Source: Mesorhizobium sp. 61-13
GTDB taxonomy: Bacteria; Pseudomonadota; Alphaproteobacteria; Rhizobiales; Rhizobiaceae
Direction of reading: 5' to 3'
DNA: 62,547 bases
Assembly (NCBI GenBank): GCA_001897075.1
Contig: MKRZ01000006.1
Location: 1 to 62,547 of the forward strand
A program made the position numbers and the translations under genes. The stretch's first letter is position 1; each line of letters opens with the position of its first letter. This document shows, in pieces, positions 1 to 62,547 of this stretch. The notes beneath the pieces were generated by a model that worked only from the letters and a program-made list of their open reading frames with translations, did no database searches and was not told where the DNA came from.

Positions 1-924
1 ATGACCGTTCACGCGGCCCGTCTTGGCGCGCACCAACTCGGCCGCATCCGGGTTCTTCTTCTGCGGCATGATCGACGAGCCCGTCGAATAGCTGTCGGAC
101 AGTCGGACGAAGCCGAATTGCGGCGTCGACCAGATGACGATTTCTTCCGCGAGCCTGGAAAGATGCGTGGCCGCAATCGACGCGACCGACAGGAACTCCA
201 GCGCATAATCGCGGTCGGATACGCTATCCAGCGAGTTGCGAGTCGGCTCGCGGAAGCCAAGCGCCTTGGCCGTCATGTGACGGTCGATGGGAAATCCTGT
301 GCCCGCGAGCGCCGCCGCGCCCAGCGGGCTTTCGTCCATGCGGTCGATTGCGTTGCGCACCCTCGAAAGGTCGCGCGCAAACATCTCGACATAGGCAAGG
401 CAATGGTGGCCGAAGGTCACCGGCTGCGCTGTCTGGAGATGCGTGAAGCCCGGCATGATCGTTGCCGCATGTTGCTCGGCACGATCCACAAATGCTGCCA
501 TCAGCCCCTTCAGCGCCTCGGCAACCCGATGAAACTCGTCCTTCACCCACAGCCGGAAATCGACGGCAACCTGGTCGTTGCGTGACCGCGCGGTGTGCAG
601 CCGACCAGCAGCAGGGCCGATCAGCTCCGCCAGTCGTGCCTCGACGTTCATGTGGATGTCTTCCAGCCTGGTCGAGAATTCGAACTTGCCGGCTTCAATC
701 TCTTTCAGGATCGTGTTCAGGCCGTCGGCGATCTTTTGCTGGTCCGCCGTCGAAATGATGCCCGTTTTGGCCAGCATCTCGCTGTGGGCGATAGAGCCGC
801 GGATATCCTGTGCATAGAGCTTGCGGTCGAAGCCGATGGAAGCGTTGATCGCCTCCATGATCGCCGCAGGGCCCGAGGCAAATCGTCCGCCCCACATCTG
901 GTTGCTGGCCTTCTTGTCGCTCAT
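1..924 (-). CDS. argH: argininosuccinate lyase (3' end truncated by window edge)
   Basis: Minus-strand reading frame from ATG at 924 gives [37 protein letters not shown]...[16 protein letters not shown]...[26 protein letters not shown], characteristic ArgH motifs. Open to the window edge, so absent from the ORF track. Confidence 0.95.
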
Positions 925-956
925 TGCTATAACCCGTGTCCCGGAGCAGTTTGAAA

Positions 957-1637
957 ATGGCAGACGGCAGAAAACTCTTTCCCACCACGCGCCTGATCCT
1001 TGCGGCTCTCGTCGCAGGAGCAATAACCGGCGCGGTCGCGGTATATGTCAGCGGCATGCTTGCTGGCAACAACGCAGCGCCAATCGAGGCGGTGGCCCAG
1101 GAGAGCGACGACACGGTTTGCACGGCGAAAGCCGAACGCGCCAAGACAATTGCAGCCGCCGCCACCGGCGAGGTTGCCGCTCTGATGCCTGCCGATCCGC
1201 CGCAATCACTCAAGTCGCTTGCCTTCAACGGACCTGACGGCAAGCCGCATGGCTTGGCCGGGCACACCGGCAAGACGGTGCTGCTCAACCTGTGGGCAAC
1301 ATGGTGTGCGCCCTGCCGCGCCGAAATGCCGGCGCTAGACGCACTGCAAAAGGAATTGGGCAGCGACAAATTCGAAGTGGTCGCCGTCAACGTCGATACC
1401 GGCGACGACGCCAAGCCGAAGGCCTTCCTCAAGGAAATCGGCGTCGAGAAGCTGAACTACTACAGCGACCATTCCCTGGCACTGTTCAACGACGTCAAGG
1501 AGCGCGGCCTTGCGCTCGGCCTTCCGGTAACCATGCTGATCGACGGCGACGGCTGCCTTGTCGCCCATATGAACGGCCCGGCCGAGTGGTCAGGTACCGA
1601 TGCCAAAAATTTGATTGAAACGGCACTCAAGCCCTAG
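957..1637 (+). CDS. tlpA: TlpA-family thiol:disulfide interchange protein
   Basis: N-terminal membrane anchor followed by a thioredoxin-like domain with [13 protein letters not shown] motif; start chosen at the internal ATG (957). Confidence 0.85.
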
Positions 1638-1793
1638 CAACTTCGACAAACGCAAAGCCGCACCGAAGTCCAGACGGGCAGCGGATGCTTGTGTTGTACG
1701 GTTTCCACAGAATCTGGTCTGGGCATATTTGAATCCCCTCATAAACGAAAGCAATTCGCAATTGGATTGAAGGTTCATGAGCGCGTAACAAAA

Positions 1794-1811
1794 CTATTGT
1801 GCTACTGTCAC
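1794..1811 (+). promoter_or_regulatory. candidate Pho box upstream of ugpB
   Basis: CTATTGT-GCTA-CTGTCAC: two 7-mers at 11-bp spacing; the second matches CTGTCAY fully, the first matches 4/7. Confidence 0.4.
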
Positions 1812-1869
1812 AATGCACCGATACTCCCCCGGCGAACCCATTTCGCCAATGACAAACCGGGAGAGAGAG

Positions 1870-3180
1870 ATGAGATTCCACGGCTTTGCGGCCGGTGTCG
1901 CCGCTACATTGACCTTGTTTTCAACGACATCGGCCTTCGCTGCCACCCAGATAAGCTGGTGGCACGCAATGACCGGCGCCAATGCCGAGGTCGTCGACAA
2001 GATTTCGAAGGATTTCAATGCCAGCCAGAGCGACTACGAGATCGTTCCGGTGTTCAAGGGTACCTATCCAGAAACGCTGAACGCCGGCATCGCCGCATTC
2101 CGCGCCGGTCAGTCCCCCGACATCATGCAGGTGTTCGACGTCGGCACCGGCGTGATGATGGCTGCCGAGGGCGCGATCAAGCCAGTGGCTGAAGTGCTCG
2201 AAGGCGCGGGCCTCAAGTTCGACAAGAGCCAGTACCTGCCGGGCATCGTCGGCTACTATTCCAAGCCGGACGGCACCATGCTGTCATTCCCTTACAATTC
2301 GTCCTCGCCGATCCTCTATTACAACAAGGACATCTTCCAGAAAGCCGGCCTCGACGTGAACAACCCGCCCAAGACCTGGAACGAGGTCTGGGACGCGGCC
2401 AAGAAGATCAAGGCCAGCGGTGCCGCCCCTTGCGGTTACACCTCCACCTGGCTGACCTGGATTCACACTGAAAATTTCGCCGCCTGGAACAACATTTCGT
2501 GGGCAACCGGTGAAAACGGTCTGGCCGGCGGCGAGGTCGAGTTGAAAGTCAACGCACCGCTCTACGTCAACCACTTCCAGGCGCTCGCCGATCTCGCCAA
2601 GGATGGCACCTTCAAATATGGCGGTCGCACATCGGAGGCCAAGCAGATCTTCCTTGCCGGTGAATGCGGCATCTTCACCGAATCCTCCGGCGGCCTCGGC
2701 GACATCGTCAAGTCCGGCATGAACTACGGCATCGGCCAGCTTCCCTATGACAGCGACGCACCGGGAGCCCCGCAAAACACCACGCCGGGCGGTGCCAGCC
2801 TTTGGGTCTTCGGCGGCAAGTCTGACGAGCAGTATAAGGGCGTAGCGGCATTCTTCACTTACCTGTCGAAGACGGAAGTGCAGGAGTATCTGCATCAGAA
2901 GTCCGGCTATCTGCCAGTCACGCTGGCCGCTTACGAGGCCACCAAGGCATCCGGCTTCTATGACAAGAATCCCGGCCGGGAGACGCCGATCCTGCAGATG
3001 ATGGGCAAGGCCCCGACGGAAAACTCCAAGGGCGTGCGCCTGCCGAACCTGCCGCAGGTCCGCGACATCATGAACGAGGAATATGAGAAGATGCTGGCTG
3101 GCCAGCAGACCGCGCAGCAGGCGCTCGACAACGTGGTCCAGCGCGGCAATGCGGCAATCAAGGACGCCATGGGCAACTGA
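1870..3180 (+). CDS. ugpB: sn-glycerol-3-phosphate ABC transporter substrate-binding protein
   Basis: Signal peptide, ATQISWWHAMTGANAEVVDKI..., followed by two permeases and an ATPase in ugpBAEC order. Confidence 0.9.
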   Translation: MRFHGFAAGVAATLTLFSTTSAFAATQISWWHAMTGANAEVVDKISKDFNASQSDYEIVPVFKGTYPETLNAGIAAFRAGQSPDIMQVFDVGTGVMMAAEGAIKPVAEVLEGAGLKFDKSQYLPGIVGYYSKPDGTMLSFPYNSSSPILYYNKDIFQKAGLDVNNPPKTWNEVWDAAKKIKASGAAPCGYTSTWLTWIHTENFAAWNNISWATGENGLAGGEVELKVNAPLYVNHFQALADLAKDGTFKYGGRTSEAKQIFLAGECGIFTESSGGLGDIVKSGMNYGIGQLPYDSDAPGAPQNTTPGGASLWVFGGKSDEQYKGVAAFFTYLSKTEVQEYLHQKSGYLPVTLAAYEATKASGFYDKNPGRETPILQMMGKAPTENSKGVRLPNLPQVRDIMNEEYEKMLAGQQTAQQALDNVVQRGNAAIKDAMGN

Positions 3181-3226
3181 TCTGACTGATCGTGCCTGAG
3201 GTGAAAACCCTTCCGGTTCGCACGTT

Positions 3227-3260
3227 CCCCGGCTCTCGCTTGCAAAAGAGAGAGCCGGGG
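3227..3260 (+). other. strong hairpin in ugpB-ugpA intergenic region
   Basis: CCCCGGCTCTC...GAGAGCCGGGG, 11-bp perfect stem with no T-tract. Confidence 0.75.
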
Positions 3261-3331
3261 TTCACGCTCGCTTCCCGTTCCACGGGCGAAGACAACGCTG
3301 ACATCTCGCCCATCGAAACGACAGGCTGCGC

Positions 3332-4216
3332 ATGACCCCGCGTGTCGTCTTCCCCAACAAGGTCCTGCCCTACCTCTTGGTGGCGCCGCAACTCGCCATC
3401 ACGCTCGTCTTCTTCTACTGGCCGGCGGGCCAGGCGCTCTACCAGTCGATGCTGAAGGAAGATCCGTTCGGCCTGAAATCGAAGTTCGTCTGGTTCGCGA
3501 ATTTCGAGAAAGTTCTCGCCGACCCCGCTTACGTCAATTCTATCAAGGTCACGGCGGTTTTCTCGCTTGCGACTGCGCTCGTCGCCATGAGCGTCGCGCT
3601 TTTGCTCGCTGTGATGGCGGAACGGGTGGTTCGCGGCAAAGGCCTGTACCGCACCCTAATGATCTGGCCTTACGCGGTCGCGCCCGCTATCGCCGGCATG
3701 CTGTTCCTGTTCCTCTTCAACCCGTCCATCGGCACGCTCGCCGTGCTGTTGCGTAAGGCTGGCATCGCCTGGGACCCGTTGCTGGATGGCACCGACGCCA
3801 TGATGCTAGTGGTGACGGCCGCGGCGTGGAAGCAGATCAGCTACAATTTCCTGTTCTTCGTCGCCGGACTGCAAGCCATCCCCAAGAGCCTGATCGAGGC
3901 GGCGGCAATCGACGGAGCCGGCGAGACCAAGCGCTTCTGGACAATCGTCTTCCCGCTGCTTGCGCCGACGACGTTCTTCCTGCTGGTCATCAACACCACC
4001 TACGCCTTCTTCGACACGTTCGGCATCATCCACGCGGTGACCGGCGGTGGGCCCGGCAAGGCTACGGAAACACTGGTCTACAAGGTCTACAATGACGGCT
4101 TCGTCAATCTGATCCTCGGCGATTCTGCTGCCCAATCGGTGATCCTCATGGTCATCGTCATCGCACTCACCGCCATCCAGTTCCGCTACGTGGAAAGGAA
4201 GGTGCACTATGGATGA
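3332..4216 (+). CDS. ugpA: sn-glycerol-3-phosphate ABC transporter permease UgpA
   Basis: Multi-TM binding-protein-dependent permease with [15 protein letters not shown] motif; operon context. Confidence 0.9.
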
Positions 4217-4225
4217 GGCCGCACG

Positions 4226-5074
4226 ATGATCGGCTCTTCCCGCTTCCGCACCTATGTTGCCCATGCGGTCCTGCTTGTCGGCATCCTGATTGTCGCGTTC
4301 CCGATCTACTACACCTTCGTCGCGTCCACCCACACGCTGCAGACCATCCTGCGCCCTCCTCTGCCGCTCCTGCCCGGCGGTGAGTTCTGGAACAACTACT
4401 CGGAAGCCCTGCTGGGAGGCGTCAACCGCATCGGCGGCGTCGGCGTCGACGTGTTGCTGTTCAACACGCTGGTGATGGCGCTCGGCATCGCCATCGGCAA
4501 GATCTGCATCTCGATCCTCTCGGCCTACGCCATCGTCTTCTTCCGCTTTCCGCTCAGGATGGTGTTCTTCTGGCTGATCTTCATTACGCTCATGCTGCCG
4601 GTCGAAGTCCGCATCCTGCCCACCTACAAGGTGATGGTCGATCTCAACCTCATCGACACCTATGCCGGGCTTATCGTCCCTCTGATCGCTTCGGCCACGG
4701 CGACATTGTTGTTCCGGCAATTCTTCATGACCATCCCGGGTGAACTGGTCGAGGCGGCGCGCGTCGACGGTGCGGGCCCGTGGCGTTTCTTCTTCGATAT
4801 CCTGCTGCCGCTGTCGCGCACCAACATCGCGGCCCTTTTCGTCATCCTATTCATCTACGGATGGACCCAGTATCTGTGGCCGCTTCTGGTCACCAACCAC
4901 AACGACATGAACACCATCGTCATCGCGCTGCGCAAAATGGTGTCGTTCGCCGATGCAGACACGCAATGGCACCTCGTCATGGTCACGGCCATGCTTGCCA
5001 TCGTGCCGCCAATCCTCGTCGTGGTGGGCATGCAGCGGTGGTTCGTTCGCGGACTTGTCGAGTCGGAGAAGTAG
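4226..5074 (+). CDS. ugpE: sn-glycerol-3-phosphate ABC transporter permease UgpE
   Basis: Multi-TM permease with [21 protein letters not shown] motif; operon context. Confidence 0.9.
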
Positions 5075-5079
5075 GCCCA

Positions 5080-6135
5080 ATGGCAACTGTCGATATGAAG
5101 GATGTCAAAAAGGTCTACGCAGGTGGCGTCGAAGCCGTGAAGGGCGTCTCGATCGCCATTCCGGACAAGCAATTGTGCGTCCTCGTCGGCCCTTCTGGCT
5201 GCGGCAAATCCACCTTGCTGCGCATGATTGCCGGGCTGGAAGCCATCTCGTCCGGCACCGTCTCCATCGATGGCAAGGTGGTCAATGCGATCAGCCCGAC
5301 CGACCGCGACATCGCCATGGTGTTCCAGAACTACGCGCTCTATCCGCACATGAACGTCTACGACAATATGGCTTACGGTCTGCGCAACCGCGGCACGCCA
5401 AAAGCGGAAATCGACAGCCGCGTCCGCTCGACGGCCAAGGTGCTCGAACTTGCCCATTTGCTGGAACGGCGTCCGCGCGAACTTTCAGGCGGCCAGCGCC
5501 AGCGCGTCGCCATGGGCCGCGCCATCGTCCGCAATCCGAAAGTATTTTTGTTCGACGAGCCGCTGAGCAATCTCGATGCCAAGCTGCGCGGACAAATGCG
5601 GGTCGAGATCAAGAACCTGCAGCGCAATCTGGGCGTGACGTCCGTCTACGTCACCCATGACCAGCTCGAGGCGATGACGCTTGCCGACATACTCGTGGTC
5701 ATGAACGCCGGCCTCGTGGAGCAGATGGGTGCACCGCTCGACATCTACGAAAAGCCTGCCTCGACTTTCGTGGCATCCTTTATCGGCGCGCCACCCATGA
5801 ACCTGATGGCTTTGAAGCGCGAGGGTGGTCACGCGCGCTTGGCGGAAGGCGTTACCCTCGGCGTCGAGCCCCCGGCCACGGCCGCAACACTTGGTTTCCG
5901 TCCCGAAGATGCCATTGTCGGACAGGTCGAAGGGAAACGCGCTCTGGTCTTGCCTGCGGTTGTCGAAGCGGTGGAGCCGGTGGGCGCCGAGAGCTTCCTG
6001 CATTGTGCAGCGACCGGTGACCGGGTTCTGGTGCGCGTCTCAGGTCGCGCCACGGCAAAGCCCGGCGACAAGCTCAGCATAACGGCAAGCCTGGACAAGA
6101 TTCACTGGTTCGACGCGGCAGGAAAGCGGGTCTGA
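5080..6135 (+). CDS. ugpC: sn-glycerol-3-phosphate ABC transporter ATP-binding protein UgpC
   Basis: Walker [10 protein letters not shown], signature [27 protein letters not shown]; start at internal ATG 5080 (ORF extends upstream, overlapping ugpE). Confidence 0.92.
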
Positions 6136-6160
6136 AACCCGCATCCCCTATCCCGACGCT

Positions 6161-6982
6161 CTAGTTTGCGATGCGTCGCGCGAACTCGGCCAGCGCCTTC
6201 TGGTAGATCGTTGCGCGGTTCCAGTCGTTCCAGACGCCATAATTGGCCTCACCCGGACCGTAGCCGCCACCCGCGCTCCAGCCATGGCCGCGGAGGAAAT
6301 TGGCAGTCGAGGCCAGCACGTCGGCGCGCGAGTGGATCAGGTCGCGGCGGCCGTCGCCGTCGAAATCAACCGCATATTGCAGGTACTTTGACGGCAGGAA
6401 CTGCGTCTGGCCGAGTTCGCCGAAGCCGGCGCCTTTCATCTGGGCCGCCGCAATGTAGCCCTTCTGGGCAATCTCGAGCGCCGAATCCAGTTCGTTGGTG
6501 AAGAACTCGGAGCGGCGGCAGTCATAGGCAAGCGTGGTCAGCGGGCCGAACACGCTCTTGTTGCCGGAATTGGCGCCGAAACCCGTCTCCATGCCCCAGA
6601 TCGCCAGCAGCACTTCGGGTTGCACGCCGAAGCGCGCTTCGATCTTGTTCAGCAGGCCCGCCTGGGATTTCATGTATCCCTTGGCCTTGCTGACATAGGA
6701 TGCCGGTGCCCGGCGCGCGAGGAACTGCTCGACCGTGCCCTTGAACGCCTTGTGCTGGCTGCGATCTATCCTTATGACCCCGGTATCGTATTTGACGCCT
6801 TTCATAGGCCCGGTGTCGATACCGCGCGCCTTCGCGTCGGCCTTGTAGTCTTCGACCCAGGCCCCGAAGCCGCTGCCATCATTGCCGCATTTGCCTGCGG
6901 CATGAGCCGCTGTGGTCATGACCAGCGCCCCCAGCGCCGCAGCAACAAAAAATCTGCCCTTGGCAAGACCTGCCATATTCAT
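6161..6982 (-). CDS. lytic murein transglycosylase (MltB-like)
   Basis: Signal peptide; ARFGVQPEVLLAIWGMETGFGANSGNKSVFGPLTTLAYDCRRSEFF...GELGQTQFLPSKYLQYAVDFDGDGRRDL. Confidence 0.88.
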   Translation of the reverse strand: MNMAGLAKGRFFVAAALGALVMTTAAHAAGKCGNDGSGFGAWVEDYKADAKARGIDTGPMKGVKYDTGVIRIDRSQHKAFKGTVEQFLARRAPASYVSKAKGYMKSQAGLLNKIEARFGVQPEVLLAIWGMETGFGANSGNKSVFGPLTTLAYDCRRSEFFTNELDSALEIAQKGYIAAAQMKGAGFGELGQTQFLPSKYLQYAVDFDGDGRRDLIHSRADVLASTANFLRGHGWSAGGGYGPGEANYGVWNDWNRATIYQKALAEFARRIAN

Positions 6983-7164
6983 CTCCTGATTGCCGGAATC
7001 ACATCCTGGACGCGAATTTGCCAGCGAAACTCGTGTTTGTCATCGCTCTTTGGCCCCGCCCCCGTCGCGAAGGCGGCTCTGTGTCTCACGAACACGCTCT
7101 AAATGTGGCAGCCCGCGCACTGCAGCACTTAACAATTCGTGAGATGCGCCAAGCTGGATTAGCC

Positions 7165-7189
7165 GGAACTAATGCTTGCCACCTCCGTT
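7165..7189 (+). promoter_or_regulatory. candidate EcfG (general stress sigma) promoter
   Basis: GGAAC-N16-CGTT (GGAACTAATGCTTGCCACCTCCGTT), 38 bp upstream of the ATG at 7228. Confidence 0.6.
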
Positions 7190-7227
7190 TGGCCCCACTG
7201 AGGGATAGTTCAAAACGGAGAGAAGAT

Positions 7228-7827
7228 ATGAAACCGCTCTTGCTGCCGATTGCCGGTGCCCTTGCCCTGTTTTCAGGAGCAGCACTCGCCGACACCTCGG
7301 TTTCCGCAGTAACCGACCTTAATGTTCGCGCCGGTCCCGGTCCCCAGTATCCGGTCACGGGCGTGCTCAAGGCCGGACAACCGGCAACGCTGACGGGATG
7401 CCTCGAAAACTCAAAATGGTGCACGATTGCCGAAGCAGGCGGACAAGGATGGGTCTATTCCGACTATGTAACCGCTGAATTCGCCGGCACCCGCGTCATC
7501 GTCACCCAAAGGCCGGCCGATGCCGGCATCGCTGTCGCACCGCCGCCAGCCGACGTCGGCCAATATCCGTCAACCTACACGTCCGCGATTGTTCCGGGCG
7601 AGCCGGTCGAGGTGATCGACGCGCCGCCACAGGCCGTGCGCACCTATGTAACGGAGCACTCGATGGAGCCTGTCTATCTCGACGGCGAAGTCGTGACGGG
7701 CTCCTCATTGCCGGACGATGTCGTGCTCGGGGAGATACCCGACTACAACTACCGCTACGTCTACGTAAACGGCCAACCCGCCTTGATCGACCCGGCGACC
7801 CGCCGCATCGTCTACGTGGTCCGGTAA
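7228..7827 (+). CDS. secreted SH3-domain protein (DUF1236-like C-terminus)
   Basis: Signal peptide, then bacterial SH3 motif VTDLNVRAGPGPQYPVTGVLKAGQPATLTGCLENSKWCTI...GWVYSDYV; C-terminal YVYVNGQPALIDPATRRIVYVVR. Confidence 0.75.
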   Translation: MKPLLLPIAGALALFSGAALADTSVSAVTDLNVRAGPGPQYPVTGVLKAGQPATLTGCLENSKWCTIAEAGGQGWVYSDYVTAEFAGTRVIVTQRPADAGIAVAPPPADVGQYPSTYTSAIVPGEPVEVIDAPPQAVRTYVTEHSMEPVYLDGEVVTGSSLPDDVVLGEIPDYNYRYVYVNGQPALIDPATRRIVYVVR

Positions 7828-7874
7828 TTCACGCCCCGGTTCGCAACTCCGGACCGTTTACCCTGTCAGCAATT

Positions 7875-7907
7875 GCGCCGCCGAAGTGAATTCAACTTTG
7901 GCGGCGC
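7875..7907. other. intergenic hairpin (no T-tract)
   Basis: GCGCCGCCgAAGT-gaattca-ACTTtGGCGGCGC. Confidence 0.6.
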
Positions 7908-7949
7908 ATGCGCTAGTCATTCATCCGACAGCAGAAGTCAGGGGGACGC

Positions 7950-8933
7950 GTGCAGATCGATCCGCAAGCTTTCGAACAGTATCGGCAGTCGCCGAACGAA
8001 AAGACCACGCTTGTCCGCCTCATTCTTGGAACGTTGATTGTTGTGATCGCCTGGATCGTCGCAACATTCGCCACGGTCTCGGCTGGCGCCTACTTCCACG
8101 CCGTTCAGTTGGCCAATTCCGGCCAGCCGGTAAATTCCAGCGTCATGGCATCGTTCATGGCCTCGCCTGCCGGCATCCTCACCGCCCTTATGTCCTTTGC
8201 CGGCATCTGGATCGGTCTTTGGGTGGTCATGCGCTGGGTCCACCGCGAGCGCATCGGCGCATTGTTTGGCAACAGCAGCCGCATCTCGCGCGACGCATTC
8301 TTCAAGGGCCTGGTCGCCGTGGTCATTACCTCGGTCATTTCCGAGGTGCTGCTTTATCTGCTGCGCCCCGAAATTGCGCGCGGCTCTATCTCCATCGGCT
8401 CATGGATGCTCTTCCTTGTTCCGATCGTCATTCTGACCTTTATTCAGACATCGTCGGAAGAACTGCTTTTCCGGGGCTATCTGCCACGCGCACTGGCGAA
8501 GCTGTTCCGCAGCCCGATCATCTGGGGCGTCATCCCGCTCATCATGTTCACGTCGCTTCACTGGAGCCCCACGACAGGCACAACGATGAATCTGGCCGGC
8601 CTTGGCGCTATCGGCGCCTTCGCGATCGTGCTGATGATCCTTGTCTATGTCACCGGCAATCTGGGCGCAGCGTTTGGCGCACACCTCGGCAACAATCTGT
8701 TCGGATTTTTGCTGATCTCCCACCAAGAGAGCTATAACGCGTTCGCCTTGTTCACTGCGGCTCCCCTGGAAGGTCCGGGATGGGATTCCACTGATGCGTT
8801 GCTCGTCACCGCAATCGGCATCGTCGCAAGCGTGCTGACCTTGCTATTGCTTGTGCATCCCCGGTCTTTCCTGAGGGTCAGCCCCGACCTGGCGGCAAAT
8901 ATCAGGCAGGCTCCGCAACTGGCGCCAACTTGA
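7950..8933 (+). CDS. CPBP-family intramembrane metalloprotease
   Basis: Multi-TM protein with EELLFRGYLPRALAKLF and FTSLHW and GNLGAAFGAHLGNNLFG motifs of the Abi/CAAX family. Confidence 0.85.
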   Translation: MQIDPQAFEQYRQSPNEKTTLVRLILGTLIVVIAWIVATFATVSAGAYFHAVQLANSGQPVNSSVMASFMASPAGILTALMSFAGIWIGLWVVMRWVHRERIGALFGNSSRISRDAFFKGLVAVVITSVISEVLLYLLRPEIARGSISIGSWMLFLVPIVILTFIQTSSEELLFRGYLPRALAKLFRSPIIWGVIPLIMFTSLHWSPTTGTTMNLAGLGAIGAFAIVLMILVYVTGNLGAAFGAHLGNNLFGFLLISHQESYNAFALFTAAPLEGPGWDSTDALLVTAIGIVASVLTLLLLVHPRSFLRVSPDLAANIRQAPQLAPT

Positions 8934-9052
8934 CTCTCGCGCCATTTTCCTGTCTACACGCCGCAATTCTGCGACAAGTTCACTTTCGCGAAGCTGACCG
9001 GGACGCCATGGCCACAGTGGCCTAGAGCTGTAAAATAGATCCCGGAGGCCAA

Positions 9053-9081
9053 CACCCGGCAGCGCTGTGCGCCCCCGGGTG
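9053..9081 (+). promoter_or_regulatory. structured leader hairpin upstream of ffh
   Basis: CACCCGG...CCGGGTG stem about 100 nt before the ffh start codon. Confidence 0.4.
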
Positions 9082-9181
9082 CTTTCTGGTTTTGGGCCAT
9101 GCCCGACAGCTTTGCTTGGAGGATTGCCGCAAAAGCACTACCTCTCGGCCATCATCGGGTTGGCAGGGAAAAGGGAAACGC

Positions 9182-10762
9182 ATGTTTGAATCGCTACAGG
9201 AACGCCTTGGCTCGATCCTGAACGGCCTGACCGGCCGCGGCGCGCTGTCCGAGGCCGATGTTTCGGCAGCGCTGCGCGAGGTGCGTCGCGCGTTGCTGGA
9301 AGCCGACGTCGCGCTGGAAGTGGTGCGTTCCTTTACCGACAAGGTGCGTGAAAAGGCCGTCGGCGCCGAAGTCCTGAAGTCGATCAAGCCCGGCCAGATG
9401 GTCGTCAAGATCGTCCATGACGAACTGGTCGAGATGCTCGGCGCCGAGGGCGTCGCGATCGATCTGAACGCTCCGGCACCGGTCGTCGTCATGATGGTCG
9501 GCCTGCAAGGCTCGGGCAAGACCACCACCTCCGCCAAGATTGCCAAGCGTCTGACGGACCGCCAGAACAAGAAGGTTCTGATGGCGTCGCTCGACACGCG
9601 CCGCCCAGCCGCGCAGGAGCAGTTGCGCCAGTTGGGCGAGCAGGTGAGCGTCGCCACGCTGCCGATCATTGCCGGCCAGACGCCTGTCGACATTGCCAAG
9701 CGCGCCGTACAGGCAGCCAAGCTCGGCGGCCACGACGTCGTTATCCTCGACACCGCCGGCCGCACCCATATCGACGAGCCGCTGATGGTCGAGATGGCGG
9801 ACATCAAGAAGATGTCCGCGCCGCACGAAATCCTGCTGGTCGCGGATTCGCTGACCGGCCAGGACGCGGTCAACCTTGCCAAGAGCTTCGACGAGCGCGT
9901 CGGCATCACCGGCCTTGTCCTCACCCGCATGGATGGCGACGGTCGCGGCGGCGCGGCCCTTTCGATGCGCGCCGTTACCGGCAAGCCGATCAAGTTGATC
10001 GGCACCGGCGAAAAGATGGACGCGCTGGAGGAGTTCTATCCCAAGCGCATTGCCGACCGCATCCTCGGCATGGGCGACATCGTCTCGCTCGTCGAGAAGG
10101 CCGCAGAAAACATCGACGCCGAACAGGCGGCTGCGATGGCCAAGAAGATGCAGTCGGGCAAGTTCGACCTCAACGACCTTGCCTCGCAATTGCAGCAGAT
10201 GTCGAAAATGGGCGGCATGGGCGGCATCATGGGCATGATGCCCGGCATGGGCAAGATGAAGGACCAGATGGCTGCCGCCGGTCTTGATGACAAGATGTTC
10301 GGGCGTCAGCTTGCCATCATCTCGTCGATGACCCGGGCCGAGCGCGCCAATCCCGATATCCTGAAGCATTCCCGCAAGAAGCGCATTGCCGCAGGCTCGG
10401 GAACGGATGCGGCCGAGATCAACAAGCTCTTGAAGATGCATCGCGGCATGGCCGATATGATGAAGGCGATGGGCGGCAAGGGTAAGGGCGGCGGCATGAT
10501 GCGCGGCCTGATGGGTGGCCTCGCCTCGAAGATGGGCATGGGCGGCCTTGGCGGCATGATGGGCGGCGGCATGCCGGACCTGTCGAAGATGGATCCCAAG
10601 CAGCTTGAGGTGCTCAAGAAGCAGGCCGAAGCGGCTGGACTGGGCAAGGGCTTGCCCGGCGGGCTGCCGGGCTTAGGTGGAGGCGGACTGCCGGGGTTGC
10701 CGGGCGGCATGAAGCTCCCGGGTCTCGGTGGCGGGCTGCCGGGCCTCGGCAAGAAGAAGTGA
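9182..10762 (+). CDS. ffh: signal recognition particle protein Ffh
   Basis: MFESLQERLGSILNGLTGRGALSEADV...GLQGSGKTTTSAKIAKRL...DTAGRTHID...GMGDIVSLVEKA; M-domain plus Gly/Leu/Pro-rich tail. Confidence 0.97.
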   Translation: MFESLQERLGSILNGLTGRGALSEADVSAALREVRRALLEADVALEVVRSFTDKVREKAVGAEVLKSIKPGQMVVKIVHDELVEMLGAEGVAIDLNAPAPVVVMMVGLQGSGKTTTSAKIAKRLTDRQNKKVLMASLDTRRPAAQEQLRQLGEQVSVATLPIIAGQTPVDIAKRAVQAAKLGGHDVVILDTAGRTHIDEPLMVEMADIKKMSAPHEILLVADSLTGQDAVNLAKSFDERVGITGLVLTRMDGDGRGGAALSMRAVTGKPIKLIGTGEKMDALEEFYPKRIADRILGMGDIVSLVEKAAENIDAEQAAAMAKKMQSGKFDLNDLASQLQQMSKMGGMGGIMGMMPGMGKMKDQMAAAGLDDKMFGRQLAIISSMTRAERANPDILKHSRKKRIAAGSGTDAAEINKLLKMHRGMADMMKAMGGKGKGGGMMRGLMGGLASKMGMGGLGGMMGGGMPDLSKMDPKQLEVLKKQAEAAGLGKGLPGGLPGLGGGGLPGLPGGMKLPGLGGGLPGLGKKK

Positions 10763-10769
10763 GGACGCG

Positions 10770-11099
10770 ATGAACGAAGAACACGATATCGCGGAAGCGA
10801 AAAAGACCCTCGCGGACTACCGCGCCTCGATTGACAACATAGACGCTGCGCTCATTCATATGCTGGCCGAGCGTTTCCGCTGCACAAAGGCCGTTGGGGT
10901 ATTGAAGGCAACACATGGGCTGCCGCCTGCCGATCCGGCACGCGAGTCCCAGCAGATCGAGCGGTTGCGACGGCTCGCCAACGACGCCCACCTCGACCCC
11001 GATTTCGCGGAAAAGTTTCTCAATTTCGTCATCCGTGAGGTTATCCGCCATCACGAAAATATCGCTGCCGCAAATGGCGGCGCGTCCAAATCCGGCTGA
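10770..11099 (+). CDS. chorismate mutase
   Basis: AroQ-type helical protein: LADYRASIDNIDAALIHMLAERFRCTKAVGVLKATHGLPPADPARE...; between ffh and rpsP. Confidence 0.85.
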   Translation: MNEEHDIAEAKKTLADYRASIDNIDAALIHMLAERFRCTKAVGVLKATHGLPPADPARESQQIERLRRLANDAHLDPDFAEKFLNFVIREVIRHHENIAAANGGASKSG

Positions 11100-11146
11100 G
11101 CAACAGCCGTAACCACCACCAGAATCAGAGCTTTTAGGAGAAAAAC

Positions 11147-11542
11147 ATGGCACTGAAGATCAGACTGGCCCGCGCGGGCTCGAAGAAGCGCCCTTACTAC
11201 CACATCGTCGTTGCCGACGTGCGTTCGCCGCGCGATGGCCGCTTCATCGAAGCGGTCGGCGCCTGGAACCCGCTGCTGCCCAAGGACGGCGAACGCGTCA
11301 AGATCGATGCCGACCGCGTCAAGCATTGGCTGGGCAACGGCGCGCTGCCGACCGATCGCGTGGCACGTTTCCTGTCCGAGGCCGGTCTCGCCACCCGCGA
11401 GGCACGCAGCAACCCGACCAAGGCGCTTCCGGGCAAGAAGGCACAGGAACGCAACGCCCTGCTGCAGAAGGCACAGGAAGACGCCGCTGCGGCAGCAGCG
11501 GCTGCAGCGGCGGCTCCGGTCGAGACCGCAGCAACCGAATAA
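11147..11542 (+). CDS. rpsP: 30S ribosomal protein S16
   Basis: [47 protein letters not shown]... Confidence 0.97.
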
Positions 11543-11557
11543 GCTGACGTTTCATCT

Positions 11558-11596
11558 AAAAAGCTGCGCCGGCCTTCAGGCCGGCGCAGCTTTTTG
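11558..11596 (+). terminator. Rho-independent terminator after rpsP
   Basis: AAAAAGCTGCGCCGGCC-ttca-GGCCGGCGCAGCTTTTTGTT. Confidence 0.9.
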
Positions 11597-11623
11597 TTGA
11601 GCGTTGCAGATCAGGCAAACCGC

Positions 11624-11980
11624 TCAGTAGTAGGGGTCGTAGCGGTTGTCGTAACGACGCACATAGCGGCGGTCATCATAGCGGCGCGAATAGTAGGTAT
11701 CATCGTAGCTTCGATACTCGCGCGGACATTCAGCCACGTAAACACGGCCGTAACGGTCACGGTATCGGCACCTGTTGGGTTCATTGGCCTGCCCGATCAG
11801 GGCACCTGCGACCGCGCCGACGGCACCACCGACAAGGGCGCCTTCCGCCCGGTTGCCGGGCGATGCCACGGCGCTGCCGATGGCAGCACCACCCAAGCCG
11901 CCGATTGCGGCACCTTGTTCAGTCTGGGAACAGGCACCGAGCGGCAAAAGCAATGCCATCAACAAAACTAACTTTTTCAT
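11624..11980 (-). CDS. small glycine-zipper lipoprotein
   Basis: MKKLVLLMALLLPLGACSQTEQGAAIGGLGGAAIGSAVASPGNRAEGALVGGAVGAVAGALIGQ: lipobox plus glycine zipper; start at 11980. Confidence 0.75.
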   Translation of the reverse strand: MKKLVLLMALLLPLGACSQTEQGAAIGGLGGAAIGSAVASPGNRAEGALVGGAVGAVAGALIGQANEPNRCRYRDRYGRVYVAECPREYRSYDDTYYSRRYDDRRYVRRYDNRYDPYY

Positions 11981-12199
11981 CGTTTTACCTCTCGCAAGCG
12001 GAATATCCATCCTCGCCGCCACGCCCATAACGAACGAAACGATGATTCGATCCGAACAAGGCCTATAGAAGGCGAGACGGGCAATCGCTTCGGCGCCGGC
12101 CACTTCGGTCGGCGAGGCTAGAATTGCTGCCGCAAGCGATTGGGTACAAAAATGGCCCGGTTTCCCGAGCCATCCTTTGCGCCAGAGCTTTTGATAGGA

Positions 12200-12925
12200 T
12201 CAGGCGAAATACTGGCCGCCATTGGCCGAAATCGTGGAGCCCGTAATGAAGCCGGACTCATCTGAAGCCAGGAAGACAACGCAGCGGGCAATTTCTTCCG
12301 GCTCGCCCAGACGGCCGACCGGGATTTGCGGAATGATGCGCTCGTTGAGCACCTTCTCGTCGATCGCCCTGACCATGTCGGTACCGATATAGCCAGGGCA
12401 GATCACATTGACGGTGATTCCGGCACGTGCGCCCTCCTGGGCCAGTGCCTTGGTGAAGCCGATATCGCCGGCTTTGGAAGCAGAATAATTGACCTGCCCC
12501 GCCTGCCCTTTCTGACCGTTGATAGATGAAATCGTAATGATGCGGCCAAACTTGCGGTCGCGCATGCCGCTCCACAGCGGATGCGTCATGTTGAAGACGC
12601 CGCTGAGGTTGGTGCCGATCACCTCGTTCCACTGCTGGGGCGTCATCTTGTGGAACATCGCATCGCGCGTAATGCCGGCATTGTTGACCAGAACACCCAC
12701 CGGTCCCAGATCGGCCTCGACCTGCTTGATCCCTGCAGCACAGGCATCGTAATCGGCGACTGACCATTTGTAGACTGGAATGCCGGTCTCGGCCTTGAAC
12801 TTCTGCGCGGCTTCGTCGTTGCCGGCATAGTTGGCCGCAACCTGATAGCCGGCATTCTTCAGGCCGATCGATATCGCCGCCCCTATGCCGCGCGAGCCGC
12901 CCGTCACGATTGCCACTTTGCTCAT
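12200..12925 (-). CDS. phaB: acetoacetyl-CoA reductase
   Basis: SDR fold TGGSRGIGAAISIGL...YSASKAGDIGFTKALAQEGA...GQYFA; adjacent to phaA. Confidence 0.92.
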   Translation of the reverse strand: MSKVAIVTGGSRGIGAAISIGLKNAGYQVAANYAGNDEAAQKFKAETGIPVYKWSVADYDACAAGIKQVEADLGPVGVLVNNAGITRDAMFHKMTPQQWNEVIGTNLSGVFNMTHPLWSGMRDRKFGRIITISSINGQKGQAGQVNYSASKAGDIGFTKALAQEGARAGITVNVICPGYIGTDMVRAIDEKVLNERIIPQIPVGRLGEPEEIARCVVFLASDESGFITGSTISANGGQYFA

Positions 12926-13043
12926 TCCAGTCCTCCTCCAATGAATGACAGAGAAGCTAGTGCCCGGAGCAGCGGCAATTCAGACTGTTCTTGAGTTCAG
13001 TCTTAATATTCTTGCCGTGGCCGCTGCCCGCCGCGGCAGCAGC

Positions 13044-14231
13044 CTAGTTCATTGCCTCAACGCACATGGCAACGCCCATGCCGCCGCCGATGCACAAGGT
13101 GGCGAGACCCTTCTTTGCACCGCGGCGCTTCATCTCGAACACCAGCGTATTGAAGATGCGCGCGCCTGAGGCACCAACCGGATGGCCGATGGCAATGGCA
13201 CCGCCATTGACGTTGACGATCGCCGGATCCCAGCCCATGTCCTTGTTGACCGCGCAAGCCTGCGCCGCAAAAGCCTCATTCGCCTCGACGAGGTCAAGAT
13301 CGCCAACCGACCAGCCCGCCTTCTGCAGCGCCTTGCGCGATGCCGGGATCGGCCCGGTGCCCATGATCTGCGGGTCGACGCCTGCCGTCGCCCAGGACAC
13401 GATGCGCACTAGCGGGGTGATGCCGCGCCGCACCGCCTCGGCTTCGGTCATCAGCACAACTGCCGCCGCACCATCATTGATGCCGGATGCATTGCCGGCT
13501 GTCACCGTACCTTCCTTGTCGAAGGCCGGCTTCAGCTTGGTCATTCCGTCGAGCGTCGCGCCGTGGCGGATATACTCGTCCTGATCGACGATGGTGTCGC
13601 CCTTGCGGGTCTTGACGGTGAACGGAACGATTTCGTCCTTGAACTTGCCAGCCTTCTGCGCGGCTTCGGCCTTGTTTTGCGATGCAACGGCGAATTTGTC
13701 CTGGTCGTCGCGCGTCAACTGCCACTGGCGAGCTACGTTCTCGGCGGTGTTGCCCATGTGGTAGCCATAAAAGGCATCCGTCAGACCATCCTTGATCATC
13801 GTGTCGATCAGCTTCAGGTCGCCCATCTTGGTACCGCCGCGCAGATGCTGCGCATGCGGGGCCATCGACATCGATTCCTGTCCGCCTGCAACGATGACCT
13901 TGGCATCGCCCTGCGCAATCTGCTGCATGCCGATGGCGATGGTCCGCAGGCCGGAGCCGCAAAGCTGGTTAAGGCCCCACGCCGTCGCCTCTTGCGGAAT
14001 GCCGGCGGCCATGGCTGCCTGGCGCGCCGGATTCTGGCCCTGCCCGGCGGTCAGGATCTGCCCGAGAATGACTTCATCCACTTCCTTGGCGTCGACACCG
14101 GCCCGGCTCAGCACCTCCTTGATTGCAGCCGCCCCCAGTTCATGGGCCGGCGTGTTGGCAAAGGCACCGTTAAACGAGCCAACCGGCGTGCGTGCGGCAC
14201 TGGCGATAACGATGGCGTTGGAAGCGGACAT
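13044..14231 (-). CDS. phaA: acetyl-CoA C-acetyltransferase (beta-ketothiolase)
   Basis: [24 protein letters not shown]...[16 protein letters not shown]...[20 protein letters not shown]...[13 protein letters not shown]; start at 14231. Confidence 0.95.
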
Positions 14232-14358
14232 TTTCTTCTCCAGACTCTGCGGAAAACAAGTTCCCGATAAGGTTGTAGCGACTTTTGTTGCCCTTTCCAG
14301 AACCCGAGTCAAACCGGAAATCCAAGACTTCGACTTCTTGCCGAGAGCCGGTTCCTTC

Positions 14359-14372
14359 ATGCTGCGCAGCAT
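14359..14372. promoter_or_regulatory. perfect palindrome in phaA/phaR divergent promoter (candidate PhaR operator)
   Basis: ATGCTGCGCAGCAT perfect 14-bp palindrome followed by TTTGCAGTGC. Confidence 0.4.
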
Positions 14373-14516
14373 TTTGCAGTGCCGAAAGCGGCCGCGTTCC
14401 TTCCGCACTGCACAAACCGCTTGGAATCGCGGGCGTTTTGCGCATATCCTGATGAAAAGGCTAGATCGTAACCGGACGCTTACCAAGCACACCGGTAGCT
14501 TCACGGGAGGATGCTG

Positions 14517-15125
14517 ATGGCCGCGAAAGACGAACCGGTGGTGATCAAGAAATACGCCAACCGCCGCCTCTACAACACCGGCACGAGCACCTACGTAACG
14601 CTCGAAGACTTGGCCGAAATGGTCAAGAAGGGCGAGGAATTCACCGTCCAGGACGCCAAGACCGGAGACGACATCACCCACCCGGTTCTCACGCAGATCA
14701 TATTCGAGCTTGAGAACAAGGATGGTCAGAACATGCTGCCGATACCTTTCCTTCGCCAATTGATCGCGTTCTACGGCGACCAGATGCAGATGATCGTCCC
14801 TTCCTTCCTTGAGCAGTCGATGCAGGCCTTTTCCAAGGAACAGGAACGTTTTCGCGAGCAGATGAAAGGCGCCATCGGCAAATCGCCGATGGACGTGATG
14901 AAGATGGCGCCGATGAAGGCGCTGGAAGAGCAGACGCGCCGCAACATGGAAATGTTCCAGAACGCGATGCGCATGTTCACGCCCTTCCCGTCCGGCGGCG
15001 CTTCCGCCGCACCCACCCCGGAGCCGGCACCGGCCCGCAAGGAGCCGCCCGAAAAGGGCGACGACCTGCAGGATCTTAAGGAACAGATCGCTGCCATGCA
15101 GCGCAAGCTTGACACCTTGTCTTAG
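14517..15125 (+). CDS. phaR: polyhydroxyalkanoate synthesis repressor PhaR
   Basis: [56 protein letters not shown]..., PHB/PHA accumulation regulator N-terminal domain. Confidence 0.95.
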
Positions 15126-15285
15126 CGCAACTGCACCCGACGCACTCCGCTAAGGCGCGAAGGTAGCGCCGTAGCGTTCGCGCTGGCATTTGCGGTAGAC
15201 AGGGCTCTTGCCTAAACAGGGCATCCCAAGGAATCGACAATAGCGATTCCCGACGCCTGCATTCAATCGTTCCCGATGGTGTCCT

Positions 15286-16344
15286 ATGACAGACCAATCC
15301 CTTGTTCCGGTTTTCGACGGCCATAACGATACGCTGCTCAAGCTCTATGTCACACAGGACGCCGGCAAGGAAAAGCTGTTCATTGAGGGCAGCCCGGCCG
15401 ATTGGCACATTGATCTGCCCCGGGCCAGGAAAGGCGGCTTCGCGGGGGGAATGTTCGCCATTTTCCCGCCACCCGTCGAAAAGGCGAAGCGCCAGGCAGC
15501 CGGGCCTGGGTCCAACGAACCGATGGCGCCATCCCTTTCGATGGAGGAAGCCAGGATTTCTACCCTTGGCATGGCGTCCATCCTGTTTCGGCTTGAACGT
15601 GCCGGTGGGCTGACTGTCTGTCGCAGCGCTGCCGATATCCGGACAGCTATGGCAAAAAACTCGGTTGCCGCGGTTTTTCACATCGAGGGCGCCGAAGCGA
15701 TCGATACCGATCTTGCCATGCTCGATGTACTCTATGCCGCCAGTCTGCGCTCGCTGGGTATCGTCTGGAGCCGCCCCAACGCTTTCGGCCATGGCGTTCC
15801 GTTTCGCTTTCCGTCGTCGCCCGATATTGGGCCCGGTTTGACCGACGCCGGAAAGGCGCTGGTCAAGGCCTGCAACCAGCTCAAGGTCATGATCGACCTA
15901 TCGCATCTCAACGAAAAGGGTTTTCGCGATGTGGCGGCTTTAAGCGATGCGCCGCTGGTCGCCACTCATTCCAACGCGCATTCCGTGTGCCCGCACGCGC
16001 GCAACCTGACGGATTGGCAGCTCGGTGCCATCCGTGAAACCAAGGGCATGGTCGGATTGAACTATGCCACCGGCTTTCTGCGCGAAGACGGCAGGATGAA
16101 TTCAGATACGGGGCTCGACATCATGGTTCGCCATGTCGATGCGCTCTTGGAAGCACTGGGCGAAGATGGTGTCGGGCTGGGCTCCGATTTCGACGGCGCC
16201 ATGATCCCCGCTCCAATCGGCGACGTCGCCGGATTGCCGAAGCTGATCACGGCATTCGAACAGCACGGCTACGGGCGCGAACTGATCGAAAAAATTGCCT
16301 GGAAGAACTGGGTGAACGTGATCGAACGGACGCTCGGAGCCTAG
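15286..16344 (+). CDS. membrane dipeptidase (peptidase family M19)
   Basis: PVFDGHNDTL...VMIDLSHLNEKGFRDV...ATHSNAHSVCPHARNLTD...GVGLGSDFDG. Confidence 0.92.
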   Translation: MTDQSLVPVFDGHNDTLLKLYVTQDAGKEKLFIEGSPADWHIDLPRARKGGFAGGMFAIFPPPVEKAKRQAAGPGSNEPMAPSLSMEEARISTLGMASILFRLERAGGLTVCRSAADIRTAMAKNSVAAVFHIEGAEAIDTDLAMLDVLYAASLRSLGIVWSRPNAFGHGVPFRFPSSPDIGPGLTDAGKALVKACNQLKVMIDLSHLNEKGFRDVAALSDAPLVATHSNAHSVCPHARNLTDWQLGAIRETKGMVGLNYATGFLREDGRMNSDTGLDIMVRHVDALLEALGEDGVGLGSDFDGAMIPAPIGDVAGLPKLITAFEQHGYGRELIEKIAWKNWVNVIERTLGA

Positions 16345-16428
16345 CAGCCAGACTGATCGGCGGAACAATCCGCGCCTGGGTTCTCAACCGACCCGGGCCA
16401 GCCGGGTCGGGAATCTGAAAATCTGGAC

Positions 16429-17121
16429 TTATTCCTCGTCCTGATCCTGATCGGTCGACTTCAGGGCCGAAAGCTTTGCAAACACGGCATTGGCGTCGAG
16501 TTCGGCATCTTCGTCCCTTGGCTTGGGGGCCTCCGGAGAAAGCCTCTCGGTCAGGGACGCCGGCAGCAATGTGTCGCCCGTCGGCTGCGCCTGTTCACGG
16601 CCGCGCGAGGCACGCTGCACTTCGATATCGAGATCGATCTGCGAGGTCAGGCCAAGCGTCACCGGGTCCATCGGCACGAGGTTGGCAGCATTCCAGTGCT
16701 TGCGCTCGCGGATCTGCTCGATGGTCGACTTGGTCGTTCCAACCAGGCGCGATATCTGGGCATCCTTGAGCTCAGGATGGTTGCGAACCAGCCACAAAAT
16801 GGCATTGGGCCGATCCTGGCGCTTGGAAAGCGGCGTATAGCGCGGACCCTTGCGCTTGGATTCCGGCACCCGAACCTTTGGCTCGGACAGCTTGAGGCGA
16901 TGGTTCTCGTCCTTTTCGGCGCGCGCGATTTCCTCACGCGTCAACTGGCCGGTCATCACAGGGTCCATGCCCTTGATGCCCTGCGCCGACTCGCCATCGG
17001 CGATCGCCTTCACTTCGAGCGGATGCAACCCGCAGAACTGCGCAATCTGGTCGAATGACAGTGCCGTGTTGTCGACCAGCCAAACCGCGGTCGCCTTCGG
17101 CATCAAAAGCGTATTTGCCAT
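16429..17121 (-). CDS. trcR: DUF1013 family / cell cycle transcriptional regulator TrcR
   Basis: MANTLLMPKATAVWLVDNTALSFDQIAQFCGLHPLEVKAIADGESAQGIKGMDPV...; recognised alphaproteobacterial DUF1013 sequence. Confidence 0.85.
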   Translation of the reverse strand: MANTLLMPKATAVWLVDNTALSFDQIAQFCGLHPLEVKAIADGESAQGIKGMDPVMTGQLTREEIARAEKDENHRLKLSEPKVRVPESKRKGPRYTPLSKRQDRPNAILWLVRNHPELKDAQISRLVGTTKSTIEQIRERKHWNAANLVPMDPVTLGLTSQIDLDIEVQRASRGREQAQPTGDTLLPASLTERLSPEAPKPRDEDAELDANAVFAKLSALKSTDQDQDEE

Positions 17122-17245
17122 CGAAAAAACCCTTCTCGTTCGCCCGCGTTCCCGCGCGGGCGGTGGTTTCTAGAGCCACCAAAATGGGAAAATCGAGGCC
17201 TATATAACCGTGTTCGCAGTTCGGGGCAAGAATTTCCAGCCACCT

Positions 17246-17278
17246 AAAACAAAACCCGCCGGACGGGGTCCAGCGGGC
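17246..17278 (-). terminator. Rho-independent terminator after the DUF1127 gene
   Basis: On minus: GAGCCCGCTGGACCCCGTCCGGCGGGTTTTGTTTT. Confidence 0.75.
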
Positions 17279-17338
17279 TCGGAACCGGAGGCGCGATGGT
17301 TGCGCCAGGCGTCGGTTCTGCTTTCAGTCCAACGCCGC

Positions 17339-17479
17339 TTAGAGAGCGGCGCGGGCGACCTTGGCGATGTCGGCGCGGTTGATGCCGAGATCGTTGAGTT
17401 CGCGGGTGTTGAGACGGTTCAGCTCACGGACGGTTTCCGAGTAGCGGCGCCAGTTCTTGTAAGAGCGGATCAGGTTCAT
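17339..17479 (-). CDS. DUF1127 domain small protein (46 aa)
   Basis: MNLIRSYKNWRRYSETVRELNRLNTRELNDLGINRADIAKVARAAL; below the ORF track length cutoff. Confidence 0.88.
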   Translation of the reverse strand: MNLIRSYKNWRRYSETVRELNRLNTRELNDLGINRADIAKVARAAL

Positions 17480-17627
17480 GTTTGCCTCCAGCAAGTTCGG
17501 TTGAATTCGATGACGCTGATATAGGCTTTCCCGCGCGAACCTTGAACAGACGCTTTTGCATAGCGGGAATGCGTTTGCTGCATTGCAACATGAACAACCG
17601 GTAAATAGCCGGAAGGCCTTGATATGC

Positions 17628-18638
17628 CTAGCCGACGTCGAGCACGATCTTGCCGATGAGGTCGCCTTCTTCCATGCGCTCGTGCGCCCGCCAGGCTTCC
17701 TTGAGCGGAAAGATCATGTCCATCACCGGCGCGACCTTGCGCGCGGCAAGCAACGGCCAGACCTGCACCTCGAGCGCGGCGGCCACCGCGCCCTTGAACT
17801 CGACGCTGCGCGGCCGCAGCGTCGACCCGGTATGCACCAGCCGCTTGACCATAAGCTTGGAGAAGTCCGCGCTGGCTATAGCACCGGCCTGGGTGGCGAT
17901 CTGGACAATGCGGCCCTCGACGGCAGCCGCCGAGTAATTCCTGCCGACATAATCGCCGCCGACCATGTCGAGGATGACGTTGGCGCCCGTGCCATCGGTC
18001 GCCTCCTTGACCGCCTGCACGAAATCTTCCTCGCGATAGTTCACCGCCCGATCGGCGCCGAGCTTGAGGCAGGTGTCGCATTTCTCCTTCGAGCCGGCGG
18101 TAGCGATGACACGCGCGCCGAACGCCGATGCAAGCTGGATCGCCGTCGTACCAATACCCGACGATCCACCGTGAACCAGCAGCGTCTCGCCGGCCTGCAG
18201 CGCGCCACGCTCGAACACATTGTGCCAAACGGTGAAATAGGTTTCAGGAACAGCGGCGGCCTCGGTATAGGTGAAGCCGGCCGGCAGCGGCAGCGCGTGG
18301 CTGGCATGCACCACCACATATTCCGCATAGCCGCCGCCCGGCGTCAGCGCACAGACCTGATCGCCGACACGCCAGCGAAGGGCGCCTTCGCCAAGCGCCG
18401 CGACATCGCCCGCTACTTCCAGCCCGGGCAGGTCGGATGCCCCCGCAGGAGCCGGATAGGCCCCTTTGCGCTGCAATATGTCGGGCCGATTGACGCCAGC
18501 CGCATGGACACGGATCAGGATCTCTCCCGGCCCCGGTTGGGGAACATCGCGCTTTTCCGTTTTCAGCACCAGCGGACCACCCGGCTCCGAAATGGCAACC
18601 GCCGTCATCTTCTCGGGAATCCTATGTTCCTTCGCCAT
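17628..18638 (-). CDS. NAD(P)H quinone oxidoreductase (zinc-less MDR family)
   Basis: MTAVAISEPGGPLVLKTEKRDVPQPGPGEILIRVHAAGVNRPDILQRKG...VHGGSSGIGTTAIQLA. Confidence 0.88.
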   Translation of the reverse strand: MAKEHRIPEKMTAVAISEPGGPLVLKTEKRDVPQPGPGEILIRVHAAGVNRPDILQRKGAYPAPAGASDLPGLEVAGDVAALGEGALRWRVGDQVCALTPGGGYAEYVVVHASHALPLPAGFTYTEAAAVPETYFTVWHNVFERGALQAGETLLVHGGSSGIGTTAIQLASAFGARVIATAGSKEKCDTCLKLGADRAVNYREEDFVQAVKEATDGTGANVILDMVGGDYVGRNYSAAAVEGRIVQIATQAGAIASADFSKLMVKRLVHTGSTLRPRSVEFKGAVAAALEVQVWPLLAARKVAPVMDMIFPLKEAWRAHERMEEGDLIGKIVLDVG

Positions 18639-18765
18639 TTTTCCCGTCTCCTCTTTTACGGCAGGTGCCGGCTGTTTGCATCGCAGCCCCTGCCCTATGT
18701 ATGCTGACTGACGAGTGAGGCAAACCGCCTGATTCAGGCTACCAACCGATTATCGGGGAGCAACT

Positions 18766-18960
18766 ATGGCGATCTTCGACGATGAGCCCAGGAAAAAGCC
18801 TCAGCCGCATGAGATAGGCCAGGATCTGGCGCTGCTGTCGGTCGGAGAACTTAAGGAACGCATAGATATGCTGCGCGCCGAGATCGAACGCATAGAGGCC
18901 GAACTACAGGCCAAGGGCTCGACCAAATCTGCAGCAGAAGCCCTTTTCCGACGAGGCTAG
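18766..18960 (+). CDS. DUF1192 domain-containing protein
   Basis: MAIFDDEPRKKPQPHEIGQDLALLSVGELKERIDMLRAEIERIEAELQAKG. Confidence 0.85.
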   Translation: MAIFDDEPRKKPQPHEIGQDLALLSVGELKERIDMLRAEIERIEAELQAKGSTKSAAEALFRRG

Positions 18961-19051
18961 TCGTTCACTGCGGCATATGCCGCTGAAATGCCTGAAACAA
19001 ACTGTTGTAGGAAACTTCCACCAGATTCGATTCCCCCACCGGACAGCGTAG

Positions 19052-20299
19052 ATGTTTGCAGCTTACAGACCTATCCTGTCTCTCCTGCGCGGCACCGCCT
19101 TCCTGCTGGCTGCGTCCGGCCTGCATGGCCTGCTGTTGCCGCTTCGCGGCCAGATGGAGGGGTTTTCAACTGCTTCACTCGGCCTGATGGGAACGGCCTG
19201 GGCAACCGGCTTCGTCGCGGGTTGCTATTTCGCGCCGCGCATCGTCCGCCGTGCCGGCCATGTCCGGGCTTTCGGCACGTTTGCGGCGTCTGGCGCCATC
19301 ATCGCCCTGCTTACGGGGCTCATCATCGACGAATACGCCTGGATAGCGCTGCGCGCCTTCACCGGCTTCGTCATGGCCGGCGCATTCATGATCATCGAGA
19401 GCTGGCTGAACGAAAAGGCCACCAACGAAAACCGTGGCACGGTCTTCGGCCTCTACATGATGGTCACCTACGCTTCCATCATGGGCGGCCAAATGATCGT
19501 CGCTGCCGGCGACGTGCAGTCCGCCTCGCTGTTCATGATCACCGGCATCTTCTTTTGCCTGTCGCTCATCCCGACAGCAGTCTCGACCCAGTCCACCCCG
19601 CAGCTATTGCAGGACGTAAAACTCGACCTGAAAGGGCTCTATGCCAACTCGCCGGTCGCGGCGATCGCCTGCCTTTTGATCGGTATCGCCAATGGCGCCT
19701 GGGGCACGCTGGGCGCGGTCTACGGCGCGCGCATCGGCATCTCGACGGCGCAGATCGCGCTGATGATGAGCCTCGTCGTGGTTGCAGGAGCGGTCATGCA
19801 GCTTCCAGCGGGTCGGCTCTCGGACCGCACGGACCGCCGCTATGTGCTGGCCGGCGCGGCATTTGGCGCGGCACTGTTCGGCTTGATCGTCTTCCTGGTG
19901 CAACCGCGCGCCGGCCTGTTCGTGCTGCCTGCCACGGCGGCCTATGGTGCCTTCGCCTATACGCTTTATTCGATCGCAGTGGCGCATGCCAACGACCACG
20001 CCAGAGCGGAAGATTTCGTCAAGGTTTCGGGCGGACTTTTGCTGCTCTACGGCTTCGGCACCATCATCGGCCCGCTTCTGGCTGCCGCACTGATGGAATG
20101 GATGCGTCCGGAGAGCCTGTTTCTTGCAACCGCGCTCGCCCACATCTGCCTTGCCGGCTACACCATGCTGCGCATCAAGCGCCGCGCGCCGGTTCCCATT
20201 GAAGATCGCGATGCCTTCAAGACCTTGCCCGTCGAGCGCTCGATAACACCGGAATCGCTGCGGCTCGATCCACGGACAAAAAATGAAACCGATGGTTGA
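19052..20299 (+). CDS. MFS transporter (YcaD-like)
   Basis: 12-TM protein: GLHGLLLPLRGQMEGFSTASLGLMGTAWATGFVAGCYFAPRIVRRAGHVR... Confidence 0.85.
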   Translation: MFAAYRPILSLLRGTAFLLAASGLHGLLLPLRGQMEGFSTASLGLMGTAWATGFVAGCYFAPRIVRRAGHVRAFGTFAASGAIIALLTGLIIDEYAWIALRAFTGFVMAGAFMIIESWLNEKATNENRGTVFGLYMMVTYASIMGGQMIVAAGDVQSASLFMITGIFFCLSLIPTAVSTQSTPQLLQDVKLDLKGLYANSPVAAIACLLIGIANGAWGTLGAVYGARIGISTAQIALMMSLVVVAGAVMQLPAGRLSDRTDRRYVLAGAAFGAALFGLIVFLVQPRAGLFVLPATAAYGAFAYTLYSIAVAHANDHARAEDFVKVSGGLLLLYGFGTIIGPLLAAALMEWMRPESLFLATALAHICLAGYTMLRIKRRAPVPIEDRDAFKTLPVERSITPESLRLDPRTKNETDG

Positions 20300-20330
20300 G
20301 ATTTAGGCGAGTTTACAGCACAACTAGACC

Positions 20331-20603
20331 ATGATCCTGATCGATGCGTTCACGGCTATCGCCGATCCAAACCGGCGCCATCTTCTCGAAGAGCTTCGGC
20401 GAGGGCCGAAAACCGTTAATGAGCTTGCAGCCGGCCTGCCGGTCTCACGCCCCGCCGTGTCCCAGCATCTCAAGGTCCTGCTTGATGCAGGTCTGGTCAC
20501 CGCTCGGGCAGACGGCACGCGGCGGGTCTATACGGTAACCAATTCGGGCTTCCTCAAGCTGAACATCTGGCTGGACCAGTTCTGGGACGCGCAGCCGTCC
20601 TGA
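20331..20603 (+). CDS. ArsR-family transcriptional regulator
   Basis: FTAIADPNRRHLLEELRRGPKTVNELAAGLPVSRPAVSQHLKVLLDAGLVTARADGTRRVYTV winged HTH. Confidence 0.9.
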   Translation: MILIDAFTAIADPNRRHLLEELRRGPKTVNELAAGLPVSRPAVSQHLKVLLDAGLVTARADGTRRVYTVTNSGFLKLNIWLDQFWDAQPS

Positions 20604-20617
20604 AGCCCGAACCGATG

Positions 20618-21025
20618 TCAGTTCAGGTTAACGTCGCGTCCAGCGGCGCGTATCGACACTGAAAACCCTGCCAATACGTCGATCAGCGTAATGATCATCA
20701 GCGTGAAGAACACCGAGTGCGCCGCGCCCCTGACCAGCAGGAACTCCACCAGGAAAGCGACGAAGACAAAGGTCGACAAGAGGTGGTCGACCACCGAGGC
20801 GTTGCTGGTGCGCGTCGATTTCAGGATTTCGATAAAGAAGAAGATCAGCCCGATGACGACCATGAGGTCGCCAAGGGTCATGGAAAAGACCCCGCCGGAC
20901 ATCATGCCGATGGAGAAGATCTCGGCTGCCCAGGGATCGCCATTGACGCCAGAGCCGAAAAATCCGGCAAGGCCCAGATTGTAGATAATGAAGGGCACGA
21001 TCAACAGCGGAAGGCTGGCCAGCAT
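20618..21025 (-). CDS. conserved membrane protein of unknown function
   Basis: MLASLPLLIVPFIIYNLGLAGFFGSG...FTLMIITLIDVLAGFSVSIRAAGRDVNLN, about 4 TM; start at 21025. Confidence 0.7.
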   Translation of the reverse strand: MLASLPLLIVPFIIYNLGLAGFFGSGVNGDPWAAEIFSIGMMSGGVFSMTLGDLMVVIGLIFFFIEILKSTRTSNASVVDHLLSTFVFVAFLVEFLLVRGAAHSVFFTLMIITLIDVLAGFSVSIRAAGRDVNLN

Positions 21026-21171
21026 GACATCTCTCCAGGCAAGGCACCAAGGCCGATTTCGGCGCGGCTGGCGCGAACGCCACACCTCCTGCAGTTGTAG
21101 AATGCAGGTCACCTTGCCCGTCAAGTCCCGCAAGCTGCGCCAACGGATTTCGGGTTCACGTGTTCCCGAAA

Positions 21172-21198
21172 AGCAAAAGGCCACCCGAAGGCGGCCTC
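21172..21198 (-). terminator. Rho-independent terminator after rpmF
   Basis: On minus: AGGCCGCC-TTCG-GGTGGCCTTTTGC. Confidence 0.85.
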
Positions 21199-21225
21199 AA
21201 TGCATTGCAAGGGCTAGAGCTGAAC

Positions 21226-21408
21226 TCAGCCTTCCTTGGGCGTCAGCACCTGGCGGCCGCGATACATACCGGTCTTCAGATCGATGTGGTGCGGACGGCG
21301 CATTTCGCCGGAATTCTTGTCCTCGACATAGGTCGGTGCCTTGAGCGCATCGGCCGAACGGCGCATGCCGCGCTTGGAGGGAGAGGTTTTTCGTTTCGGT
21401 ACGGCCAT
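21226..21408 (-). CDS. rpmF: 50S ribosomal protein L32
   Basis: [55 protein letters not shown]. Confidence 0.96.
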
Positions 21409-21640
21409 GGATATGCTCCACTTAACTGTTCAAAAGCCCGCAATGCCCTCGTGAAAGGGCCGCTTGCGAGCCTAATTCTCTGAGAAAGTGGCGTGCCTAT
21501 ACACGGCCTACGGCACTTTGACCAGCACTATGGCGAGATTTTTTGCGCCGATCCGCCTAAGTCTTCGCACTATTGGGCGATTCTGGCCGGGACAGGCCTT
21601 CCAAGCTCATCTTTTATGCATCCGGTCAAGACAAGTTCGC

Positions 21641-22432
21641 CTAGTCGAGACAGCCGACATAGCCGCCTGCCCTTGCAGCCCTGCGCTCGATAATGCTTGC
21701 CAGTTGCCTCAGCCCGCGTCCAGGCTTGCCGGGATTGCGGGCGGCCGGATTGGGCAGCGTTACAGCCAAAAGGGCAGCTTGGCGGCGCGAGAGCTTGCTG
21801 GCGGAAATGCCGAAATGATGCTGTGCCGCAGCCTCCACGCCATAGATGCCCGGCCCCCACTCGGCAATGTTGAGATAGATTTCCATAATCCGCCGTTTCG
21901 GCACGACCAGGTCGAAATAGACCGCCAGCGGCAGCTCGACCACCTTGCGCAAGGTTGTGAGCGGCCGCTGCCACAGATAGAGGTTCTTTACCGTCTGCAT
22001 GGTGATGGTCGACGCGCCCCGCGTTGCCTCGCCCGCCAATGCATCGCTCACCACCCCCTTCAATTCTCCCAGGTCGACACCGTAATGCGAGCAGAATTGC
22101 CCGTCTTCCGACATGATGACCGAGTAGGCGAGGACCGGAGCGACATCATCGATGCTGACCCATTGCCGGTCATAGCCGGAAAATGTCGCCAGATCCTTCA
22201 GCATGAATGTTGAAACCGGATGCACGAACGACGGTAGATACAGAAACGTCAAGACCACGGGGACGAGCGCGACGAAAGCCGCACCTTTCAACCCGGCGCG
22301 GAACCAGCCCTTGCGCAGGACGGTCAGGCCGCCCCGTTTCGCTCGCGACATGAGATGTCCCTCGGTTCCATGAACCAATCCCTCAGTCTCTTGCTCGATG
22401 ATCGGTTCCGACACCTGGCTTGCCCCTGCCAA
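21641..22432 (-). CDS. mtgA: monofunctional biosynthetic peptidoglycan transglycosylase
   Basis: [19 protein letters not shown]...[20 protein letters not shown]...[29 protein letters not shown]. Confidence 0.93.
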
Positions 22433-22499
22433 TCACCTTTCGGCATAACGACGCCCGAGTGCTTGCGCAATGTCTGAGTGTCGGCTACCGCTCGCCGCC

Positions 22500-23438
22500 A
22501 TGAGTACAGATGCCGAAATCGCCTTTGAAGACCGGCTTTCCATGCAAGCAAGCGCCGTTGAAGCAAGGTTGCGGCGTCTTCTCGACGATCGCCCGCTTTC
22601 GGGCGAGATTGAAAGGCCCGAGCGGCTGCTGGCAGCCATGAGGCACGGCGTTCTCAACGGCGGCAAGCGGCTTCGGCCGTTCCTGGTCATGGAAAGTGCG
22701 GCCCTGTTTGCCCCTGATGCAAAGGACGAGATGGCGCTCAATGTGGCTGCCGCGCTCGAATGCGTCCATTGCTACTCCCTGATCCACGACGATCTGCCGG
22801 CAATGGACGACGACGACCTGCGGCGCGGTCAGCCGACCGTTCATAAAGCCTATGACGAAGCTACAGCCATTCTTGCCGGCGACAGCCTGCTCACGCTTGC
22901 CTTCGATATCCTTGCCGACGAAGCTCCGGGCAGCCGCAAGGAGCGTTCGACCGCAACCATCCGCCTGGCATTGATCAAGGGACTTGCGCGCGCCGCTGGC
23001 CTTGGCGGCATGACCGGCGGCCAGATGCTCGACCTCGCAGCCGAACACGCCTCGCCTGACGAGGCCGGCATCATCCGCCTGCAAGCGATGAAGACCGGGG
23101 CGCTTATCCGTTTCGCCTGCGAGGCAGGCGCGATCCTCGCAAATGCTTCCTCGTCCGACCAGGAAAGGCTGGCCGAGTTCGGCTCGGCCATAGGGCTCGC
23201 CTTCCAGCTCGCCGACGACCTGCTCGATGTCACGGCGGATGCCAGCCAGATCGGCAAGGCCACCGGCAAGGATGCCGCTGCCGGCAAGGCCACGCTGGCA
23301 GCACTTCACGGTGCAGACTGGGCACGCCGGCAATTGAACGGCCTGGTCGAGCAGGCGCACTCGCTGCTCGAGCCCTATGGTGAGCAGGCGGCGATGCTGA
23401 AAGCCGCCGCGACATTCGTTGCCAATCGCAACAGATAG
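22500..23438 (+). CDS. ispA: polyprenyl synthetase (farnesyl/geranylgeranyl diphosphate synthase)
   Basis: NGGKRLRPFLVMESAALF...SLIHDDLPAMDDDDLRRGQPTVHKAYDEATAIL...AFQLADDLLDVTAD; start at 22500 or 22470. Confidence 0.9.
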   Translation: MSTDAEIAFEDRLSMQASAVEARLRRLLDDRPLSGEIERPERLLAAMRHGVLNGGKRLRPFLVMESAALFAPDAKDEMALNVAAALECVHCYSLIHDDLPAMDDDDLRRGQPTVHKAYDEATAILAGDSLLTLAFDILADEAPGSRKERSTATIRLALIKGLARAAGLGGMTGGQMLDLAAEHASPDEAGIIRLQAMKTGALIRFACEAGAILANASSSDQERLAEFGSAIGLAFQLADDLLDVTADASQIGKATGKDAAAGKATLAALHGADWARRQLNGLVEQAHSLLEPYGEQAAMLKAAATFVANRNR

Positions 23439-23537
23439 GCCAATCAGCCTCAAAGCTCTGCGGCACCAACGAATTCTTAATGTTAATGCAGTGTGATCCC
23501 GACCGTTACAATTGCGTGTATGTGTTGGGGGTTACGC

Positions 23538-25874
23538 ATGCCGGAGTATATGTCCTTCTTCCGGTCGATTCGGATTCGTTACCTGTCCGGCCTGCTGATT
23601 CTCGCACTTTCTGTCGGTGGCGTCATCGCCACGCTGAACTACGCCAATTCGTACCGCCATCAGGTCGATACGCTAAGCGCCCATTTCGTCTCATTTTCGC
23701 GTGACCTCAACAATGCAGCGAGCTTTGCCGAAACGGCAGTCTCTGCATGGCGTCCCGATACGCGCGACCAACTTGCCACCGCCGCTTACGGCCATGCGCA
23801 AAAGCTGACGCAAGGCATGGAGGCGCTTACAGGCGAAGTCGCCGACATCATGCCGCGCCTGACGGCCCGAACGGTGGACGAGCTGAAATCGGCTTCTATC
23901 AACGGATACCTGTTGTGGTCGGCGCGCGACATGGTGCGCAACCTCAACCTGATGGCCGAAGCAAAGTCGGTCGACGATTGGAGCTATCGCGAAATCCGCA
24001 ACCAGAACGACCTGTTTGCGCAGCCCATGCTGGTACGTGCGCGCGCTGCGGTCGACAGCGAGCGCAGGCTTGCCGATGGACGCGCCGACCGCCTGCTTCT
24101 ATGGGGAGCCGTCCTGCTTGCGGCAGCGCTGGCTGCGGTAGCGTTCTGGATCTTCCGCCCGATGGAAAAGGCGATCCGCCGTGCCTTCGCCGAAACCTCG
24201 GCTTCGCTGTTCAAGGCTGAGGCAGCCGACCGTGCCAAGTCGGAATTCCTGGCCAACATGAGCCATGAAATCCGCACTCCGATGAACGGCGTTCTTGGCA
24301 TGGCTGAACTTCTGGCCAAGACCGATCTTACGCCGCGCCAGAAGACGTTCACCGATGTGATCGTCAAATCCGGAAACGCATTGCTCACGATCATCAACGA
24401 CATCCTCGACTTTTCGAAGATCAACGCCGGCCAGCTAACCCTTGATCCGGCACCATTCCGGCTGACCGAAGCCGTCGAGGACGTTGCCACTCTGGTTTCG
24501 GCAAGGGTCGCCGAAAAGAACCTGGAATTGATCGTGCGCGTCGATCCGCGCCTGCCGGCCTTCGTCGTCGGCGATGCCGGGCGTTTCCGCCAGATCGTCA
24601 CCAACCTGCTGGGCAATGCCATCAAGTTCACCGAAAAGGGTCATGTCCTGATCGATGTCTCCGGCGAGATCTCGAACGGCATCGTGCATTTGAAGGTCGG
24701 CGTCGAAGATACCGGCATCGGTATCCCGGCGGACAAGCTGCAAAGCGTGTTCGAGAAGTTCGCGCAAGTCGACTCGTCCTCGACCCGCCGCCATGAAGGC
24801 ACCGGCCTCGGCCTTGCCATCGGCGCGCGGCTTGTCGATCTCATGGACGGCAAGATCGGCGTCGAGAGCGAGATCGGGCGCGGCTCGATCTTCTGGTTCA
24901 CGGTGCCGCTGCCGGTCCATGAGGCACAGCCTCGCGATGAGGCAGTCCCAAGCGACGTCACCGGCGCGCGCGTCCTGGTTATCGATGACAACCCGGTCAA
25001 TCGCGAGATTCTGCTCGAGCAGCTCAAGAGCTGGCGTTTCGATTGCGCAGCGGCTGAAAGCGGCGCCGTCGGCCTCGCCTTCCTCGACCGCGCCTTCCAA
25101 CTCGGCGCTTCCGTCGACTGCATTATCCTCGACTACCAGATGCCCGGCATGAGCGGGGCCGACGTTGCCAAGGCCATCGCGGCAGACAGCCGTCTCGCCG
25201 GCATTCCGGTCGTGCTTCTGACTTCGGTCGATCAGGTCGATTTCGGCAAGCTGGTCATCGATTTCGGCATCGCCGCGCATCTCACCAAGCCGGCACGCTC
25301 GGCAATCTTGCTGGGCACCGTCATCTCGGTCATCCAGAAGGCGCGAACACAGATTGGCACGGCGCATTTCGTGCGCGAACCGGCATCGGTCCCGCAAGCC
25401 GTTCGCCCGACCCCGACGATCCTGCGCCACCCTGTTTCGTCGACGCCGATCGCAGCCGAGACGACGACTACCACCAACACCTCGATCGACATCCTCATCG
25501 CCGAGGATAATGAGGTAAATCAGCTCGTTTTTGGCCAGATTCTCAACGGATTGGGTCTTAGCTACCGTATCGCAGGCAACGGCCGCACGGCGGTCGAAAT
25601 GCACCGCGCCTTGAAGCCGAAGCTGATCCTGATGGACGTTTCCATGCCGGAAATGAATGGCTATGAGGCGACGCAGGCGATACGTGCCTATGAGGCTGGC
25701 AAGGGCGAGCATATTCCTATCATCGGCGTGACCGCCCATGCCCTGAAGGGCGACCGCGACAAATGCCTCGATTCAGGAATGGACGACTATTTGCCGAAGC
25801 CGATCTCGCCGGATCGTCTCGGCACCAAGATCGGCAGTTGGTTGAGTGAAACGATAGCCGCGAAGATCGCCTGA
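23538..25874 (+). CDS. hybrid sensor histidine kinase/response regulator with two REC domains
   Basis: N-terminal TM sensor; [24 protein letters not shown]-box; N and G boxes; two receiver domains ([18 protein letters not shown] and [18 protein letters not shown]); start at 23538. Confidence 0.9.
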
Positions 25875-25944
25875 AAAGCGGAAATCACGTACGATCCGCG
25901 CATCAGTCAACTGCTGCGCGGGTCTTCTGCATTTGGACCTCGGC

Positions 25945-26805
25945 CTAGCGGTTCCTGACCACGACACAGGCACCGCCGACACTGTTCAGGTCCCGGCAAA
26001 TGGCGTTGGCCTCGCCTCGGCTTTCGGCACCGATCCGCACCGCATAGATACCCCTTGAGCCGAGTGGCGACCGGACCCGGCTTACAACCGGGTCATGCAA
26101 GCCGAGCACTGCCGGAAACCGCGCTTTCAGCCGCTGCCATTGCCGGATTGCCGCACTACGCTGGAAAGTACCGGCGACCTGTACGCCCCATGGCTTCACG
26201 TGCACGCTTGCCATCGCAATCGTCGTCGACATGATTGCGGGCAGCCTGCGGCAGGCCACTGCGAAATTCTGTTTCTCATCTAGCGGCGCAATCGAACCAG
26301 CATGAGCCTTGTCGGCGAAGACATCGGCCGGCTCACCCATTATGTCGAGCACGTAGTCCTCGGTCTCCAAGGGCAGGAAACCGCCCGATTGCAGCCAGCG
26401 CGCCACGCGGTTCTCACCGGCATTGTAGGCCGCTGCCGCAAGGCCGAGATTGCCGAAACTTGTTTTCAGTTCGCCAAGATTGCGGGCAGATGCGGGAATG
26501 GCCTGCTCGATATCGAAGGAATCGGCAAGGCCGCGCATCTTGGCGGTTCCGGGCATGAACTGCGCGATGCCTTCTGCCCCGACCGGACTGACGGCACTGG
26601 GATCAAAGCGGCTCTCCTTCCAGATCAGCCGGGCGAAAAATTCCTTTGGCAAACCGGCGCGCTCGGCATGAACCTCGATCAGTTCACAAACGCGGCTGAG
26701 CAGCCGTTCCTTGGCCGGCTTTGGCGGATCGGCTTGGGCCGTTACACCACCAGCCAGCAGAGCAACCACGATAAAAATGAGCCGAGCCGCGTCCCGCGCC
26801 CGCAT
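25945..26805 (-). CDS. lytic transglycosylase domain protein with SPOR-like C-terminus
   Basis: LPKEFFARLIWKESRFDPSAVSPVGAEGIAQFMPGTAKMRGL...GLAAAAYNAGENRVARWLQ; C-terminal GIYAVRIGAESRGEANAICRDLNSVGGACVVVRN. Confidence 0.88.
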   Translation of the reverse strand: MRARDAARLIFIVVALLAGGVTAQADPPKPAKERLLSRVCELIEVHAERAGLPKEFFARLIWKESRFDPSAVSPVGAEGIAQFMPGTAKMRGLADSFDIEQAIPASARNLGELKTSFGNLGLAAAAYNAGENRVARWLQSGGFLPLETEDYVLDIMGEPADVFADKAHAGSIAPLDEKQNFAVACRRLPAIMSTTIAMASVHVKPWGVQVAGTFQRSAAIRQWQRLKARFPAVLGLHDPVVSRVRSPLGSRGIYAVRIGAESRGEANAICRDLNSVGGACVVVRNR

Positions 26806-26808
26806 CGG

Positions 26809-28065
26809 CTATTCCGCAGCCTTGGCTCTGCTACCGTCGCCAAAACGCTGTTCGATATAGTCGGCAACCATCTTCTCGAAATCGGAGGCGATATTCGCAC
26901 CGCGCAAGGTGGCGGCCTTCCTGCCGTCGATAAATACCGGTGCAGTCGGCATCTCGCCCGTACCCGGCAAGGAAATGCCGATATCGGCATGCTTGGATTC
27001 GCCAGGGCCGTTGACGATACAGCCCATCACCGCGACCTTGAGCTGTTCCACGCCCGGATACTTCGTCCGCCACACCGGCATGTTCTTGCGCAGATCGTCT
27101 TGGATCGACTGCGCCAGTTCCTGAAAAACCGTCGATGTCGTGCGCCCGCAACCGGGGCAAGCTGCCACGATCGGCACGAACTGACGAAACCCCATTGTTT
27201 GCAGGAGTTCCTGCGAAACCTGCACTTCACGAGTGCGGTCGCCGCCCGGTTCCGGCGTCAGCGAGATGCGGATTGTGTCGCCAATACCCTGCTGGAGCAG
27301 TATGCCCATCGCGGCCGACGAGGCGACGATCCCTTTCGAGCCCATTCCAGCCTCGGTAAGGCCAAGGTGCAGCGCATGGTTGGAGCGCGTCGCAAGTTGG
27401 GTGTAGACGGCAATCAGGTCCTGTACGCCGCTGACCTTGGCCGACAGGATGATCTTGTCGCGGCCGAGCCCGATCTCTTCGGCAAGTTCGGCCGACAGGA
27501 TCGCCGATTGCACGATTGCCTCGCGCGTCACTTCCTGAGCGGTAAGTCGCGAACCATTGGACTGGTTCTCGTCCATCAGCCTAGTCAGAAGTTCCTGGTC
27601 GAGAGAGCCCCAGTTGACGCCGATGCGCACCGGCTTGTCGTAGCGGATCGCCATCTCGACGATTGCGGCGAACTGCTTGTCCTTCTTGTCCTTGAAGCCG
27701 ACATTGCCGGGATTGATGCGATACTTCGCCAACGCCTCGGCGCAGGCGGGATGGTCAGCAAGCAGCTTGTGCCCGATATAATGGAAATCCCCCACCAGAG
27801 GCACGTTGACGCCAAGCCGCGCCAGCCGGTCGCGGATAAACGGCACGGCGGCGGCACTCTCGTCCCGATCAACCGTAATGCGAACGATTTCGGAGCCGGC
27901 CCGATGCAGCGCCGCCACTTGACCAACCGTCTGGTCGATATCCGCGGTGTCGGTATTGGTCATCGACTGGACGACGACTGGCGCGGTTCCGCCGACCATG
28001 ACGCCGCCGACATCGACGCCGACCGAAGCACGACGTTCAAACGGTGAGGAATAGTACCCGGTCAT
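26809..28065 (-). CDS. ispG: 4-hydroxy-3-methylbut-2-en-1-yl diphosphate synthase
   Basis: [41 protein letters not shown]...[17 protein letters not shown]...[23 protein letters not shown]. Confidence 0.96.
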
Positions 28066-28400
28066 GCCGGCCGCCTCTAGAACCTTCCCGAGACGTCGCG
28101 CATCCGGCCGGATACGTCAGGGCGCCCCACTGCATCAAATGTGCACATCGTGCCGCGAGAATGTGAAACCCTTTTGGCAAGCGTACAAAATCAACGCATG
28201 AGGTGGAGGAGAGTGCTCGACTTGTCAATGTGGCGATTGCAACCGGATCAAACGCACATGCCTGATGGCCAAACCGCATCAGCGGTGTCGTTCGCCAAAC
28301 CGCACAATCAAATCGCTTCAAACTAAACAGCGTTCCCCGGCGGCATGCAGCCGCCGAGATGATAGAACCACTGATTTGCGATTGTACTTTCGAAGCAGCC

Positions 28401-28580
28401 TTAATGGGTGGTGGGTTGGCTCTTCAGTTTCTCAATCTCGTCCTTGATGGCCAGCTTGCGTCGCTTAAGGGCGGCTATTTCGAGATCGTCGACCGACGGA
28501 TGCAGCATGGCATTGTCAATCTCGCGCTCGATGTCGCCGTGTTTCCTATGCAATTCGTCAAGATGGGACGCAAGAGACAT
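28401..28580 (-). CDS. DUF465 (YdcH-type) small protein
   Basis: Read by hand: MSLASHLDELHRKHGDIEREIDNAMLHPSVDDLEIAALKRRKLAIKDEIEKLKSQPTTH; below ORF track cutoff. Confidence 0.85.
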   Translation of the reverse strand: MSLASHLDELHRKHGDIEREIDNAMLHPSVDDLEIAALKRRKLAIKDEIEKLKSQPTTH

Positions 28581-28898
28581 GATTGGTTCTCCCTTTCATG
28601 GTTTCCTCGAATGCGGCCGCCGCAACGTCCACCGCAGGTTCACACTGTGACGGCACGATGACAGTCTGCCACCAACTGAACCGGATGTCGAATAAACTAG
28701 TGCCCTGGATTTCAATTTTGTCACATGTGGATTGAACGCCGTGAACGAATTTCGGTTTCGCAACACCAGCGTCGCATTCCACGACAGTCTGAAATGTGAT
28801 AACTGCAAATTGTCAGTGGCGACGAGCCATTGTTTCCGCCCATCAGGGTTCCCACCCAAGGCGCACTGTGGGCGCCGCAATAGTGCAGACGGTAAATA

Positions 28899-29102
28899 AT
28901 GTCCGAACAGGAACAGGCCGATATCCGCCTAGAATTCGCGCGCTTGAAGCAGGATCATGCCGATTTCGACGCGGCCATCAATGCAATGCTCGAAACCGGC
29001 TGCGACCCTCTGCAGATCCAGCGCATGAAGAAAAAGAAGCTTGCCCTGAAGGACAGGCTGAGGTCGCTGGAAGACCGTATCATTCCAGACATCATCGCCT
29101 GA
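28899..29102 (+). CDS. DUF465 (YdcH-type) small protein
   Basis: MSEQEQADIRLEFARLKQDHADFDAAINAMLETGCDPLQIQRMKKKKLALKDRLRSLEDRIIPDIIA. Confidence 0.87.
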   Translation: MSEQEQADIRLEFARLKQDHADFDAAINAMLETGCDPLQIQRMKKKKLALKDRLRSLEDRIIPDIIA

Positions 29103-29118
29103 TACGCAAGGCCGCCGG

Positions 29119-30684
29119 CTACTTGTCGGTGATGATCTTGACCTTGTCGCCAGCCGAAACGGTGGCGCCCGGCGCAAGCGCATTAAGCACCCTGAACAGG
29201 TCCAGCTTGCGGTCGACACCGACCATCTGCGCAGCAAGCGTTCCCATCGTCTGGCCGGGTTTCACTGTAGCGACACGAATACGAAGCGGCTTAAGCGCGG
29301 CCTTCTCGGCCGCCGACAGGATGCGGAAACTTCCACCGACGGAACGGGCAACGCTGTCGAGCGAAGTACTCGCCGCAGGTGCCGCAGTCAGCAGGCGATA
29401 GACCTGCCCCCCTGCGCGGATGACGGTGACGTCGAAACGCCAGCCCTCGGCGCTTGCGCTGGCGATGGCCGCCTCGTTGCCGTTGATCGTCTCCTGACGC
29501 ACGCTGGCGTCATCGAGGCCTGCAACCCAACCGCTGCGGATATAGTCCGTCAGCGAACGATCCTTGCCCACCGACACGCCATCGAAACGCACCGCCATGT
29601 CGCCCGGTCCGGTCGCGGTGACCGCCGTCGCCGAATTGTCGATGATGAAGCCGTCAGGCACCGAGAAGGAGACGCCAAGGCCCGGATGCAGGAAGGTGTT
29701 GCCCCGCACATAACCCTCTTCCGGCGTGTCGCCGTAAAGCAGGCCGTCTATACCGGCGAGAAAGCTGTCCCTGTCGCGGGTGCCGACACCAGGCGGACCG
29801 AACTGGCGCGCATGCCGCAGAGCCAATTCTATACGCTGCGGCGTATTGGGATGCGTCGCCAGAAAATCGAGGCTGGCATCCGTTGCACCGCTGACCGAGC
29901 GAAAATCGGTGTAGGTGGACATCGACTGCAGGAAGCGGCTGGCAGCATAAGGATCATAGCCGGCCTCGCCCACCGATTTGATGCCGATGGCGTCAGCTTC
30001 AAGTTCCTGATTGCGCGAAAACTGCGCCAGCCTGAGCTTGCCCCGGATCAACGCCACCTTTGCAGTCGGGCTATCGCCCAGCACATCCGAAACCACCTTG
30101 GTGGCCAAGCCCTCTTCTGCCTCGAGTTGCTGGCGTTGCAACCCATGATTGGCGGTGACGTGACCCATTTCGTGCGCAACGACAGCCGCAAGTTCGGACG
30201 AATCGTTGGCCAGCGCAAGCAGGCCCCGGGTGATGTAGAGATAACCACCCGGCAGCGCAAAAGCGTTCACGTTCGGCGAATTGAGGATGGTGATGCGGTA
30301 GTTTTGTGTCGGATTGGCCGAAACCGTGGTCAGGCTGCCGATGACCTTGGCGACCATGCGCTCAAGCTTGGGATCGGAATACTCCCCGCCATAGGTGGCC
30401 AGAATGCGCGGGTGCTGGGCGCGCGCCAACTCGGCCAGCTTGTTGTTGGCAGTAACGTTGTCGACAGTTACCGGCTTGTCGGAGGGTCGAAATGCCGATT
30501 CCTGTACATCCGGCGGCGTGATCGCCTGGCAAGCAGCCAAAAGCAGAGTCCCCGCCAGCGCAATCGCGCGCGGCAGCGTCAATTTGCTGAGATGATAAAG
30601 GCCGGTCGACAGATCGGCGTCCTTTCCCGTTCCTGTAGGCAAATCAGGGGCTATCCAACCATCCTTGCGCGGACCTAGCCACAC
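29119..30684 (-). CDS. M48-family metalloprotease, putative Zn-dependent periplasmic protease
   Basis: LAAVVAHEMGHVTANHGLQRQQ (HExxH), NQELEADAIGIKSVGEAGYDPYAA; C-terminal LysM-like IRVATVKPGQTMGTLAAQMVG. N-terminal start uncertain. Confidence 0.88.
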   Translation of the reverse strand: MWLGPRKDGWIAPDLPTGTGKDADLSTGLYHLSKLTLPRAIALAGTLLLAACQAITPPDVQESAFRPSDKPVTVDNVTANNKLAELARAQHPRILATYGGEYSDPKLERMVAKVIGSLTTVSANPTQNYRITILNSPNVNAFALPGGYLYITRGLLALANDSSELAAVVAHEMGHVTANHGLQRQQLEAEEGLATKVVSDVLGDSPTAKVALIRGKLRLAQFSRNQELEADAIGIKSVGEAGYDPYAASRFLQSMSTYTDFRSVSGATDASLDFLATHPNTPQRIELALRHARQFGPPGVGTRDRDSFLAGIDGLLYGDTPEEGYVRGNTFLHPGLGVSFSVPDGFIIDNSATAVTATGPGDMAVRFDGVSVGKDRSLTDYIRSGWVAGLDDASVRQETINGNEAAIASASAEGWRFDVTVIRAGGQVYRLLTAAPAASTSLDSVARSVGGSFRILSAAEKAALKPLRIRVATVKPGQTMGTLAAQMVGVDRKLDLFRVLNALAPGATVSAGDKVKIITDK

Positions 30685-30739
30685 TCAACCTTGCATAGCA
30701 AGAATAAGCCCCGGCTGCCGATGCCGCTTTGGCCGTAAA

Positions 30740-31501
30740 TTATGTCCGCTTCCGGGCAACATCATGTGATTCGCTCTCGGAGCCGATATAGCGCCTGAAC
30801 GCTTCCGGTCCACCCGCGCTGAAGAAACGCTCGGATGGCCCAGTTTCCGCCACCGCTCCATTTTCCACGAAAACCATCTTCCCGGCGATTCGCCTCGCGT
30901 CTTCCGGCTGATGGGTCACAAACAGCACCGTCATACGTCGCTCGGCCTGCAGATCAGCCACGAGATCCAGCATGTCGTCGCGCAAAGCCGGCCCAAGCGA
31001 AGCAAACGGTTCATCAAGCAACAGCACCGGGCGATCACGCACCAGCACGCGCGCGAGCGCCACTCTTTGACGTTCGCCGCCGGACAATTCACGCGGCAAG
31101 CGTCGCTGCTTGCCATCAAGCCCGGTCCGCGCCAATGCCTCGCCAATTGCATCGCGTTGCAGAGACGTCAACTCGAGCGAAGGCGAGCAGCCCAATCCCA
31201 CATTGTCTTCGACCGAAAGGTGCGCGAACAGATTGTTTTCCTGAAATATCATGGAAACGGGCCGGCTGGCGGGCACTTCCAACGTAACGTCCTTACCCGC
31301 GATCAAGACATTGCCGGATTGCGGCGTCTCGAAGCCGGCAACGAGGTTGAGCAAGGTCGACTTGCCCGATCCGCTCGGGCCCATCACCGCGGTAATTTCT
31401 CCCGGCGCAAAGGCCACGTCGAAGTTGAAAACCGCCTCGCCATAGCTGAACGCAATGGCATCCAGCTTGACTGCCGCACCCGACTGCCTCCCGTCATTCA
31501 T
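30740..31501 (-). CDS. thiQ: thiamine ABC transporter ATP-binding protein
   Basis: Starts [57 protein letters not shown]...[32 protein letters not shown]. Confidence 0.9.
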
Positions 31502-33115
31502 GCGGAAGCATCCTTTCCGAAACGAGCCGCAACAAACATAAGTGCAAGGCAAAGAGCGCCGAGAATCAGTGCAAGGCCGGCTGCATCCTCGGTCCGGTAG
31601 CTGCCCATCCGCGACAGCAAAAGAAGGCAGTGTTTGCACAGAATCGCTGCCGAAGAGGGCAATCACGCCAAGGTCACCCAGAGACAGCGCCATGGCAAAG
31701 GCGAAGGCCGTCGCCAACGGTCGCCGCACCGGCGGCCAGTCGATCAGCTTCAGGCGGTTCCAGCCGGAAATGCCGAGCAGCGCGCATAACCGCTCGTGGC
31801 GTTCGCTGGCGGCATCATAGGCAGGACGCAGCGCGCGGATCGCAAACGGCATCGCCATCACCGCGTTCACGGTCACGACCATCACCGGGGCCAGCGCAAA
31901 CACATCTCCCACATGACGCAACAGGATAAACCAGCCCGCACCTATGACGATCGGCGGGACAACCAGCACGAACCCGGCACCGGTATCGGTTGCATATTCG
32001 AGCAGCGTTCTGCCTTGCCCCGAACGTTTCAATGCCAGTGCGCGGCGCGCCATGATCAAAGAAAGCGACAAGGCTGTAGACAGAACGGCCGACATGAAGG
32101 CAAGCACAAGACTGGTCAGCCCCGCACGGCGCACCGCGCCTTCCCCAACCAGCCGCGTAAGATCGGCCTGAACACCTGCCGCAACCGTCGCTACCATCGG
32201 CCCGGCGACAAACAAGAGAGAAAGCGCGATCAGTGCTGCGTTGAAGGCTGCCTCGCCTTTTGCGACCGAAAGATAGCGGCGGGTCGCAACTGACAGGTTT
32301 GCATCGCCAACAGTGTTCGCGCCAAGACGTGTAAGAACAAGCACTACGGCAAGCGTCAACGCGATCTGCAGCAAGGTCAGCGCCACGGCGAGGATGGGAT
32401 CGAAATCGAAACGCAATGCCTGGTAGATGGCCACTTCGAGCGTGGTCCCCCGCGGCCCTCCACCAAGCGTCAGGACGATGGTGAACGAGGTGATGCAGAG
32501 CATGAAGACCAGCCCGGCGATGCCCGGCAACGCCTGCCGCAGCACCGGCCATTCGATCAGTCGAAAAGCGGGGCGCACACCCATGCCGAGTTGGCTTGCC
32601 AGCCGCCATTGATCGGCCGGCACAGTCTGCAAGGCTTCCAGAAAAAGCCGTGTCGCAAGGGGCAAATTGAAGAACACATGCGCCACAAGAATTCCCGACA
32701 GGCCATAGATGCCCGGCCATCTGCCGCCGCCCAGGCCGCCGAGGAAATCGGCGAAGTAGCCGGCACGCCCGTAAAGTGCCAGAAGGCCAAGCGCGGCAAC
32801 AATCGCCGGCAGCGCCAGCGGCACCGCGAAGAGTTGCAGGATAAGGTCGCGGCCGAAAAAGCGTGGATGGCGGGCCAGAGCGCGGGCAACAAACAGCGCC
32901 GGCAACACCGAGAGCAAAGTAGACAGGATCGCTTGCCACAGCGTGAAACGCGCAACGCGCAACAGGTAGCCATCAAAGGCAGCCACGGCGCCGGACAAGT
33001 CACGAGCCCCCTCGGCAACCAGCCCGACACACGCACCGCCGATGAGCAGCGCGATTGCGGCAAGCGCCACGACGCCGGCCGCTATGCGAGGGTCTGATCT
33101 ACGGGTCAGGCGCAT
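31498..33115 (-). pseudogene. thiP: thiamine ABC transporter permease ThiP, apparently frameshifted near 31623
   Basis: Permease frame intact to GSDSVQTLP; the expected C-terminus ([42 protein letters not shown]) is in the +1 frame, ending at 31498 in an ATGA overlap with thiQ. The ORF as sequenced reads on into thiQ (801 aa). Confidence 0.8.
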
Positions 33116-33140
33116 CGGTACCGAATATCCAGTGTCCTGA

Positions 33141-33173
33141 AACACCTCTCCCCGGCTTGCGAGGAGAGGTGTT
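33141..33173 (-). other. strong hairpin in thiB-thiP intergenic region
   Basis: AACACCTCTCC...GGAGAGGTGTT, 11-bp perfect stem. Confidence 0.75.
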
Positions 33174-33191
33174 CGCGCAGGATTGCCAACC

Positions 33192-34190
33192 CTATTTGCT
33201 CATCACGCCAAGCCACTCATCGACCCAGGCCTTACGGTTCTGGGCCACTTCTTCGGGGCTGAACAGCAAAGTCTTGGTCGGCTTGACCAGTCTGTCGAAA
33301 GCCGGGTTCAGCGGCTTGTCCGTCTTGCCTGCCGGGAACATCCAGTTCGTCTCGGGAATGACGTCCTGGAAACCGGGGCCTGTCATGAAGGCCACGAACT
33401 TTTCCGACAGCGGATTCTTGGCACCGCTGGTCGTGATACCGGCGACCTCGATCTGCAGATAGTGACCCTCATCGAACGCCGCCGCCTGATAGCGTTCACT
33501 GCTTTCAGCCACCATGTGGTACGCAGGCGAAGTGGTGTACGACAGCACCATCGGCGCTTCACCCTTGGTGAACAGGCCATAGGCCTCGCTCCAGCCCGGC
33601 GTCACCGTCAACACCCGACCCTTGAGCTTGGCCCAAGCCTCGCCCGCCTTGTCGCCATAGACCGACTTGACCCACAAAAGCAGGCCCAGGCCGGGCGTCG
33701 ATGTGCGTGGGTCCTGAATGGCGATCTTCTGCTCGGGATCGCCCTCCACCAGTTCCTTCAGGCTCTTCGGCGGTGCCTTCAGTTTTTCGGTGTCGTAGAT
33801 GACGGCGAAGTAGCCGTAGTCATACGGCACGAAGATATCGTCGCTCCAGCCGCCAGGTACGTTGGTTTCGCCAACGACGCCATGCGGCGCAAACAGTCCG
33901 GTTGCCTTTGCTTCGGCTGTAAGATTGGTGTCGAGACCAAGGACCACGTCAGCCTTGGTCGAGGCCCCCTCCAGCTTGACGCGGTTCAAGAGGGCCACGC
34001 CATCAGCAACCGAAACGAAATCGACTTCGCAGCCGCATTCGGCCTCGAAATTCTTCTTCACCTGCGGACCCGGGCCCCATTCCGCAGTGAAGCTCTCATA
34101 GGTGTAGACCGTCAGCTTTTCCTTGGCCGAAGCAGGAACAATCAGGGCAAGCGTAGTTGCTGCAAGAAACGATAAAAGCACTGTGCGCAT
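33192..34190 (-). CDS. thiB: thiamine ABC transporter substrate-binding protein
   Basis: [75 protein letters not shown]; downstream of a TPP riboswitch. Confidence 0.93.
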
Positions 34191-34250
34191 CGGCGCCTCC
34201 TTCATTCAAACAAACAAGGGAATTGAGGCGCCGGGAGATCCCGAAAGCAT

Positions 34251-34343
34251 CTAATCCCTCCGCCGGTACAAACCGGATCAGGTTCAGCGGGTTGGCATTT
34301 GCCTCTCAGCCGGTCCGCATGACGCGTCCGGCACCCCGTTAGA
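34251..34343 (-). promoter_or_regulatory. TPP (THI element) riboswitch controlling thiBPQ
   Basis: On minus: CTAACGGGGTGCCGGACGCG...GGACCGGCTGAGAGGCAAATGCCAACCCGCTGAACCTGATCCGGTTTGTACCGGCGGAGGGATTAG; canonical CUGAGA and ACCUGAUC...GGAGGGA. Confidence 0.95.
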
Positions 34344-34441
34344 GCGTTTCGACACATAGTCCCGGAAGATCGGCCTTGCAAGAGTGAGCTTGCCGGCGTC
34401 GGACTTCCGTTCTGCAATGGGGGCTGCTAAGGGCCTCGCCT

Positions 34442-35086
34442 ATGAGCAAATTCACCATCTTGCTGGGCGGCGACCTCGTCCGAACTCCTGTGCTCGACGA
34501 TCAGGTCGCGGGAACGCGCGTCATCGCCGCCGATTCGGGTATCCGCCATGCCGAGTTGCTCGAGCTGACGCCGGAGCTTTGGGTTGGAGATTTCGATTCC
34601 GTGCCGGACGGCCTGCCGCACCGCCTGCAGTCCGTGCCGACCCAAAGGTTTCCCGCTGAGAAGGACAAAACCGACGGTGAGTTGGCAATCGACATTGCAA
34701 GAGAGAAAGGTGCCAGCGAGTTGATCCTTGCCGGTGCCTTCGGCGGACTGCGTACCGACCATGCATTCCTGCATCTGGCGCTGGCTGTGCGCCTCGCGCA
34801 AGGCGGCGTCTCCGTTTTGTTGACCAGCGGCGCACAGGAAGGTGTGCCACTGCTCAACCGGTCGATGCATTTCGACTATGCCGAAGGCACCATGTTCTCG
34901 ATCCTCGGCTTTTCCGATCTGGACGGGCTGACGGTCGAAGGCGCCGGCTGGCCGCTCCGGAACGTCAAGGTGCCGTTCGGCTCGTCGCTTACGATCTCCA
35001 ACGTGGTCGCCGGAAAATTGCGTATCGAGCTCGCCAGCGGTCGGGCACTGCTCGTTGCCCATCCCTTCCCGATTTCCGGAACCTGA
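34442..35086 (+). CDS. thiN: thiamine diphosphokinase
   Basis: FTILLGGDLVRTPVLDDQVAGTRVIAADSGIRHAELLELTPELWVGDFDSVPDGL...FPAEKDKTDGELAIDIA...GAFGGLRTDHAFLH. Confidence 0.9.
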   Translation: MSKFTILLGGDLVRTPVLDDQVAGTRVIAADSGIRHAELLELTPELWVGDFDSVPDGLPHRLQSVPTQRFPAEKDKTDGELAIDIAREKGASELILAGAFGGLRTDHAFLHLALAVRLAQGGVSVLLTSGAQEGVPLLNRSMHFDYAEGTMFSILGFSDLDGLTVEGAGWPLRNVKVPFGSSLTISNVVAGKLRIELASGRALLVAHPFPISGT

Positions 35087-35087
35087 C

Positions 35088-36908
35088 ATGGCCCCGCCGC
35101 TCCTCAATCTCACTGGCATTAAGCTGACCTTTGGCGGCACGCCGTTGCTCGACGGGGCAGAGCTGACCGTCACCGCAGGTGACAAGATCGCCCTGGTCGG
35201 CCGCAACGGCTCCGGCAAGTCCACGCTGTTGAAGATCGCAGCGGGGCTGGTCGAAGCGCAGGACGGCGAAGTATTCCGCCAGCCTTCGGCAACGATCCGC
35301 TACTTGCCCCAGGTGCCGGATATGGACGGGTTCGCCAGCGTGCGCGCTTATGTCGAGGCGGGCCTTGGTCCCGCCGACGACCCACATCGCGCTACCTACC
35401 TGATGGAGCATCTTGGGCTGACCGGAGACGAAAGACCCGACGAGCTTTCGGGCGGAGAAGCCCGCCGCGCGGCCCTTGCCCGCGTCATGGCCCCGGAACC
35501 CGATATTCTCCTGCTCGACGAACCGACCAACCACCTCGACCTGCAAGTCATCGAATGGCTGGAAGACGAGCTCGCCCGCACATCTTCGGCCTTGATCGTC
35601 ATCTCGCACGACCGCCGCTTCCTCGAACGCGTTTCCCGCGCGACCGTCTGGCTGGATCGCGGCCAGACCCGCCGGCTGGACAGGGGCTTTGGCCATTTCG
35701 AGGAATGGCGCGACAAGGTTCTGGAGGAAGAAGAGCGCGAGCAGCACAAGCTTGGCCGCCAGATCGTTCGCGAGGAGCATTGGCTGCGCTACGGCGTCAC
35801 CGCACGCCGCAAGCGCAATATGCGCAGGCTGGGCGAACTCCAGACCATGCGGCAGCGCTTTCGCGGCCACAAGGGTGCCGAGGGCACCGCTACCATGGTG
35901 GCAAGCGACGCAGCCGAATCCGGCAAGCTGGTCGTCGAAGCCAAGGGAATCGGCAAGAGCTTCGGCGACCTCATCGTCGTCAAGGATTTCTCCACCCGTA
36001 TCCAGAGGGGCGATCGCATCGGCCTCGTCGGCCCCAATGGTGCGGGCAAGACGACGCTATTGAAAATGCTGACCGGGGAACTCGCACCGGATACCGGCAC
36101 CATCCGCCTCGGCGTCAATCTCGAGATCGCCACGCTTGACCAGAAGCGTGAGGCGGTCGATCCGAATGAGACGCTGACCCACTATCTGACCGACGGTCGC
36201 GGCGAAAACCTCGTCATCAACGGCGAACAGCGCCACGTCGTTTCCTACATGAAAGACTTTCTCTTCAAGCCGGAGCAGGCGCGCACTCCCGTGCGTGAAC
36301 TCTCCGGCGGCGAGCGGGCAAGGCTGCTTTTGGCGCGCGTTCTCGCCCGTCCGGCCAATCTGCTGGTACTCGACGAACCGACCAACGATCTCGATATGGA
36401 GACGCTGGAACTGTTGCAGGAACTGGTCGCCGGTTTCTCCGGCACCGTCATTCTGGTCAGCCACGACCGCGACTTCCTCGACCGCACAGTGACGAGCACC
36501 ATCGCACCAGACGGCAACGGCCGCTGGATCGAATATGCCGGCGGCTATTCCGACCTGCTAGCGCAGCGGGGTGGTACAAGGCTTGACGACCGAAAACTAC
36601 GCGCACGCACTACCGTCGAAGACGCGCCCCCCGTGGAGAAAAACCCACCGGCAGCAGCGAAGTCACCTGCCACCAAACTGTCTTTCAAGCAGAAATTTGC
36701 GCTGGAGAACCTGCCAACGAAGATGGCTGCCGTGTCTTCATCGATCGCGACACTTGAAAACAATATTGCCGATCCAGCCTTCTATGAGCGCGATCCCAAG
36801 GGCTTCCAGAAGACCATCGCCGCACTCGACAAGGAGCGCGCCACGCTTACCGCCCTTGAGGAAGAATGGCTGGAGCTGGAAATGCTGCGCGAGGAACTGG
36901 AAGGCTAG
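35088..36908 (+). CDS. ABC-F family ATPase (Uup-like)
   Basis: Two ABC domains (GRNGSGKST, GPNGAGKTT), LSGGEARRAALARV and LSGGERARLLLARV, no TM segments, C-terminal coiled-coil. Confidence 0.9.
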   Translation: MAPPLLNLTGIKLTFGGTPLLDGAELTVTAGDKIALVGRNGSGKSTLLKIAAGLVEAQDGEVFRQPSATIRYLPQVPDMDGFASVRAYVEAGLGPADDPHRATYLMEHLGLTGDERPDELSGGEARRAALARVMAPEPDILLLDEPTNHLDLQVIEWLEDELARTSSALIVISHDRRFLERVSRATVWLDRGQTRRLDRGFGHFEEWRDKVLEEEEREQHKLGRQIVREEHWLRYGVTARRKRNMRRLGELQTMRQRFRGHKGAEGTATMVASDAAESGKLVVEAKGIGKSFGDLIVVKDFSTRIQRGDRIGLVGPNGAGKTTLLKMLTGELAPDTGTIRLGVNLEIATLDQKREAVDPNETLTHYLTDGRGENLVINGEQRHVVSYMKDFLFKPEQARTPVRELSGGERARLLLARVLARPANLLVLDEPTNDLDMETLELLQELVAGFSGTVILVSHDRDFLDRTVTSTIAPDGNGRWIEYAGGYSDLLAQRGGTRLDDRKLRARTTVEDAPPVEKNPPAAAKSPATKLSFKQKFALENLPTKMAAVSSSIATLENNIADPAFYERDPKGFQKTIAALDKERATLTALEEEWLELEMLREELEG

Positions 36909-36909
36909 A

Positions 36910-36952
36910 GCATTTTGCAGTCAGACGGAATCGTCTGACGTTGCACAAATGC
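36910..36952. repeat. imperfect intergenic inverted repeat
   Basis: GCATTTTGCAGTCAGACG-gaat-CGTCTGACGTTGCACAAATGC. Confidence 0.6.
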
Positions 36953-37017
36953 GGCTAAAGAAACTGAACCGGAGCAGCGAGATGTGCATTCCTCAGAACG
37001 CCCGCTGCTTTGGATCG

Positions 37018-37956
37018 CTACAGGCAAGCCTCGCAGATTGCATTGATATGGCGGCAATCCGTGCCGCAGCAGCCACCCAGAACAGAAATATGCTTGTAGC
37101 GGTCGCGTATGGCACGGTAACGACGACCGAGGTCGGCCGGGTCGCCGGGATCGAGCTCGGTTGCCTCATCGAGCTCCGCATGGCTCTTTGTCGAGGCGTT
37201 CGCCCGCACCCCGCGAATGCGTTTCATCCAGCGCGCGCTATCTCCCAGAACCTCTTCGAAATGGCTCGGATGAGCGCAGTTGATCATGAAATAGGCCGGC
37301 GCACCGTCGGTCTCGTCGTCTACCAGTTCAATCGCCTCCTGCAGGCTCTCCCCCGAGGGAAGACGGCCATCTGTTTCGACAGTGAACGAAATCACCGAAG
37401 GCAGGCCAACGCTCATCGCCGCGCAGGCGACGCCGACAGCTTCGTTGGTGTAGTTCATGGTGACCGCGCTTACCATGTCGGCTCCGGCGGCGCGAAAAGC
37501 CGAGACCTGATCGCGGTGATAGTCTTCCGCCTGGCAAATCGTCATCAGCGCGTCGGGACGGTAACCATCGCCGCGAGGGCCAATTACGCCGTTCACCAGA
37601 ACCGCCATGCCGCGCGCCACGTAAGGTTCAGCGAGCGTCCGCGCGTTTGCGACGGCACGGCGGTTGATACCGGCAAGCGCCTCGCGCGGATAGCCAAGCT
37701 TCTCACCCCAATCGAGATTGGCTCGCCATGTCGGCGTATCGAGTACGAAACCCACGCCGTTTCGTTCGGCGATATCCAGATATTGCCGGAAATAGTCATC
37801 GAGCCGCGCCAGGCCGGATGCATCGTCAAGCAACGGGAATGCCGCAAAGCTTGGCAATTCGACGCCGTCCAGAAAAACCAGCGAGGTCTCCAATCCGCCG
37901 TCCATCAGCAGAACGGTTTCACCCAATTCCCTTGGATCGACCTTTGCAGCCCACAT
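37018..37956 (-). CDS. homocysteine S-methyltransferase family protein
   Basis: VLLMDGGLETSLVFLDGVELPSFAAF...AVTMNYTNEAVGVACAAMSVGLPSVISFTVETDG...MINCAHPSHFEEVL...VLGGCCGTDCRHI. Confidence 0.85.
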   Translation of the reverse strand: MWAAKVDPRELGETVLLMDGGLETSLVFLDGVELPSFAAFPLLDDASGLARLDDYFRQYLDIAERNGVGFVLDTPTWRANLDWGEKLGYPREALAGINRRAVANARTLAEPYVARGMAVLVNGVIGPRGDGYRPDALMTICQAEDYHRDQVSAFRAAGADMVSAVTMNYTNEAVGVACAAMSVGLPSVISFTVETDGRLPSGESLQEAIELVDDETDGAPAYFMINCAHPSHFEEVLGDSARWMKRIRGVRANASTKSHAELDEATELDPGDPADLGRRYRAIRDRYKHISVLGGCCGTDCRHINAICEACL

Positions 37957-38129
37957 GCAGTGTGCTCCGAAAACTCAAAGGCATCGAACCAGCAGTAGGG
38001 GAAATTTCAAACCGGCCGATGCGAGACAGCGACACGCGAACAGGAAAACCCACTCGCGGATCGCCCGGTTCACCGAGCGATACTAGCATATGCTGTCGCA
38101 ACTGCCACCGCGCACGCGGCGAGGCGGCT

Positions 38130-39659
38130 TCAACCCGCCGATTTTGCCTGCCACGCCTTCAGCGCTTCGTCGAACACCTTGTCGCCCGGAATGCCTTTTT
38201 CCATCGTCAACAGTGCCCGGCGTCCGGATTTGTAGATTACCGGAACGTCGATCCACTCCTGGTTCCGCAGCAGCGTCAAGTTGGCGTTTTCATCAGCTGC
38301 GGTATCATTGAGCGCGACGAGGAAATAGCCGTCGGCGATCTTGGCCGGAATACCAATCAACGGGCTGCCTGCATCCTGTTCCGCCGTCTTCAAGGCGATG
38401 CGAAGCACGTTCTCGATACCGCCGCCTTCGAAGCCATCGGGCGTCAGGAAGATCATCTCGACGATATGGCTGGCCGGCAACGTCTGGTCAGCATTGCGGC
38501 GGATGGTCAGGCGCAACTGCACATCCTTGCCCGGAATTGTAGCCTCGCCCCGGATCGCGGGCTCGGGCGGCGCATCGCCTCCAGGCGATTCCTGGACCAG
38601 CGACCAGACGATGTTGCCGGGTTCCGCGGAACCCTGTGCAACGCTGGTACGCTCTTCATAGAAAATTGCCTTTTGTCCAACCGGCACCGCAGCCTGCGTT
38701 TCGGGCGCAGCCGGCGGTGTCTGTTCGCTGGCGGCAGGTGGCGCAGCCGTAGTGTCTGCGGCAGGAGCCGTAGGCGCCACGGCCGGTGGAGGCGTGGTCA
38801 ACGCAACGACGGAGGTGCCTTCACCGACACCACTTTCGCCTGCCGCTGGGCCGGGATCTGTCTCGTTTCCGTCCGGCATCAAGCGCTGGGTGAACTTCGT
38901 CGTGTCGCCGTCATCGGTTCCACTTGCCGGGCTTGCAGCCGGAGCCGGCGTCGCCGCAGGTTCATTGGCAGCGGTTTCAGTGCCGGCGATCGGGGCGACC
39001 TTGACCGGTTTGACCACGACAGGTTTCGGCTCGTCGCTCGAAGCGAACATGCTTTGGAAAGCATCCTTGTTCAGCCACACACCATACGCTCCACCGGCGA
39101 CCACCAGAGCGGCAATGGCAGCAGCGATCAGGCCCTTATAGCTGCGCTTTTCATCCGGTTCGTCGACATGAGCGAAGACATCGCCACGGCGGCCGCCTTC
39201 CCTTTCAAATTCGTCGCCTGCCGGATAGACCGGGCCGCTGTCGGTCGCAGCGTACTCCGGTGGCGCGGGCTCAGTCCAAACCGCCTGTTCGGCATTGCGC
39301 CACGACGGGTCCGGCTTGGCCTCCAGATTGGGTGACGCCGCCTCAGCCTTTGCAGTCGGCCGGACATGGGTAGGCTGGTTCTTGTTTTTGTCGATCGAGG
39401 AAAAGATATCGTCCAGTTCCGCCAGCGGATCTACCTCCGCAACGGCCGGCGGCGCATAGCCGCTCTCCACCGTTGCAATGGCGTCTTCAAGCGCTCGCTT
39501 CTGGCGTTCTGCCACCGCGGCAGGCGGTGCAGGCTGAATGGCCGCCAGCTTGGCAGCAACGGTCGAGCGCGCCTTGTCATAGACCTTCGCTCGCATCTGC
39601 GGCGTGGTGTCGCCGAGACCGTCGATCGTCTTTTTCAGAACCGCAACGAAATCTGCCAT
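38130..39659 (-). CDS. conserved hypothetical single-pass membrane protein, Ala/Pro-rich central region
   Basis: Intact 509-aa ORF: MADFVAVLKKTIDGLGDTTPQMRAKVYDKARSTVAAKLAAI...; TM GLIAAAIAALVVAGGAYGVWL; long disordered segment; ordered C-terminus. Confidence 0.75.
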   Translation of the reverse strand: MADFVAVLKKTIDGLGDTTPQMRAKVYDKARSTVAAKLAAIQPAPPAAVAERQKRALEDAIATVESGYAPPAVAEVDPLAELDDIFSSIDKNKNQPTHVRPTAKAEAASPNLEAKPDPSWRNAEQAVWTEPAPPEYAATDSGPVYPAGDEFEREGGRRGDVFAHVDEPDEKRSYKGLIAAAIAALVVAGGAYGVWLNKDAFQSMFASSDEPKPVVVKPVKVAPIAGTETAANEPAATPAPAASPASGTDDGDTTKFTQRLMPDGNETDPGPAAGESGVGEGTSVVALTTPPPAVAPTAPAADTTAAPPAASEQTPPAAPETQAAVPVGQKAIFYEERTSVAQGSAEPGNIVWSLVQESPGGDAPPEPAIRGEATIPGKDVQLRLTIRRNADQTLPASHIVEMIFLTPDGFEGGGIENVLRIALKTAEQDAGSPLIGIPAKIADGYFLVALNDTAADENANLTLLRNQEWIDVPVIYKSGRRALLTMEKGIPGDKVFDEALKAWQAKSAG

Positions 39660-39728
39660 GCTTCGGTTGACCTATTACTTCCTCGCCAACCAGCCCCGAA
39701 CGGGTCCCTGGCCGGCAGATCGGGATAG

Positions 39729-41027
39729 TTAGTCTTGAAACGGATCAGTCACAAGTATCGTGTCGTCCCGCTCCGGGCTGGTTGAAAGCAGCGCCACCGG
39801 CGCCCCGATCAACTCCTCGATATGCCGCACATACTTGACGGCCTGTGCCGGCAGGTCCGCCCAGCTCCTGGCTCCCGCCGTAGTTTCCTGCCAGCCTTCG
39901 AGCGTCTCGTATACAGGTTCAACCCTTGCCTGGGCACCCTGGCTTGCAGGCAGGTAGTCGATCATTTCGCCGTCCAGCGTGTAGCCGGTGCATACCTTGA
40001 TCTCCGGCAAGCCGTCGAGAACGTCCAGCTTCGTCAACGCAATGCCCTTGATGCCGTTGACGGCGACTGCCTGGCGTACCAGCACGGCATCGAACCAGCC
40101 GCAGCGCCGCTTGCGCCCTGTGACAACTCCGAATTCATGCCCCTTGGTTCCGAGGAATTCGCCGATCTCGTTCTGCTGCTCGGTCGGAAACGGCCCTTCG
40201 CCCACTCTGGTGGTGTAGGCCTTGGTGATACCGAGTACATAGCTCAGCGCCCCGGGACCCACGCCCGAACCGGCCGAGGCCTGCCCGGCAACGGTATTGG
40301 ACGAGGTCACGAACGGATAGGTCCCATGATCGATGTCGAGCAGCGTACCTTGCGCGCCTTCGAACAGGATGCGCTCGCCGCCGCGACGGCGGTCGTCCAG
40401 TATCTTCCAGACCCGATCCATATAAGGCAGGATCTCGCCGGCAACGGAGGTGAGTTCCTGCATGATCACCTCATGCGCGACCTCCCCATGCCCCAGGCCA
40501 CGCCGCAGGGCATTGTGATGCGTCAACAGCCTGTCGACCTTCGAGGGAAGCGTGTCCAAATCCGCCAGATCCATTACCCTGATCGCGCGCCGACCCACCT
40601 TGTCCTCATAGGCAGGGCCGATACCGCGCCGGGTCGTGCCAATCTTCGTTCCGGAATTGGACGCGGCATCTTCACGAAACCCATCCAACTCGCGGTGCAG
40701 CGAGAGGATAAGCGCGGTGTTTTCGGCTATTTTCAGGCGCTCGGGCACAACCTCCACGCCTTGCGCCTTGAGTTTGGACACCTCGGCCACGAAGGCATGC
40801 GGGTCGAAGACGACGCCGTTGCCAATGATCGACAGCTTGCCCTTGCGCACCACGCCCGATGGGAGAAGCGAGAGCTTGTAGACATTGCCGTCGACAACAA
40901 GCGTATGGCCCGCATTGTGGCCCCCTTGGAAACGCACCACGACGTCGGCGCGCTCCGACAGCCAGTCGACGATCTTGCCCTTGCCTTCGTCGCCCCACTG
41001 AGAGCCGACGACCACCACATTGGCCAT
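39729..41027 (-). CDS. purA: adenylosuccinate synthetase
   Basis: [47 protein letters not shown]...[18 protein letters not shown]. Confidence 0.97.
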
Positions 41028-41213
41028 ATTTTCTTCCCTTCAGTTCGGGTCGAGCAGAACGGAGGACCCGCAAAATGACAGGCCTCTATAACGTCAAGCA
41101 AACGCCGATGCGACCATTCTTTGCCGCTCGCAAGCATCCCGAACACAACAATTTTCGCCCTTCGCATCATTTACTTGTCCAGCAAGTGACATTAGGCCCG
41201 GCATCAATGTGAA

Positions 41214-42128
41214 ATGCCGAATGTTGCCATGTTTCGAAATGCCTATTTTCTCCTGCTGTTGACCACGCTGTTTTGGGCAGGAAATGCCGTTGCCGGCAAG
41301 ATGGCAGTCGGGCACGTTTCGCCCATGATCCTGACAGTGGCGCGCTGGGGTTTCACGGTCATTCTCCTGGCATTGGTGGGCTGGCGCCACCTCGTTGCCG
41401 ACTGGCTCGTGATCCGGAAGCGCTCCTGGTTTCTCCTCATCGCAGGAACGCTGGGTTTCACCCTGTTCAGCGTCGCCATGTACTGCGCATTGCTCTACAC
41501 CTCCGCAACCAATGTCAGCATCGAACAGGGCGGCATTCCGCTGGTCGTCTTCGTCACATCGTTCCTTCTGTTCAAGACCCGAACTACGCGCGGCCAGATA
41601 GTCGGATTCGCCCTCTCCTTCTGCGGCGTTATCGTTGCGGCCACGCATGGCGAGGTCGAGCGCCTCATTCACCTTGAAATGAATTTCGGCGACGCACTGA
41701 TGCTTGTCGCGATCACGACCCAGGGCATCTACACCGTCGTCCTGCGCCGCAAGCCACAGGTGCACTGGATAACGCTGATGGTTGGTTTGTGCATCGGCGC
41801 TTCCTTAAGCTCGGTGCCCTTCGTGGCGGCGGAAGCAGCCATTGGCGCCACGATCCTTCCCGACGCCAAAGGCTGGGCGATCATCGCTTACGTGGTCCTG
41901 TTTCCGTCCCTCATCGCACAAGCCACATACATTCGCGGCGTCGAACTGATCGGCGCAAACCGTGCCGGCCTGTTCATCAACTTCCTGCCACTATGGGGCG
42001 CGCTGCTGGCGGTCCTGCTCCTCGGCGAAGCATTTCAATTCTACCACGCGGTAGCATTGGTTCTGGTGCTTGGCGGCGTTTTGATCGCCGAACATAGCGG
42101 CCGCAAGATCGCAGCCTCGCATTCGTAA
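41214..42128 (+). CDS. DMT-family (EamA) transporter
   Basis: 10-TM EamA pattern: LLLLTTLFWAGNAVAGKMAVGHVSPMILTVARW... Confidence 0.87.
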   Translation: MPNVAMFRNAYFLLLLTTLFWAGNAVAGKMAVGHVSPMILTVARWGFTVILLALVGWRHLVADWLVIRKRSWFLLIAGTLGFTLFSVAMYCALLYTSATNVSIEQGGIPLVVFVTSFLLFKTRTTRGQIVGFALSFCGVIVAATHGEVERLIHLEMNFGDALMLVAITTQGIYTVVLRRKPQVHWITLMVGLCIGASLSSVPFVAAEAAIGATILPDAKGWAIIAYVVLFPSLIAQATYIRGVELIGANRAGLFINFLPLWGALLAVLLLGEAFQFYHAVALVLVLGGVLIAEHSGRKIAASHS

Positions 42129-42134
42129 CTTGAA

Positions 42135-42395
42135 TTACGCGCCGAATCCCATGCGCTTCAGCCAGGCTTTCCCGGCACCACGGTCGCGCACGATCGGCAA
42201 CGGATCTTCCGCGTCGAGCCTCGAGCAAATGCGATAGACCTCAAGCGTCTCCGCATCCATTTCACCGCGTTTGAAAAAGTACATCGCCGCAGCATAGCGG
42301 GAGCGCCCCGACCAAGGCTCGCCGAGCGGCGTGTTGATCAGCGCCCACTGTTCGACAGCCTCGTCATCAAGGGGTTTGCCGGCTTCGTCGGCCAT
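42135..42395 (-). CDS. small conserved hypothetical protein (86 aa)
   Basis: MADEAGKPLDDEAVEQWALINTPLGEPWSGRSRYAAAMYFFKRGEMDAETLEVYRICSRLDAEDPLPIVRDRGAGKAWLKRMGFGA; starts 2 bp after the stop of the upstream GcvT-like gene. Confidence 0.7.
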   Translation of the reverse strand: MADEAGKPLDDEAVEQWALINTPLGEPWSGRSRYAAAMYFFKRGEMDAETLEVYRICSRLDAEDPLPIVRDRGAGKAWLKRMGFGA

Positions 42396-42396
42396 G

Positions 42397-43629
42397 TCAA
42401 AAGTCCGCCGGAGGATTGGCGGTGCGACGGTCAAGCTTGATGAAAGGCCTCTGCACGACCTTCGCCCGCTTCATCAGCTTCTGGTACTGCAATTCGCGCA
42501 TGGCGTAGATTTCGACCCAGAGATCGTCGGTTATCGTATCCCCGAATGGCCTTTCGAGCGATGCCAGCGCGATGTTTTTCTTGGCCATGGGCGACCATAG
42601 CGCCGCGCTGACGAGCCCAACCTCCTTGTGCTTCTTGTGGTAGACGATGGCATGCTCGGCCGGCACGTTGCCCTCGATCTCCAGCCCGACAAGCACATGT
42701 CGCAACTTGCCCCGCGCCCTCGCCTCGAGGATAGCCCGACGGCCGTTGAAATGGCCCTTGGTCGCATCGACCATGAAGCCAAGGCCTATTTCGTCAGGCA
42801 TGCGCAGCCGGTTGGCGCGAATAGCGTGCTCGGAGGTTACGAAATCGGCGTTGGCGACAATCAGCCCGGCTTCGGTTCGGGCCCTGTTCAGCGCCGTATA
42901 GCCAATGGCGCGGACACCACGAAGCTCGCCTGCCTTGACCAGCCGATCCCACAGGCTGAGCGCCAAATCCCTTTCAACGAACAGCTCATAGCCGAGATCG
43001 CCGGTAAATCCTGTGCGCGAAATCACCACCTTGCCGCCTTCGTGATCGAACTCGGCAAGATCGAACACCTTAAGCTTTTCGACGCCGGCAAAGCCTGCCT
43101 CGCGAAGCACGGCAAAGGATGTCGGTCCCTGCAGCGCAAGGCCCGCAACCTGCTCGGTCTCCTCTTCGACCGAAACCTCAAATCCAACCGCGCTGTCGAG
43201 CAGCCATGGCAGATGGCGTTCCTGGCAACACAGCCGGAACCTGTCCGCGGAGAGGCGAAACAGCGTCCCGTCGTCCAGGACAAAACCTTCGTCGTCGCAC
43301 CAGGCGGTATAATGCACCCTGCCCGGCTTCAGCTTCGAAACGTCGCGCAAGGTCAAGCGGTTGAGGAACGCTTCGGCATCCGGTCCCTCGACCCGATACT
43401 TGGTCATCGGCGAAATGTCGAAAAGCGCAGCCTGGCTGCGGATGGCGAAGTATTCGAGTTCCTCGTCCCAAAGCGAATGCGGCGCCCGGTAACCTGCCCA
43501 GCTATACCAGTCGTCGGTCCTCGATAGTTCCGCAAGCCTCGGCTGGAACGGAGTATCGATCCGCCACGTGCTGAAATGTCCCTGCGCAGCGCGACGAAGC
43601 GCAACCTTGTCAGCTACCGTATCCATCAC
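42397..43629 (-). CDS. aminomethyltransferase (GcvT/DmdA)-like protein
   Basis: GYRAPHSLWDEELEYFAIRSQAALFDISPMTKYRVEGPDAEAFLNRLTLRDVSKLKPGRVHYTAWCDDEGFVLDDGTLFRL...SRTGFTGDLGYELFV...GLGFMVD. Confidence 0.85.
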   Translation of the reverse strand: MMDTVADKVALRRAAQGHFSTWRIDTPFQPRLAELSRTDDWYSWAGYRAPHSLWDEELEYFAIRSQAALFDISPMTKYRVEGPDAEAFLNRLTLRDVSKLKPGRVHYTAWCDDEGFVLDDGTLFRLSADRFRLCCQERHLPWLLDSAVGFEVSVEEETEQVAGLALQGPTSFAVLREAGFAGVEKLKVFDLAEFDHEGGKVVISRTGFTGDLGYELFVERDLALSLWDRLVKAGELRGVRAIGYTALNRARTEAGLIVANADFVTSEHAIRANRLRMPDEIGLGFMVDATKGHFNGRRAILEARARGKLRHVLVGLEIEGNVPAEHAIVYHKKHKEVGLVSAALWSPMAKKNIALASLERPFGDTITDDLWVEIYAMRELQYQKLMKRAKVVQRPFIKLDRRTANPPADF

Positions 43630-45197
43630 GCTTCCTTCCGCCTCTGCAATATCCGCCGTGCGGCATTCAGCCCCGGCGCCCCGGAGACGCCGCCGCCGGG
43701 GTGAGAACCGGCAGAGGCAAGATAAAGGCCCGCGATCGGCGTATCGTAGCCCGACCAGCCCGCAACCGGCCGCGAAACCAGCATCTGGTCGGCCTGCAAC
43801 TCACCATGATGCCAATGGCCACCGCGCATGTGATATCGGGCTTCGATATCAGCCGGGGTAAGAAGTTCGGCATGGCGAACCGTTCTGCCGATACCCGGAG
43901 CATAGGCCTCAAGCTGCGCCATGATAGCAACCTGGAACTTCGCCTTGCCGGTCTGCCAACCCTCCTTCAGCGCATAAGGCGCGTACTGGACGACCGCTGA
44001 AAGCACGCACGCGCCGTCGGGTGCAAGCGACGCATCGGAAAACGACGGCAAGGTGATTTCCATCACCGGTTCGGGCGAAAATTCGCCGTACTTCGATGGA
44101 TTGAAGGCGCGTTCGACATGGTTCGTCGAGGGCGCGATGACGAGACGACCCTTGTGCCTGGAGGCATCTAGGCCAGTGAACGCAGGCGGCGCGTCAAGCG
44201 CGAGATGGAGCTTGGCCGCATCGCCCTTCATGCGGATATTGCTGACCTTGCGCACGAAACCGGTATCGAGGTCACGCGGTCCAACCAGATCCAGGAAGGT
44301 CGTTGCCGGGTCCGTCGCCGAGATGACGATGGCGGCACCTATCTCCTCGCCTGTCTTGAGCACAACGCCGGTCGTACGACCGTTCTCGACAAGGATGCGC
44401 CCAACGGCGGCACCAGTGCGCAGCGTCACGCCAGCCTTGGCAGCCGCCGCTCCGATCGCCGATACGACCGCGCCCATGCCGCCTTCCGGCAAAAGCTGCG
44501 CCCCGGCTTCGCCTGCAATCTCACCCGCAAGGCGATAATACAAGCCGAGCAGCGATGTCGGCGAGCGCGGACCGAGATGCGCTCCGAGCACGGCATCGAA
44601 GGCAAGCAGACCTTTCAGCCGGTCATCCGACAACTGCTCGTCAAGCAGATCAGCCACGTTCATCAGAAGCACACGCAGGAAGTCGCGCATGTCTTCCTTG
44701 CCGAGACGCTTCAAGGCCAATGCCATCTGGCCAAGCGCGGCGGTTTCCCCGAGAGACAGGCCGCCGAGATCTGGCGGACGGCGCGACAGAAATGGCTTCA
44801 GAATATCCGCATAGCGCAGCAACTGGGCTCGCATCCCACGCCATGAGGTTTGTTCGGTGGCGCTGGCACCTGTGAGGCTCTCGCCATACGCCCCTTGCAG
44901 GATAAGCGGCGAGCCTACCTTCACAAGCGCGATTGAGGGAATGAAGGCGTCCCGCTTCAGACGCAGGCCATGCCGTTCAAGGTCCAGTTCCTTGACCACG
45001 TCTGGATGCAGCCGGTTCAAGACATGCGCAAGCGAGGACGTCCGGAAGCCCGGCGCGAACTCTTCCGTTCGGGCAGCGCCCCCAACCTCGGCCGCAGCCT
45101 CCAGCACCAGCACCTTGCGACCGCTCTTTCCAAGCAGTGCTGCCGCAACCAGGCCGTTGTGGCCACCGCCAACGACGATGCAATCAAATGATGTCAT
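43626..45197 (-). CDS. NAD(P)/FAD-dependent oxidoreductase, phytoene-desaturase-like (copy 1)
   Basis: FDCIVVGGGHNGLVAAALLGKSGRKVLVLEAAAEVGGAARTEEFAPGFRTSSLAHVL; C-terminal GLYLASAGSHPGGGVSGAPGLNAARRIL; 4-bp overlap with next gene. Confidence 0.88.
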   Translation of the reverse strand: MTSFDCIVVGGGHNGLVAAALLGKSGRKVLVLEAAAEVGGAARTEEFAPGFRTSSLAHVLNRLHPDVVKELDLERHGLRLKRDAFIPSIALVKVGSPLILQGAYGESLTGASATEQTSWRGMRAQLLRYADILKPFLSRRPPDLGGLSLGETAALGQMALALKRLGKEDMRDFLRVLLMNVADLLDEQLSDDRLKGLLAFDAVLGAHLGPRSPTSLLGLYYRLAGEIAGEAGAQLLPEGGMGAVVSAIGAAAAKAGVTLRTGAAVGRILVENGRTTGVVLKTGEEIGAAIVISATDPATTFLDLVGPRDLDTGFVRKVSNIRMKGDAAKLHLALDAPPAFTGLDASRHKGRLVIAPSTNHVERAFNPSKYGEFSPEPVMEITLPSFSDASLAPDGACVLSAVVQYAPYALKEGWQTGKAKFQVAIMAQLEAYAPGIGRTVRHAELLTPADIEARYHMRGGHWHHGELQADQMLVSRPVAGWSGYDTPIAGLYLASAGSHPGGGVSGAPGLNAARRILQRRKEA

Positions 45198-46803
45198 GGG
45201 CCGGGCTCATGTGAAGGCGGGGCTTGGCAAGATCGCGAAGAATTTCGGCGGCGGCATTTCGTCCGGGTGCGCCCATCACGCCGCCGCCGGGGTGGGTGGA
45301 CGAACCGCAGATGTAGAGCCCGCCGATCGGCGAACGGTATTGCGCATAGCCCGGTACCGGGCGGTTGAACAGCAACTGGTCGAAGGTGAGTTCGCCCTGG
45401 AAGATGTTCCCTTCCGTAAGGCCGACCTCGGCTTCCAGTTCACGCGGCGTGCGCACCTCCATGTGAACGATGCGGTCGCGGAAACCGGGCGAGTAGTCGG
45501 CGATCTGCGAAATCACCGATTCGGCAAAGCCGTCGCGGTCGGCATCGGTCCAATCGCGTCCCTCAATCTTTGGCGGCGCGTATTGCACGAAGCAGCTCAT
45601 GAAGTGCTTGCCCGGCGCAGTCATGGTTGGGTCGAGCGTGGTCGGGATCATCATGTCGAGGAATGGATCGGCGGACCAGCGGCCGGCCTTCCAGTCGTCA
45701 TATGCGCGCTCCATGCGCTCGACCGTATCGGTGAAATGAAGATCGCCGCGGTAGCAGGGTGAATTCTTGGGCAAAGCCGGAAACTCCGGCAACGAATCCA
45801 ACGCGATATTCACCTTCCCCGACGAGCCGCGGATCTTGAAGTTGCGCACGCGCCGCAGGAAGACATCCGGCAGGTCCTTGTCCTCGACCAATTTGAGAAA
45901 GGTCCGCTTTACGTCCGCATTGGAGACGACAACTTTGCCGTAGATCTCCTCGCCGCCGGCAAGAACGATGCCCTTTGCCTTGCCGCCCTTGACCAGCACG
46001 CGCTCGACCTCGGCGCCCGTCCTGATCGTTCCGCCCGAAGCCTCAAAGGAAGCGGCCAGCGCCTTGGTCACGGCTCCCATGCCGCCGCGCGCATAACCCC
46101 AGGCGCCGACAGAACCGTCGACCTCGCCCATGTAGTGATGCAAAAGCACGTAGGCGGTGCCGGGAGACATCGGCCCGAGCGCGGTGCCAATGATGCCGGA
46201 TATGGCGAAGTTCGCCTTGATGACATCGGTCTCGAAATACTCATCCAGGAAATCCGAGATCGACATCGTCCAGAAACGCAGCATCAGCGATATTTCTGCG
46301 GCGGAAAGTTCGCCGAACTTCCTGGCGAGATAGACAAGTTCGCCAAGGTCACGCGGCTTGAGGCTGGTCGGATCGGGCGCTGTGCGCATCAGCAAAGGCT
46401 GGATGAAGCGGCACTGCCGCGTCACGTCACGGGCATAGCGGTCATAGGCCTCCGCATCGCGCTTGGAGAAACGGGCGAATTCGCGCCTGTGCGCATCATG
46501 GTCGCGATAGTTGGCGAGATAGTCGCCGTCGCGGGTCAGCACCGCCCCGCCTTCATAGGAAATGACCTGCAGGCCGAAGCGCGGCAACTCCAGGTCGCGC
46601 ATGATCTCCGGGCGAAACAGCGAGCAGACATAGGAACAGTTTGAATAGGCAAAGCCCGGCGTCAGTTCCCGGCTGGTGGCGGCCCCACCAACCCAGCCAT
46701 TCTTTTCAACCACGAGGACCTCAAGGCCGGCGCGCTGCAGATAGCACGCATTGACCAGTCCGTTATGGCCGCCCCCGATGATAATCGCGTCCCAACTCTT
46801 CAT
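45184..46803 (-). CDS. NAD(P)/FAD-dependent oxidoreductase, phytoene-desaturase-like (copy 2)
   Basis: MKSWDAIIIGGGHNGLVNACYLQRAGLEVLVVEKNGWVGGAATSRELTPGFAYSNCSYVCSLF; C-terminal GGLYICGSSTHPGGGVMGAPGRNAAAEIL; start at 46803. Confidence 0.88.
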   Translation of the reverse strand: MKSWDAIIIGGGHNGLVNACYLQRAGLEVLVVEKNGWVGGAATSRELTPGFAYSNCSYVCSLFRPEIMRDLELPRFGLQVISYEGGAVLTRDGDYLANYRDHDAHRREFARFSKRDAEAYDRYARDVTRQCRFIQPLLMRTAPDPTSLKPRDLGELVYLARKFGELSAAEISLMLRFWTMSISDFLDEYFETDVIKANFAISGIIGTALGPMSPGTAYVLLHHYMGEVDGSVGAWGYARGGMGAVTKALAASFEASGGTIRTGAEVERVLVKGGKAKGIVLAGGEEIYGKVVVSNADVKRTFLKLVEDKDLPDVFLRRVRNFKIRGSSGKVNIALDSLPEFPALPKNSPCYRGDLHFTDTVERMERAYDDWKAGRWSADPFLDMMIPTTLDPTMTAPGKHFMSCFVQYAPPKIEGRDWTDADRDGFAESVISQIADYSPGFRDRIVHMEVRTPRELEAEVGLTEGNIFQGELTFDQLLFNRPVPGYAQYRSPIGGLYICGSSTHPGGGVMGAPGRNAAAEILRDLAKPRLHMSPAHDII

Positions 46804-46883
46804 TCCAGCCGACCTTCTGCTCGCGTGATCTGGCCCTGATTTATCCAAATTTGCCACGATCACCCCAATTTTGTCCAGCCATA

Positions 46884-46899
46884 TTGAATGAATGTTCAA
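46884..46899. promoter_or_regulatory. candidate TetR/BetI-type operator, site 1
   Basis: TTGAATGAATGTTCAA; reverse complement TTGAACATTCATTCAA matches site 2 (52670) at 14/16 positions; in divergent promoter region 46803(-)/46973(+). Confidence 0.7.
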
Positions 46900-46972
46900 C
46901 AAATGAGGTTGCGTTTTGCCGGGAATGCGCTAGCTTTCTTTTCGTCTGCGGGACTTGAAAATCTGTGATCCG

Positions 46973-47773
46973 ATGATCGAGACGGCAACGGCAGAACCAG
47001 AATATGACGACAGCGCCATCCGCTTTCTGGAGGCTCTGTGGGGTGAAGGATACCTGTCCCCCGGCGGGCCGGACGAGGTCGACCGGGTCGTTGATGGCCT
47101 GGACCTCAAGGGCAAGACCCTTCTCGATGTTGGATGCGGCGCCGGCGGCGTCACCTTGCATCTCCTCGAAGCGCATGGGCTTTCCGCAGTTACCGGCTTC
47201 GATGTCGAGTTGCCGGTCATAGAAGCCGCCCGCCGCCATGCCACCGAGCGCAAACTGTCCGGGCGCGCCAGCTTCGTGCAGGCTGCCCCCGGCGGCCTGC
47301 CATTTGCCGACAATTCGTTCGACATCGTCTTTTCCAAGGATGCCTTGCTGCACGTGCCCGACAAGGACGCGCTGTTTGCCGACATATTCCGGATCTTGAA
47401 GCCGGGCGGGGTGTTTGCCGCATCGAACTGGATGATCTCGCATGACGGCGAGCCGTCGCCCGAGATGAAGGCCTATATCGCCGCCGAGGGACTGTCCTTC
47501 GCCATGGCCTCGCCCGCGCGCTATTCGGAGGCGATGCGGCTGGCCGGCTTCACCGACATCGAGACGCGCGATCGAAACCCCTGGTATCGCGATGTGGCCA
47601 GAACCGAACTGGCGCGATTGAAGGGTCCCCTCTATGCGCGGGCGGCATCGGCCGTCGGCGCTGCCTATGTTGATAAGAACATCAAGACATGGGAAGCCAT
47701 GCAGGTAGTGCTTGACAGCGGCGAGCACCGTCCCACTCATCTGCGAGGGCGAAAGCCCGGCAGGACAGGATAG
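46973..47773 (+). CDS. class I SAM methyltransferase, phosphoethanolamine N-methyltransferase-like
   Basis: [49 protein letters not shown]...[39 protein letters not shown]...[19 protein letters not shown]. Confidence 0.82.
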
Positions 47774-47799
47774 CCGGAAATATGGAAGCGGCTCATCCG

Positions 47800-48492
47800 A
47801 TGAAGACAGCGGCAGTGGAAGAAGGTCTGGAAAACCCGGCCGCGAAGGCCGAACCTGAAAGACGCGGCCGTAAAGCGTCCAAGGAAGTGCGCCGCCTGCA
47901 GCTGATCGAAGCCACCATCGATTCACTCGCCAAGCGCGGTTACTCCGATACAACGATGGCGGATGTTGCCGATGGTGCGGGCCTGTCGCGCGGCATCGTC
48001 AACTTCCATTTCGAGAGCAAGGAAAAACTGCTGATCGCGACCTTGCAGCATATGTACGACGAATATGGCGCTCACTGGCGCGCCGCTCTCACCAAGGCTG
48101 GTGACGATCCGGCGCGGCGCCTGAAAGCACTCGTTACCGCCGATTTCGACCGCGCTGTCTGCAACAAGCGCAAGCTCGCCGCCTGGTGCGCCTTCTGGGG
48201 CGAAGCCAAGTCGAGGCCCACATACCAGGCCCTGAGCGGCGCGCGCGACCAGACCTACCAGGGCATTATCGTCGAGCTTTGCGCGAGCCTCAAGCAGCGG
48301 GCCGGCTACGGCTACGATGTGGAAGCGACAGCGCTCGCTTTGAGCGCCCTGCTCGAAGGACTGTGGCTCAGGCTGATGATCGGCGCAGAAGGTGTCACGC
48401 GCGAAACCGCGCTCACCTCGGCCTATGATTTCCTGGCTTCGGTATTTCCGGATCACTACCCGCGGGAGGCGGCAGACCGGAAAACGGCATAA
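47800..48492 (+). CDS. TetR-family transcriptional regulator, BetI-like
   Basis: N-terminal HTH LIEATIDSLAKRGYSDTTMADVADGAGLSRGIVNFHFESKEKLL; C-terminal AAWCAFWGEAKSRPTYQAL and ALSALLEGLWLRLMIG resemble BetI. Start may be 47782. Confidence 0.88.
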   Translation: MKTAAVEEGLENPAAKAEPERRGRKASKEVRRLQLIEATIDSLAKRGYSDTTMADVADGAGLSRGIVNFHFESKEKLLIATLQHMYDEYGAHWRAALTKAGDDPARRLKALVTADFDRAVCNKRKLAAWCAFWGEAKSRPTYQALSGARDQTYQGIIVELCASLKQRAGYGYDVEATALALSALLEGLWLRLMIGAEGVTRETALTSAYDFLASVFPDHYPREAADRKTA

Positions 48493-48513
48493 CACCAAAC
48501 AGAGGATGGAACG

Positions 48514-49596
48514 ATGAAGACGATTTCCCGACGTTTGACCCTGACGCTGGCTCTGGCGGGCTCTTTGGCCGCCTCGGTTGCCGCACTGGCGATAGCCGCA
48601 GACAACGAGCTTATTGTCTTCGACTGGTCAGGATATGAGGACCCTTCCTTCCATCAGAAATATCTCGACAAGAATGGCGATTCGCCGACATTCGCTTTCT
48701 TCGGCGATGAAGACGAAGCCTTCGAAAAGATCCGCTCCGGCTTCAAGGCCGACCTTGGCCATCCTTGCTCGCAAAGCGTCGTGAAATGGCGCGAGGCCGG
48801 TCTTCTGCAGCCGCTCGACACCTCGAAGATCACCGACTGGAACAGCCTGAACCCCGGCATCATGGCGATGAAGGACCTTGCCACGACAGCGGATGGCAAG
48901 GCCTGGTTCATGCCGTGGGACTGGGGCAACACGCTGGTGACATACAACACCGAAAAGGTCGACGAAAAGGACGTCCAGTCGCTGAAGGCCTTTGCCGATC
49001 CGAAATTTGAAGGCCGCGTCTCGATCGGCGACAACGTCGACGACGCCTATGCACTCGCCAGCCTTGTCCTCGGCATCAAGGACTGGACGACGATGACCGA
49101 CGACCAGTTCAAGCAGGCGTCCGACTTCCTGCGCAAAGTGCACAAGAACGTGCGGCTGTACTGGACGGATACGACCGATATCGTCCAGGCGCTGTCCGGC
49201 GGTGAAGTCGACCTTGCCTGGGCGTGGAATGATGCCGCGGTCCAGTCGATAGCGGCCGGCGCGCCGATCAAGTCGAAGAAGGATACCGACGAAGGCATTT
49301 CGACCTGGGTTTGCGGCTATGTTCTGTTCAAGGATGCGCCCGGCAACACCGACAAGGCCTACGACTACCTCAACGCCATCAACGACCCCGAAGTGGCAAA
49401 GGTGCTGGTCGGCGATTGGGGCTACGGCCAGGCCAACGCCAAGGGTATGGAGGCTGTCGATCCGCAGGTACTCAAGGAAAAGGGTTACGACGACGTCGGA
49501 AAATTCGTCGACAAGACGCTTTTCCAGTCGCCTGTTCCGTCCGACCTGAAGCTGAAAATGATTGCCGAATTCGAGAAGATCAAAGCCGGCTACTAA
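48514..49596 (+). CDS. polyamine-type (PotD/PotF-like) ABC transporter substrate-binding protein
   Basis: Signal peptide; ADNELIVFDWSGYEDPSFHQKYLDKNGDSPTFAFFGDEDEAFEKIRSGFKADLGHPCSQSVVKWREAGLLQPLDTSKI. Confidence 0.88.
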   Translation: MKTISRRLTLTLALAGSLAASVAALAIAADNELIVFDWSGYEDPSFHQKYLDKNGDSPTFAFFGDEDEAFEKIRSGFKADLGHPCSQSVVKWREAGLLQPLDTSKITDWNSLNPGIMAMKDLATTADGKAWFMPWDWGNTLVTYNTEKVDEKDVQSLKAFADPKFEGRVSIGDNVDDAYALASLVLGIKDWTTMTDDQFKQASDFLRKVHKNVRLYWTDTTDIVQALSGGEVDLAWAWNDAAVQSIAAGAPIKSKKDTDEGISTWVCGYVLFKDAPGNTDKAYDYLNAINDPEVAKVLVGDWGYGQANAKGMEAVDPQVLKEKGYDDVGKFVDKTLFQSPVPSDLKLKMIAEFEKIKAGY

Positions 49597-49616
49597 GAAG
49601 TAGCTGCTAGAATTGC

Positions 49617-49648
49617 CAGCCGGCCGGCGTACTGCCGGCCGGCATTTT
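49617..49648. terminator. hairpin terminator between convergent SBP and ABC ATPase genes
   Basis: GCCGGCCGGC-gtact-GCCGGCCGGCATTTT. Confidence 0.8.
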
Positions 49649-49658
49649 CAAACTGGCT

Positions 49659-50762
49659 TCAATCGGCCAGAGCCACCAAAGCCTCGGGATCGTAAGCCAG
49701 GCGGATCGATGAACCGACCGGAATATCGTCAGCACCGAAATCGTTGGTTTCGGTTACCGACAGCGGTTTTTCAAGGCCGGGTATCTCGACGATCAGGTGC
49801 GTGATCTCGCCAAAATAGTGGCGCTCCACCACTTTGCCGGAAACTTCGAATTTCGCGCTCGAATCATCCCAGAGCACACGCAGCCGTTCAGGCCGGATGC
49901 CGAGCGTCGCGCCGCTCCCGTTGCGAACAAAGGCCTTGGGCTTGTCGGTCTTGATCCGGCCGAAGCCGAGCGTGTCGACCAGCAAGGATGCGTTCTGCTC
50001 TTCGACGATTTCGGCCTTGACGAAATTCATGCCGCCGAGGAAGTCCGCCACCTGCCGATTGACCGGGCGTTGGTAGATTTCCTTCGGCGATGCGACTTGC
50101 GCAATGCGTCCGCCGAACATCACGGCGATACGATCCGACATCGCCAGCGCCTCGTACTGGTCGTGCGTCACCAGGACGAAGGTGATGCCCACCGCCTGCT
50201 GCAATCGCCTCAGTTCAACCTGCATCTGCTCGCGCAGTTTCTTGTCCAGCGCCGACAGCGGCTCGTCCAGCAAAAGCACCTTCGGACGCATAACAAGGGC
50301 GCGCGCCAAAGCCACGCGCTGCCGCTGACCCCCGGAAAGCTCGGTTGCGCCGCGCTTGCCGAGACCGTTCAGCGAAACCTGCCCCAGGGCTTCCTCTACC
50401 CGCCGCTTTTCCTCCGCAGAATCCAGCCTAAGCCGCTTCAGCCCATAGGCGACATTCTGCTCGACATTGAGGTGCGGGAAGATGGCGTAGCTCTGGAACA
50501 CCATGTTGGTCGGCCGCCGGTTGGCCGGGATGCCCTCCATTCTTTGCCCATCCACGGCAATGGTGCCGCTGGTCGGATTGTCGAAGCCCGCGATCATGCG
50601 AAGCAATGTGGTCTTGCCGCATCCGGAAGGTCCGAGCAGCGAGAAGAATTCGCCCTCCCTGATGACGAGATTGGCGTCGTCCAGCGCCTTGAATGCCCCA
50701 TAGCTGCGGGTGACATTGGTGATCTCGATCATGGGCCGATCGGCTACGGGGCGTTCAGGCAT
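49659..50762 (-). CDS. polyamine-type ABC transporter ATP-binding protein (PotA/PotG-like)
   Basis: [60 protein letters not shown]...[41 protein letters not shown]-terminal TOBE. Confidence 0.92.
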   Translation of the reverse strand: MPERPVADRPMIEITNVTRSYGAFKALDDANLVIREGEFFSLLGPSGCGKTTLLRMIAGFDNPTSGTIAVDGQRMEGIPANRRPTNMVFQSYAIFPHLNVEQNVAYGLKRLRLDSAEEKRRVEEALGQVSLNGLGKRGATELSGGQRQRVALARALVMRPKVLLLDEPLSALDKKLREQMQVELRRLQQAVGITFVLVTHDQYEALAMSDRIAVMFGGRIAQVASPKEIYQRPVNRQVADFLGGMNFVKAEIVEEQNASLLVDTLGFGRIKTDKPKAFVRNGSGATLGIRPERLRVLWDDSSAKFEVSGKVVERHYFGEITHLIVEIPGLEKPLSVTETNDFGADDIPVGSSIRLAYDPEALVALAD

Positions 50763-51582
50763 AAAGGCCTCCCTCATTGCTGGTCCGGCGCGCGGCGCGG
50801 CGGCGCAGGATCTCGGCGATCGACAACATGACGAAGGACAGAACAAGTAGCAGCGTGCCAAGCGCCAGCACGCCGGGCAGCTTGGCCGCAAACCGCAACT
50901 GTCCCCAGATATAGATCGGCAACGTTGCCTCCGTTCCGGTGAGGAAGAAGGCGATGATGAACTCGTCCAGCGAGATGGTGAAGGAAACCAGCAGGCTGGA
51001 GATGATGGCCGGCATCACCATCGGCAATGTCACGCGGCGAAACGTGCCAAAGGCGCTTTCACCCAGGTCGGCGGAAGCTTCCTCGAGACTTCGGTCGAAC
51101 CCTTCGAAACCGGAAATCAGCACCGTCATCGAATAGGGAATGCAGATCAGGACATGGCCGAGCACGACGGTGAACAGCGAAAGGCTGAGGCCCAGTTGCA
51201 ACATGACCAGCAGCATCGAAATGGCGACGATGATCTCCGGCAACACCAGCGGCGCCATGATCAGCCCGTTGATCGAGCGGCGGCCCGGAAACCGGTAGCG
51301 GGTTATGGCGCGCGCGGCGAGGATGCCCAGCGTCGTGGCGAGGACAGAGGCAGAAATGCCGACGATGAGACTGTTCCACGCAGCATCGAGCAATGCCGGC
51401 GTGTGTGGCAACTGCTCGTACCATTTCAGCGTATAGCCGGAGAGGGGGAATTTCGGTGTCGCAGCTGTGTTGACGGAAAAAATCGGCAGGAAGATTACCG
51501 GCAGGTAGAGGAACCCGACATAGATGGCTGCATAGGCGCCAAGCCAGGACCTGCCGGGTAGAAAGCGCCTCAACCCGCTCAT
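50755..51582 (-). CDS. polyamine-type ABC transporter permease (PotC/PotI-like)
   Basis: Multi-TM; LEEASADLGESAFGTFRRVTLPMVMPAIISSLLVSFTISLDEFIIAFFLTG. Confidence 0.9.
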   Translation of the reverse strand: MSGLRRFLPGRSWLGAYAAIYVGFLYLPVIFLPIFSVNTAATPKFPLSGYTLKWYEQLPHTPALLDAAWNSLIVGISASVLATTLGILAARAITRYRFPGRRSINGLIMAPLVLPEIIVAISMLLVMLQLGLSLSLFTVVLGHVLICIPYSMTVLISGFEGFDRSLEEASADLGESAFGTFRRVTLPMVMPAIISSLLVSFTISLDEFIIAFFLTGTEATLPIYIWGQLRFAAKLPGVLALGTLLLVLSFVMLSIAEILRRRAARRTSNEGGLYA

Positions 51583-52571
51583 CTCGCCATCCTCGCTGCC
51601 GAGCGGATGATGAAGACGCTGGCCAGCGCCATCATCGTGACGATGACCATCGTAGTGACCGAGAGCGCAGCACCCAGCGGCCAGTTGGCGGCCTTGCCGA
51701 ATTGAACCTGGATGGCATTGGCGATCATCACCCCATCCTTGCCGCCGACCAGCTTAGGCGTCACATAGTCGCCGACGGTCGGGATCATGACGATGAGAAG
51801 CGCCGCGATCACGCCAGGAATGGAAAGAGGCAGCGTTACGCGCAGGAACGAGCGCAGCGGGCCGTCGCCGAGGTCGGTCGCGGCTTCGACCAGCGTACGG
51901 TCGGCCTTTTCCAGCGAGACGAAGATCGGCAGGATGGCGAAGGCCGCCCACGCATGGGTCAGCGTGATGATGACGGCGCTCGAATTGTAAAGCAGCGCCG
52001 TCGACGGTTCATCGATGATGCCAAGCCCCATCAGGCCGGAATTGAGCACGCCATTGTAGCCAAGGATCACCTTCCAGGCCATCACGCGCAACAGGTAGCT
52101 GGTCCAGAACGGTATGGTGATGAGGAACAACCACAAACCCTTGTGGCGGCCGCCATGGAACGAGATGAAGTAGGCGATGGGATAGGCAAACACCACCGTC
52201 AGGAAACTCACCGTCAGCGAGATGTAGAGCGATCGCCACAACAGGTCGCGGTAGATCGGCTCCGTCAGCGCAATGCGGTAATTCTCCAGCGTAAAGGTGC
52301 GGTCGATCGTGAGGTAGTGTTGCGTCCAGAACGAATGCGCGATGACCACGATGATCGGCGCCAGCAGGAAGACCACCGCGTAGAGAAAGGTCGGGCTGAT
52401 CAGTCCAAGACCTTGAACGGCTTCCGATTGCAGAAGAACATCGCGGCGGGCTCGTTTCGATCCGAGCCTTGGGCTGTCTTCCACAGCCGCCGTCACGGCA
52501 AAACCCCGCGAAGGGCTTCGGGTGCGTATGCAGTCGCCGGCCTGGACTTGCCTGCCATGCTGCCATCCCAT
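51579..52571 (-). CDS. polyamine-type ABC transporter permease (PotB/PotH-like)
   Basis: Multi-TM; LVEAATDLGDGPLRSFLRVTLPLSIPGVIAALLIVMIPTVGDYVTPKLVGG; 4-bp overlap with next permease; N-terminus may start internally. Confidence 0.9.
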   Translation of the reverse strand: MGWQHGRQVQAGDCIRTRSPSRGFAVTAAVEDSPRLGSKRARRDVLLQSEAVQGLGLISPTFLYAVVFLLAPIIVVIAHSFWTQHYLTIDRTFTLENYRIALTEPIYRDLLWRSLYISLTVSFLTVVFAYPIAYFISFHGGRHKGLWLFLITIPFWTSYLLRVMAWKVILGYNGVLNSGLMGLGIIDEPSTALLYNSSAVIITLTHAWAAFAILPIFVSLEKADRTLVEAATDLGDGPLRSFLRVTLPLSIPGVIAALLIVMIPTVGDYVTPKLVGGKDGVMIANAIQVQFGKAANWPLGAALSVTTMVIVTMMALASVFIIRSAARMAR

Positions 52572-52669
52572 TGGTCATGCGGTTGCCCGTTCTGCGTGAG
52601 CTTGCCCGCTGTCATCCAATCATGAGCGCATCCGACGATTGAAATCAAGCGCTATTTCTGCCATATTGA

Positions 52670-52685
52670 TTGAACAGACATTCAA
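52670..52685. promoter_or_regulatory. candidate TetR/BetI-type operator, site 2
   Basis: TTGAACAGACATTCAA; 14/16 match to reverse complement of site 1; in divergent promoter region 52571(-)/52748(+). Confidence 0.7.
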
Positions 52686-52747
52686 AATGAAGTGACGACA
52701 AGGCCCAAACCGGCGGTAAGCCGGGCGGGACCGAAAGCGAGGCAGCA

Positions 52748-54166
52748 ATGGCGGCATTACGCGACTTATCGATGGATCAGGCCGGTGGCAGCGAAGAACC
52801 GGAGGCCGTCGAGCAGGCGAAACGCCACCTTGTCCAGCCTTGGCCGTATGCCGGTTCCGTTGGCGAGGAAGCCCGCGCCCTGATCGGCGAAGGCGATGGC
52901 ATCTACATCACCGATAGCACCGGCAAAAAGCTGATCGACGGCCCTGCCGGCATGTGGTGCATCAATATCGGCCATCGCCGCGAAGAACTGGCCCGCGTGA
53001 TGTACGACCAGGCCATGCAGCTTTGCTACAACACGCCATGGTACACGATGAACGCGCCATCGGCCGAACTTGCAGAGCGCATCGCTTCCCACGCACCCGG
53101 TGACCTCAATCATGTCTTCTACACCACCGGCGGTTCGTCGGCAGTGGAGACGGCGCTACGTTTCATGCAGTTTTACAACAACGTGCGCGGACGGCCGGAA
53201 AAGAAGCTGATCCTCAGCCGTGGCGGCGCCTATCATGGTTCCACCTACCTTTCGGCCTCGCTGAATGGACGACCGCGTGACTGGGACTGGATGGACGGCG
53301 CCGAAGAACTGGTCGTCAAGCTGACGTCGCCCGACCCGTTCCGCCGGCCAAAGGGCATGACGACGGAGGCGTTCAGCGACTTCCTCGTGGACGAATTCAG
53401 GGCGACGGTAGCGCGCGTCGGAGCCGAACGCATCGGCGCTTTCGTCGGCGAACCGGTTCAGGCTTCCGGCGGCGTCATCATACCGCCGGACAACTATCTG
53501 CAGCGCATCCGCGAAATCTGCCGCGCCAACGATATCCTCTACGTATCGGACGAGGTGGTGACCGCCTTTGGTCGTCTCGGTCACGTCTTCGCTTCGGGCG
53601 ATGTGTTCGGCCTCGACCCCGACATGATCACCTTTGCCAAGGGCGTCACCTCCGGCTATTTCCCGCTCGGCGGGGTGGTGATTTCCGAACGCCTGCTTCA
53701 GGATTTGCGCCGCTCAAACCATCCCGATGCGCTGTTCGGCCATGGCCTTACCTATACCAGTCATCCCATTGGCTGCGCGGTGGCGCTCAAGAACCTCGAT
53801 ATCCTCGAGGAGAGCGTTCTCGCTCATACCCGAAGCATCGCGCCGTACTTTCAGGCTCGGTTGAAGACGCTGGAAGAGTTGCCTCTGGTGGGCGAAGTGC
53901 GCGGTCTCGGCCTGATGGGTTGTGTCGAATGCGTGGCCGACCGCGAAAGCAAGAATGCGCTGCAACTCGACAAGAATGTCGGAGCGCGCATCGACGCGCA
54001 TTGCCACGAACTCGGCCTGCTGGTGCGGCCACTGATCAACATGTGCGTGATGTCGCCGCCGTTGACCATCACCCGCGAGCAGATCGACGACATGGTGGCG
54101 ATCCTGCGCGAAGGCATTTCGCGCACCATGGACGACCTGCGCAAGGAAGGCGTTTGGCAGGGCTGA
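52748..54166 (+). CDS. class III PLP-dependent aminotransferase (aspartate aminotransferase family protein)
   Basis: GEGDGIYITDSTGKKLIDGPAGMWCINIGHRREELARVMYDQ...FYTTGGSSAVETALRF...LYVSDEVVTAFGRLGHVFAS...ITFAKGVTSGYFPLGGVVIS. Confidence 0.92.
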   Translation: MAALRDLSMDQAGGSEEPEAVEQAKRHLVQPWPYAGSVGEEARALIGEGDGIYITDSTGKKLIDGPAGMWCINIGHRREELARVMYDQAMQLCYNTPWYTMNAPSAELAERIASHAPGDLNHVFYTTGGSSAVETALRFMQFYNNVRGRPEKKLILSRGGAYHGSTYLSASLNGRPRDWDWMDGAEELVVKLTSPDPFRRPKGMTTEAFSDFLVDEFRATVARVGAERIGAFVGEPVQASGGVIIPPDNYLQRIREICRANDILYVSDEVVTAFGRLGHVFASGDVFGLDPDMITFAKGVTSGYFPLGGVVISERLLQDLRRSNHPDALFGHGLTYTSHPIGCAVALKNLDILEESVLAHTRSIAPYFQARLKTLEELPLVGEVRGLGLMGCVECVADRESKNALQLDKNVGARIDAHCHELGLLVRPLINMCVMSPPLTITREQIDDMVAILREGISRTMDDLRKEGVWQG

Positions 54167-54181
54167 ACGGTTCTAGTCGGT

Positions 54182-54940
54182 TCAGCCACCTTCCTGTTCG
54201 TGGCGCAACGTCGCAATGAACCGTCTGGTGCGCTCGCGCTGCGGATTGGCGAACAGGCTTGTCGCCTGCCCGCTTTCCACGACGACGCCAGCCTCCAGGA
54301 ACACCACTTCGTTGGCGATCTTGGAAGCAAGGCGCAGGTCGTGCGTGGCCATCACCATGGTCGTACCTTCGCTTGCGAGCTGTCCGAGCACGTCGACCAC
54401 TTCCTGCGCCAGCTCAGGGTCCAGCGCCGAGGTCGGTTCATCGCACAGCAAAACCTTCGGCGAAGGGGCCAAGGCGCGGGCAATCGCCACGCGTTGCTGT
54501 TGGCCTCCTGAAAGCGTCGCCGGCCAGGCATCGACCTTGTGCGCCATGCCAACTTTATCAAGCAAGGCAAGCGCCCGCTCGCGCGCCCGCTCAACCGGCC
54601 ATTTAAGCACAGTCGTCAGTCCTTCCATGACATTCTCGATCGCAGTGCGATGCGGGAAAAGCTGGAAATTCTGGAACACCATGCCGGTCTGGCGACGCAA
54701 CCGCTGAATATCCTTGGACGCGACCTTCTCGCCGGGCTTGAAGGCAAGCGTCTCTTCCCCGATGCGCAGCGTGCCGGAGGTTGGGATCTCGAGCAGGTTG
54801 ATGCATCGCAAAAGCGTGCTCTTGCCGCCGCCGGACGGGCCGACCAAAGCGGTAACGCTACCTTCAGCGATGGCGACTGACACACCCTTCAGCACGACAT
54901 TGTCGCCAAAGCGCTTTTCGATATCGGTGAGGCCGATCAT
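54182..54940 (-). CDS. amino acid ABC transporter ATP-binding protein
   Basis: MIGLTDIEKRFGDNVVLKGVSVAIAEGSVTALVGPSGGGKSTLLRCINLLE...LSGGQQQRVAIARALAPSPKVLLCDEPTSALDPEL; start 54940, not the upstream ORF extension. Confidence 0.9.
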   Translation of the reverse strand: MIGLTDIEKRFGDNVVLKGVSVAIAEGSVTALVGPSGGGKSTLLRCINLLEIPTSGTLRIGEETLAFKPGEKVASKDIQRLRRQTGMVFQNFQLFPHRTAIENVMEGLTTVLKWPVERARERALALLDKVGMAHKVDAWPATLSGGQQQRVAIARALAPSPKVLLCDEPTSALDPELAQEVVDVLGQLASEGTTMVMATHDLRLASKIANEVVFLEAGVVVESGQATSLFANPQRERTRRFIATLRHEQEGG

Positions 54941-55617
54941 GCCCGTGCCTCCAGGAAGCCGCCATAGCGGTTGAGCCGTGTCTCCAATCGGGCCTGCAAG
55001 GCGGATAACACCGAACTCATGGCAAGATAGAGCAGCGCTGCCTCCACATAGAGGATCAGCGGCTCGTAGGTGACGGCGACGATGCGCTGCGCGGCCTGGA
55101 ACATCTCCGGCACGGTGATGGCAGCCGCGAGCGAAGTGTCTTTCACCAGCGAGATGAAGGTGTTGGAAAGCGGCGGCACCGCGACGCGCCCCGCTTGCGG
55201 CAGGATGGTCCGGCGCATGGCCTGGCGCCACGTCATGCCGATCGAATAGGCCGCTTCCCATTGGCCCTTTGGCACCGAGCCGATCACGGCGCGGATGATT
55301 TCTGAACTGTAGGCGCCGATGTTGAGGGTGAACCCGATCAGGGCTGCCGGAAAGGCGTCGAGCAGGATGCCAACGGACGGCAGGCCATAAAAGATCAGGA
55401 AGAGCTGGACGAGAAGCGGCGTGCCACGAAAGATCCACACATAGAAGCGCACCACCGCAACCAGCGGCCTCGGTCCGAACAGCCGGATCAGCGCCACGAC
55501 CAGACCGACGATCAAGCCGAATGTGAACGAGAGAAGCGTCAGCGGTGTGGTGAAAACCAGCGCGGCCCACAAAAGCGGGCCAAGCGATTCCAGCATCAAT
55601 TGCAGCCAGTGCGGCAC
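54937..55617 (-). CDS. amino acid ABC transporter permease (HisM/GlnP type)
   Basis: Multi-TM; FYVWIFRGTPLLVQLFLIFYGLP...AYSSEIIRAVIGSVPKGQWEAAYSIGMTWRQAMRRTILPQA. Confidence 0.9.
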   Translation of the reverse strand: MPHWLQLMLESLGPLLWAALVFTTPLTLLSFTFGLIVGLVVALIRLFGPRPLVAVVRFYVWIFRGTPLLVQLFLIFYGLPSVGILLDAFPAALIGFTLNIGAYSSEIIRAVIGSVPKGQWEAAYSIGMTWRQAMRRTILPQAGRVAVPPLSNTFISLVKDTSLAAAITVPEMFQAAQRIVAVTYEPLILYVEAALLYLAMSSVLSALQARLETRLNRYGGFLEARA

Positions 55618-55681
55618 GGAAAACCTCCGGAAATCATCGCTTGCGTCGGGCGCAGGATTGCGCGCCGACCCGTCAAGCGGA

Positions 55682-55712
55682 AAGCGGCGGCCGATATTTG
55701 CGGCCGCCGCTT
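55682..55712 (-). other. strong hairpin in SBP-permease intergenic region
   Basis: AAGCGGCGGCCG...CGGCCGCCGCTT, 12-bp perfect stem. Confidence 0.75.
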
Positions 55713-55743
55713 GGTCAGTTTGGCTGGATCGCCAGCCCGGTTG

Positions 55744-56517
55744 TTATTTCGAAACGTCCTGGCCGAAATAGGTGTCGGCGATCTTCTGATAGGTGCCGTC
55801 GGCCTTGATATCGGCCAGGGCCTTGTTGATCGCTGCGACCAGTTCGGGATCGCCCTTGCGCACGATCACGCCCGAATAATCGGCATTTTCTTCCTGTGCC
55901 GCGATCTTCACGTCGGCATCGGGCTTGTGCTTCTTGAAGTCGAGGAAGGACAGGCTGTCATTGATGGTCGCGTCCGCGCGGCCGGTCAAAAGCAACTGGA
56001 TCGACTGGTCGAAACCGTCCGTGCCGACGAGTTCCGCGCCGTTTTTCTCAGCCAGCTTGCCGAAATTCGAAGTCAGCGACTGGGCCGACTTCTTGCCTTT
56101 GAGGTCAGCGAAGCCCTTGATGTCGGTGTTGTCACCCTTGACGATGAGCACCGCCTTGGAAGCGATGTAAGGCTCTGAGAAGTCGTACTTCGCCTTGCGT
56201 TCTTCGGTGATGCCGACCTGGTTGATGACCGCGTCGTAGCGGTTGGCGTCGAGGCCCGCGATGAGGCCATCCCACTTGCCTTCAAGAAACTCTGCCTTGA
56301 CGCCAAGCTTGTCCGCAACCGCCTTGCCGATCTCGACATCGAAGCCGACGAGTGCATTGGATGCATCGTGGTAGGTGAAAGGAGCGTAAGTGCCTTCGGT
56401 GCCGATCTTGAGTACGCCGTCCGCCTTTATCTGGTCGAGATTGGCGCCTGCAGCGGCAGCCGTGACAGCGAGCGCCTGCAGCGTGCCGGCGACGATAAGC
56501 GATTTAACCCAGTTCAT
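55744..56517 (-). CDS. polar amino acid ABC transporter substrate-binding protein
   Basis: MNWVKSLIVAGTLQALAVTAAAAGANLDQIKADGVLKIGTEGTYAPFTYHDASNALVGFDVEIGKAVADKLGVKAEF; start 56517. Confidence 0.9.
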   Translation of the reverse strand: MNWVKSLIVAGTLQALAVTAAAAGANLDQIKADGVLKIGTEGTYAPFTYHDASNALVGFDVEIGKAVADKLGVKAEFLEGKWDGLIAGLDANRYDAVINQVGITEERKAKYDFSEPYIASKAVLIVKGDNTDIKGFADLKGKKSAQSLTSNFGKLAEKNGAELVGTDGFDQSIQLLLTGRADATINDSLSFLDFKKHKPDADVKIAAQEENADYSGVIVRKGDPELVAAINKALADIKADGTYQKIADTYFGQDVSK

Positions 56518-56711
56518 TTTTCTGTGATCCTGTTGAGCCCGCAACGGGCGCTTTTTGTAGATGCCGGCAATCTCGCAGAACTTTAGGCATAAAATAAGGA
56601 AGGAGAATCCCAAAATATCCGCCTTTCAGGAATGGATTTCTAGCAATTGCTGATCGGTGTCGGGCTTTGTTATCCGCGTCGAATGCGCCTCTTCGACCCG
56701 CGGAATCGTCC

Positions 56712-56737
56712 GGAACCAACTTCCGATCTCGAGCGTT
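56712..56737 (+). promoter_or_regulatory. candidate EcfG-type promoter upstream of rpoH2-like gene
   Basis: GGAAC-N17-CGTT (GGAACCAACTTCCGATCTCGAGCGTT), 70 bp before the ATG at 56807. Confidence 0.65.
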
Positions 56738-56806
56738 CCTGACCGTCAAACAGTGCTTTCGCTTAAGCGTCGGCACATGCAGGATGTTCAAGGTCGGAGT
56801 ACCGCC

Positions 56807-57664
56807 ATGATGCAGGACAGTACGTCGCGCGACTTCATCCGCATTGCCATGGCGGCGCCCTATCTCGGTCGCGAGGAAGAGCAGGAATTGGCTCTGAGCT
56901 GGCGCAAGGACCATGATCAGGACGCGCTGAACCGGATAACCGTTGCCCACATGCGGCTGGTTATTTCGATGGCCGCGAAGTTTCGCCACTACGGCCTGCC
57001 GGCCAGCGACCTTATCCAGGAAGGTCATGTCGGCCTTCTGGAAGCAGCCTCCCGCTTCGAGCCTGAGCGCGAGGTGCGTTTTTCCACATATGCAACATGG
57101 TGGATCAGGGCTTCGATGCAGGACTACGTTCTACGCAACTGGTCGATCGTTCGCGGTGGAACCAGTTCTTCGCAGAAATCCCTGTTCTTCAACTTGCGGC
57201 GGCTGAGGGCGCGTTTGGCCAACGGCAATGAAATGCTGTCCAGCACGGCACTCTATGAGGAAATATCGGCCGCGCTTGGCGTCTCAACATCAGACGTTGC
57301 AACAATGGACGCGCGTCTGTCCACTCCCGACAGGTCGCTGAATGCCCCGTTGGCCGGCGAATCCGACTCCACGGAGCGAATGGATTTCCTGGTGTGCGAT
57401 GATCCTTGGCCTGACGAAATCGCATCCACGACCATTGATGTCGAGAGACGCTCCGGATGGCTCAAGGCCGCACTCAGGGCGCTGAATGCACGCGAGTTGC
57501 GAATTATCGAGGAGCGTCGGCTCAAAGATGAGGGCGCTACTTTGGAAGAGCTCGGCGGCAAACTTGGCATCTCCAAGGAGCGGGTCCGCCAGATCGAGGT
57601 GCGCGCCCTGGAAAAGCTCAAGGTTGCGTTGATAAAACAAAACCCCGAATTTCTTGCCGCCTGA
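56807..57664 (+). CDS. rpoH2: RNA polymerase sigma-32-type factor (RpoH2-like)
   Basis: MAAPYLGREEEQELALSWRKDHDQDALNRITVAHMRLVISMAAKFRHYGLPASDLIQEGHVGLLEAASRFEPEREVRFSTYATWWIRASMQDYVLRNWSIVRGGTSSSQKSLFFNLRRLRA. Paralogue number inferred. Confidence 0.85.
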   Translation: MMQDSTSRDFIRIAMAAPYLGREEEQELALSWRKDHDQDALNRITVAHMRLVISMAAKFRHYGLPASDLIQEGHVGLLEAASRFEPEREVRFSTYATWWIRASMQDYVLRNWSIVRGGTSSSQKSLFFNLRRLRARLANGNEMLSSTALYEEISAALGVSTSDVATMDARLSTPDRSLNAPLAGESDSTERMDFLVCDDPWPDEIASTTIDVERRSGWLKAALRALNARELRIIEERRLKDEGATLEELGGKLGISKERVRQIEVRALEKLKVALIKQNPEFLAA

Positions 57665-57680
57665 GCGGGTCTGCGACTTT

Positions 57681-58367
57681 TCAAGCCTTATCGAGCAGGT
57701 CCGGGCGGCGTTCACGGGTCAGGCTTTCCGCCTGATCATGACGCCATTTGGCAATCTTGGCGTGATTGCCGGAGGTGAGAACCTCAGGAATGCTCCGGCC
57801 CTCGAATTCCTGTGGCCGCGTATAGTGCGGGTGTTCAAGAAGTCCGTTTTCGAAGCTCTCTTCTTCGCCCGACTGATCGTTGCCCATGACCCCCGGCAAA
57901 AGACGCACGATGGCATCCAGCAACACCAGCGCAGCCGGCTCGCCGCCTGAGAGAATGTAATCGCCGATAGAGACTTCCTCGAGATCGCGCGCCTCTATCA
58001 AGCGCTGGTCGACGCCTTCGAAGCGCCCGCACAAGATGACGACGCCTGGACCTGACGCCAGGTCTCGCACCTTCGCCTGCGTCAGCGGCTTGCCGCGCGG
58101 GCTCATCAGCAGACGCGGACGCGGATCGCCTTCAGGGGCCGCACTATCGATGGCACGTGCCAACACGTCGGCGCGCATCACCATGCCTGCACCACCGCCA
58201 GCCGGCGTATCGTCCACCGTCCGATGGCGATCTGTGGCGAAATCGCGGATCTGCACCGTCTCAAGCGACCAGGTGCCCGCTTGCAGCGCACGGCCTGCAA
58301 GCGAGACGCCGAGCGCGCCCGGAAACATTTCCGGATAAAGCGTGAGAACCGAAGCGGCAAAGCTCAC
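57681..58367 (-). CDS. trmD: tRNA (guanosine(37)-N1)-methyltransferase
   Basis: [22 protein letters not shown]...[23 protein letters not shown]...[43 protein letters not shown] (slight local variation). Confidence 0.95.
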
Positions 58368-58984
58368 CGGTTGCCTCCGGCGTCTTTCGGTCCACGCGGG
58401 CGACGCTTGGCATCGAAACCGTCGCGGCCCGGGGCCGTCTCAATGTCTGGCTCGCCGTCGCCGTCCTCATCTTCGACCAGCCCGGCTGCAATCGGATCGA
58501 TGCGTACGAAACCACCTGCAATCGACACTTCCGGAACCGCTGCCTGGGTAAAGGGAATGAGCACGCCCTTGCGGCTCCCCAGCATCAAGTCGAGTATGTC
58601 GCCGCCGCCGAAATTCTGCACCGCCAGCACCTTGCCGATGGTCGCACCGGTATCGTCCTTCACCGCAAGACCGATCAGGTCTGCTTGGTAGAATTCATCT
58701 TCCTCGACGGATTCAGGCAGCGCCGATCGATCGACGAAAAGTTCGGTCCCGGTCAACGCTTCTGCTTCGGTGCGCCCGTCGATGCCCTTGAAGCGCACCA
58801 CGGCAACATTGCCCGCCGGCCTGATGCTGACAACTTCAAAGGTGCGTCCATCCCGAGCCGACAGCAGCCCGTAGTCGCCAAGCGCCTCCGGCGCACCGGT
58901 AAAGGTCTTGACGCGCAACTCGCCCTTGATGCCATGCGCTGCACCGATGACGGCCATCTGGACGGGATTGTTGAGCTTCGACAT
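58364..58984 (-). CDS. rimM: ribosome maturation factor RimM
   Basis: [36 protein letters not shown]...[45 protein letters not shown]; overlaps trmD by 4 bp. Confidence 0.95.
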
Positions 58985-59128
58985 CGATTGAATCCTGCGG
59001 GCTTTGCCATGTCCTAGAGCGTTTCATGGCTAGATGGAACCATTCTGCCGGCGATGGTTTGGGACATCCGCATTACAAGCATCCTTCACCGCTTCCTAAC
59101 CTCGCTTCAGCAAGATGGCGAGACGAAG

Positions 59129-60082
59129 ATGGAAACGATCATGCAGGAACCATTCCTGATTTCGGCAAAGCCAGACCTCCAAGACGCCAGGCAGCGATGG
59201 CTGTCCATGCTGGCGGGCGAGCGCCGCCTGTCCGAGCTCACCGTCGAAGCTTATGAGCGTGACAGCCGTCAGTTCCTGCAATTCCTCACCGGCCACTGCG
59301 GCGGACCGCCGGGCATCGCCGACATCGCAAACCTTCGGCCTGCAGACTTGCGTGGCTTTCTGGCCTCGCGCAGGAACGGCGGTGCCGGCGCCCGCACCTT
59401 GGGTCGCGGCCTTGCCGGCATCCGATCGCTGCTGCGGTTTCTGGAGCGACAGGGCCTCGTCAATGCGGCGGGTGCCGCGGCCCTGCGTGCACCGAAGCAA
59501 CCCAAGTCGCTGCCGAAACCATTGACCGCAGCAGATGCCAGGAAGGTGGTTTCGGCCAGCGAACAGCTTGCCGACGAACCCTGGATCGCTGCGCGCAACG
59601 CCGCCGTGCTGACACTGCTCTATGGTTCGGGCCTCCGTATTTCGGAAGCCCTTGTGCTCACCGGGAGCAATCTTGCGGACCTGAATGAAACGGTGCTGCG
59701 GGTGACCGGCAAGGGTGGCAAGACAAGGCTCGTACCGGTGCTGCCGGTCGCGCAACAGGCAGTCATGGAATATCGAAGGCTCTGCCCGTACCATCTTGGC
59801 GCGGATGGCCCGTTGTTTCGCGGCGCGCGTGGCGGCCCGCTCAACCCTGCCATCATCCAGCGCGAAATGGTCAAGCTGCGCTCCGCCTTGAACTTGCCCG
59901 ACACGGCAACGCCGCATGCCTTGCGCCACTCCTTCGCCACCCATTTGTTGGGACGAGGCGGCGATCTGCGTACCATTCAGGAACTGCTTGGCCACGCCAG
60001 CCTTTCGACGACGCAGATATACACCGGGGTGGACACGGCACGCCTGCTGGAAATCTACCAGTCGGCGCACCCGCGCGCCTAA
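59129..60082 (+). CDS. xerC: tyrosine recombinase XerC-like
   Basis: Catalytic motifs LLYGSGLRISEAL, TPHALRHSFATHLLGRGGDLRTIQELLGHASLSTTQIYTGVD; start 59129 approximate. Confidence 0.88.
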   Translation: METIMQEPFLISAKPDLQDARQRWLSMLAGERRLSELTVEAYERDSRQFLQFLTGHCGGPPGIADIANLRPADLRGFLASRRNGGAGARTLGRGLAGIRSLLRFLERQGLVNAAGAAALRAPKQPKSLPKPLTAADARKVVSASEQLADEPWIAARNAAVLTLLYGSGLRISEALVLTGSNLADLNETVLRVTGKGGKTRLVPVLPVAQQAVMEYRRLCPYHLGADGPLFRGARGGPLNPAIIQREMVKLRSALNLPDTATPHALRHSFATHLLGRGGDLRTIQELLGHASLSTTQIYTGVDTARLLEIYQSAHPRA

Positions 60083-60163
60083 CCGCACGGTTTGTGTAGC
60101 ATTCCGACAATTTTGATGCATTCGTTAACGGTTTGGCGGCGATTTGACCTTAGGCTTCAGGCT

Positions 60164-60280
60164 ATGAAACGCGCCTTCGCCATAGCAGACCGCACCGCCC
60201 TTTTCGGCATGAAGCTGCTCGCAGCAGTCAATGTGCTGTTCTTCCTGTCGTTCCTGGCCGTTTTCATGTTTGCCGCCTAA
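60164..60280 (+). CDS. small hydrophobic protein (38 aa)
   Basis: MKRAFAIADRTALFGMKLLAAVNVLFFLSFLAVFMFAA, single TM; coding status uncertain. Confidence 0.45.
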   Translation: MKRAFAIADRTALFGMKLLAAVNVLFFLSFLAVFMFAA

Positions 60281-60401
60281 CCGGCACTTTCCCCAAAGCG
60301 CTAAACATCAAGCAGCTTGCCTCTCACGCAAAGCGTGATTGGGCCATCGTTGCGAAATCTGCTAGCTTTCCTCTGTCCAAGTGAGATGGAAGGAGAAGAG
60401 C

Positions 60402-60614
60402 ATGACAAAAGCGCTTATCCTGGCGGCGTCTTTCGGCCTTTCGGTATCGGCGGCCCATGCCTGCGATTTCATGAAATCAGCCGATAGCGCTGCCGTAGAC
60501 AAGACGGCCGTTGTCGCCAGCATTTCGCAAGATCAGCCCCCGATGTCGGTTCCCGACGAGCAGACCGCTTTGCCTCTGCCATCGCAGGCAACTTCGGCAC
60601 AGACCGCGCAATAA
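60402..60614 (+). CDS. small secreted hypothetical protein
   Basis: MTKALILAASFGLSVSAAHACDFMKSADSAAVDKTAVVASISQDQPPMSVPDEQ...; signal peptide; RBS AAGGAGAAG upstream. Confidence 0.65.
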   Translation: MTKALILAASFGLSVSAAHACDFMKSADSAAVDKTAVVASISQDQPPMSVPDEQTALPLPSQATSAQTAQ

Positions 60615-60799
60615 GCACGAGCAATCTGATCGGACGAAGGGTATTTTAAAGCAATCGCGCTGTGCGTGGCTGCCGGCATATCTGCTTGTAAATGCCGCAC
60701 CCATCCTGGGTGACTGGTCATATGCGACGGGCAATGAAACCCATTCGCCGTTCGCGCGTTGTTGGGTATTGCCCGATCCATTTCACCCAGGAGGACAGT

Positions 60800-61213
60800 A
60801 TGGCCGACCCCAACAAGCCGGACCCGAACGATCCACGGCTTACGGATCCGTTAAACCCTGTACCACCGCTTTCAACGTCCGATCCGCGCATTGCCAATCC
60901 ACCACCGATGGAGTCGCGTGGCGGCGGCAGCACATGGCTGATCGCCTTGATCGTCATCGCTCTTGCAATAGCCGCATATTACATCTTTGTGCGTGGTGAG
61001 CCCGCTGCGCCTCCTGCCGAACAACCCGCAGCGACGGAATCAGCGCCTGCGCCTGCAGAACCCGCCCCGGCGCCTGCTCCTGCAGAACCGGCTCCTGCCC
61101 CCGCACCAGCTGAACCTGCACCGGCGCCAGCCCCGGCAGAACCTGCTCCTGCCCCTGCGCCTACCGAAACGCAACCGGCTCCTGCCGAGCCCGCTCCGGC
61201 ACCTGCCAACTGA
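60800..61213 (+). CDS. membrane-anchored protein with (PAPAEPA)n repeat tail
   Basis: MADPNKPDPNDPRLTDP...STWLIALIVIALAIAAYYIFVRGEPAAPPAEQPAATESAPAPAEPAPAPAPAEPAPAPAPAE...; RBS AGGAGG upstream. Confidence 0.75.
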   Translation: MADPNKPDPNDPRLTDPLNPVPPLSTSDPRIANPPPMESRGGGSTWLIALIVIALAIAAYYIFVRGEPAAPPAEQPAATESAPAPAEPAPAPAPAEPAPAPAPAEPAPAPAPAEPAPAPAPTETQPAPAEPAPAPAN

Positions 61214-61228
61214 CATCGGCCATCAACG

Positions 61229-61261
61229 AAAAAACGGCTCGCCAATCGGCGGGCCGTTTTT
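61229..61261. terminator. bidirectional Rho-independent terminator
   Basis: AAAAAACGGCtCGCC-aat-CGGCGgGCCGTTTTT between convergent genes. Confidence 0.85.
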
Positions 61262-61283
61262 ACATGAAACTGGGTCGAAACGG

Positions 61284-62547
61284 TCAGATATGGATCGGCT
61301 TGAAGAACGTGGCTAGCGCTGCTTCCTTGACCGCTTCAGACATCGTCGGATGCGCGTGGCAGGTGCGGGCGAGATCCTCCGACGAACCACCGAACTCCAT
61401 CAGAACCGCCGCCTCGTGGATCATCTCGCCGGCCCCGAAGCCGACGATATGGACGCCAAGCACGCGGTCGGTTGCCTTGTCTGCCAATATCTTGACGAAC
61501 CCATCGGTGTGCAGCATGGCCCGCGCGCGGCCATTGGCCGTAAACGGGAATTTGCCGGACTTGTACTCCACCCCGGCCTTCTTCAGTTCTTCCTCGGTCT
61601 TGCCTACCGATGCAACTTCCGGGCTGGTGTAGACGACGCCCGGAATGACGTCGTAGTTCACATGTCCGGCCTGTCCGGCGATGATCTCGGCCACCGCGAC
61701 GCCCTCGTCCTCTGCCTTGTGAGCGAGCATGGGTCCGGCAACCACGTCACCAATGGCATAGATGCCGGCGACGTTCGTCCGCAGATGCCCGTCCGTCTTG
61801 ACGCGACCGCGTTCGTCCATCTCGACGCCGGCTTCCTTGAGCCCCAGCCCATCCGTGTAGGGCTTACGACCTGTGGCGATCAGCACGGCATCCGCCTCGA
61901 CGGTCTCCGCCGCACCGCCTTTCACCGGCTCGAAGGTTACCGTTGCGCCCTTCTTGGCCTTGGTTACACCTGTCACTTTTGCGCCGAGCTTGAACTCGAA
62001 GCCCTGCTTGCCGAGCATGCGCTGGAATTGCTTCGACACTTCGCCGTCCATGCCGCCGAGGATGGTATCGAGGAATTCAACCACCGTGACCTTGGCGCCG
62101 AGGCGCGCCCACACCGAGCCGAGCTCGAGGCCGATAACGCCGCCGCCGACCACCACCAGATGGGCCGGCACCTTGTCCAGCAACAATGCGCCGGTGGAAG
62201 ACACGATCACCTTCTCGTCGATATCGACCTTGACGCCCGGAATGCCCGCCACGTCGGAACCGGTGGCGATGACGATGTTCTTTGCCTCGATGTCCTGCGC
62301 CGTGCCGTCCTCGCCGGTCACAGAGACCTTGCCAGCCGCGACGACCTTGCCGGTGCCGCGATAGGTGTCGATCTTGTTCTTCTTGAACAGGAACGCGACG
62401 CCGCTGACATTGGAGGCCACGGTCGCATCCTTGTGCGCCATCATCTTCTTCAGGTTTAGCTTGGGCGCTGCGATCTCGACGCCAAGCGTATCGAAGGAAT
62501 GGCTGGCTTCGGCAAACATTTCCGATGCATGCAGCAATGCCTTTGAC
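61284..62547 (-). CDS. lpdA: dihydrolipoyl dehydrogenase (5' end truncated by window edge)
   Basis: [49 protein letters not shown]...[30 protein letters not shown]...[15 protein letters not shown]. Confidence 0.95.

Follow-up and report, generated by a model that had tools for sequence, protein, structure and literature searches.

A candidate regulon for quaternary or N-methylated amine use under a BetI-like TetR in Mesorhizobium sp. 61-13

Flavoprotein N-demethylation is known from heterotetrameric sarcosine oxidase (SoxBDAG) and from dimethylglycine dehydrogenase/oxidase, in which a GcvT domain traps formaldehyde on tetrahydrofolate (THF) and the operon has a small protein. The locus considered here likewise combines flavoproteins with a GcvT-like protein and a small protein in one operon, and demethylation is what we predict for it. 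It departs from SoxBDAG, however, in that its GcvT stands alone as a protein of its own and both flavoproteins belong to the CrtI/amine-oxidase type, not to the DAO type of SoxB. The GcvT domain of trimethylamine N-oxide (TMAO) demethylase, Tdm, is the closest characterised relative of the GcvT-like protein, but the N-terminal half of Tdm is missing here and the two flavoproteins adjoin instead. Three other systems come close in part: the BetI regulon (choline to glycine betaine) shares with this locus a BetI-type TetR and a dyad operator; the PotFGHI/PotABCD polyamine ABC transporters share the protein families and fold of its transporter; and the group V Rieske oxygenases (CntA, Stc2, GbcA) are the best sequence relatives of a co-regulated Rieske protein encoded elsewhere in the genome.

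The window analysed is a 62,547-nucleotide stretch of contig MKRZ01000006.1. An initial annotation had described in it about ten genes in four blocks around two divergent promoters, and this architecture was borne out, with coordinates, strands and families all reproduced; the genes number 11 (Table 1), and the Rieske oxygenase gene, lying outside the window, had been missed. The SBP gene is convergent with the ATPase and permease genes. Pfam and NCBIfam scans of the locus genes found neither betA nor betB, in agreement with the earlier statement that this is not the standard choline pathway, and the locus yielded neither a downstream aldehyde dehydrogenase nor a Rieske reductase. An EamA gene (41214-42128) flanks the locus on one side, is found at 1 of 80 loci and was treated as outside, as were the amino-acid ABC genes from 54182 onward.

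Table 1. Features of the locus, with positions in the window
Feature	Position	Strand	Remark
Small conserved protein	42135-42395	-	last gene of the FAD2 operon
GcvT-like protein	42397-43629	-	proposed to accept the methyl carbon on THF
FAD oxidoreductase 1 (FAD1)	43626-45197	-	CrtI/amine-oxidase type
FAD oxidoreductase 2 (FAD2)	45184-46803	-	CrtI/amine-oxidase type
Operator-like dyad TTGAATGAATGTTCAA	46884-46899	none	between FAD2 and methyltransferase
SAM-dependent methyltransferase, accessory	46955-47773	+	ATG start possibly 46973
BetI-like TetR regulator	47782-48492	+	proposed binder of the dyad
SBP, PotD/PotF fold, ligand residues altered	48514-49596	+	
ABC transporter ATPase, PotA type	49659-50768	-	start approximate
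ABC transporter permease, PotC/PotI type	50755-51582	-	
ABC transporter permease, PotB/PotH type	51579-52571	-	start approximate
Operator-like dyad TTGAACAGACATTCAA	52670-52685	none	between permease operon and aminotransferase
Class III aminotransferase	52748-54166	+	NCBIfam PRK07036, above cut-off

Comparison of intergenic DNA yielded the dyad TTGAAYRNNYRTTCAA, which stands exactly in both divergent promoters. Two exact copies in the window compare with 0.08 expected, and none of 100 shuffles reached two, so their presence in the promoters is not due to chance. The whole 3.9-Mb genome holds only three exact copies, and the third lies 18 bp upstream of the start of the Rieske oxygenase gene on another contig. 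Allowing up to one mismatch, the dyad precedes FAD2 in 75 of 80 loci, the aminotransferase/permease pair in 71 of 71 and the Rieske gene in 16 of 16; only 7 of 169 such sites remained unassigned. Seven one-mismatch sites elsewhere in the genome were judged by their position relative to ORFs and set aside as chance occurrences, most of them being inside unrelated ORFs or at their ends. Dyad, TetR gene and Rieske gene occur together in the same 29 of 37 congeners and are missing from the same eight. The idea of a shared regulator for a transporter split between opposite transcription units fits both the dyad evidence and this co-occurrence of dyad and TetR. Read directly from sequence are the gene set and its conservation, the common dyad, and the joint inheritance of this dyad with TetR and the Rieske gene; the locus and the distant Rieske gene are predicted to be one regulon, and the TetR would be the protein that binds the dyad. 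Since the Rieske oxygenase belongs to the set and is encoded outside the window, the pathway extends beyond the locus.

The regulator itself is a BetI paralogue. It scores 132 bits against the BetI model TIGR03384, below the cut-off of 201, and passes that of the looser PRK00767 model (129 against 118). A true BetI was rejected as its identity on this score, and on the presence of a separate true BetI (243 bits) on contig C216 of the same genome.

The transporter bears on one alternative, namely uptake and catabolism of a polyamine (putrescine- or spermidine-like) by a PotFGHI-type transporter, a polyamine transaminase and FAD enzymes acting as polyamine oxidases. The SBP, permeases and ATPase are indeed of the PotD/PotA family, the aminotransferase family takes in polyamine:pyruvate transaminases, and the SBP belongs to the PotD/PotF fold family over its full length (E 9e-28 for the PotD model, 1e-25 for the PotD chain). 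Its score against the PotD model, however, is 97 against a cut-off of 582. In PotD, D168, E171 and D257 are the acidic residues that bind the amine groups. The corresponding residues here are N, D and C in 134 of 134 close homologues, while four aromatics aligned with PotD W34, Y37, W229 and W255 are kept. With two of the three acidic ligand residues replaced in every one of these homologues, an ordinary polyamine transporter was rejected, and a PotF-type polyamine specificity is not supported. A polyamine pathway would also leave the GcvT-like protein and the Rieske oxygenase without a role and would have to accommodate a BetI-like regulator; even with a putrescine oxidase among the structural neighbours of FAD2 (see below), we regard this alternative as unlikely.

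The Rieske gene, on contig C105 here, adjoins the aminotransferase gene in relatives. The protein and its orthologues carry CRHR...CPFH and VDNEGYHVAMAHP, and with its CxH/CxxH motifs and a bridging Glu, which aligns with CntA E205 (PMC7948474, PMC10952381), it has the features expected of a group V, quaternary-ammonium oxygenase. It is distant from each characterised member, at ~100-140 bits to any of them, and its top NCBIfam model, glycine betaine monooxygenase GbcA, is below cut-off. It differs from group Va in two respects: Asp stands at the position of the pi-cation Tyr/Phe (CntA Y203), and the CxxC Cys pair is replaced by Gly and Val. Its closest solved relatives are CntA (carnitine) and, slightly lower, the stachydrine demethylase Stc2 (4qup). 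The latter relationship would suit an N-methylated ring compound of the homarine, trigonelline or stachydrine type, on whose ring or ring N-methyl group the Rieske and FAD enzymes would act. Homarine catabolism has recently been described; according to work cited in PMC13390433, it is conserved in environmental bacteria and involves the N-methylglutamate dehydrogenase Mgd. Homarine is unmentioned in the 2023 Micromonas exometabolite paper. The locus yielded no ring-cleavage or Mgd genes, however, and such a substrate has no obvious need for a class III aminotransferase or a PotD-type SBP, making a ring compound improbable.

The FAD2-FAD1-GcvT trio is invariant and forms the enzymatic heart of the locus. 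The genes co-occur in relatives, as the initial annotation had proposed to check: FAD2 adjoins FAD1 in 110 of 110 loci, across alphaproteobacterial families, and GcvT and FAD2 are found in exactly the same 27 of 37 congeners. FAD1 evolves faster than FAD2. Laboratory strains that carry the locus include M. loti DSM 2626 (L091) and M. amorphae CCNWGS0123 (L077). The trio is missing from one congener (G005) in which TetR, dyads, transporter, aminotransferase and Rieske gene are all kept, and it is present in one genus of another family (L197, L200, L201) that has no regulator, transporter or aminotransferase with it; the modules can therefore function apart. In separate Shinella loci, a FAD2 relative and GcvT lie beside genes for beta-keto-acid cleavage and a 3-hydroxyacyl-CoA dehydrogenase, gene types employed on carnitine-like betaines.

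Taken by families, both flavoproteins stand nearest to CrtO/CrtI carotenoid enzymes, although below the cut-offs: FAD2 scores 302 and FAD1 211 bits to NF045689 (cut-off 1000), and 125 and 116 bits, respectively, to TIGR02734 (cut-off 238). An AlphaFold model of FAD2 (pLDDT 86) has an amine-oxidase/CrtI fold, the closest structures being carotenoid desaturases, followed by nicotine, monoamine and putrescine oxidases, and its score against the soxB model is only 22 against a cut-off of 529. One might read from this a carotenoid-like desaturation by the FAD pair, with unrelated neighbours and a regulator shared by chance. We find this extremely hard to believe, given scores so far from the cut-off of 1000, a GcvT gene that is always adjacent, a neighbourhood in which no carotenoid genes are seen, and the common operator and co-inheritance.

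The GcvT-like protein has the GcvT fold and the DD motif, with a Leu aligned with T. maritima R227, as in Tdm. Its closest NCBIfam relative is the C-terminal GcvT domain of TMAO demethylase, with which it has a DDGTLFR stretch in common; the 257 bits fall short of the cut-off of 1100 and cover only the C-terminal part of that two-domain, ~760-aa protein. The top PDB matches are 9q5a and 9q59. Scores are below cut-off also for the glycine cleavage T protein (TIGR00528, 161.5 against 235.9), soxA of heterotetrameric sarcosine oxidase (148 against 1164) and DmdA (PRK12486, 131.7 against 410).

The small protein, about 86-87 aa long and conserved in rhizobial loci, comes after GcvT in 75 of 80 loci. 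It has no Pfam or NCBIfam family, but an alignment of 28 homologues contains 18 invariant columns, which marks it as a real gene. An AlphaFold model is all-helical (pLDDT 79), without a PDB match in a fold search; the protein is possibly a small subunit. The Fuscovulum version of the locus includes a cupin protein of the DMSP_lyase type, whose N-terminus shows 45% identity with the small protein over 60 aa. This homology, together with the resemblance of GcvT to DmdA (132 bits), could speak for catabolism of a sulfonium compound, DMSP or S-methylmethionine-like, by a DmdA-like GcvT. DmdA needs no flavoprotein, however, yet the FAD2-FAD1 pair is invariant here; the cupin was seen in two loci only, and the DmdA score is far below 410. 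We judge this a very slim prospect.

The methyltransferase gene is present in 66 of 80 loci and missing from 14, and is dispensable to the locus. Its best NCBIfam models, both below cut-off, are DVU_1556 and sarcosine/dimethylglycine N-methyltransferase, with no PMT family model among the best 25 listed. A PMT (phosphoethanolamine N-methyltransferase) role was rejected on both counts, and the earlier inclusion of a PMT-like enzyme in the pathway does not stand. The methyltransferase is without a clear role in a demethylation pathway, which counts against the scheme proposed below. Weighing against that scheme likewise are the aldehyde dehydrogenase and Rieske reductase that the locus did not yield, the modules found apart from each other, the closeness of the FAD sequences to carotenoid enzymes and the residues in which the Rieske protein departs from group Va.

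We propose that the genes probably make up a catabolic regulon under a BetI-like TetR, serving a quaternary or N-methylated amine. Four features favour the use of such an amine: the GcvT-like protein, the BetI-like regulator, the aromatic box of the SBP and the linked Rieske oxygenase, all in line with the uptake and processing originally suggested. The PotD-fold SBP and its ABC transporter would take up the amine, and the Rieske oxygenase, under the same operator though encoded elsewhere, would take off one N-methyl group to begin with. The remaining N-methyl groups would then be oxidised by FAD2 and FAD1, probably joined in one complex with GcvT and perhaps also with the small protein, and GcvT would pass the carbon to THF as 5,10-methylene-THF. 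The class III aminotransferase would remove the primary amine so freed, or one already in the substrate. Reaction order, complex formation and substrate class are in this scheme inferred; the best candidates for the substrate are trimethylammonium compounds whose demethylation yields an omega-amine, such as gamma-butyrobetaine, other omega-amino acid betaines or those of the trimethyl-lysine type. More tentatively, as a proposal that we hold to be a serious possibility but short of probable, FAD2, FAD1, GcvT and the small protein would be a new multi-subunit THF-dependent N-demethylase, with two flavoproteins of CrtI/amine-oxidase fold replacing the DAO-type flavoprotein of sarcosine oxidase. 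Its substrate would come from a group V-like Rieske oxygenase working before it, in a so far undescribed betaine pathway that rhizobia have in common with other Alphaproteobacteria.

In the literature searched, which leaves aside the 2026 homarine paper, no described pathway matched the locus, consistent with its having been called undescribed, and a flavoprotein-plus-folate demethylase layout of the kind predicted here was found described nowhere. Plant methylated amines are food for root-nodule bacteria, and for many of the transporters and oxidoreductases of these bacteria no substrate has been assigned. In the present case, a set that is conserved and jointly controlled in bacteria of soil and root nodules appears to take up and demethylate a betaine-like amine by means of such a demethylase and of the oxygenase encoded elsewhere, and a closed regulon of regulator, operator, transporter, oxygenase, demethylase core and aminotransferase is defined by sequence alone. 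Through this core, THF-dependent demethylation would gain a further flavoprotein architecture, and a function would be assigned to proteins of many Alphaproteobacteria that carry annotations such as 'NAD(P)/FAD-dependent oxidoreductase' or 'aminomethyltransferase family protein'.

On the sequence evidence, the locus at 42135-54166 and a Rieske oxygenase gene on another contig (C105) of the same genome form one regulon. An unsupervised dyad search returned TTGAA-N6-TTCAA as the palindrome common to both divergent intergenic regions; its refined form, TTGAAYRNNYRTTCAA, has exactly two exact copies in the window (0.08 expected), one per divergent promoter, and exactly three in the 3.9-Mb genome, the third lying on C105, 18 bp ahead of the Rieske start codon, itself inferred by comparison with a Shinella protein. 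Allowing at most one mismatch, the dyad stands upstream of FAD2 (a CrtI/amine-oxidase-type FAD oxidoreductase, as is FAD1) in 75 of 80 loci, of the aminotransferase/permease pair in 71 of 71 and of the Rieske gene in 16 of 16, and 7 of the 169 sites in the 80 loci were without assignment to these genes. Among 37 Mesorhizobium congeners, the dyad, the TetR gene and the Rieske gene are all present in the same 29 and all absent from the same 8, a pattern with odds of 1 in 38.6 million by chance if relatedness is ignored; a control with the reversed dyad gave almost no matches. Because of the dyad distribution and TetR co-inheritance, we infer that the locus TetR is the best candidate for the dyad-binding protein, in line with the shared regulator suggested by the initial annotation. 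This TetR has a BetI-type C-terminal domain; as a true BetI it was rejected, scoring 132 bits against a cut-off of 201, with a separate true BetI (243 bits) elsewhere in the genome.

Coordinates of the regulon genes, operator-like dyads and related loci
Feature	Location	Strand	Remark
Rieske oxygenase gene	L208 (G000:C105:1-14000), 6388-7509	minus	regulon member on separate contig
Dyad, first divergent promoter	46884-46899		
Methyltransferase	46955-47773	plus	SAM-dependent
Dyad, second divergent promoter	52670-52685		
Aminotransferase	52748-54166	plus	class III
DMSP_lyase-family cupin	L028:24647-25498		Fuscovulum ytuae
Lone FAD2 relative and gcvT	L032:9995-12746		Shinella sumterensis plasmid

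Annotated relatives encode a Rieske oxygenase alpha subunit within the cluster or next to the aminotransferase; inside the window there is no Rieske oxygenase gene, and the orthologue resides on C105, near a different ABC transporter, having retained the dyad despite relocation. The orthologue is present in 27/27 FAD2-positive versus 2/10 FAD2-negative congeners (hypergeometric 1.2e-6, relatedness ignored). Among proteins of solved structure its best matches are the carnitine oxygenase CntA, then, scoring slightly lower, stachydrine demethylase; its top NCBIfam model is glycine betaine monooxygenase GbcA, under cut-off. The Rieske motifs and bridging Glu reported for CntA (PMC7948474, PMC10952381) are conserved, whereas the CxxC pair and aromatic residue of group Va Rieske oxygenases are both missing.

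The 80 loci came from one scan of a genome contig collection (genome_contigs) and include Mesorhizobium, Phyllobacterium, Rhizobium, Shinella, Ciceribacter, Roseibium, Oricola and other genera. Whole-genome searches added further alphaproteobacterial families, and in a phylum-wide sample matches were confined to the class Alphaproteobacteria. FAD2 and FAD1 are same-strand neighbours in 80/80 and 30/30 loci of two locus sets, with GcvT next in 77/80 and 26/30; the co-occurrence check named in the initial annotation was borne out for these genes. The methyltransferase we regard as accessory because 66 of the 80 loci have it. Loci without a scored GcvT are mostly short or cut contigs, and two (L170, L193) have GcvT beyond the distance limit. 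FAD2 and GcvT occur in the same 27 of 37 congeners, and in the plasmid collection GcvT and closer FAD2 homologues (>60% identity) share the same seven records. Since FAD2 is 99% identical to the Mesorhizobium sp. Root552 protein (L056), the window was assigned to Mesorhizobium.

Beyond rhizobia the FAD2-FAD1-GcvT trio is retained and its neighbours differ. In Fuscovulum the place of the PRK07036-type aminotransferase is taken by one resembling glutamate-1-semialdehyde aminomutase, and the cluster can further include two Rieske genes, an amidohydrolase and a DMSP_lyase-type cupin. Three genomes of one genus in another family (L197, L200, L201) have the trio without regulator, transporter or aminotransferase, flanked by a glutamate-ammonia ligase adenylyltransferase-type gene and a sigma-70 factor gene (annotated in L200). 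Two congeners, G005 (L209) and G017 (L213), have TetR, dyad and Rieske gene without the trio; G005 additionally retains transporter and aminotransferase, and the G017 Rieske frame contains a stop codon. The Shinella plasmid locus, in which a single FAD2 relative (41%) adjoins gcvT, also carrying 3-hydroxyacyl-CoA dehydrogenase and 3-keto-5-aminohexanoate cleavage genes, is suggestive of another betaine pathway.

Translation and family scans upheld all genes, coordinates and strands of the initial annotation. The transporter proteins belong to the PotD/PotA/PotB/PotC family, the aminotransferase exceeds the PRK07036 cut-off, and GcvT has GCV_T and GCV_T_C domains. In the substrate-binding protein (SBP), the aromatic box of PotD (W34, Y37, W229, W255) is retained, D168 is Asn and D257 is Cys in 134/134 homologues (at least 45% identity), and E171 is Asp; in PotD the three acidic residues bind amine groups. 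With two of these acidic residues lost and the box retained, the pocket argues against the polyamine binding implied by a PotF-like assignment and would suit a quaternary ammonium ligand. A second SBP gene, ~64% identical and in tandem, occurs at L045, L057 and many Mesorhizobium loci and is absent in the window strain.

The predicted FAD2 model has a carotenoid-desaturase/amine-oxidase fold, its structural neighbours being desaturases first, then among others nicotine, monoamine and putrescine oxidases. The nearest relative of GcvT is the THF domain of TMAO demethylase, with which it has a DDGTLFR stretch in common. The small protein ending the FAD2 operon, with 18 invariant columns across 28 aligned homologues, is judged a genuine gene; it is predicted to be all-helical, and its model matched no solved structure. 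In Fuscovulum ytuae its sequence makes up the N-terminal region of a cupin protein of the DMSP_lyase family, which may hint at what the small protein does.

Sarcosine oxidase couples the oxidation of an N-methyl group by its flavin to a GcvT domain. By this analogy we propose that FAD2/FAD1 would oxidise N-methyl groups and GcvT would capture the methyl carbon on THF. The Rieske enzyme would act before them, removing one methyl from a quaternary amine, and the aminotransferase would act last, on the primary amine. The literature searched gave no match to the trio/regulon gene combination, agreeing with the locus having been called undescribed; the pathway may overlap with that of homarine catabolism, the subject of a 2026 paper cited in PMC13390433. 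The component families are all already known; the gene arrangement and regulon appear undescribed.
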